Source: a virus. Taken from it: a DNA stretch of 31,202 nt. Where the stretch lies: positions 1-31,202 of IMG/VR virus record IMGVR_UViG_3300028045_000824; one strand, written 5' to 3'. This document shows positions 1 through 31,202 of this stretch, piece after piece. The position numbers and the translations under genes were made by a program. Every line of letters begins with the position of its first letter. Position 1 is the first letter of the stretch. The notes beneath the pieces were generated by a model, which ran no database searches, had not been told where the DNA came from, and was given only the letters and a program-made list of their open reading frames with translations.

Positions 1-1828
1 TTTTAAGTTGTAATTTTTCGAGTATAGATTCAGTGAACGGGAAATTATTTTGTGCTTCTGAACCTTCCCAGTTTTCTATAAAATCAATGAGTTTATCTAT
101 ATTTTCCATTGTCTCTATCATTTCTATAGGTAAAAGTTGTGCATCTGCTAGTTCAGAAAATTCTTGTTTTGCATTAAGTAATTCAGTCTGTAGTCTTGCT
201 AATAGTTCTTCTTGCTCGGCTCTACGTTCACTGTAGTAATTGTTTTCACGTTCTTGTTCTTTTTCTTTTTCTGCTCTGACTCTGTTGAGGTTTGGAATAG
301 GTTTGTCTACTTCTCTACCAAAGCCTCGGAGTTTAACAACGTTGTTTTTCTTTTCTTCTTCCATAAGTTCAAAAAGTTTACGATGTAAGTGAACTGACTT
401 AGACTTTTGTTCGTCTGTAGTTTCTTTGATCATGCCACGAATCTTGTTTAATGATTCACTGACATAATTTCTATCGTCTTCTTTGTCAAAACCGTCTACT
501 GCAATCATAGCCATTCTTACTATATGACCTTTGTTATCTAAGTTTATGCCTAATGGCTCTCCGCTAAAGTAATCTAAATGTTGTGTACCAAGATCAGCAT
601 GGCTTACTCTTTCTAGTGCTTGATATAAATCGTCTCTACTTTTGTCTGGTGAATCTCTGTAGACACGTTCTACCCAATCTTGTGCGGCAGATTCTATGTC
701 ACCTCTTTCTCCACCTTCATTGAAGCCTTGTCTTCTACCATTTAAGTTTGGTTTATCTGTTAGTGGCATATCAATCATCATACCAACACCTACTTTTTGT
801 GCATCGTGGTTCCAATATTGCTTTGATTGATCTGGGTCAACAAATGCTTCACTGATATCAGTGAGGTGGCTTACTGCATCAAATGCTTTCTGTAAAGATT
901 CTGGTTTTGGTGTAGGCAGATACTTTAGGAGCCATTGTGCGTCACTTGCCGCTAAATTAGCAGGAAATCTAAGCCACTTTTTTGCAATTTTTTGATTTCC
1001 ATCTTCATCCGTCCCTTCGGTGTCTATATAATAAACCATTTCTGATGTACTTGGAACATCCTCTTTTGAGTCTACAGTGATCATTTTACCTTGATTATCC
1101 TGATAAATAAATACTTCTTCTGCATTTACTTGGCTGCCAAATTGCATTCCTAATGCAAGGAGACCGACAGCAAGTTTTTCTTTTAAACCCTCATCTAACT
1201 GCTCTGGACTTACAAATGATTCTACTAACTCACCTATCAACACAGAATCTAATATTTGAGAAATCTTTTTTATTTTTGGAACAGTCATTTCTGCTCCTGG
1301 ATACATGCCCTTGATTAATTCAATCTTACCTAATTCATCTAATTTAGGCCAAGCATTTCTAATTTCAGTTGCACTTGTCATGCCTCCAGAAAACTCTGCG
1401 ACAGGTAAGTAATCAATATAACCGTGATCTGCAAAAGGTTTTAATCTCTCATCTTTTCCTGGATATGATAATAGATATCCCATTTTACCGTCTTTCTTTC
1501 TAATCTGATCAGGTAAAGGATGCTCTTTGCGATCTTTTTCACTACGTACAAAAATTAATGCATCTTCAGAAGAATTGTAATTCTTAGTAATAATATCTGG
1601 ATTAAATGGCGAGCCGTTAACTTGCACGAATTTATTTTTAGGTATGCCTGCAACTTCAGTTGCTAATAATTGTTTTACTTTAAATGGGAAAGGTCTTTCT
1701 TTTTGATTGTCACTGGCAGCCATATATACATCAGCATCTGGAAATTTAGATAAAGCCTGTTGATACAGTGCTAAATGCCCTGCATGGAAAGGATGAAATC
1801 CTCCTGGCAATACGACAATCTTTTTCAT
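1..1828 (-). CDS. Nucleotidyltransferase with long C-terminal extension (3' end outside window)
   Basis: The frame is open from an ATG at 1828 to the window edge, giving 609 codons without a stop. The N-terminus MKKIVVLPGGFHPFHAGH carries the HxGH-type motif (FHAGH, residues 14-18) of the cytidylyltransferase/NMN-adenylyltransferase superfamily. TSATEIR at about residues 151-157 matches the family's ISSTxIR-like nucleotide-binding motif. A catalytic domain of about 185 residues is therefore likely to transfer a nucleotide monophosphate; the acceptor cannot be told. Residues 190-609 are an extension with a short hydrophobic helix (about 219-230) and a charged, Glu-rich, probably coiled-coil end (about 510-600). 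Similar GGFHPFHAGH proteins occur in marine T4-like phages. The gene starts 1 nt after the preceding stop codon and has no strong Shine-Dalgarno sequence, so coupled translation is likely. Confidence 0.8.
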   Translation of the reverse strand, partial: MKKIVVLPGGFHPFHAGHLALYQQALSKFPDADVYMAASDNQKERPFPFKVKQLLATEVAGIPKNKFVQVNGSPFNPDIITKNYNSSEDALIFVRSEKDRKEHPLPDQIRKKDGKMGYLLSYPGKDERLKPFADHGYIDYLPVAEFSGGMTSATEIRNAWPKLDELGKIELIKGMYPGAEMTVPKIKKISQILDSVLIGELVESFVSPEQLDEGLKEKLAVGLLALGMQFGSQVNAEEVFIYQDNQGKMITVDSKEDVPSTSEMVYYIDTEGTDEDGNQKIAKKWLRFPANLAASDAQWLLKYLPTPKPESLQKAFDAVSHLTDISEAFVDPDQSKQYWNHDAQKVGVGMMIDMPLTDKPNLNGRRQGFNEGGERGDIESAAQDWVERVYRDSPDKSRDDLYQALERVSHADLGTQHLDYFSGEPLGINLDNKGHIVRMAMIAVDGFDKEDDRNYVSESLNKIRGMIKETTDEQKSKSVHLHRKLFELMEEEKKNNVVKLRGFGREVDKPIPNLNRVRAEKEKEQERENNYYSERRAEQEELLARLQTELLNAKQEFSELADAQLLPIEMIETMENIDKLIDFIENWEGSEAQNNFPFTESILEKLQLK

Positions 1829-1829
1829 G

Positions 1830-2201
1830 TTAATAACTTATCTTAACGAATTGTACAACACCATGATTGAAGTCTTCAATCTTGGCTCTCATATAAGTAA
1901 AGTTTCCTGTCAGGTTAGTGTAGGCACTTGTATTTGCATTGAGATTAGCAGAGTTGTTTGCTGTTGTTTCCCATACTTTAAACCAATCACCTTCAACAGC
2001 AGGCGATGATGCCAATGATGCTTCGATAACTAAGTTACCAGTAACTTCTGTAAAATTATATGATAATGTTTGTAGGTCCTGATTACCTAAATAATATGCG
2101 GCCGCTGGTTGAGCATTGCCTGTCACATCATATGGTTTAGCAGTGCCATCATTATTGTATGTAGTTTGCGGTAGTAATGCAAGAATTGTTGACTGTGACA
2201 T
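1830..2201 (-). CDS. Conserved hypothetical protein, possible virion component
   Basis: This encodes a 123-residue protein of mixed composition rich in Asn, Thr, Ala and aromatic residues. It has no signal peptide or membrane segment. The C-terminal part (YMRAKIEDFNHGVVQFVKI) and the middle (VIEASLASSPAVEGDWFKV) look like a beta-rich virion domain, but I cannot assign a family. The ATG at 2201 has a GAGGGG Shine-Dalgarno sequence that overlaps the end of the upstream 54-aa gene. The gene lies between that small gene and the nucleotidyltransferase and is probably transcribed with both from the ATAAATA promoter at 2391-2397. A virion role is inference from composition only. Confidence 0.7.
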   Translation of the reverse strand: MSQSTILALLPQTTYNNDGTAKPYDVTGNAQPAAAYYLGNQDLQTLSYNFTEVTGNLVIEASLASSPAVEGDWFKVWETTANNSANLNANTSAYTNLTGNFTYMRAKIEDFNHGVVQFVKISY

Positions 2202-2203
2202 TA

Positions 2204-2368
2204 CTATCCCCTCACTAATTCTACTATAACTGCCTCGCCAACTAACTCTTGTGCAACTGCTTCTAACTGTGATGCGATTTCATCAGTTATGATTGGTGCA
2301 CTCGGTGCATCATCTTTTGCAATTTTACTGAGTTTGATTGCGACCATGTCTTCGACTATTTTAGCCAT
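2204..2368 (-). CDS. Small conserved hypothetical protein, 54 aa
   Basis: A short complete reading frame: ATG at 2368, TAG stop at 2204-2206. It begins MAKIVEDMVAIKLSKIAKDD and ends with QELVGEAVIVELVRG. A GGAG Shine-Dalgarno sequence sits 8 nt upstream of the ATG, and an ATAAATA late promoter lies about 22 nt upstream of the start. I recognise the pattern (MAKIVED start, VAQELVGxAVxVE end) as a small conserved protein of T4-like cyanophages with no known function. The predicted structure is two short helices and a strand with alternating charge, and no membrane segment. It is first in a unit with the 123-aa gene and the nucleotidyltransferase. Confidence 0.8.
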   Translation of the reverse strand: MAKIVEDMVAIKLSKIAKDDAPSAPIITDEIASQLEAVAQELVGEAVIVELVRG

Positions 2369-2390
2369 AAATATCTCCGTGTTATAGTAG

Positions 2391-2397
2391 TATTTAT
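2391..2397 (-). promoter_or_regulatory. T4-type late promoter core ATAAATA
   Basis: The minus strand reads GCATAAATACTACT. ATAAATA is the core of the T4 late promoter (TATAAATA, recognised by the gp55 sigma factor and gp33). By T4 geometry transcription starts about 6 nt further on, leaving a leader of about 18-20 nt with a GGAG Shine-Dalgarno sequence before the 54-aa gene. Confidence 0.75.
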
Positions 2398-2420
2398 GCT
2401 TTTAAAGTGTCTAGTCGATA

Positions 2421-4754
2421 TTATGGAGTATCAGTCGAATCTATTTCATTATCATCAACTATCAATAAGTAATCTTCATCACTAATACTCTCTACTTCAA
2501 TGATTCCATCATCGCCAACTTTTGCTTTACCCTTTGATGTTACTGCAAAATTAATTTCGCTAGTATCTGGGTCAATAACACACATGACGTTTGCATCTTT
2601 GATTTTTTCAAACAAGATTTTCTTACTTAACGGAACTCTGATTAGTTCATCGATTTTTCTTGCTAATGGTCTTGCTCCTAATTTAGGATCATAACCTTTC
2701 TCTGCAAGGTATTCAATTGCTTCTTCAGTGAAGTTAAGAGTAATATTGTGTTTCTCCACAAGAGCAGTTTGAAGATCAGAAACAAATTTGATAACAATCT
2801 TTTTGATAGATAGTGTATCAAGTTTACCAAACTTACAAACCATATCAAGTCTATTTCTAAACTCTGGCTTAAAGAAGTTCTTCATTGCTTTATCATCTTC
2901 ACCTACTTTATCTTGGTCTCCAAAACCAATGTTGTTTCTGTCACCATCAGCACTACCTAAGTTAGATGTGAGAATGATTAAACAGTTCTTCATTGATACT
3001 TGCTTACCATTAGATCCAGTAACTGTACCTTCGTCTAACATCTGTAAGAAAATATTAAATATATCAGGGTGTGCTTTCTCAACTTCATCAAACAATAAGA
3101 TTGAATGAGGTTGTTTACTTAAGTCTGATATTAAACGTCCGCCTTGTACTTGTGAATCACTAAAGCCTACATAGCCAGGGGGTGGTCCTATCAAACTGCT
3201 TACACTGTGCTTCTCTGAATACTCGGACATATCGTATTTGAGCAGTGGCATATCTAAGTTACTAGACAGCAGTTTAGCCAATTCTGTTTTTCCCGTGCCT
3301 GTTGGGCCTAAAAATAAGAAACTTGCGATAGGTTTAGTTTCGTTGCCGATTCCTGCAAACGATACATAAACTCTTTCGATTACGTTATCAACTACATCAT
3401 CTTGACCATACAACTTACTTTTAACATTTACGTCTAAGTTCGTAATACGATCTACATTGTCCCCTTTGAGTTTATCAGCAGGAACGCCTGTGAACTTCTC
3501 TACTTGATCTAAGATTAAAGACTTGGTTATCTCTGCGCCTTTGTTCTCTGCTACACGTTGTTTTGCACATGCGGCATCAAGTAAATCAATTGACTTATCA
3601 GGATTCTTTCTGTCATGTATATATCGACCAGCCATTTCAACTGCGGCCTCGATAGCATCTTCTGTGATGTTAACATCATGGAAGTCATTTAATCTTTCTG
3701 ATAATCCACGTAGAATTCTTTGAGTTGTATCTGTGCTAGGCTCATCAATTGTTACACGATAGAATCTACGCATCAATGCTCGATCTTTCTCAAATGATTC
3801 GTAGTATTCTTCCCATGTAGTAGATGCAATGACTTTAAGTTTGCCTTTAGTGATTGCAGGCTTAATCATGTTTGCAAAGTCAACTGAGCCATTAGATGTT
3901 GATCCTGCGCCGCCCATAGTGTGTGCTTCGTCAATGAATAGAATAGCATTCTTTTTAACTTCTAATGCTTGTAGAACTTCTTTAACTTTTTCTTCAAACT
4001 CACCACGATACTTTGATCCAGCAAGTAGACTACCTATCTCTAATGAATAGACTTCATGTCCTTGTAAAAACTCTGGAACTTCTTCATTGACCACTGCTGA
4101 TGCAATGCCTTCTGCGATTGCAGTTTTACCTACACCTGGATCGCCTACCATGAGTACGTTTGCTTTGAAACGTTTTGCTAGAACATTGATAATATCATCA
4201 ATTTCTCTGACACGACCTATGACAGGCTCTAATGCATCGTCTCTAGCCATCTGTGTTAGATTAGTTGTGAATTCTTCCAAGACTTCATCTGCTTGTTCTG
4301 CTGAAATTACTGAGTAATCGTCACCTTTATAATGTCTCTGCCAAAAATCGATGAAGTTACCTTTAACTACACCATACTTTAATAGATAATAGTGAGCATT
4401 AGTATTTCCTTCTGTCGCAATACTTAAATATAAATCTAACGTAGTAACTGTTTTACGCCCTGTAAACAACACTTGTGTTACACCACGATTCATTACACGT
4501 TCTAAAGTGTTTGTCTTGCTTGGAACGCAATCTGGATCATTTGATTTGATTGCATGAAGTGCATTGAGATAACCTTCTACTTCATCAATCATCATGTCTA
4601 CTTCTACTCTAAATTGAGATAAGCATTTCTTAAATGGTTGATGTGTAATTAACGCATAAAGCAAATGTTCTATTGTCACATATTGGTGATTATAGGACTT
4701 AGCCTTCTCAATGGCTTTAGAGATAATGTTTTCGATTTCTGGCGATGTGTTCAA
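2421..4754 (-). CDS. clpA: ClpA-like AAA+ protein unfoldase
   Basis: A 777-residue protein collinear with bacterial ClpA (about 758 aa). It has an N-terminal Clp_N repeat domain (about 1-145), then AAA module 1 with Walker A GDPGVGKT (204-211), Walker B LFIDEAH (272-278) and pore loop KYRG (248-251). AAA module 2 has Walker A GPTGTGKT (483-490), pore loop GYVG (527-530) and Walker B LLFDE (553-557), followed by a GARP sensor-2 region. There is no ClpB/Hsp104 coiled-coil middle domain. IGF at 609-611 sits where ClpA has its IGL ClpP-docking loop, so it may thread substrates into a ClpP protease, presumably the host's. The start is a TTG with a GAGG Shine-Dalgarno sequence 9 nt upstream; the next Met (residue 54) would delete part of Clp_N. 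It directly follows dnaJ and has its own ATAAATA promoter. Confidence 0.95.
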   Translation of the reverse strand: MNTSPEIENIISKAIEKAKSYNHQYVTIEHLLYALITHQPFKKCLSQFRVEVDMMIDEVEGYLNALHAIKSNDPDCVPSKTNTLERVMNRGVTQVLFTGRKTVTTLDLYLSIATEGNTNAHYYLLKYGVVKGNFIDFWQRHYKGDDYSVISAEQADEVLEEFTTNLTQMARDDALEPVIGRVREIDDIINVLAKRFKANVLMVGDPGVGKTAIAEGIASAVVNEEVPEFLQGHEVYSLEIGSLLAGSKYRGEFEEKVKEVLQALEVKKNAILFIDEAHTMGGAGSTSNGSVDFANMIKPAITKGKLKVIASTTWEEYYESFEKDRALMRRFYRVTIDEPSTDTTQRILRGLSERLNDFHDVNITEDAIEAAVEMAGRYIHDRKNPDKSIDLLDAACAKQRVAENKGAEITKSLILDQVEKFTGVPADKLKGDNVDRITNLDVNVKSKLYGQDDVVDNVIERVYVSFAGIGNETKPIASFLFLGPTGTGKTELAKLLSSNLDMPLLKYDMSEYSEKHSVSSLIGPPPGYVGFSDSQVQGGRLISDLSKQPHSILLFDEVEKAHPDIFNIFLQMLDEGTVTGSNGKQVSMKNCLIILTSNLGSADGDRNNIGFGDQDKVGEDDKAMKNFFKPEFRNRLDMVCKFGKLDTLSIKKIVIKFVSDLQTALVEKHNITLNFTEEAIEYLAEKGYDPKLGARPLARKIDELIRVPLSKKILFEKIKDANVMCVIDPDTSEINFAVTSKGKAKVGDDGIIEVESISDEDYLLIVDDNEIDSTDTP

Positions 4755-4769
4755 ATTTTTGTTCCTCTA

Positions 4770-4776
4770 TATTTAT
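4770..4776 (-). promoter_or_regulatory. T4-type late promoter core upstream of clpA
   Basis: AATAAATA on the minus strand lies immediately after the dnaJ stop codon and 15 nt before the clpA TTG start. The downstream leader contains AGAGGAAC as Shine-Dalgarno sequence. It would give clpA late expression independent of dnaJ. Confidence 0.6.
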
Positions 4777-5610
4777 TTAGTTGTTCTTTAGGTCTTGTAT
4801 ATCTTTATATTTGGTAATTGCATCTATGACACCTTTCTCTATATTAACAGGAATTATTCCTTTTAGCAAGATAATTTGATCGCCAAATTTCCCAGAATGT
4901 TGATTAGGCCCTCTTGGATCAGCAATAGGCATTCCTTGCCCTGTAAGTTTGATCTGTGTATTTGGTTGTGTACCTTCTCTTACCTTTACCTTCATTAATT
5001 TCCCAGATATTGTTGTAAATTTAATTTCTGTTCCTACAATCAAATCTAAGACAGAAATGTTATGTTCACTTATTAAATTATGTCCTTGACGTACAAAGAA
5101 TGAGTCTTCATGTACATGAAAATCAATGATTAAAGCAGTATTTGCATCGATAACATTAGGGTATTGAATTTGTTGCCCAGTTTGCACACCTTTTGGAATC
5201 GTAACATTAATTACGTTCTTGCCTTGATGTGTGTTTAGTTCTAATGTTTGTTGTCCGCCTGTATATGCTTGTCTCAATGATACTTGTAATGTTGTTCTAA
5301 ACATTGGCTGACGTTGTTGCTGTCTTCGTTGACCAAAGATATCACCAAAGGGTGAACCAGCACCAAAGATATCATTCATATCAAATGGTTGACTACCTTG
5401 TCTGAAACCACCACCGAATGGACTAGGGTTATCATACTCTGCACGTTTGTTTGGGTCACTTAAGGTTTCATATGCTTTCTGAACTTTCTTAAATTCTTCT
5501 TCACTGCCGCCTTTGTCTGGGTGATGTTTGCCCGCAAGTCTACGATATGCATTTTTAATTTCTTTAGCATCTGCTTGTTTTGAAACGCCCAGGGTTTGAT
5601 AGTGATCCAT
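4777..5610 (-). CDS. dnaJ: DnaJ/CbpA-like J-domain co-chaperone (no zinc finger)
   Basis: The N-terminal J domain begins MDHYQTLGVSK with the essential HPD motif at residues 30-32 (KHHPDKGG). A Gly/Phe-rich linker follows (about 65-100, with PFGGGF, DIFGAGSPFGDIF), then a DnaJ C-terminal substrate-binding region (about 105-270, TLQVSLRQAYTGG). The CxxCxGxG zinc-finger repeats of class A DnaJ are absent, so this is a class B/CbpA-like protein of 277 aa. J-domain proteins stimulate the DnaK ATPase and deliver substrates; no DnaK is in the window, so the host's is the likely partner. I chose the ATG at 5610 over an in-frame TTG at 5625 because the TTG lies upstream of the predicted transcription start. 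No Shine-Dalgarno sequence precedes the ATG. The clpA-like gene follows in the same direction. Confidence 0.92.
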   Translation of the reverse strand: MDHYQTLGVSKQADAKEIKNAYRRLAGKHHPDKGGSEEEFKKVQKAYETLSDPNKRAEYDNPSPFGGGFRQGSQPFDMNDIFGAGSPFGDIFGQRRQQQRQPMFRTTLQVSLRQAYTGGQQTLELNTHQGKNVINVTIPKGVQTGQQIQYPNVIDANTALIIDFHVHEDSFFVRQGHNLISEHNISVLDLIVGTEIKFTTISGKLMKVKVREGTQPNTQIKLTGQGMPIADPRGPNQHSGKFGDQIILLKGIIPVNIEKGVIDAITKYKDIQDLKNN

Positions 5611-5615
5611 GCTGT

Positions 5616-5644
5616 ATTGTATCAAGTGTTGACAAGAAAGTCAA
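5616..5644 (-). promoter_or_regulatory. Sigma-70-type promoter for dnaJ, with inverted repeat
   Basis: On the minus strand the -35 TTGACT (5639-5644), a 17-bp spacer and the -10 TACAAT (5616-5621) each match consensus at 5/6. The -10 ends 5 nt before the dnaJ ATG, so the predicted start site falls at or next to the start codon. TTGAC-N6-GTCAA, a perfect 5-bp dyad, overlaps the -35 and could be an operator half-site pair or chance. Confidence 0.65.
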
Positions 5645-5662
5645 CGGTGGATTGTACCGAAC

Positions 5663-6211
5663 TTAAAGTCCGGCGGCGGCTTGAATGTCTTTGATGTAAG
5701 TATCTTTCTCTTCTAACGAGTAACTAGGCTTGACATCTAATCCTGCTTGTAATCTCATTTCATTGAGATCGTCTTCTAGTTCTTCTTCTATTTTATATTC
5801 GTTTGGATTAAGAATCATTTTGTCTTGCATTATTTCTACCTCGCATGGGTAATCTTCATCATCGATGTTGATAGTCCAATCTTTAGGATCAATACCAGTT
5901 AGTGTTTTTAAGTCTTTTATTAGTTCATAGATTTTTTTAGGTACCCATGATCTTCTGTCCATTTCGACAAATACTAAAAATTTACCAGGTTCAAGTTCAC
6001 CTTCACTAACACTTGCATCTAATACAAAGTTGTAACCTCTTTCAAACCAAGCAACTAAATCTTCACCTACTGCGTAAGATTTAACCATAAAAGATAGAGT
6101 GATAATATCTTTATCTTCTCCCATCTTAGCGGCGTATTCATCAATGTACAAAGTTGGAAACATTTGATTTTCCATATCTAAGTAATTTAATCCTTCAGTT
6201 AGTATAGACAT
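5663..6211 (-). CDS. Conserved marine T4-like phage protein, 182 aa, function unknown
   Basis: An acidic 182-residue protein. Recognisable blocks are TLYIDEYAAKMGEDKDIITL near residue 20, LVAWFERGYNFVLDASVSEG in the middle, and GKFLVFVEMDRRSWVPKKI. These resemble a conserved hypothetical family of T4-like cyanophages whose role is unknown to me. It looks like a small soluble alpha/beta protein with an acidic tail (EEELEDDLNE) and has no membrane segment. Its ATG overlaps the stop of the upstream 203-aa gene as TAATG, indicating translational coupling and probably joint function or fixed stoichiometry. Confidence 0.85.
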   Translation of the reverse strand: MSILTEGLNYLDMENQMFPTLYIDEYAAKMGEDKDIITLSFMVKSYAVGEDLVAWFERGYNFVLDASVSEGELEPGKFLVFVEMDRRSWVPKKIYELIKDLKTLTGIDPKDWTINIDDEDYPCEVEIMQDKMILNPNEYKIEEELEDDLNEMRLQAGLDVKPSYSLEEKDTYIKDIQAAAGL

Positions 6212-6822
6212 TATATTGCTGGTGCTCCCATTGGATCAACTTCATCTGGCGCCGCAGAAAGTTCTTCGACATCGCCAATCTCTGCGGAAGTTTCTTCATC
6301 TAAGTCAACATCATATGCATCTTCAATTTCTGAAAGGTCGATTGTTTGATCAGCAAGATCAACTGTACCTTCTTTAATATCATCCATTAAATCGAATGGA
6401 ATTGTAATCTGCATAAACCAAACTTGATTTTCTTTCATTTTTGGATAACGACTGCCTGATTGAAAGTCTTCGTATGAAGTGACTGCTATAGGAACTTCAA
6501 GTTGTCCTTTCATCATCTTAACATCACAACCAATTGCTGTAAGTCTAAGAACTGCTTTAGGATCTGGCATCAACTTATAAGGCCACATAAAACAACATGA
6601 ACAATTGTAACGACCTATTTCAGGTCCTTGTACTAATTCTCCGTTAATCCAGTTTTTGAATGCATAGATATCTGCATCATCTAAAACTCTTTCAAAATCT
6701 AACAAAGTGTTCATTGAACCGTCGGACATATAGATATTTTTAATTGTATCCACAATGCTAGTAAAGTTAATATCTTTGAAAAAAGAATTTGCTTGTGTGG
6801 CGTCTGTAAATTTATTAGTCAT
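6211..6822 (-). CDS. Conserved marine T4-like phage protein, 203 aa, function unknown
   Basis: A 203-residue acidic protein. It contains a short Cys cluster NCSCC at about residue 73-77 followed by FMWPYKLMPDPKAVLRL, and a strongly acidic C-terminal third that is probably disordered. The block VWFMQITIPFDLMDDI is a likely core strand and helix. I recognise it as a partner conserved beside the 182-aa protein in marine T4-like phages; no function is known to me. The Cys cluster might bind metal, but only three closely spaced Cys are visible. An ATAAATA promoter core ends 5 nt before the ATG and no Shine-Dalgarno sequence is present, so the mRNA is predicted to be leaderless. Confidence 0.85.
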   Translation of the reverse strand: MTNKFTDATQANSFFKDINFTSIVDTIKNIYMSDGSMNTLLDFERVLDDADIYAFKNWINGELVQGPEIGRYNCSCCFMWPYKLMPDPKAVLRLTAIGCDVKMMKGQLEVPIAVTSYEDFQSGSRYPKMKENQVWFMQITIPFDLMDDIKEGTVDLADQTIDLSEIEDAYDVDLDEETSAEIGDVEELSAAPDEVDPMGAPAI

Positions 6823-6827
6823 ATTAG

Positions 6828-6834
6828 TATTTAT
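6828..6834 (-). promoter_or_regulatory. T4-type late promoter core giving a predicted leaderless mRNA
   Basis: The minus strand reads ATAAATA-CTAAT-ATG. In T4 the TATAAATA element spans about -13 to -6, so +1 would fall on the A of the ATG of the 203-aa gene. Confidence 0.7.
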
Positions 6835-6881
6835 CTTAAGGGAAAGAGATTATATTTTTAACGCCATTTCTCTGGTGCATG

Positions 6882-6888
6882 TATTTAT
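6882..6888 (-). promoter_or_regulatory. Second ATAAATA element in the divergent region
   Basis: TGATAAATACATG on the minus strand lies about 55 nt upstream of the promoter at 6828-6834 and points the same way. It may be a tandem late promoter for the 203-aa gene; a 14-codon frame downstream of it is not convincing as a gene. It is also one arm of the inverted repeat described separately. Confidence 0.4.
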
Positions 6889-6905
6889 CACGGTTTGCAC
6901 TTTTT

Positions 6906-6934
6906 TTGACCACTCAGTGTTTGCGTAGTCGAAT
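6906..6934 (+). promoter_or_regulatory. Candidate sigma-70-type promoter for phoH
   Basis: TTGACC (6906-6911), a 17-bp spacer and TCGAAT (6929-6934, 4/6 match) point toward phoH. The predicted start near 6941 leaves a leader of about 56 nt that includes the hairpin at 6948-6971. The -10 is weak, so confidence is limited. Confidence 0.4.
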
Positions 6935-6947
6935 CCAGGTAAATACA

Positions 6948-6971
6948 TGTGAGAAAGAAATCTTTCTCATA
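6948..6971 (+). promoter_or_regulatory. Hairpin in the phoH 5' leader
   Basis: TGAGAAAG-AAAT-CTTTCTCA forms a perfect 8-bp stem with a 4-nt loop, extendable by a G-T and a T-A pair. It ends 25 nt before the phoH ATG and just upstream of the AAGGAAA Shine-Dalgarno sequence. No T-run follows, so it is not a classical terminator; a leader-stability or regulatory element is more likely. Confidence 0.5.
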
Positions 6972-6996
6972 AATTAACCTTACAAGGAAACAACAT

Positions 6997-7773
6997 ATGA
7001 GCAAACGTAAAACTGGAGCACTAAGAAAAAAACATGAACCATTCCGACACAAAGGAGATTCAGACAAAACTTTCTACACAGACACTTCAAAGACGATTAA
7101 CTTTAACAAGTATAGTAAAAAGCAACCGTCACGCAGACCAATCGAACTAATACCTCAGAGTATAAATCAGGAAAAATATATCATTGCATTAAATGACCCT
7201 GAAACCGATATCGTTATGGTCTCTGGCCCAGCTGGAACAGGTAAAACCTACTTAGCAATGTTAGCGGCAATGAAGGCTTTGAGAAGCGGAGAATGTAGTA
7301 GAATTTTGTTAACTCGGCCAGCAGTGGCAGTGGACGATGAGAAACATGGCTTCTTACCAGGCGATTTGAACTCTAAGATGGAACCTTGGGTTAGACCATT
7401 ATTTGATGTAGTCCGAGAATATTACGGACAGACAGAAATCGAATATATGTTGAAGGAACAGATAATTGAAATTACACCCTTAGCATTTTGCCGAGGCAGA
7501 AACTTCAAACACTCTTGGATTATACTAGATGAGGCTCAAAATGCGACACCGTCACAGATAAAAATGTTAATGACAAGGATCGCTGAGGGTAGCAAAATCA
7601 TAATCAATGGTGATGTTGAACAGACTGACCGAATCAGACACGATAATGGATTACTTGATCTCAAACGAAGAATCGAACAACACAAAGTACCAGGAATGAC
7701 AGCATGTGAATTCGAACCAAGAGATATTAAGAGACACACAATAATTGAGCATGTATTAAAGATGTATCAATAA
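6997..7773 (+). CDS. phoH: PhoH-like P-loop ATPase
   Basis: A 258-residue protein with a basic, low-complexity N-terminus (about 1-50) followed by a PhoH ATPase core. It shows Walker A GPAGTGKT (77-84), the family block LTRPAVAVDDEKHGFLPGD, and the signature PLAFCRGRNF leading into Walker B WIILDEAQNAT (about 174-183). PhoH proteins are ATPases whose precise activity remains debated (RNA-related roles and phosphate response have been proposed); the gene is very common in marine phages. The start is an ATG with AAGGAAA about 7 nt upstream. It is the only plus-strand gene here, divergent from the 203-aa gene and convergent with the gp44 unit, and therefore under separate control. Confidence 0.95.
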   Translation: MSKRKTGALRKKHEPFRHKGDSDKTFYTDTSKTINFNKYSKKQPSRRPIELIPQSINQEKYIIALNDPETDIVMVSGPAGTGKTYLAMLAAMKALRSGECSRILLTRPAVAVDDEKHGFLPGDLNSKMEPWVRPLFDVVREYYGQTEIEYMLKEQIIEITPLAFCRGRNFKHSWIILDEAQNATPSQIKMLMTRIAEGSKIIINGDVEQTDRIRHDNGLLDLKRRIEQHKVPGMTACEFEPRDIKRHTIIEHVLKMYQ

Positions 7774-7783
7774 CAGGCAAAAA

Positions 7784-7806
7784 GAAAGGGTCGTTAAGAC
7801 CCTTTC
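7784..7806 (-). terminator. Bidirectional intrinsic terminator between phoH and the gp44 unit
   Basis: GAAAGGGTC-GTTAA-GACCCTTTC forms a perfect 9-bp stem. On the minus strand it is followed by a T-run (TTTTTGCC), a good terminator for the gp44 unit ending at 7828. On the plus strand it is followed by only ATTTG, so it is weaker for phoH. Confidence 0.85.
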
Positions 7807-7827
7807 ATTTGACTTAAGATTTTGCCC

Positions 7828-8046
7828 CTAGAAGGTCTTTGTGTTTCGATTAAGTCTGCGTAAACCACCCATCATATATGATGCGTATAGTACGATTGGT
7901 GCGAATATTAATGCGGTCTCATAAGTTTCTGACAGACCTAATGAAGTGATCATATATCCGTATGTATATATGACAATACCCAATACTGCCATTATTCCTA
8001 GACCTGTAGACAAATCCTTTACCATTTCTTTTATTGTATCAAACAT
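7828..8046 (-). CDS. Small membrane protein, 72 aa, two predicted transmembrane helices
   Basis: The protein has an amphipathic N-terminus (MFDTIKEMVKDL), a first hydrophobic segment (about residues 14-35, GLGIMAVLGIVIYTYGYMI), a short polar loop (SETYET), a second segment (about 44-60, ALIFAPIVLYASYMMGG) and a basic C-terminal tail (RRLNRN). Two helices with a basic tail suggest a small inner-membrane protein. A holin role is conceivable for that size and topology, but its place in a replication unit argues against it and I do not assign one. AGAGGT precedes the ATG. It is the last gene of the gp44 unit, ending just before the terminator. Confidence 0.7.
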   Translation of the reverse strand: MFDTIKEMVKDLSTGLGIMAVLGIVIYTYGYMITSLGLSETYETALIFAPIVLYASYMMGGLRRLNRNTKTF

Positions 8047-8055
8047 ATTGTACCT

Positions 8056-8322
8056 CTATTTTGTTTTTGTTTCTATTGGTGCTTCTTTCTCTAATTGTTC
8101 AATGAGTGCAGGGTAAATACGTTTATAGTATGAACACATTTGATCGAATGTAGTATCGTGGTTACCACCTTCAATTACACATTTAACTACAGAACTTGTC
8201 CCAAAGTCTAGTATAACATTCTTTGTAGACTGATCTGATTTTTTAACCTTCTTTGCAACCTTCACGTGTTCATCGATTTGACCGTTAGGTTTGCGTATAA
8301 ATTGTATTAGTAAATATCTCAT
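8056..8322 (-). CDS. Conserved marine T4-like phage protein, 88 aa, function unknown
   Basis: An 88-residue protein starting MRYLLIQFIRKPNGQIDEHV with a middle NVILDFGTSSVVKCVIEGG and an end containing SYYKRIYPALIEQLEKE. The alternating strands followed by a helix suggest a small alpha/beta fold. I recognise the pattern from T4-like cyanophages (MRYLLxQFxxKxxGQIDE), function unknown. It lies directly downstream of gp44, where small replication partners are sometimes found, so a replication-related role is a guess. A full TATAAATA consensus ends 6 nt before the ATG and no Shine-Dalgarno sequence is seen, so a leaderless late transcript is predicted. Confidence 0.8.
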   Translation of the reverse strand: MRYLLIQFIRKPNGQIDEHVKVAKKVKKSDQSTKNVILDFGTSSVVKCVIEGGNHDTTFDQMCSYYKRIYPALIEQLEKEAPIETKTK

Positions 8323-8328
8323 ATTAAA

Positions 8329-8336
8329 TATTTATA
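8329..8336 (-). promoter_or_regulatory. Full-consensus T4 late promoter TATAAATA
   Basis: The minus strand reads TATAAATA-TTTAAT-ATG, 3 nt after the gp44 stop codon. Predicted +1 is 1 nt before the ATG of the 88-aa gene. It would separate late expression of the two small genes from the early expression of gp44. Confidence 0.8.
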
Positions 8337-8339
8337 CGA

Positions 8340-9263
8340 TTAAGAAGTCAACTCAACTAAAGTTGCGGCGAGTGATATCTCAGGGATACCTACCATAGGC
8401 AAGTTTGCTAAGCCATTTCTGATTATAATAATGTTCGCATCACGTTTTTCATTAGATGCACCAAACAAGTCTAAGTTGTCATACATCCAACGATAAGTAT
8501 CTTCGATACGAGTCGGGTAGAGTGCAATATACTGCATTAACTGCTGTCTTGCTTCGATAATACTTCCAGACTTAAACAAGGTAGTTGCTTCGATTAGAAG
8601 TTCATTTTCGCTTTGGCCTTGCTTCTGAGGGGGTGTGAGAGCGCCAGAACCGCTGTTTACCTGCAATTGACTAAGACACTTACGTAAGTCAGGATATGTT
8701 GCACGAACATAAGTATCTAACACATCTAATTCAAAGTCAACTTCTTCCTTCATCAACACAGTTGCTGATCTCGCAGTGAACTCTGATAAATCAGGCTTTG
8801 CAATGTGAAATTCATGGCAACGAGATTTTAGTGCAGGAATGATCTTATGGGCATAATTACATGTGAGAATGTATCTTACAGTCTCATGGTATGCTTCCAT
8901 ATCATTTCGTAAAGCCGCCTGCGAGGGTTGAGTTAAATAATCAGCCTCGTCTAACAGCACAACTTTGAACTTGCCGAACGGCATAGTCTGCACAAAGCCA
9001 TTGATCTTTTCACGTAGCATGTCTATACCATTCTCACGTGATGCATTGATAGTCAGTACGTCATAGTCTTCTACGCCTAACTCATTGATTAACACTTTTG
9101 CAAGTGTTGTTTTACCTGTGCCCGGATCACCAGACATTAACAGATGCGGAAAACTACCATCTTTAATCCAACTTTCGACTCGACCTTTCTGTAGATCGTC
9201 TGTGAAGACATATCCATCTACTGTATCAGGACGATACTTTTCTACCCACAACTGATTCTTCAT
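8340..9263 (-). CDS. 44: Sliding-clamp loader ATPase subunit (T4 gp44-like)
   Basis: A 307-residue AAA+ protein close in size to T4 gp44 (319 aa). It has the opening VEKYRP block (residues 7-12), Walker A GDPGTGKT (45-52), Walker B LLDEAD (103-108) and the arginine-finger SRC motif (about 147-149). These are hallmarks of clamp-loader ATPases, which open the gp45 sliding clamp and load it onto primer-template DNA with gp62. A helical C-terminal collar domain follows. Neither gp45 nor a recognisable gp62 is in the window. The gene is preceded by a perfect sigma-70 consensus promoter and a TGAGG Shine-Dalgarno sequence, consistent with early expression by host RNA polymerase. Confidence 0.95.
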   Translation of the reverse strand: MKNQLWVEKYRPDTVDGYVFTDDLQKGRVESWIKDGSFPHLLMSGDPGTGKTTLAKVLINELGVEDYDVLTINASRENGIDMLREKINGFVQTMPFGKFKVVLLDEADYLTQPSQAALRNDMEAYHETVRYILTCNYAHKIIPALKSRCHEFHIAKPDLSEFTARSATVLMKEEVDFELDVLDTYVRATYPDLRKCLSQLQVNSGSGALTPPQKQGQSENELLIEATTLFKSGSIIEARQQLMQYIALYPTRIEDTYRWMYDNLDLFGASNEKRDANIIIIRNGLANLPMVGIPEISLAATLVELTS

Positions 9264-9295
9264 TAATACCTCATTGAGTTTGATTTAATACTAGC

Positions 9296-9324
9296 ATTAT
9301 ACAGGATTGATGCATAGATGTCAA
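9296..9324 (-). promoter_or_regulatory. Perfect-consensus sigma-70 promoter for gp44
   Basis: On the minus strand TTGACA (9319-9324), a 17-bp spacer and TATAAT (9296-9301) match the consensus exactly. The predicted start is near 9289, giving a leader of about 26 nt with TGAGG before the ATG at 9263. Strong early host-polymerase transcription is expected. Confidence 0.9.
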
Positions 9325-9337
9325 TCATTAATTAAGT

Positions 9338-9361
9338 AAAAAGGGCAACAATGTGCCCTTT
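9338..9361 (-). terminator. Intrinsic terminator after the secreted-protein gene
   Basis: AAAGGGCA-(6-nt loop)-TGCCCTTT is a perfect 8-bp stem starting 3 nt after the stop codon at 9365. On the minus strand the stem runs into TTTTT. It insulates the gp44 promoter from upstream read-through. Confidence 0.88.
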
Positions 9362-9364
9362 ATT

Positions 9365-9736
9365 TTAGTCTTCCCAGACAGTATCATTTTCGTCATAGAC
9401 TCCATCATTATTTGAATCACATACTTGTTGCCAACGAACCATTTCAAATGTATATCCTTCTGACCAAGGTGCATATGATAGACACCATTCATGGTCACTT
9501 TGTACTACACCTTCATTTGGGTCTGGTACATGATCTCTTTTGGGCCATGGTATTTGTTTACGAAAATACACATCACCTTTAGCATACAATTGACGTACCC
9601 AAAGATTGTCATCATAAGATACGAAAATACTTTCTCCATTTTTTAATGTGTATGACGAACCATCTTCATAGTTGATAACAGTTTGAGCAGTCGCACCGAA
9701 TGAAACTAGTGCTAGGGTAAAAATAAAAAATTTCAT
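9365..9736 (-). CDS. Secreted/periplasmic protein with signal peptide and EF-hand-like loop
   Basis: The N-terminus MKFFIFTLALVSFGATAQ is a textbook Sec signal peptide (basic n-region, hydrophobic core, cleavage likely after ATA, residue 17). The mature protein, about 106 aa, is acidic and Trp/Tyr-rich with only two Cys (85 and 106), which could form one disulfide in the periplasm. Near the C-terminus DSNNDGVYDEND (107-118) has acidic or Asn residues at EF-hand loop positions 1, 3, 5, 9 and 12 with Gly at 6, as in calcium-binding dockerin/EF-hand loops. A strong AAAGGAG Shine-Dalgarno sequence precedes the ATG. I do not recognise the family. A role at the host envelope (for example superinfection exclusion or lysis control) would be speculation. 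Confidence 0.75.
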   Translation of the reverse strand: MKFFIFTLALVSFGATAQTVINYEDGSSYTLKNGESIFVSYDDNLWVRQLYAKGDVYFRKQIPWPKRDHVPDPNEGVVQSDHEWCLSYAPWSEGYTFEMVRWQQVCDSNNDGVYDENDTVWED

Positions 9737-9761
9737 ATATAGTCTCCTTTGAATTTTTCAA

Positions 9762-9785
9762 TTGTGCATTCACCTGAACACACAA
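9762..9785. repeat. 24-bp imperfect dyad upstream of the secreted-protein gene
   Basis: TTGTG-ca-TTCA-cc-TGAA-ca-CACAA is symmetric at 18 of 24 positions. As minus-strand RNA the two interruptions become G-U pairs, giving a hairpin of about 10 bp with a 4-nt loop. It lies between the methyltransferase stop and the next Shine-Dalgarno sequence, without a T-run. It could be an operator, an RNA-processing hairpin or a weak terminator. Confidence 0.45.
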
Positions 9786-9801
9786 CTAAATAACCCGAAA
9801 A

Positions 9802-10605
9802 CTATGCTACTTCATTCCTCTCAAAAACTATTCTAATATCTCCGTCTAGTTGACTAGTAAAATCTGACCCATGACTATAATCAACATCAAATACTATTAT
9901 AGTACAATCTAAATCAAAAAGCAACTCCCTAGTTACCCTTTCTACTGCTTCTTTGGTTCTATCAGGACGTACATCACTTTGCATTGTTTTAAAATAATGA
10001 TTAATTTTTTCAGTACTTGCTGTAGGATCAGCGAGCCAGATTTCATGCTTATCTATATTATTCAGTATATGTCCTACATTAAGAGAGATATATCCTCTTC
10101 CTCCGGGCTTAACCATCGAAATAAAATCATTTACTATTTTTTTCATATCTATATTAGGATAGAAATGTAAAGCGGTTATTGAAAAAACAGACTCAAAATA
10201 GTTTTGGTGAGAATCGATAAACGATTGATCTATTGTATCAACTATATCAACATATGGAATCCCGGCTCTATTTTCTAATGAATTATCAGGGTCAATTCCT
10301 ATAATATTAGGAATATATTTTTTAAATGAATTATCACCGCAACCTAAATCGTAGATAGTAGTTGGGTTTTTTTCTAATAGAAAATTTAAATAATAAAACG
10401 GAGTAAGACTGTATTCATTTGGCCAACGTTTTCTATGTTTGCTTTTTGTTGCTAAGTGGAAAGCATTTGGTTGCATTGGATCAAAGAATTTTTCCCAATG
10501 CAAATATTGGTAATTTTTAGCAATTGCTTTATATAAGTCAGTTTTTATAAAAGAGGACTTAAACGCATCAACGTCATATGCATTGACATTTTCTTGTATG
10601 GACAT
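9802..10605 (-). CDS. Class I SAM-dependent methyltransferase-like protein
   Basis: A 267-residue protein with a Rossmann methyltransferase core. Motif I is IYDLGCGDNSF (about 84-94), the acidic residue ending strand 2 is in IIGIDPD (about D105), and the post-motif region is SVFSITALHFYPN followed by MVKPGGRGYISLNVG, the usual late-core strand. No DNA-methylase (D/N/S)PPY motif is visible, so a small-molecule, protein or RNA substrate is more likely than DNA base methylation. The N-terminal 75 residues are helical and may recognise the substrate. It is more AT-rich than its neighbours and I do not recognise it as a core T4-like gene, which fits an acquired accessory gene. Its ATG overlaps the co-chaperonin stop as TAATG. 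Confidence 0.8.
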   Translation of the reverse strand: MSIQENVNAYDVDAFKSSFIKTDLYKAIAKNYQYLHWEKFFDPMQPNAFHLATKSKHRKRWPNEYSLTPFYYLNFLLEKNPTTIYDLGCGDNSFKKYIPNIIGIDPDNSLENRAGIPYVDIVDTIDQSFIDSHQNYFESVFSITALHFYPNIDMKKIVNDFISMVKPGGRGYISLNVGHILNNIDKHEIWLADPTASTEKINHYFKTMQSDVRPDRTKEAVERVTRELLFDLDCTIIVFDVDYSHGSDFTSQLDGDIRIVFERNEVA

Positions 10606-10982
10606 TAAGCGCCTTCTTTGTCACCATAAGCCATATTTCTTTGAGGTTCATCACTTACTAACATGCAGTCTTTAGGGTCAACACATCGAATTGTTTTATC
10701 GCCTTCTGCATCAGTAATGTTAACACCACGTGTCCATCTGCCATGACCAACGAGAACCCATTGACCTACTTCAAGTCCACTGTTATGATCTGGTCCTAAT
10801 GAATATACTTGTGCCCAACGAGGTTTGATCCCTGAAGATTTCTTATCATCGTCCATTAAAATGATACCAGAATCTAATGTTTGTCCACCAAAATCCATAT
10901 TGTGTACAATGATTTTATCAGAAATTGCTCTCAATGACTTGCATTGAATACGATTGATATTTGATTTAAGTCCTATTGCCAT
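10605..10982 (-). CDS. GroES/gp31-like co-chaperonin
   Basis: A 125-residue protein with the GroES beta-barrel layout. SLRAISDKIIVHNMD corresponds to the opening strand (PLHDRVIV in GroES). A mobile-loop-like segment GGQTLDSGIILMDDDKK follows, with IIL where GroES has the IVL tripeptide that docks on GroEL. Then comes WAQVYSLGP (GEVLAVGNG in GroES) and GQWVLVGHGRWTRG. T4 encodes gp31 to replace GroES so that GroEL can fold the major capsid protein; the same role is likely here with host GroEL. The TAA of the upstream gene directly abuts this ATG, and its own stop overlaps the methyltransferase ATG (TAATG). The family assignment rests on motif order because identity to GroES is low. Confidence 0.78.
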   Translation of the reverse strand: MAIGLKSNINRIQCKSLRAISDKIIVHNMDFGGQTLDSGIILMDDDKKSSGIKPRWAQVYSLGPDHNSGLEVGQWVLVGHGRWTRGVNITDAEGDKTIRCVDPKDCMLVSDEPQRNMAYGDKEGA

Positions 10983-11633
10983 TTACTTCTTACCTTTCTT
11001 TTTTGATTTTGGTTGTTCTGTTACAATGTTCTCTAAAGCCGCTTTCTTAATTGCTTCGATGTCAAAGTCTTCTTCTAACTCTGCTAACTCAGCCTCTTCA
11101 GGATGTAGTTCTAATTCTCCTTCTCCTCCGAAACTATCTGGAGCCTCGTCTGCTGATTTCATTACAAATTCTTCAGGCTCTACTGGGGGAATAGGAGCAA
11201 TTTCTGCTTCGATAGGTGCTACATATTCTTCTACTGGTTCGACAGTTTCTTGCACTTGTGGTTTTGATTCTTCTACTAATTTATCTAACATAGGAGTTTC
11301 AACTGCTTCTTCTTCTTTGTCTGGAATTTGTTTAGAATTTAATGCATCTAACTCTCTCAGTTGTTTTGGTGATAACGGCGCATTTGGATTGGCACTCGGA
11401 CTAAGATCAGGATGTTCAGGTCTTGCTTGAGCAGTTTGAGATCCTACTTGAGAAGCATAAGAATCTGCTACTTTATCCCCTGCAGGTCTAACGATTTGTC
11501 CACTTGAGTCAATCTCATCTCCACGTGCATTAACTTGATTTATATTGCTGACTGCTCTAGTTTTTTCATGTTTAGATATTAGGCTTGCCATATCTAATGA
11601 TCTTCCTCTAGCAGTTTTGTATATTTTTCCCAT
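10983..11633 (-). CDS. Acidic, largely disordered conserved phage protein, 216 aa
   Basis: The N-terminus MGKIYKTARGRSLDMASLI is well conserved in my memory of T4-like cyanophages, and VNARGDEIDSSGQIVRP continues that block. Residues 60-190 are Pro/Glu-rich and low-complexity, and the protein ends with a basic patch (KSKKKGKK). This suggests a short folded or binding N-terminal element plus a disordered acidic region, perhaps a nucleic-acid- or virion-associated factor; the function is unknown. The Shine-Dalgarno sequence TAGGATAAG overlaps the DnaE-like stop codon. An AATAAATAG element at 11684-11690, inside the upstream gene, might be a late promoter for this gene and the co-chaperonin. Confidence 0.82.
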   Translation of the reverse strand: MGKIYKTARGRSLDMASLISKHEKTRAVSNINQVNARGDEIDSSGQIVRPAGDKVADSYASQVGSQTAQARPEHPDLSPSANPNAPLSPKQLRELDALNSKQIPDKEEEAVETPMLDKLVEESKPQVQETVEPVEEYVAPIEAEIAPIPPVEPEEFVMKSADEAPDSFGGEGELELHPEEAELAELEEDFDIEAIKKAALENIVTEQPKSKKKGKK

Positions 11634-11642
11634 AATCTTATC

Positions 11643-12158
11643 CTATTTTAAAAATTCTTCGATGTTTAAATCGTAGTGTAAACTATTTATTCTGTGAATA
11701 CCTATCAAAAACAAAACAAAACTAGATACACTCGATCCTCTCCCAACTCCCCATACTATATTGTTCTTTCGCATTAAGTCTACAAGATACTTCATATATT
11801 GTAACAAAGTAAAGAGTCCTCTCTTTTCATACATCAACAACTCTTTACCTGCTCGTTGTAGTTCTTCTTCATGTGTACACTGATCTAATACGAACTTTGC
11901 AATGTCAAACGTTTTATACTCATCGGGCATAAACCATTGACTCCTAAGAATTTGATCAAAGTCTTCTACTGACATGTTAATGTTTTCTGTTAACTCCTTG
12001 ACTAAATTAGGTACATTCTCTAATTCTAATGCTGGGTCAAAAGGCACAACTTCATCTACTATAACAGCATGTTTTAACTTAACAGTGGGATTAGTCATAT
12101 ACAAATCAAACAAGTCTTGCTCGTTGTATATAGGTTGTCCATAGTTGTTCTTAATCAT
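11643..12158 (-). CDS. Short DnaE (Pol III alpha)-like protein lacking the catalytic aspartates
   Basis: A 171-residue protein. Its C-terminal part (about 128-171) contains NNIVWGVGRGSSVSSFVLF and then HYDLNIEEFLK. It aligns by eye with the bacterial DnaE palm segment GPGRGSGAGSLVAY...FERFL that precedes the catalytic PDFDVDF. The reading frame stops where DnaE would continue to those aspartates, and the next gene starts 10 nt on in ordinary fashion, so it is a complete short gene rather than a broken polymerase. Without the aspartates it should not polymerise; a nucleotide-sensing or replisome-binding role is possible. Similar short DnaE-like proteins occur in marine T4-like phages. A sigma-70-type promoter ends 6 nt before the ATG and there is no Shine-Dalgarno sequence. 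Confidence 0.85.
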   Translation of the reverse strand: MIKNNYGQPIYNEQDLFDLYMTNPTVKLKHAVIVDEVVPFDPALELENVPNLVKELTENINMSVEDFDQILRSQWFMPDEYKTFDIAKFVLDQCTHEEELQRAGKELLMYEKRGLFTLLQYMKYLVDLMRKNNIVWGVGRGSSVSSFVLFLIGIHRINSLHYDLNIEEFLK

Positions 12159-12164
12159 GCAACT

Positions 12165-12193
12165 ATTATATATGTATTGAAGTGAGAAATCAA
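12165..12193 (-). promoter_or_regulatory. Sigma-70-type promoter for the DnaE-like gene
   Basis: On the minus strand TTGATT (12188-12193, 4/6), a 17-bp spacer and a perfect TATAAT (12165-12170). Six nt separate the -10 from the ATG at 12158, so +1 is expected on the start codon (leaderless). The -35 overlaps the stop codon of the upstream gene. Confidence 0.65.
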
Positions 12194-12783
12194 GTATTAT
12201 GGTCTAATTTTTGATTAACTTTTTTACCTTTTTTAGAAAAACCCAAATCTAGTTTTTCCCAAGCATCATCACTGAACAGTTCTATAATTTTATGATCTTC
12301 GCCTGAGTTTTCTAATTTGGAATCTTCCATACATATTGTAGCACAATTCCACCATTTAGAAGAGTGTTGGTCGATAATGTCTTCTGCTATCTCAGATACA
12401 GTATGAAATTTTACTCCTTCACTGAATGTTGACCCTAAAATTAAGTCTGTTACTATGAGTTTGTTTTCAGTTATCGCATTGAATTTAGTTAGTAATACCA
12501 TAGAAATTATCTGATCATGTGGTTCGTCAGGCAATGTACAAATATTGATACCAGCGGCTTTATATTTCTGTATTGCTTTAGTCTCACTCTCCTCTATAAA
12601 CAGACCACTTTGAATTCTATGTGAGATAAAGTAATGAATACGTTCTAATGCAATATTATGTTCTTTAATGACATCAGTATTAACTAACATCGATAATGTT
12701 ATTTGGTATTGATTGATGTAAAAACCATTTTCAAAATGAATAGCAGTATCAAAGAGAAAATCTTTTTCTATTCGTTGAGTCAC
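12190..12783 (-). CDS. Conserved hypothetical protein, 197 aa
   Basis: A soluble 197-residue protein with no signal or membrane segment. Visible blocks are KDFLFDTAIHFENGFYINQY near the N-terminus, PDEPHDQIISMVLLTKFNAI in the middle and WWNCATICMEDSKL later, ending in a basic tail (KKGKKVNQK). I recognise no enzymatic motif; similar proteins probably occur in other marine myophages. The start is a GTG at 12783 inside the 4-nt overlap GTGA with the upstream gene's TGA stop. The next Met is far downstream (residue 32), so the GTG start is favoured and translation is probably coupled. Confidence 0.75.
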   Translation of the reverse strand: MTQRIEKDFLFDTAIHFENGFYINQYQITLSMLVNTDVIKEHNIALERIHYFISHRIQSGLFIEESETKAIQKYKAAGINICTLPDEPHDQIISMVLLTKFNAITENKLIVTDLILGSTFSEGVKFHTVSEIAEDIIDQHSSKWWNCATICMEDSKLENSGEDHKIIELFSDDAWEKLDLGFSKKGKKVNQKLDHNT

Positions 12784-13022
12784 CTTTTGTCTCCGTCAAC
12801 ATGAATATTATTACCTAAGTCTTGCTTTGCAAAAACTTCATCTAGTTTTTTCTTATGTTGTGCTTGGTAACTAGTAACTGCCATTCTTAATTGATTGAGT
12901 AGAGGCTGGTTACCAGAAGCCATAGCAAAGTTCATTTTAGTAGTTAAACTTGAAAGTGTTTCTTGTAGTTCTTCTAGGCTTTTATTAGATAAGTCACTTT
13001 TATTGATAAAAGGATGTTCCAT
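12780..13022 (-). CDS. Small conserved phage protein, 80 aa, helical
   Basis: The protein begins MEHPFINKSDLSNKSLEELQ and is almost wholly helical with Leu heptads (LEELQETLSSLTTKMNFA), suggesting a short coiled coil. I recognise the MEHPFI...KSLEELQ...NQPLxxQL pattern from T4-like cyanophages, function unknown. I chose the ATG at 13022 over the in-frame TTG one codon upstream because the AGGAGG Shine-Dalgarno sequence is spaced 5 nt from the ATG but only 2 nt from the TTG. That Shine-Dalgarno sequence overlaps the stop codon of the fiber-like gene upstream. It overlaps the next gene by 4 nt. Confidence 0.8.
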   Translation of the reverse strand: MEHPFINKSDLSNKSLEELQETLSSLTTKMNFAMASGNQPLLNQLRMAVTSYQAQHKKKLDEVFAKQDLGNNIHVDGDKR

Positions 13023-13032
13023 CAATACCTCC

Positions 13033-14349
13033 TTAGAACGATTCTAATGGTATCCGTTTCCAAATATCGTGCCCTTGCACGTATATTGTTGCAACTGTGC
13101 CACTGAGCAATGCAGAGTCAGATACATCTGTTAATTCTACTTCAGGACCTGCAACACCACCAGCAACACGAGATTTGCTAAGTGTTATAGTAGTTGTTGA
13201 GGGAGCAGTTTTAACATAGTATGTTGCATTTTCTTCTAAATTAGCATTAGTAACATTAGCACCTGAAAAAATTATTGGTTGATTTGGACAGAATGAGTTA
13301 GCAACTGGTGCTAAAGCACCTGAAAATGTAATCACATTACTAGCAACTGCTTGTAGATTTCCTGCTGTTACATTACTGTCATAAGTTCCTACACAAAGAT
13401 ATGTATAACCTATGGGTGATGCCTGCATAGTGCCTGTAGCAGTTGAGAGTGTTAGAGGTGTAGTAAGTGCGGCATCAGTTGTAACTACAAAACTAGTGTC
13501 TGTTGTAATAGTCGAAACATAGTATGTTGTTCCTGCAACTGGTCCACCAAAAATTGCGTTTCCACCTTGTCCAGTGAATTCAATTGGCATACCTATGTAG
13601 AATCCTTCTGTAGAATCAGTAGTGAAAACATTCGTTGTAACTGTTGTAGCAGTCACTGTGATAGGTTCTACGACAGGAGTAAGAGCAATATCTCCGTTTC
13701 TATCACCTACGTAGCCTGTTGGTGTCATTGCTTGTCTAACTTCAACTTGTGATGTTTGATAACCTCTGTTAATAGGTTCTATTGTAACTGTGTTACCACA
13801 GTTTGTAGTTGTAAGTTTGTATTGTAAGTTAGTAACATTATAAGGCGCTTTTGCAATCGTTAAGTTTCCAGCATTAAGTGCATTGTTTTCTACGATATTG
13901 CCACTAGCATTAATAGTACCCGGAAAAGTAATATATGCATCTGAATTTCCAATTGTTAAATCTAATGTGATTTCACTTTTAGTTCCAGAAGGTGCCCAAC
14001 CAGCTATTTGTAATGTAGTGTTGCCTGTAATAGTACCAGTTTGTACATCACCTAAAGTAGCATCTACAACAACTGATCCAGATATTGCATTACCTAGATT
14101 ATATGTAGTCGATCTAAAGCCTCGCACAGCCGCATTACTGATCAGTGTGTTAGCCATATTATTGTCAATAGCAACACCAGTTAAACCTTGTTTGAGTACG
14201 GCTTTGTCTTGCAGTTCTGTAATCTCAGTACTTGCAGTATTTAAATTGTTTTTGATAGATGTGAAATTATCTCTAAATCCTTGAGTGGAGTTATTTTCTC
14301 CTGGGACAGGATAATCGACATTGATTCCGTTTGTATTAATTGTACTCAT
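13033..14349 (-). CDS. Tail-fiber/baseplate-associated structural protein, 438 aa
   Basis: The N-terminus (NVDYPVPGENNSTQGFRDNF, then TSIKNNLNTASTEITELQDKA) resembles the N-terminal module of fiber-like proteins in marine T4-like phages, a short strand followed by a coiled-coil segment. The rest is Thr/Asn/Gly/Val-rich beta structure. Two copies of a module with the pattern P(I/V)xF(T/S)G...TYYV...(T/S)xxT are seen at about residues 240-300 and 345-400; a third copy occurs in the 845-aa protein. A host-binding or baseplate-decorating role is inferred. An ATAAATA promoter lies 25 nt upstream and the leader has a weak AAGAGAA Shine-Dalgarno sequence. It follows the 845-aa gene in the fiber-lysin block. 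Confidence 0.8.
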   Translation of the reverse strand: MSTINTNGINVDYPVPGENNSTQGFRDNFTSIKNNLNTASTEITELQDKAVLKQGLTGVAIDNNMANTLISNAAVRGFRSTTYNLGNAISGSVVVDATLGDVQTGTITGNTTLQIAGWAPSGTKSEITLDLTIGNSDAYITFPGTINASGNIVENNALNAGNLTIAKAPYNVTNLQYKLTTTNCGNTVTIEPINRGYQTSQVEVRQAMTPTGYVGDRNGDIALTPVVEPITVTATTVTTNVFTTDSTEGFYIGMPIEFTGQGGNAIFGGPVAGTTYYVSTITTDTSFVVTTDAALTTPLTLSTATGTMQASPIGYTYLCVGTYDSNVTAGNLQAVASNVITFSGALAPVANSFCPNQPIIFSGANVTNANLEENATYYVKTAPSTTTITLSKSRVAGGVAGPEVELTDVSDSALLSGTVATIYVQGHDIWKRIPLESF

Positions 14350-14373
14350 AATTTGTTTGTTCTCTTAATATAG

Positions 14374-14380
14374 TATTTAT
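14374..14380 (-). promoter_or_regulatory. T4-type late promoter core
   Basis: TTGATAAATACTAT on the minus strand lies between the 845-aa gene stop and the 438-aa gene start. It predicts a leader of about 19 nt. Confidence 0.75.
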
Positions 14381-14389
14381 CAACGTAAA

Positions 14390-16927
14390 TTAGCCGGATA
14401 CATTTCCTTTATCAGGTAATATTGTTTTTCTAGGGAATAACACATGAAAATTATCTCTCTCAACTGGATCAAGCGGTGGAGACGCACTAGGTAGTCCTGT
14501 CCATGCAGGAGGAGTAGTGTTATTATCATAGTCAAATGTAATAGATTTATCGACTGTTATTCTATCTAACTCAAAGTTAATTTGATTTAATGTATAAGGT
14601 TTCCCTAGCGGATCTAACCATAATGTTTCGATATTGTTTTTAATTGTATCAGCAGTTCCTGGCTTGCAATATGCAAGAACCCAAGCAGGAGTATATCCTA
14701 ACGTTGAACCGTTTGCTTGTTGACTAGTCATCCATTCAGGAAGTAATCTAAAGTCGAATTCTTGTCCTAAATTTTGACCAACCCTTGATCTCATATTTGG
14801 TAAACTGTTTGGATATAATGCTTGAGCAAATCCTGGAGTTAAGGCTGTATAATATTGTGGATTACCGTCAGCATCGTTATCTATGTAACTTGTGTATATA
14901 TCCATCTCACTTGTATACCATGGGCCTTTGTTTAATGGAATATCTCTTGGCCATAAAATGCCTTCACTAACACTTTTGCCTTTAGGATTAACTAAGTTGT
15001 CTTGTACTTCTGAATATACAACTTCATATACTACTGTGCCTGCCGCATTTTTTGCAACTGCTGTTTTTAATTCTCCTAAAGTAATATATCTCCAATAATG
15101 ATTTTTAGTAATAGCCGCAACATATTCATCAAAGTCACTTGCATAAATTCCATATGCATGTTCATATACTATACTAGATGCTTTACCAAAATTAGAATCT
15201 TCTACTCTATACAAGTCTGCTGTAGGGAAAATTGTAGTGCTAGTTAATAACTGCTTAATGATTGCTCTATCTTCAAGTGAAGGAGCACACTTAATGTACA
15301 ACGTGTCTGTTGGTTGATCGAATTCCTGATCAATTACTAATGTAAATTCTCTTTGAGAAAATACAACAGGATATAACGGAGAGTATGCTTCTATAGTAAA
15401 AGTGAATGTAGTTTGATCATCTAATTCTAATAATTCATCTGTAGGTTGATATGCAACTATGCCTGAAATTCCGCCATCTGCGAGTACTGTTAAGTTTGGA
15501 GGTAGTTTTCCACTAGTTACTCTATAAGATAATGCTACGTCAGATGTTGCTTCAACTGCTAAGATTGATGTTTCACTATTATTCATTTTACCAAGATCAC
15601 TAGGCGTAATCCAAGTAATAATACCATTGATGTCATTAGCAATAGTCATTTGGAAATTAAAGACAGCACTAGAAACATTAGTAAAGTTTGTCTTTCTAAC
15701 ACTCACAGAAAAACTATAATTATTAATACTGTTTTCTGCAATGACTGGAGTTCCTGTTATCCAACCAGTTGTAGCATCACCGACTAAACCTAAAGGCAAG
15801 TTTGCGAATTGATATGTTAATGCATCGCCATCGAAGTCATGTCCTAACATTTTCCATGAAAAGTATTCTCCACTTTGAAACTGTCCCATGAGAGCAGATT
15901 CGCTTGGTGAATAAGTGAGATTTAGATCGTTGTTAGGGAATACATAGTATCCATAATTAGTAGGATCATTGACACCTACATTAAATGTTGATGGTCTTGT
16001 ATTGTAGATTGTGGGAACTCTTGTGTTAGCAGGAAATCCAGGACCTCCTACACTTGTTGGTGCATTTTGATTTGCTACAATAATTAAATATGATTGTAAG
16101 TTGTTTCCTAAAGCAGATAATAGTTCTAGTGTGAAACTAAATGTTTGTACAGTTGGCTCACCTATTTGAATTTGTGGCAAGGTAGTTGTCATAATACCAG
16201 TGCCATCAGTCAGACTAAGAATTGTTCCGCCACGTGTCAAAGAAATAGTAAACGTTGTTGAATTTATTATTGAATGTACAAAGTAAGTAGTATTAGATAT
16301 TAATCCACCAAATAACGATCCTGAAAACACAACAGGTCTATCTATAACGAATTCATCAGTACTTAGTACTTCTATCACATTAGATGACACAGATACCGCA
16401 GTTGTAGATACAGCAGAGTAATTAATATTAATGATAGGAGCTTCTGGATATCCTCTGATTAAACCTTTTTCATTTATTTCTAAGCCAGGAGGAAGTTTGC
16501 CTTGTGCTAATCTAATTGTTATTTCGTTAGTAGGGATCGGATTGTTATATTCTACTTGCAGTTCTCGCCAAATACTGTCATTAGTATTAAGTATTGTTCC
16601 TGTAGGAGTAGTAAATGTAGGAGTAGCAACGCCACTAATCTCTATGCTAAATGCTCTGTCTGCTATTTCAGTAGCATTACTTGCTTCTGATGCTCTTACA
16701 GCAAAGTTATATACAGTATCGACACCAACGCTTCCTGGTGTGCCTGATAAGATACCAGTAGTACTGTTTAGTGTCAATCCTGCAGGCAACGAGCCACTTA
16801 ATACTGCATAAGATAATGTATCTGACACATCATCAGGAGTTGCTGAGAATGTGAAAGATAAAGGAATCAATGAGGGATATGCACCTATTGATCCTTTGGG
16901 AGTTACCCAAGTTGGATGATGACTCAT
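14390..16927 (-). CDS. Large structural protein with Ig-like (He_PIG-type) repeats, 845 aa
   Basis: At least four units carry the putative-Ig signature (S/K)LPxGLxx...GxIxGxP: SGSLPAGLTLNSTTGILSGT (about 44-63), KLPPGLEINEKGLIRGYP (about 145), NLPLGLVGDATTGWITGTP (about 377) and KLPPNLTVLADGGISG (about 470). Between units 2 and 3 lies a module (about 185-245) also present twice in the 438-aa protein. The C-terminal 250 residues (TLYIKCAPSLEDRAIIKQLL onward) are different, mixed alpha/beta, and may be an attachment domain. Ig-like repeats on phage virions are generally thought to bind cell surfaces weakly. The gene overlaps the lysin stop by ATGA and is followed by a separate late promoter. 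Virion location is inference from composition and neighbours. Confidence 0.85.
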   Translation of the reverse strand: MSHHPTWVTPKGSIGAYPSLIPLSFTFSATPDDVSDTLSYAVLSGSLPAGLTLNSTTGILSGTPGSVGVDTVYNFAVRASEASNATEIADRAFSIEISGVATPTFTTPTGTILNTNDSIWRELQVEYNNPIPTNEITIRLAQGKLPPGLEINEKGLIRGYPEAPIININYSAVSTTAVSVSSNVIEVLSTDEFVIDRPVVFSGSLFGGLISNTTYFVHSIINSTTFTISLTRGGTILSLTDGTGIMTTTLPQIQIGEPTVQTFSFTLELLSALGNNLQSYLIIVANQNAPTSVGGPGFPANTRVPTIYNTRPSTFNVGVNDPTNYGYYVFPNNDLNLTYSPSESALMGQFQSGEYFSWKMLGHDFDGDALTYQFANLPLGLVGDATTGWITGTPVIAENSINNYSFSVSVRKTNFTNVSSAVFNFQMTIANDINGIITWITPSDLGKMNNSETSILAVEATSDVALSYRVTSGKLPPNLTVLADGGISGIVAYQPTDELLELDDQTTFTFTIEAYSPLYPVVFSQREFTLVIDQEFDQPTDTLYIKCAPSLEDRAIIKQLLTSTTIFPTADLYRVEDSNFGKASSIVYEHAYGIYASDFDEYVAAITKNHYWRYITLGELKTAVAKNAAGTVVYEVVYSEVQDNLVNPKGKSVSEGILWPRDIPLNKGPWYTSEMDIYTSYIDNDADGNPQYYTALTPGFAQALYPNSLPNMRSRVGQNLGQEFDFRLLPEWMTSQQANGSTLGYTPAWVLAYCKPGTADTIKNNIETLWLDPLGKPYTLNQINFELDRITVDKSITFDYDNNTTPPAWTGLPSASPPLDPVERDNFHVLFPRKTILPDKGNVSG

Positions 16928-17418
16928 TTGTTAAGACCTAAAGAGTAATGCGTTCTACCATCAACTTTACTTGCTGTTAATGTTTTGCCTCTATTACCTT
17001 CTATATTATAAGTTACATGTACCCAGCCAGAGTCTGGTATTCCAGGAGTATAAAATTCTAAAATTACTTGATCAAAGTCTGTGTTCTTTTCAATCCATTT
17101 AGCAAGATCATAATTAGATACACTATGTATTTCTATGTCTGCCGCTTGACCTTTACAATGCTGTGACTTAGAACTTCCGCCAACTGCTTTATTAAGTGCT
17201 TCCCCACGATATCCACTATTAATAATGACAGGTCCAAAATGATCTCTGACTTTTTGTAATACGTTTTCACACAATGCTTTTGCATTTTCTAAATGCTCTT
17301 CAGGCATAGAGTTGTCTAAGCCTTGACGTATAGCAGTTTGACTTTTTTCAAACTCTGTTAGTGTAAAATTCTTTGATAATCTCATTTGTTTCTTACCCTT
17401 CTTAAAGATGCAAAACAT
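16924..17418 (-). CDS. M15-family peptidase (endolysin-like, peptidoglycan-cleaving)
   Basis: This is the Peptidase_M15_3 type. SGYRG at about residues 68-72 is followed by SKSQHCKGQAADIE, giving the zinc ligands His87 and Asp94, and GWVHV supplies the third ligand, His134. Such enzymes cut D-Ala-containing cross-links in peptidoglycan and act as phage endolysins or virion-bound wall hydrolases. I give the ATG at 17418 (164 aa) because it overlaps the fiber stop as TAATG, the same coupling seen elsewhere here. The ATG at 17385 (MRLSKNFTLTEF, 153 aa) is where relatives usually begin and is a real alternative. There is no signal peptide. It sits between two tail-associated genes, so a tail-associated wall-cleaving role is possible; no holin is adjacent. 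Confidence 0.88.
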   Translation of the reverse strand: MFCIFKKGKKQMRLSKNFTLTEFEKSQTAIRQGLDNSMPEEHLENAKALCENVLQKVRDHFGPVIINSGYRGEALNKAVGGSSKSQHCKGQAADIEIHSVSNYDLAKWIEKNTDFDQVILEFYTPGIPDSGWVHVTYNIEGNRGKTLTASKVDGRTHYSLGLNK

Positions 17419-20400
17419 TATGCATATGTTGCGCCAACAGTATACCAATTTGTAGAGTTTGTACAAATATATTGTAATGTTGCACCCTCTGGATGCGTGA
17501 ATGCATTGTTAGTACCTAATGAATTTATTTCATCACTAGTGTTCGGATATACTTTGAATGAGTTAGATACAGTATTGATTATGAATACTACTAATCCACC
17601 TTGAGCAACTGGTAATTTAATACCATTAGATGCTGATGCTGACGTTACTCTGTTAATTTCAGTTGTTAATGTAAACGCATCGCCCTGTGAACTACCTGAA
17701 GCACTTACAGAGTCACTAGATGAATGGAATAGAAACGAACTGACTGATGTTATATTTGGTTGTGCGGCAGTTGTTACCGTGCCTGCTAGTGGAGCACTAC
17801 CTGCTGATGCGGCATATGTTGAGTTTGCTACTACGCCAGTAACATTACCACCTGCTACATTGTTTGCTATTGCCGCAAATCCTACTTGCCCACCTACATT
17901 TGAACCAGTTATATTAGTTAAGTTGGCACCATCGCCTGACACAGATGTAAATGTACCACGTGTAGCAGAGATATTACCTACAGAAACGTTACCAGTTACT
18001 GTCAGTGAAGTTAAAGATCCTACTGAAGTAATATTAGGTTGTGCGGCTGTTGTTACTGTACCAGCAGTCGTTGCACTAGTTGCAACTGTCGCACTTGATA
18101 CAGCACCAGAAACATTAGATCCTACTATATTAGATAAACCACCACCATCACCAGATATTAAACCAGTGTTTGCTGTGATGTTAACTGCTGTAATTAATCC
18201 ATTAACATCTAACCCAGTTAAAGTACCAACTGACGTGATGTTTGGTTGAGCGGCTGTTGTTACAGTCTGTGCTGTTGTTGCTGTTGTTGCAGACGATACT
18301 GCACCAACTACGTTGCTTCCAGATACGCTATTTGCAACTGACGCAAATCCAACTTCGCCAGATACATTACCACCTGTTACAGCATTTGCTGTTGCCGCGA
18401 ATGATACTTGACCTGCGACATTTGCTCCTGCTACTGCGTTTGCTGTTACTGCTGTTGTTGCTGTTGTTGCTAAAGGAACTTCACTTACATTTGCTCCAGT
18501 AATATTTGTTAATCCTGCGCCATTACCTTTAAACGATCCTGTTCCTGCTGATATTTCGATATTACCTGCGTTAGTAATAACGTCAGAGTTTGTGTTGAAA
18601 CTTCCACCTAAGATTAATGAAGTTAAAGTACCAACACTTGTAATGTTTGGTTGTGCCGCAGTTGATAATGGTCCACTTATAACTGGTGCACTAAAAGTAC
18701 CTGTTGTTTTGTTGAATGTAAATCCTGTATTACCAGCATACAAGCCTGAACCGTCATTGAATATGACCTGAGTATTTGCACCAGGCGCCGCAGTTACTGC
18801 TGTTGACCATGTTAAACCACCTGCGCCATCTGTTCTTAAGAATGAGTCTGCTACTCCACCTGTAATTGTTACATTACTTTCTGGTCCTAAGTTAGCAGTA
18901 CTATTGAAATTTATGTTGTTATCGAATCCACCTGATACAGACATTGAGCCTGCAACTTCCATGTTTGTTCCTGAATCTTTAACTTGTACTACGTTTGCTG
19001 AACCATTGATTGAAACTCTGAATGGTCCGTTAGTATCCACTATTGCATTACTTGTGCCGTTTGTAATAGCGGCACCTGCTGATACAGATATGTTAGATAG
19101 ACCACCACCATCACCAGTAATAAGACCAGTTGTAGTTAAATTTCCAGCATCGATATTTCCTGTAACATTCAATGATGTTAGAGTACCTGTACTTGTTATG
19201 TTTGGTTGTGCGCCAGTTTCTACTGTTCCTGCTGATACTGCATATGTTGCATTTGCTACAGTACCTGATACATTAGCACCAGCAACTGAATTTGCTACTA
19301 CTGAGAATCCAACTTCGCCAGATACGTTTGCACCAGCGACTGAGTTTGCTATAGCGGCATTCGTAACTTCACCTGAGACATTTGCTCCCGCTACTGAATT
19401 AGCAGTTATAGCAAAGTTTACTTGTCCAGTTACATTAGAACCAGCAACTGCGTTAGCACTATCTGATGATACTGCATGTGTAGCATTGGCTACTGCACCT
19501 GAGACATTTGCTCCTGCAATTGCGGCCAGGTTAGCACCGTCACCTGAAACATATGTGAATACACCACCTGTGCCAGACACATTGCCTGCAGACACATTAC
19601 CTGTTACAGATAATGCTGATAATGTGCCGACACTTGTGATATTTGGCTGTGCCGCTGTAGTAACTGTTCCTGCTAATGGCGAACTGCCTGCTGATACTGC
19701 ATATGTTGCATTCGCTACTAAGCCTACATTACCACCTGCAATATTTGATAAGCCACCACCGTCACCTGTAAATAATCCTGTATTTGCTGTAAATGATTGT
19801 GCTGTGACAATTCCATTAACACCTAATGCTGATAACGTTCCTACTGATGTGATGTTTGGTTGAGCGGCTGTTGTTACTGTGCCTGCTGTTGCGGCTGAAC
19901 CAGTTACACTACCAGTGATTGGTGCAGTTACAGTAAGTCCAGATAGAGTTCCTACTGATGTAATATTTGTTTGGGCGGCTGTACTTAAAGTACCTGTTAA
20001 TGTAGTGGCACCGATAATGCCTGTGTTAGCATAGACATTTCCTGCTACTACATTATTAGTTAATGTTATGTTATTGCCATCTATGTTGCCATTACCTGAT
20101 GATGTGTTTGCTAAGATATAACCGAAGTCGCCTGCCGCATAAACCGCAGTAGGAGGCAGATCAATGTAAAGAGATTGACTTGTGTTTTCTATTTTTGCAA
20201 CTGATAGTGTTCCTGGATTGCTTATCCCTAAATCTAATGTAGATGATCTAACAGTCCAGTTGGCAATGTTCGCAGAAATAACTACGTTGCCTGTAGGTTG
20301 ATTTACTTGAATTCCAGACCCTGCAGTTTTGTTAACAGATATAACGGCTTGATCACCGAGACCAGCAAATACTTCTGTAAAATTTAACTGAACTTTCTCA

Positions 20401-20471
20401 AATGCCGAGCGGATAGCATCTGCATTGGGATCGTCTGGGAATGCTCCGAAATCTATATTTCTTTGTGACAT
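17418..20471 (-). CDS. Giant repetitive tail fiber-like protein, 1017 aa
   Basis: The N-terminus RNIDFGAFPDDPNADAIRSA then FEKVQLNFTEVF is a fiber attachment module seen in marine T4-like phages. The body is built of repeats: eight copies of a block like TAAQPNITSVGTLTSL, six like GDGGGLSNI, and more than ten like AGANVSGEV or ATANAVAG. This Gly/Ala/Thr/Val/Asn pattern fits an extended beta-solenoid or trimeric fiber shaft. The last ~100 residues (from FLFHSSSDSVSASG) leave the repeats and end with a compact beta tip (LQYICTNSTNWYTVGATYA), the likely receptor-facing or knob end. The ATG follows TTAGGAAAG and an ATAAATA promoter. The stop overlaps the lysin ATG. It probably recognises the host surface. 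Confidence 0.9.
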   Translation of the reverse strand: MSQRNIDFGAFPDDPNADAIRSAFEKVQLNFTEVFAGLGDQAVISVNKTAGSGIQVNQPTGNVVISANIANWTVRSSTLDLGISNPGTLSVAKIENTSQSLYIDLPPTAVYAAGDFGYILANTSSGNGNIDGNNITLTNNVVAGNVYANTGIIGATTLTGTLSTAAQTNITSVGTLSGLTVTAPITGSVTGSAATAGTVTTAAQPNITSVGTLSALGVNGIVTAQSFTANTGLFTGDGGGLSNIAGGNVGLVANATYAVSAGSSPLAGTVTTAAQPNITSVGTLSALSVTGNVSAGNVSGTGGVFTYVSGDGANLAAIAGANVSGAVANATHAVSSDSANAVAGSNVTGQVNFAITANSVAGANVSGEVTNAAIANSVAGANVSGEVGFSVVANSVAGANVSGTVANATYAVSAGTVETGAQPNITSTGTLTSLNVTGNIDAGNLTTTGLITGDGGGLSNISVSAGAAITNGTSNAIVDTNGPFRVSINGSANVVQVKDSGTNMEVAGSMSVSGGFDNNINFNSTANLGPESNVTITGGVADSFLRTDGAGGLTWSTAVTAAPGANTQVIFNDGSGLYAGNTGFTFNKTTGTFSAPVISGPLSTAAQPNITSVGTLTSLILGGSFNTNSDVITNAGNIEISAGTGSFKGNGAGLTNITGANVSEVPLATTATTAVTANAVAGANVAGQVSFAATANAVTGGNVSGEVGFASVANSVSGSNVVGAVSSATTATTAQTVTTAAQPNITSVGTLTGLDVNGLITAVNITANTGLISGDGGGLSNIVGSNVSGAVSSATVATSATTAGTVTTAAQPNITSVGSLTSLTVTGNVSVGNISATRGTFTSVSGDGANLTNITGSNVGGQVGFAAIANNVAGGNVTGVVANSTYAASAGSAPLAGTVTTAAQPNITSVSSFLFHSSSDSVSASGSSQGDAFTLTTEINRVTSASASNGIKLPVAQGGLVVFIINTVSNSFKVYPNTSDEINSLGTNNAFTHPEGATLQYICTNSTNWYTVGATYA
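17735..19990 (-). repeat. Degenerate coding repeats of the fiber shaft
   Basis: Within the 1017-aa fiber gene, near-identical DNA phrases recur (plus-strand examples: gatgtgatgtttggttg, gcggctgttgttactgt, ttacctgctgatactgcat-like). They track the AAQPNITSVG, GDGGGLSNI and NVSGxV protein repeats. They are long enough to recombine and change shaft length. Confidence 0.8.
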
Positions 20472-20493
20472 AACAATTCTTTCCTAATAGTAG

Positions 20494-20500
20494 TATTTAT
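20494..20500 (-). promoter_or_regulatory. T4-type late promoter core for the fiber gene
   Basis: CGATAAATACTACT on the minus strand, with a leader containing TTAGGAAAG ahead of the ATG at 20471. Confidence 0.75.
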
Positions 20501-20525
20501 CGTTTGGAGATATTCTTCGTTATCC

Positions 20526-20553
20526 AAAAAAATACCCGACATTGCCGGGTATT
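20526..20553 (-). terminator. Intrinsic terminator after the 1042-aa acidic gene
   Basis: AATACCCG-(7-nt loop)-CGGGTATT is a perfect 8-bp stem. On the minus strand it is followed by a run of T. It lies 25 nt past the stop at 20578 and upstream of the fiber promoter. Confidence 0.88.
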
Positions 20554-20577
20554 GTAAAAGTAAAAACTTCGTAGTTA

Positions 20578-23500
20578 TTATTTTTCAGATAGGCTGTCAA
20601 GTTTGTTCAACATAGTTGCAAAACCAGATGATGATAAAACACTGCCTTCTTTAACTACGTCAGCACCGTTATATCCCATTCTGTCATCTTGACCAGCAAT
20701 AACTGGAATAGTTGTTTGACCTGTTGATTTCTGCTTGTTAAGTCCACCAGAGATAACTTTAGTCATAAAGTCAATGTCTTGTTCAAACGAAGTTTCCATG
20801 CCATCTTTACCAGCATCGTTAGCCCATTCGTCAAGTTTTTCTTCTTTATCATCTTCATACTCTTTGAATAGAGGCTTGTGCATACGATAGATGTCTTTAA
20901 TATCTCTCATACCGAACTTAGGAATTTTTTTGCCATTGACTATATCATCTGGGGAATCTATGTATTTTTCTAACGAGTTTTTTTTCTTTTCTCTATCAGA
21001 CTTGTCTTCTTCATCATGCGGACCGTCTGGATCGATAAAAGGCTCATTACTTGTATGGTGATGACCATCTGGATTCTTTTCTTCTGCTACTGCAAACTCT
21101 CTTTGATCATCAGTTTGAGTTTCAGTTACAGGCTCGATTGATCCATCTAAACTATCAGCAGATGCATCTTCTGCACCTTCTGTTGTTAAGTTATCATCGT
21201 CATGTTGTGATAAAGGCTGAGTAGGCTCTTCTGATGCTTCTACACCGACTTCTGCTAGTAAGTCTAAAGTTCTAAGATTTTCTTCTAAAGAAGGCTTTCT
21301 GTCTTCTTTGTCTCTCTTACCAAACTTACCATCTGTGTCACCTCTACGGGCTTTTTCACTTTGTTTGTGATCTGACTCTTTACCGTGTTTCTCGCCATCA
21401 GATTCGTCTTCTTTGTCATCGTAGCCTTGCTTTTTCGTATCCTTAAATTCATCTAACTGGGCAAGTTCATCCAACTGAGCAAGAGTTTCTTCTAAAGATT
21501 TCTCTCTGTGATGATCTTTGTAGTCATCATATTCTAAATCTTTAGTGACATCTTCGCCATCTCTACCTGAATGCTTACGACCGTCATAATCTGCATCATG
21601 TGCAACTTCTTTACCTGCTCTTTCAGCATGGTCGTCCATTTCTGCATCTGATTCTTCTTCTAAATGTCCGCCGTGTCTATGACCGAAGTCTCCACGTTCC
21701 TGATCTCTACGTCCTGCGTAGTCATCATCTTTACCAGACTCTTTGCCATCTTTCATGCCAAGTTCTTCGTCTTCTCTGTCGTTATAACCTTGGTCTTCAT
21801 CGACTGAATCGCATCCACAACCTTCGTTAGTCATTTTTGATCCACATGCTTCGCACATTTTATGTTCTTCGTCTACTACTTCTTCTTCGTAGTCAACGTC
21901 AACAGTTCCTGGTGCTTCTGCATCATCTTCCATATCGACAATACCCATTAACTTGAGCATGTCATCATGTGAACCTTGAGGCTCTTCTGATGGTGATTCT
22001 GAACCATAGAATGATACGTCTGCAACATCTGGTGTTACAACTTCCATTTCAGGATCGCCATAGTTTCCCATGCCAACGTCTTTAACGAACTTGATTAACT
22101 TGTCTGCTTCTGCATCTGTAGCATTAACACTAACTCTGTCTTCTTGTCCTTCCATTCCAGACTGAACTGAGATGTTAACACCTTCTTCTACAGTCTGACC
22201 TTCATTTAATACAGACTCTAGTTCTGCTTCTAATGATTCAAATGTCCAAGCATCTTCATATGTTGCTTCTTTGTCGCCTTCAGTTGATGCATTCCAGTCA
22301 TACTTGTCATCTAAACCAGCATCTTTTTCTTGTTCTGCTACAGTTTTTGTGAATTCTTTTCCGCCTACAGCGAACTTGTCTCCTTTACCTACTTTTGCCA
22401 TAGCGCCTGAAAATGCATTGCCTTCATCAAATTCTGCTTCGTCCATTGCACCGTAAGATGCCATAGTAGATACAACTTCTGATTCAGGTTCTTCATGCAC
22501 GATTCCTACAATTGGCTCGTTACGAATTCCCATTTCTTTTGTAGAATCTTCATAAGCATTCTTCACGCCACATGCTTCATCAAGACCATGTTTATAGCCT
22601 TCATGGTATGCTCTTGCACCTTCAGAACCTTCGTCATGTGGACATGCATACGACCCTTTACATAAACCATGAGCATGACCCATGTGTTTTGCGGCCTTCA
22701 GAATGTGATCTGCGCCTTCTTTTAAGTTTGTTTTAGTATTTTTAATCATAATAGTAAGTTCTTCTTTGTTGCACTTAGGGTGCAGTTGTTGTATTTGTGA
22801 TGTAGACAAACCTTCTGAACACATAGATTTCACTTTTGAAATACTAGGTAGTTTAGTTGATTTGCTTACTTTCTCTTTTACCAGTTGAGGTGTATCAGCA
22901 TCGTTGGCTGCCAAAGCGGCGTTTGCCGCGGCGTTGCCTCTTTCATCGTTAGATGAATTATGTGAGCCATCGTCTGCTGGATATTGAGCACCTTCTGCCA
23001 TGTCTCTATTATCGCCACTTAGTGGAGATGTAAGATCCATTGATGATTCAGGTGGTGTGTCAGTTTCTGCTACTTTACCTTTCCAATCTTTCTTAGATCG
23101 TATAGCAAAATTAATTTGTCGTAATTTAGAAGTTTCTTCTTTAGTTCTGTCTTCTTTGCTTTTTAATGCTGAACGGGCTTTTTGCAATTCTGCGATAGTT
23201 TTGTCTGCCCATTTACCAGTAGATTTAATCTTAGTGTCACCAGCCCATTTTTCATCGAGTTCTTCTTCGTTTAATTCCCCATCACCCATTGTTAAGGTAC
23301 CTTTATCAATTGCTTGTTTGATTTGGTTTGCTGTATTTGGATCACTGACTGTGCCGATTGTCTCGCCATCTTGTGTAATATGTTGTGCTCCAGGCTTTGC
23401 TGGTTCTAATGAAAGTTCTTCAAAGACATTGCTTAATGTACCCTTAACGATACCAACACTTTCATCTAAATCTGGATCATAGTTATCTGATCTTTGTCTA

Positions 23501-23706
23501 TACCCATAAAAACTTCCTTCTTTTTCATCGTTTTTCTTTCTAAGTTTTTCTTGGTGTTTTTCAATAGCCTTTCGTCTTTTTGTTGCTTCTGAATCTGGTG
23601 CAGTCGGGTTTGGAATTTTGTGATCGGCTTCTGTTAACATAGTAGTAGACTCAGTAGAGTCTTCTGACATGTCATTGAATTGCGTTAAAATCTTTTTAAA
23701 GTCCAT
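20578..23706 (-). CDS. Very large acidic modular protein, 1042 aa, function unknown
   Basis: Starts MDFKKILTQFNDMSEDS; the ATG at 23706 has AAGGA upstream, while an earlier in-frame start would overlap the preceding gene. Modules in order: a basic helical segment (ATKRRKAIEKHQEKLRKK); a short WAGDTKIKSTGKWADKTIAE module ending near DWKGKV; a helical KVKSMCSEGLSTSQIQQLHP module; a Cys/His module with GHAHGLCKGSYACPHDEG then YHEGYKHGLDEACG; a VSVNATDAEADKLIKFVKD module; a CEACGSKMTNEGCGC cluster; then about 250 residues of Asp/Glu/Lys/Arg/His-rich polyampholyte with repeats of the SLEE(T/N)L type; and a conserved-looking end (TSFEQDIDFMTKVISGGLN). I recognise such mosaics from marine myophages. 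Scaffold, internal-head or virion-associated roles are possible; none is proven. Confidence 0.85.
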   Translation of the reverse strand: MDFKKILTQFNDMSEDSTESTTMLTEADHKIPNPTAPDSEATKRRKAIEKHQEKLRKKNDEKEGSFYGYRQRSDNYDPDLDESVGIVKGTLSNVFEELSLEPAKPGAQHITQDGETIGTVSDPNTANQIKQAIDKGTLTMGDGELNEEELDEKWAGDTKIKSTGKWADKTIAELQKARSALKSKEDRTKEETSKLRQINFAIRSKKDWKGKVAETDTPPESSMDLTSPLSGDNRDMAEGAQYPADDGSHNSSNDERGNAAANAALAANDADTPQLVKEKVSKSTKLPSISKVKSMCSEGLSTSQIQQLHPKCNKEELTIMIKNTKTNLKEGADHILKAAKHMGHAHGLCKGSYACPHDEGSEGARAYHEGYKHGLDEACGVKNAYEDSTKEMGIRNEPIVGIVHEEPESEVVSTMASYGAMDEAEFDEGNAFSGAMAKVGKGDKFAVGGKEFTKTVAEQEKDAGLDDKYDWNASTEGDKEATYEDAWTFESLEAELESVLNEGQTVEEGVNISVQSGMEGQEDRVSVNATDAEADKLIKFVKDVGMGNYGDPEMEVVTPDVADVSFYGSESPSEEPQGSHDDMLKLMGIVDMEDDAEAPGTVDVDYEEEVVDEEHKMCEACGSKMTNEGCGCDSVDEDQGYNDREDEELGMKDGKESGKDDDYAGRRDQERGDFGHRHGGHLEEESDAEMDDHAERAGKEVAHDADYDGRKHSGRDGEDVTKDLEYDDYKDHHREKSLEETLAQLDELAQLDEFKDTKKQGYDDKEDESDGEKHGKESDHKQSEKARRGDTDGKFGKRDKEDRKPSLEENLRTLDLLAEVGVEASEEPTQPLSQHDDDNLTTEGAEDASADSLDGSIEPVTETQTDDQREFAVAEEKNPDGHHHTSNEPFIDPDGPHDEEDKSDREKKKNSLEKYIDSPDDIVNGKKIPKFGMRDIKDIYRMHKPLFKEYEDDKEEKLDEWANDAGKDGMETSFEQDIDFMTKVISGGLNKQKSTGQTTIPVIAGQDDRMGYNGADVVKEGSVLSSSGFATMLNKLDSLSEK

Positions 23707-23716
23707 AGTTAAATCC

Positions 23717-24337
23717 TTATAGTCCCGCTGATGTTTCAGGCTTAGGAGCACGTTTTACATCAGTAAACGGACTCTTCTGTCCTTTAACTGAATCATCTGT
23801 CCAAGGCTTCCAAGGATCAAATGAATCTTTAGTATTCTTTTGATCAGCAGGTAAACCTACTTTACCAACATTCTTTTTCTCTGAATGTTTGTGTATGCTA
23901 TCTAAGTACTTATCACCATATTCTTCACTCGCTTCTTTTCCATTATCTTCTAATTCAGGTTCGCCTAATGCTGGTGATGCTTGATTTTCATATTGATCCA
24001 TTTCATCATTAATACCGTCATTGTATGCAGTATTAACCATTCTTACATAGTTGATGTTATGACCTAGTAACTGAGCCATTTGTTGAACCATTGGTTCAGT
24101 ACATGGGTATGCAAATTTGCATGTAAATATATGGACAGGCTCATTATTTAAATTTGGAAATCCATATGGATTTGCTTGAATTGGTGTTGATTTTGGACCT
24201 TTGATTTCGACTGGTGAGAACTTATCTAAGTTGAATTTAAACAACTCCAAGAAGTTCTTGTCAACGTCACCGGCTACTTTAATTGTGTAGTCATAAGTAT
24301 GGACGCTTTCTGCGATAAATTGTTTAAGATTTCTCAT
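23717..24337 (-). CDS. Conserved marine T4-like phage protein, 206 aa, function unknown
   Basis: The first 130 residues (MRNLKQFIAESVHTYDYTIK, VAGDVDKNFLELFKFNLDKF, IQANPYGFPNLNNEPVHIFT, EPMVQQMAQLLGHNINYVRM) match a conserved family I recognise from T4-like cyanophages. The pattern of strand, helix and strand suggests a compact ferredoxin-like domain. Residues 130-206 are charged and disordered, ending PKPETSAGL. No function is known to me; its place between packaging/head genes and the acidic mosaic gene suggests a virion-assembly role. The late promoter overlaps the upstream stop. The leader has only a weak Shine-Dalgarno sequence (ACGGGAAC). Confidence 0.85.
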   Translation of the reverse strand: MRNLKQFIAESVHTYDYTIKVAGDVDKNFLELFKFNLDKFSPVEIKGPKSTPIQANPYGFPNLNNEPVHIFTCKFAYPCTEPMVQQMAQLLGHNINYVRMVNTAYNDGINDEMDQYENQASPALGEPELEDNGKEASEEYGDKYLDSIHKHSEKKNVGKVGLPADQKNTKDSFDPWKPWTDDSVKGQKSPFTDVKRAPKPETSAGL

Positions 24338-24359
24338 AATGTTTTGTTCCCGTGTAATA

Positions 24360-24366
24360 TATTTAT
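24360..24366 (-). promoter_or_regulatory. T4-type late promoter core overlapping a stop codon
   Basis: On the minus strand TGATAAATATATT: the TGA stop of the 160-aa gene shares its last base with the ATAAATA core serving the 206-aa gene. Confidence 0.65.
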
Positions 24367-24848
24367 CATTCCTCTAAGTTTTTCCCACTTAATACTCGTA
24401 GTAATTCGTTGCGATCTAAGTTCTGGCCTTCACCTAAAGGAATATTATCGATCTTCTCATCAGCCTTTGCTTGACGTTGATCTAGTGTGGCTTTCTTTAA
24501 TTGTAAGTCGATCATCTTTAATTTCTTGTTTAGTTTAGCAGTCTTAGCAGTGATAGCATGGTTTAACATGTTACTAGCAACACTAAAGATATCTCCGCTA
24601 AAACGTGAGTCTACTTGCATACCTAAATCCATAAGGTCTTGAAAACTTGTTGATGCCTTGGTAGCTAAATCATCTAACTCTCTGTCAGATGCTTCTAAAC
24701 CTCGTACAGTAGGCAATGCTGTTTCTATTTTCTCGAGGTTACTAAGTGCTTCTCGTGTAACTTCTTCTGCTACACCTGGAATAGGTTCATTTAATTCATT
24801 GGCCTCGTTGGAAGCAATATCAAACAATTCTTCAAGTTTTTTAGTCAT
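24366..24848 (-). CDS. Possible small terminase subunit (gp16-like), helical, 160 aa
   Basis: A 160-residue, almost wholly helical protein, the size of T4 gp16 (164 aa). It has an acidic N-terminal third, a central helical hairpin (SFQDLMDLGMQVDSRFSGDI, FSVASNMLNHAITAKTAKLN, KKLKMIDLQLKKATLDQR) and an acidic tail. The central pattern of a linker, a helix and a long coiled-coil helix resembles small-terminase oligomerisation cores of T4-like phages, which assemble rings and regulate DNA packaging. No sequence signature makes this certain, and the large terminase gp17 is not in the window. An ATAAATA core ends 5 nt before the ATG and no Shine-Dalgarno sequence is visible. The gp4-like gene ends 12 nt upstream. 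Confidence 0.5.
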   Translation of the reverse strand: MTKKLEELFDIASNEANELNEPIPGVAEEVTREALSNLEKIETALPTVRGLEASDRELDDLATKASTSFQDLMDLGMQVDSRFSGDIFSVASNMLNHAITAKTAKLNKKLKMIDLQLKKATLDQRQAKADEKIDNIPLGEGQNLDRNELLRVLSGKNLEE

Positions 24849-24853
24849 ACAAC

Positions 24854-24860
24854 TATTTAT
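24854..24860 (-). promoter_or_regulatory. T4-type late promoter core giving a predicted leaderless mRNA
   Basis: The minus strand reads ATAAATA-GTTGT-ATG, the same 5-nt spacing as at 6828-6834. Predicted +1 is the A of the start codon. Confidence 0.7.
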
Positions 24861-25307
24861 CTACTTACTACGACCGTTGTAGAAAAGATCGTCTTCAGTA
24901 ACAACTCTGAATTGAATGCCTTGAGTTTTGCAATATGCTTGAGCATACTTCCACTTAGCATGATTGATAGCGACAGTAATTGCAGTCTTAGGATTAGTTC
25001 TTTTTTCTTCAATGATACTTTGTGCTTTTGGTTTGATTTCGATTAGTTCTGCTTTCTTTTTACCAGTTCTATCTTGGTAGACAATAAAGAAATCTGGTAT
25101 ATAATTTTTTCGTTTGCCTGTAATAGGATGTATGTAAGGAATTGCTATCGATTCACTAGCCCATTGTAACACTTTGTCGTTACTATCACAAAAGATCATA
25201 AACGTAAGTTCCCATCCAGATCGATATGTTGGCTTACCTTTGCCTACATATTTTTGTGGATTTCTTACAGTGTATCTGCCTTGTGCGTATTTTTGTCTAC
25301 GAGCCAT
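24861..25307 (-). CDS. 4: Head-completion nuclease-like protein (T4 gp4-like)
   Basis: A 148-residue basic protein that aligns by eye with T4 gp4 (150 aa). Shared features are TYRSGWELTF (gp4 TYRSNWEKFF), VLQWASESIAIPYIHP (gp4 IIAWGSETAVIPYF), the PD-(D/E)XK core with Asp72 (PDFF) and Glu90-Ile-Lys92 (ELIEIKPK), HAKWKYAQAYCKTQGIQFRV (gp4 DKWKAAQSLAEKRGIKFRI) and VTEDDL (gp4 LTEDGL). T4 gp4 is needed to complete heads before tail joining, possibly trimming packaged DNA ends. All PD-(D/E)XK residues, including Glu33, are present, so nuclease activity is expected. A Shine-Dalgarno-like AAGG precedes the ATG, 12 nt after the upstream stop. Confidence 0.9.
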   Translation of the reverse strand: MARRQKYAQGRYTVRNPQKYVGKGKPTYRSGWELTFMIFCDSNDKVLQWASESIAIPYIHPITGKRKNYIPDFFIVYQDRTGKKKAELIEIKPKAQSIIEEKRTNPKTAITVAINHAKWKYAQAYCKTQGIQFRVVTEDDLFYNGRSK

Positions 25308-25319
25308 TATAGGGCCTTG

Positions 25320-25697
25320 TTATGCAATGATATTACGTTGTACTGCTTGATTAGGACTTACGACAGTGCTGATTCCATATAATGCAGTTTTAGATTTTAA
25401 TAGATTTAAATAATATGCCATTTCGCTATTTACTTGTATACTTGTTTCTACATTAGTTCTAAAATAATCCATAAACACCATGATATCTGTGCCTGTTTGT
25501 TGTGCAATTTTAAACAACACAGATGAGAATTTTTTTGCAGTATCTTTTGTACTTTCAGAATTAGGGTCGCCTTTTAATACTCCAACAAAGTATGAATTTA
25601 CTACGTCCCATTCATTGACAGGAACACTTAATGCTTCTGCATAAAAACTATCGAATATTTCTAATGTGTTTTCTGTTTGTACTACTTCTAATGCCAT
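25320..25697 (-). CDS. Conserved virion-block protein, 125 aa, function unknown
   Basis: A helical 125-residue protein with the conserved-looking blocks YAEALSVPVNEWDVVNSYFV, KKFSSVLFKIAQQTGTDIMV, SEMAYYLNLLKSKTALYGIS and a Pro-Asn-rich end (VSPNQAVQRNII). I recognise the DVVNSYF...MAYYLN...TPNxxxxRN pattern from T4-like cyanophages, always near tail-tube genes and without a known function. The gene starts 1 nt after the 402-aa gene's stop and is probably co-translated with it, which suggests a baseplate/tail-tube partner or assembly factor. Confidence 0.8.
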   Translation of the reverse strand: MALEVVQTENTLEIFDSFYAEALSVPVNEWDVVNSYFVGVLKGDPNSESTKDTAKKFSSVLFKIAQQTGTDIMVFMDYFRTNVETSIQVNSEMAYYLNLLKSKTALYGISTVVSPNQAVQRNIIA

Positions 25698-25698
25698 T

Positions 25699-26907
25699 TT
25701 AACCGAATCCTAAATTTCTACTTATGTTACTTACTACACTCTCACCAAAATTCTGTTTCCCAGCAGTATTTCCGCCACCAGTAGTATTATTATTGTTTGC
25801 GGCTGTGGCACCACCTTGGTTAGAGATTTGAATCAATGCTGGACTTGCACCCATAGTAGGTGTCCCAGAACCACTGCCATTACCAAATAAGCCGCCAGTT
25901 AATTTGCCTATAACAGCATCTTTAACTGCATCTTTAATACCGTCTTTAACAGCATCTTTTGCTTGTGCAATAACTGCTGATGGATCTAATTGTGAAAGTT
26001 TTGCTAATGCTTGTGCTTTTTCAAATGCAGTAGCATTCGGATCATTAAGAATAGCCATCTGTGCTGATGCCCCTCCTAATCCACCGACTCCTTGACCTAA
26101 TTGTTCATTTGGACTATCTGTGTAGTCATAGTATGCTTCTTGTCCAAACCCAGTAACTGCATCAATACCTTTAGGTCCATCTTCTTCCAGATTAAATTCT
26201 CCAGTATTGTGTGTTACTGTTTCATAATCAATTGTCATACTATGTTGCATTGTTCCCTCAGGCTGATCATATGCATATGTATCACCTGACCAGTTTGTAA
26301 TAATTGGATTAATGAATGTATAAGCAACGTATTGATTGTTCCATAAACCATAAACTGTTATATCTTTGAAAAAAGAAGGTCTTTCTTGTTGCCCTGTAAA
26401 AGAATCTCCTCTATATCCATATTGCATGTCGCCAGATAAAGAAGGATCATATATGTTACGTCTGTTGTAAGTCTTTGTATCACCACTTCCTAATTCTGGA
26501 TTAAATGAATCTGCATAGTAATATTGATAATAAGCATTCCACATTGCCGTGATTTGAGATGCGTTATCATCATGGAATGTAATATCTACAGGCTCATATT
26601 TAATTTTGCTTTGTATAATACGTTTTCTATTATACTGATTCAACGTGTCAGTTTCAAATCTAAAAGAAGGAAGTTTAACTGATTTAACGAGTACTCCATA
26701 ATTACTAGAACCAACACCTGCGGGAGGAGTCCATGCGTCTGAATTAATATTAAAATAAGTATGAAAAAGAAATTTAACTTTAGGAGCATTTGAAAACTTA
26801 TTCGGAATAAAAGTTTTAGCCGCGTGTGTATAGTCTCTTAAGTAAACATCACTTAGAAACGCTCCGACTAAACTATCTTTTAGACTAGTAAATGCTGGAT
26901 CAGCCAT
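25699..26907 (-). CDS. Tail-tube-fold structural protein (gp54/gp48-like baseplate tube component)
   Basis: A 402-residue protein. Residues 50-245 read like a tail-tube fold: VKSVKLPSFRFETDTLNQYN, YEPVDITFHDD, a helix TAMWNAYYQYYY, FFKDITVYGLWNN, YTFINPIITNWSGDTYAYD, and a final strand SMTIDYETV. T4 gp54 has the same order (SVKMPENRLSYETD...LVISFRMD...TFDVTFAYRVM) and initiates the tube on the baseplate; gp48 has a similar fold. The C-terminal 150 residues are Ala/Gly/Asn-rich, including a KDGIKDAVKDAV repeat and a Gly/Asn-rich stretch, ending SNISRNLGFG. Which T4 counterpart it represents is uncertain. The Shine-Dalgarno sequence is AGGAG, and a late promoter and the tube-gene terminator lie upstream. 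Confidence 0.8.
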   Translation of the reverse strand: MADPAFTSLKDSLVGAFLSDVYLRDYTHAAKTFIPNKFSNAPKVKFLFHTYFNINSDAWTPPAGVGSSNYGVLVKSVKLPSFRFETDTLNQYNRKRIIQSKIKYEPVDITFHDDNASQITAMWNAYYQYYYADSFNPELGSGDTKTYNRRNIYDPSLSGDMQYGYRGDSFTGQQERPSFFKDITVYGLWNNQYVAYTFINPIITNWSGDTYAYDQPEGTMQHSMTIDYETVTHNTGEFNLEEDGPKGIDAVTGFGQEAYYDYTDSPNEQLGQGVGGLGGASAQMAILNDPNATAFEKAQALAKLSQLDPSAVIAQAKDAVKDGIKDAVKDAVIGKLTGGLFGNGSGSGTPTMGASPALIQISNQGGATAANNNNTTGGGNTAGKQNFGESVVSNISRNLGFG

Positions 26908-26925
26908 ATATTTCTCCTATAGTCT

Positions 26926-26932
26926 TATTTAT
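26926..26932 (-). promoter_or_regulatory. T4-type late promoter core
   Basis: AGATAAATAAGACT on the minus strand, followed by a short leader with AGGAG before the ATG at 26907. Confidence 0.7.
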
Positions 26933-26949
26933 CTCTTTAAAAACCCCAT

Positions 26950-26976
26950 AAAAAAACCGGGCTGAACCCGGTTTTT
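26950..26976 (-). terminator. Intrinsic terminator after the tail tube gene
   Basis: AAAAACCGGG-(5-nt loop)-CCCGGTTTTT forms a 10-bp stem. On the minus strand the T-run extends to 7. It lies 19 nt past the tube stop codon. Confidence 0.93.
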
Positions 26977-26995
26977 AAATTTACTTTGATTGCTA

Positions 26996-27646
26996 TTAAC
27001 CAGTAGCAGTACCTTGATCTGGTGCTGATACAGAATCTGCGATAGTTCCTGGTCCACCTACTCCGATTAATGCTCCTGCTCCGTCAGTTTGAACAGCATT
27101 ATCATATGATATTGTTAAAGAAACTGTTACTGCTTCTGAAGTTGAATAGTTTAACTGATTGTAGTTTGCTTGTTCTAAGTAGCAACCTGCTAGTTCCCAT
27201 TGCTCTAAGATTACAGGATCTTTAACTCCATTACCACCATCTAAGATGTCAATGTTCATTGCGAATTTGTAATCGGCTCCTGAAGCAGATGATGCCTGCT
27301 CAAAGAAGTCTAGTTGTCTTTGCAACTGGGCGCCAACTGCTTTAGAAACAACGCCTGATGCATCGTCTCTAATGTTAACCTGAAGTGGCTGCCATGAATG
27401 TTTACCTGCTAGATAAATCTGTGAATTATAAACAGGAACTGTAATTTTTGCGAACTGTAACTGTGGTCTTGCTACATCAATAACTTGACGTGTCAATGTA
27501 ACTGAACCTTCAGCATCACTACCAATTCCAAAGTTAGTAAACCCAACCCGGAATCTGTATTGAAGTTTAGGCATCAATAAGTTGACGTTCTCCCTACCTT
27601 CTGGTTTAACTGAAAGGTTTTTTAAAGTATCTGAGGCTGATGCCAT
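26996..27646 (-). CDS. 19: Tail tube protein (T4 gp19-like)
   Basis: A 216-residue protein, larger than T4 gp19 (163 aa) mainly through N- and C-terminal additions. Core blocks are MPKLQYRFRVGFTNFG (first strand), VARPQLQFAKITVPVYNSQI (the characteristic -RPxLxxxxxxVPxxN- tube motif), HSWQPLQVNIRDD, the helix AQLQRQLDFFEQ, and WELAGCYLEQANYNQLNYST then VTVSLTISYDNA (final strands). gp19 hexamers form the inner tube through which DNA passes. It lies directly after the sheath gene as in T4 (18-19). It has its own late promoter, a TAGGAG Shine-Dalgarno sequence and a strong terminator, consistent with a high-copy product needing a set dose. Confidence 0.93.
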   Translation of the reverse strand: MASASDTLKNLSVKPEGRENVNLLMPKLQYRFRVGFTNFGIGSDAEGSVTLTRQVIDVARPQLQFAKITVPVYNSQIYLAGKHSWQPLQVNIRDDASGVVSKAVGAQLQRQLDFFEQASSASGADYKFAMNIDILDGGNGVKDPVILEQWELAGCYLEQANYNQLNYSTSEAVTVSLTISYDNAVQTDGAGALIGVGGPGTIADSVSAPDQGTATG

Positions 27647-27681
27647 TTTAATCTCCTAATATTAAATATATCTCTTAAATA

Positions 27682-27688
27682 TATTTAT
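27682..27688 (-). promoter_or_regulatory. T4-type late promoter core for the tail tube gene
   Basis: AGATAAATATATTT on the minus strand, between the sheath terminator and the tube gene; the leader of about 30 nt carries TAGGAG. Confidence 0.75.
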
Positions 27689-27701
27689 CTTTTTTTTTAA
27701 T

Positions 27702-27723
27702 CAAAGAGGCCGAAGCCTCTTTG
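27702..27723 (-). terminator. UUCG-tetraloop hairpin after the tail sheath gene
   Basis: On the minus strand CAAAGAGGC-TTCG-GCCTCTTTG: a 9-bp stem closed by C(UUCG)G, the extra-stable tetraloop common in T4 terminators. Only the TTT in the stem provides U residues, and an A-run follows, so it may act as a partial terminator or as an mRNA 3'-end stabiliser. Confidence 0.8.
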
Positions 27724-27733
27724 TATATCTTTT

Positions 27734-30700
27734 TTACGATCCTGATAACTCACCAGTGTTAAAGATTCTAACTGGAATGTATATGAATTCAGCCGCTTTC
27801 ACTGGCTCAACTGCTATATCAATCCAAAGTTCGTTTCTATCAATTCTCGCTGGAGTATTGTTAGATGAATCACAAACTACTGAGTAATCATACAGACCAC
27901 GTTTTGAAACTAAATCAGCAAACAATGTTTCAACTACTGCCGCAATTGATTTTCTTGTTTGAACATCATTTGGTTCAAAGACAAATGGTCGTGCCGCTAA
28001 TACTAATTGTCTACGTATATAAGCGACTAATCGTGCTACGTTAACTCTATCTAAAGCAGATGATGAATTAAATGAAGTTTTGTTACCATAGTTCAATAAT
28101 CCTTGACCTGTAAAGAATACCATTGGATTAATAAAGTTTGTGTATAACACATCTCTAATACCAATGCTTGTTTTAATTACTTCAAATTCACCACTTGCTG
28201 AATCTAAGTAACCAATGCTTGAAGCATTGTCGATAATACCACGTCTAGTTCCTGCTGGTGCTAACCAAGGATAAGCAACATTGTCATTACGTAAGATTGT
28301 ACGTGTCATCATGTGAGATGATGGAACTGCTACTAATTGACCTGCTAGATCAGTAGTAATACCTGATGGATAGAATAGACCCATATAAGTGTTTCTAGTT
28401 ACTAGACCGTCTTCACTTGTTGCTGTAGCTCCTGCCGCGTTAGTTGCCCAAGCCTGAATATCAGTTGCACTATCTTTCAATCTCATTGGTGTATCACCAA
28501 CGATGTAAGAAGTTTCACCTCTATCAGAGTTCAATGTAACCATATCTGGTTGTAACTCAGGATAGTTTGGACATGCTTGTAAGTTGAAGTAGTTATCTTC
28601 ATCTCTAATAGCAGTGTTAGATGCGATTGCTGATCTCATTGATGTTACCACCATTGCTCTTTGAGCCTTACGACCTGCATACATAGAACCGTCTGCTTCT
28701 AAACCTGAAGCAGTTACCCATGCATCTTTTACAGTTGGTAATACTTTGTTAGGGAATCTGTCAGCATTGAAGTAATTAACTCTATATTGCTTGACATTGT
28801 ATCCTGAACGTCTCATGTTCCACATCAACATACCTACTGGGTAGTTTGCTGTATTCGGAGCATCAACGTCTAAGTAATTACTTGCTAGTAATGATACGAT
28901 GCTTGGAATAGGATCATTTGCTGGATTAGTTGTTCCGTTAGTTGCCCAACGTGCATCTGCAAATAAGATACCATCTGGTGAAGTTTGATCACTCTTATCG
29001 AGTAAGACCCACTTATCAACTGCTGAACCACCACCCGTTTGTTGTACTGATTCCCAACGAGATAATGTTGGATAGTTTTCTAAGTCTGAGGTATCTAACC
29101 AAAGATCACCGTATGCTAATGCTGTGCCGTCACTTTGAAGTGTAGGCTCACTAGCAGATACGAGAGGACCTTTAGGATCAGTTGTGTTTGCAACGTTTGT
29201 GTTAACCATTCCGTTAGCATCATAACCTTGATTTCCGTATCCTTTCCAACCTGTTGATGTATTAACCATAATATCAACTTGATCAGTTGCTGTGTAATAC
29301 CAGTTAGTCATGTTAGTTGGGATTGCAGTTGGTGCACCTTCATTTGCTGTTAATGAATACGCTCCAGTTGTTGTTAATGAGAATGCTCTCCAGTTAGATA
29401 ACTGAACTGTGTACATATCTGGACCAGTACCTGAATACCAAGTATAAGCATCAACTGCACCTGCAGTGACTTTTGTTATAGTAACTACTAAGTCATTTGC
29501 TGGTGTTGCTCCGCCAAAATCTACGCCTGAGAAAGTAACTCTGTCGCCTACTGCATGTCCTGTACCTGCGCCTACAACTGAAATTGGATTAAAATCATAG
29601 AAGCCATAGTTATTTGTTACAGTAATTTGTAATCCTGAACCTGAACCTGTTGTTGAAGCCTGAGTTGATGTAAAATTAATGTCATTTCTGAAAGGACCTT
29701 CTTTACCACCTACAGTAGTAGATATATTGAATCCTGCTTCTGTCCATAAACCAGATGATGTTCCGTCTGCTTTATAATCATCTAATACAATAACACCACC
29801 TGCTGTGTGTGTTAGTGAAATAGTACCGTCATCGTTAACTGATGCAGATGTGTAAGGTATGTTCGCCGCTGACCATGCAGTTACGAAATCTGTAGCATCT
29901 GTAGCATCTGCTAAGTTGAATGGATATGAACTACTAAGTGTAGAAACACCTGGTGTTGAAATTTGAACTCCTGCAACATATGGTCCTGAAGTAAAGTCTG
30001 GTGTAGTATTTACACCTTTAACTACAGTTGCGCCTGTTGCCGCTCTGTACCAGTAGTAAACAGGACCTGCATTGAAGTCACTATCGAATCCATACTGAGT
30101 ATAAACGTCACCTGCCGCTATTGCTCCGCCACCTGTTGAGTCTGCTGAATAGATTTGACTCCAATCAGAAGTTGCGAATGACTGAGTTTTTGCAGTCCAA
30201 GATGCAGTTGTTGAGTTGTATGAAGAGATTACTGGTTGTAATCCTGTACCGTTAACCTGAACCCATGTAGAGCCTGTTGGTGCTGGATAATCTTGTGCAG
30301 AACCCCATACTGGTTGTTGAGCAGAAGTTCCATATGCAACTCTTGGCTGATATGAAAGTTGTGCCGCCGCTGTATAACCTAAGTCAGTCAGTATAGTACC
30401 AGTAGCATCATGCAATCTTACGAAATATGCATTTAGATTAACATCATCACTGTTAGGTGTTCCACCTGTTTGAGCAGAATAAATGTTAAGTTTGCCATTA
30501 GAAGCATCTGCTGAAATATATTCCCAGTTAAGAGAATTAATGTCTTGTGCTAATTGATTAACAGTGTTGTTTGGTGCCGCCGCAACTACGAGAGAAACAG
30601 TATTACTACCGCCTGCGCCTAGTCCACCACTAATTGAAAGTTCAACTGTGTCTCCTTCAGTTAATGTTGGGTTAGCAGTTGGTGTTACAAGAGTAGCAAA

Positions 30701-31202
30701 AGAGTTCATCCAAGCAACTGATCCTAATTCTACCCAAGCATTTGAACTATTTTTGTACCAATATGTTTGATTAGTAGTTGATGTTGGAGAATCATAAGTA
30801 GGGATAGCAACGATTGCATAATCACCGATGTTACCAACTGATGATAGTGGCTGACCACTAGATACTTGAGTTGCTAATGTAATTACGATTGGAGTTGGTG
30901 CAGTAAATGCTTGAGTTGTCGCATTCCATACATTAAGTCCCCATGTAGAATCAGTAGCATCTAACCAATAAGCGCCATTTGTTGGTGCTCCAGTTGGACG
31001 ACCTGTTGATCCGACTAAACTTGCTAGATCGATATCTGCTCTTAATGCATATACTTGATTAGTAATGCCAAGTGCTGAATAAGCCGCTAATAATCCATAT
31101 TCATTTAATTCATATCCTTGGATTGGTGTTCCTGCAGATGATGAGTAGAAGAATGGATTACCATATAGAGTAACTAAGTCTCTTTGACTTGTAATTGTAT
31201 AT
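27734..31202 (-). CDS. 18: Contractile tail sheath protein (T4 gp18-like), start outside window
   Basis: The frame is open from the window edge (first full codon at 31201) to a stop at 27734-27736: 1155 visible residues without the N-terminus. I reject the internal Met near 30709 as start because the upstream coding is continuous and sheath-like (ALGITNQVYALRADIDLASL). The C-terminal 250 residues contain the conserved sheath core: NPMVFFTGQGLLNYGNKTSF, LDRVNVARLVAYIRRQLVLA, FVFEPNDVQTRKSI, and IDIAVEPVKAAEFIYIPVRI. The middle (roughly visible residues 60-750) is a large variable region with repeated W/Y-rich beta blocks such as NGAYWLDATDSTWGLNVWN and YGDLWLDTSDLENYPTLSRW. T4 gp18 is 659 aa, so this sheath is nearly twice as long, probably through extra surface domains. 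Confidence 0.93.
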   Translation of the reverse strand, partial: YTITSQRDLVTLYGNPFFYSSSAGTPIQGYELNEYGLLAAYSALGITNQVYALRADIDLASLVGSTGRPTGAPTNGAYWLDATDSTWGLNVWNATTQAFTAPTPIVITLATQVSSGQPLSSVGNIGDYAIVAIPTYDSPTSTTNQTYWYKNSSNAWVELGSVAWMNSFATLVTPTANPTLTEGDTVELSISGGLGAGGSNTVSLVVAAAPNNTVNQLAQDINSLNWEYISADASNGKLNIYSAQTGGTPNSDDVNLNAYFVRLHDATGTILTDLGYTAAAQLSYQPRVAYGTSAQQPVWGSAQDYPAPTGSTWVQVNGTGLQPVISSYNSTTASWTAKTQSFATSDWSQIYSADSTGGGAIAAGDVYTQYGFDSDFNAGPVYYWYRAATGATVVKGVNTTPDFTSGPYVAGVQISTPGVSTLSSSYPFNLADATDATDFVTAWSAANIPYTSASVNDDGTISLTHTAGGVIVLDDYKADGTSSGLWTEAGFNISTTVGGKEGPFRNDINFTSTQASTTGSGSGLQITVTNNYGFYDFNPISVVGAGTGHAVGDRVTFSGVDFGGATPANDLVVTITKVTAGAVDAYTWYSGTGPDMYTVQLSNWRAFSLTTTGAYSLTANEGAPTAIPTNMTNWYYTATDQVDIMVNTSTGWKGYGNQGYDANGMVNTNVANTTDPKGPLVSASEPTLQSDGTALAYGDLWLDTSDLENYPTLSRWESVQQTGGGSAVDKWVLLDKSDQTSPDGILFADARWATNGTTNPANDPIPSIVSLLASNYLDVDAPNTANYPVGMLMWNMRRSGYNVKQYRVNYFNADRFPNKVLPTVKDAWVTASGLEADGSMYAGRKAQRAMVVTSMRSAIASNTAIRDEDNYFNLQACPNYPELQPDMVTLNSDRGETSYIVGDTPMRLKDSATDIQAWATNAAGATATSEDGLVTRNTYMGLFYPSGITTDLAGQLVAVPSSHMMTRTILRNDNVAYPWLAPAGTRRGIIDNASSIGYLDSASGEFEVIKTSIGIRDVLYTNFINPMVFFTGQGLLNYGNKTSFNSSSALDRVNVARLVAYIRRQLVLAARPFVFEPNDVQTRKSIAAVVETLFADLVSKRGLYDYSVVCDSSNNTPARIDRNELWIDIAVEPVKAAEFIYIPVRIFNTGELSGS

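Follow-up and report, generated by a model that had tools for sequence, protein, structure and literature searches.

A common phage gene family predicted to encode exported calcium-loop proteins, with a leader predicted to sequester the Shine-Dalgarno in some lineages

We describe a family of small genes that is common among the phages of IMG/VR and whose products carry what appear, from sequence, to be two family traits, a signal peptide and a calcium-type loop of the Dx[DN]xDG kind. The member of chief concern lies on the minus strand of the window, by which we mean the whole stretch of DNA analyzed (31,202 bases, a virus record in IMG/VR). Its open reading frame encodes 123 aa and runs from an ATG at 9736 to a stop ending at 9365 (9365..9736), where the sequence-only reading had placed it without naming a strand. 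The computations establish the family itself, its signal-peptide pattern, the conservation of the loop, the even number of cysteines, the structure of the leader RNA, the terminator, the optional insertion of the gene and, for some phage groups, a statistical nearness to lysis genes that is not an immediate one. We tentatively propose, with a probability of roughly one in three, that the product is an accessory protein which acts late and on the envelope, and that it probably has to do with lysis. The novelty lies in a family that is absent from the libraries searched, a leader without a match in Rfam, and a known loop chemistry in a new context. Of the sequence-only reading, the export signal, the calcium-type loop and the unrecognised family are retained here, whereas the assignment of the loop to the EF-hands is not.

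Distribution and export signature of the family

A single-sequence scan of IMG/VR recovered 8 relatives of the window gene, and successive alignment scans yielded 182, 309 and 345 confirmed stretches. The loci considered below are the best 80 per scan, amounting to 221 loci at 141 distinct places (window included) of the 345 stretches, and an HMM search found one family ORF in each of the 221, again counting the window. Two pattern-based scans of 84,980 prokaryote species genomes gave no confirmed relative; 12 and 53 stretches fitted a pattern and 0 were confirmed. Tblastn searches of 50,697 annotated phage records with P0001, L063, L009, L104 and L088 as queries gave no accepted match, a 32-residue match in Stenotrophomonas phage BUCTxx99 (E 0.1) having been dropped as antisense to annotated genes. 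Nothing was accepted for the family members scanned against Pfam, PHROGs, NCBIfam or PDB sequences, and the weak rows from the first three (E 0.008 to 0.5) were ignored, as they lay below the cut-offs where these exist and were inconsistent between members. The family had gone unrecognised when judged from the letters, and the same holds for all of these collections. One BFVD entry, A0A516LJC9, matches in predicted fold at E 8.8e-8, with 39% identity across 92 columns, and looks like a family member, the sole one seen in a public protein set; the tables consulted give it neither name nor function, and no paper on the family was among the literature matches listed. As had been supposed, the window is phage DNA, an IMG/VR virus contig with clamp-loader and PhoH genes. 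Its lineage has no close isolate in the phage collection, because all 2566 matches to the clamp loader fall below 60% identity, the best among the matches listed being 51%.

The family is under purifying selection, as judged by a low median pairwise dN/dS (0.134) over 285 pairs that are non-independent and none of which includes the window. The window and its nearest relative, L002, are 8 bases and 6 residues apart (dN 0.021, dS 0.027), which is too little divergence to show such selection for this pair.

The proposal that the protein bears a Sec signal peptide is borne out by the pattern of its relatives as well as by its own sequence. The protein is laid out as MKFFIFTLALVSFGATA, a cleavage point, and QTVINYEDGSSYTL...HEWC...WQQVCDSNNDGVYDENDTVWED, and the predicted Sec-type signal peptide occupies residues 1-17 (9686..9736, minus strand), with A-T-A ahead of Q-T-V. 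Among 130 distinct ORF proteins of the family, the hydrophobic stretch ahead of a conserved [EQD]T is strong in 122 and weaker in 2, and 6 escaped the N-terminal anchor pattern; of the 124 anchored proteins, 121 have small residues at both -3 and -1. The mature window protein has 106 aa and agrees with the earlier description of an acidic, Trp-rich domain with two cysteines (pI 4.27, 6 Trp, 20 acidic vs 8 basic residues, Cys85 and Cys106). Its highest 19-residue Kyte-Doolittle hydropathy is -0.13 and the family maximum is 0.61, and by this measure the mature family proteins contain no membrane-spanning stretch. The window protein has no lipobox, as the residue at +1 is not a Cys, and a spanin or holin identity was rejected for want of either a lipobox or a transmembrane segment in the mature protein.

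The cysteines are in keeping with an exported product. Their number is even in all 121 distinct mature proteins (2 in 41, 4 in 78, 8 in 2), a set outside of which stand L206, L212, L217 and L089 (N-termini off the anchor pattern) as well as the window. The window protein has two, at residues 85 (9482..9484, minus strand) and 106 (9419..9421, minus strand), the latter immediately N-terminal of the loop and both of them invariant in the alignments. A loop Cys is joined by a tail Cys in 80 of 80 proteins, and neither occurs in the remaining 41. Disulfide pairing in an oxidising compartment would be expected to give just such an even count and co-occurrence. In L088 (5968-6648) and L114 (5968-6621), the Cys-plus-loop module is present as a tandem duplicate, with 8 Cys, and the partial ORF of L089 likewise contains it twice.

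The calcium-type loop

In the window protein the loop, DSNNDGVYDEND, spans residues 107-118 (9383..9418, minus strand), of which residues 107-112 satisfy the Dx[DN]xDG motif. Across 56 distinct proteins, loop residues D1, D5, Y8 and D12 are invariant, as are C85 and C106, and position 3 is N in 44 and D in 12. Most of these 56 proteins were gathered without the loop as bait, and the single-sequence scan and the later scans used loop residues; for loci from the loop-free search, the invariance of D1, N/D3, D5 and D12 is not a bait effect, because the patterns omitted the loop. In the wider set of 130 distinct ORF proteins, D1 is found in every one, D12 in 128 and Y8 in 129, with position 3 occupied by N (97), D (20) or T (13), position 5 by D (120) or N (10), and position 9 by D (63), G (44), N (16) or others (7). 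The strict Dx[DN]xDG motif occurs in 92 of 121 mature proteins, compared with 35 of the 1648 ORFs of 80 aa or longer in the neighbourhood, which is more than chance would provide, and a relaxed form, CDx[DNST]x[DN], occurs in 121 of 121. The sequence-only reading had staked itself on homologs that conserve the loop, and such homologs exist; a calcium-type loop is predicted both in the window protein and in the relatives examined.

Loops of this type are known from elsewhere. According to Rigden et al. (PMC3123361), at least 12 families bind Ca2+ through Dx[DN]xDG loops, mostly in extracellular settings, and the structure search described there required Asp at the first motif position while admitting D, N, S or T at the second and D or N at the third. 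By its sequence, the family loop fits this broader, non-EF-hand class, that of Rigden and Galperin, in a new context. It resembles the known loops in its spacing, its predicted extracytoplasmic place and the residues at ligand positions, and it shares with them a single loop in a non-EF-hand setting, a helix followed by the loop. Unlike the known Dx[DN]xDG proteins, the family has no PDB sequence or fold relative among our results, carries a Cys directly before the loop and a Tyr at position 8, and has a calcium site that is putative. The further acidic residue downstream of the motif, Asp12, would presumably also serve as a ligand.

The loop had previously been read as an EF-hand, and positions 1, 3, 5, 6, 9 and 12 of that pattern do fit the window protein; its spacing, like that of EF-hand (PF00036/PF13202) and dockerin loops, covers 12 residues and places Asp at 1, 5 and 12. 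However, position 9 is not conserved in the family, Tyr rather than Ile, Leu or Val stands at position 8 (129 of 130), and neither the window sequence nor any of the 121 mature sequences matches the PROSITE EF-hand loop pattern PS00018. Pfam returned no EF-hand match for P0001, 9 members of alignment A1, L104 or L088. A structure model (pLDDT 80.8, pTM 0.41) places a helix right before the loop and none after it, which departs from helix-loop-helix, the model being of moderate confidence and useful only as a guide. A canonical EF-hand protein is therefore extremely unlikely. Dockerins comprise two loop-helix repeats, and a dockerin was rejected on the grounds of a single, unpaired C-terminal loop, the missing helix in the model and the lack of a Pfam match. 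Searches with the predicted structures gave 296 Foldseek rows for a first model (pTM 0.37), none at E<=0.001; for a second model, VIA-align was run against 293 chains, of which none reached Z>=2. A different reading takes the loop to be a structural relic that has lost calcium binding, the conserved unit being a disulfide-bonded turn. The variability of position 9, the Asn at position 5 in 10 of 130 proteins, the Thr at position 3 in 13 of 130 and the Cys contained in 80 of 121 loops would all suit a relic, whereas the retention of D1 (130/130) and D12 (128/130) would not, and the replacements at 3 and 5 are among those admitted in the structure search (PMC3123361); we consider this reading quite improbable.

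Leader RNA, terminator and gene order

The dyad noticed upstream of the gene is real and larger than was described. Positions 9737-9800 fold at -19.2 kcal/mol (z -5.0), and folding, pairing and a covariance model delimit a leader RNA (9736..9806, minus strand) whose long hairpin is predicted to sequester the Shine-Dalgarno. In the window, the 3' arm GGAGACTAT (9739..9747, minus strand), which contains the Shine-Dalgarno, pairs with the 5' arm ATAGTTTTC (9797..9805, minus strand), 49 bases apart. When this pairing was tested in 11 loci from two lineages, window included, 8 or 9 of the 9 arm pairs formed with the best 5' arm in all 11, with a G-C to A-U switch between the lineages, and all eleven loci fold independently into the same general shape. 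For the 8 sequences (7 distinct) of the window lineage, 93.5% of cells pair, against 29-57% in slid controls, and the covariation score is 0.138 against 0.100 in shuffles, only 1 of 500 being as high. Double-change pairs were matched by 69 of 500 shuffles and further pair types by 419 of 500, which is no excess, and two of five covariation measures did not rise above the shuffles. Once the second lineage is added, compensatory change is seen in 4 of 9 inner-helix pairs.

Covariance model R1, built on the 8 window-lineage sequences (window included), matches the window at 95.7 bits and finds the held-out L003, L010, L012 and L013 at the exact leader position (E 2.7e-4 to 9.6e-3); elsewhere in the window it returns only the antisense of the leader itself and weak rows. 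It weakly matches L222, L207, L208 and L044 (E 0.07-0.63). The leaders of L222, L207, L147 and L044 have z values of -4.8 to -7.6 and each contain a CANGTG element; the first three adopt a similar fold with the Shine-Dalgarno paired, and in L044 it is partly paired. A leader at z<=-4.5 stands before 15 of 137 family genes, which come from seven gene-content groups and include 5 of the 8 window-lineage loci. Among 1373 control genes there are 9 such cases, and several of these resemble terminators. A simple count of Shine-Dalgarno pairing is mildly raised (50/137 family vs 337/1331 control genes), and there is no clear family-wide shift in Shine-Dalgarno accessibility (median 0.45 vs 0.49). Most operonic groups are without the leader, and it is not a family-wide feature. 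Taken as a prediction, the leader sequesters the Shine-Dalgarno, is conserved with compensatory changes and recurs in several other phage groups.

A parallel exists in phage T4, whose lysozyme gene, e, is among those with such a leader. Translation of e, soc, 49 and I-TevI is reported to be blocked by leaders that sequester the Shine-Dalgarno, the leader of gene e keeping early read-through mRNA untranslated (PMC3014915). The family leader is predicted to share the e-type trait of a Shine-Dalgarno paired with a conserved upstream arm, and likely early/late control would be common to both. It differs from the T4 leaders in the gene attached and in having no Rfam match at gathering thresholds. 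In e-type leaders a late promoter between the arms frees the site; a search for a T4-type late promoter inside the family leader found none, the sequence TATAAATA occurring once in the window, elsewhere. A leader of this type suggests that translation is delayed.

The terminator proposed after the gene is likewise real. An intrinsic-terminator-like hairpin (9340..9361, recorded without a strand) directly follows the stop. Transcription of the minus strand gives it a U-run; the terminator scan itself listed only the plus-strand orientation. The same element is present in L002, L005, L006, L008, L032 and L043. Terminator-like hairpins occur within 65 bases downstream of 25 of 138 family genes and of 55 of 1363 controls. 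They are found in 8 of 8 loci of the window group, in 10 of 10 and 4 of 8 of two others and in three single loci, and in none of the rest; outside these groups, the family gene sits in operon-like gene runs.

The window lineage carries the gene as optional cargo, inserted where two core genes meet. In the window it is flanked by the clamp loader (8340-9263; phrog_168, E 6.5e-72) and, on the other side, by a methyltransferase-like gene with weak matches (9802-10605) and a GroES-like/head-morphogenesis gene (10605-10982; phrog_931 and phrog_3188, no Pfam match). Of 80 contigs whose clamp loader is related, 9 have the family gene in the slot that separates the clamp loader from the GroES-like gene; in others these two are adjacent (e.g. 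L229, L232, L233, L234 and L257) or the slot is otherwise filled. Across the slot at 9263-10605 and its counterparts in L225-L304, the contents vary from none to the family gene, a methyltransferase-like gene, ORFs of ~100 aa, or a ~229-aa membrane protein (by eye).

Several other features of the window were observed in passing. Past the family-gene terminator, at 9296-9324 (minus strand), a promoter with 12 of 12 sigma-70 consensus bases (TTGACA, 17 bases, TATAAT) faces the clamp loader. Three host-type chaperone genes are present on the minus strand, namely the GroES-like gene, a Clp ATPase (2421-4754; PF07724, PF02861) and DnaJ (4777-5625; PF00226, PF01556). A separate 171-aa ORF at 11643-12158 (minus strand) matches DNA polymerase (phrog_11127, E 3.5e-38); many of the 80 contigs with a related clamp loader have relatives of it at the same place, a pattern suggestive of a split polymerase gene. 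A 1017-aa repetitive protein (17418-20471, minus strand), with many TAAQPNITSVGTL-type repeats, looks tail-fibre-like by eye.

Possible roles at the cell envelope

The connection with lysis derives from gene neighbourhoods, in which M15 and GH24 endolysins, a 3TM holin and Rz- and Rz1-like spanins were counted as recognised lysis genes, their clusters having been named from one representative each. A lysis gene lies within four genes of the family gene at 73 of 141 places, where 39.9 would be expected. Counted by gene-content group, the figure is 8 of 20 against 3.2 expected (P about 0.001), another strict grouping giving 11 of 26 against 4.6. At shorter range, the counts over the 141 places are not significant (14 vs 12.6 expected within one gene, 27 vs 23.3 within two), and within two genes the groups show no clear excess (3/20 vs 1.7 and 4/26 vs 2.7 expected). 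Under a coarse grouping, in which 116 of the 141 places fall into one group, the result is 1 of 10 against 0.44 expected (P 0.44). A 'broad' lysis set, with 49 of 141 against 17.9 within one gene, was left unused as circular, its holin-like neighbours having been chosen for their adjacency. In the group of the window and in 11 others, no recognised lysis gene lies within four genes, and the M15 endolysin of the window (16924-17466) is 7 kb from the family gene. Proximity to lysis genes is therefore statistical rather than immediate, holds in some phage groups, and makes for a weak link.

The commonest immediate neighbour, preceding the family gene at 38 of 141 places, is a protein of 156-158 aa with a hydrophobic C-terminus (by eye), from a family of 156-160 aa; examples at L162:3051-3518 and L224:3998-4480 weakly match phrog_32327. 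In Limnohabitans phage DC31, a homologue of this neighbour is followed by an EF-hand-like/transmembrane protein and an Rz-like protein (both by eye), and the same stretch continues with an annotated L-alanyl-D-glutamate peptidase; beside the homologue in Roseobacter phage CRP-4 there is no annotated lysis gene. Near spanin genes, L026:8412-8744 and L224:4482-4820 encode small phage proteins, membrane-bound by eye, that bear an EF-hand-like DINGDG loop in the N-terminal part, the protein of L026 giving a Pfam EF-hand row below its cut-off (E 4e-4).

In the lysis-connected reading that we prefer, the family gene would be an accessory ('moron'-type) phage gene whose small, soluble product is exported via the host Sec pathway. 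Removal of the signal peptide would leave ~106 residues to fold with a Cys85-Cys106 disulfide, accompanied in longer variants by a second, and the C-terminal Dx[DN]xDG loop after Cys106 may bind one Ca2+, by which the C-terminal module would be rigidified or switched. In the window lineage, the leader would hide the Shine-Dalgarno, such that read-through mRNA of the upstream GroES-like and methyltransferase genes is poorly translated. The site could be freed on a shorter transcript or by some factor able to open the hairpin, and only then would the protein be made, probably late. Its place of action would be the periplasm or the cell surface, and its most likely part that of an accessory to lysis or of a factor in its timing. 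That the protein is indeed exported, forms disulfides, binds Ca2+, appears late and takes part in lysis is what we infer.

Close competitors of the lysis-connected reading are superinfection exclusion and other roles at the envelope. The family product could be a superinfection-exclusion factor that blocks the injection machinery of incoming phages in the manner of T4 Spackle (gp61.3), with which it would share the format of a small phage protein with a signal peptide, a disulfide and a presumed periplasmic location (mature length 75 aa vs 106 aa here; PMC7677548), and a gene that is optional cargo in many phage groups would suit such a purpose. Spackle, however, is described as an early, alpha-helical lysozyme inhibitor (PMC7677548), whereas the leader points to translation being delayed. 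At the limits used, the PDB gave no match in sequence or fold, Spackle included, and no positive evidence for exclusion emerged, such that we regard this role as possible though doubtful. The protein could equally modify the host envelope or surface apart from both lysis and exclusion, for instance as a ligand-binding or inhibitor protein. The great diversity of its gene neighbours (20 gene-content groups) and the duplication of the C-terminal Cys-plus-loop module in L088 and L114 would accord with this, while no enzyme-like family match was found, and here, too, we would speak of a possibility that is tentative at best. In some groups the gene adjoins a terminase-like gene or lies near tail-like genes, as might be expected if its product joined the virion, either in the periplasm or on particles already released. 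In tailed phages virion assembly is cytoplasmic, and this together with a cleaved Sec signal makes a virion protein very unlikely.

A bolder reading, which we consider improbable, would have the gene and its leader form a mobile cassette of uncultivated phages. A self-blocking leader of ~70 nt, with an apical CANGUG and a sequestered Shine-Dalgarno, would be coupled to a secreted, disulfide-stapled calcium-loop protein that regulates the envelope in dependence on extracellular calcium, lysis timing being one example of a target. If this were true, phages would possess a family of calcium-switched periplasmic effectors with an RNA control element of their own. Whichever role proves correct, a common phage family has been missed by the annotated-phage and family-library searches made here, and it comes with three handles, namely an export signal, a calcium-type loop and a Shine-Dalgarno-sequestering leader that recurs with the gene and could serve as a reporter of the time of its translation. 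Should the protein indeed act on the envelope, the family would offer a route to asking how phages make use of extracellular calcium or time their exit.
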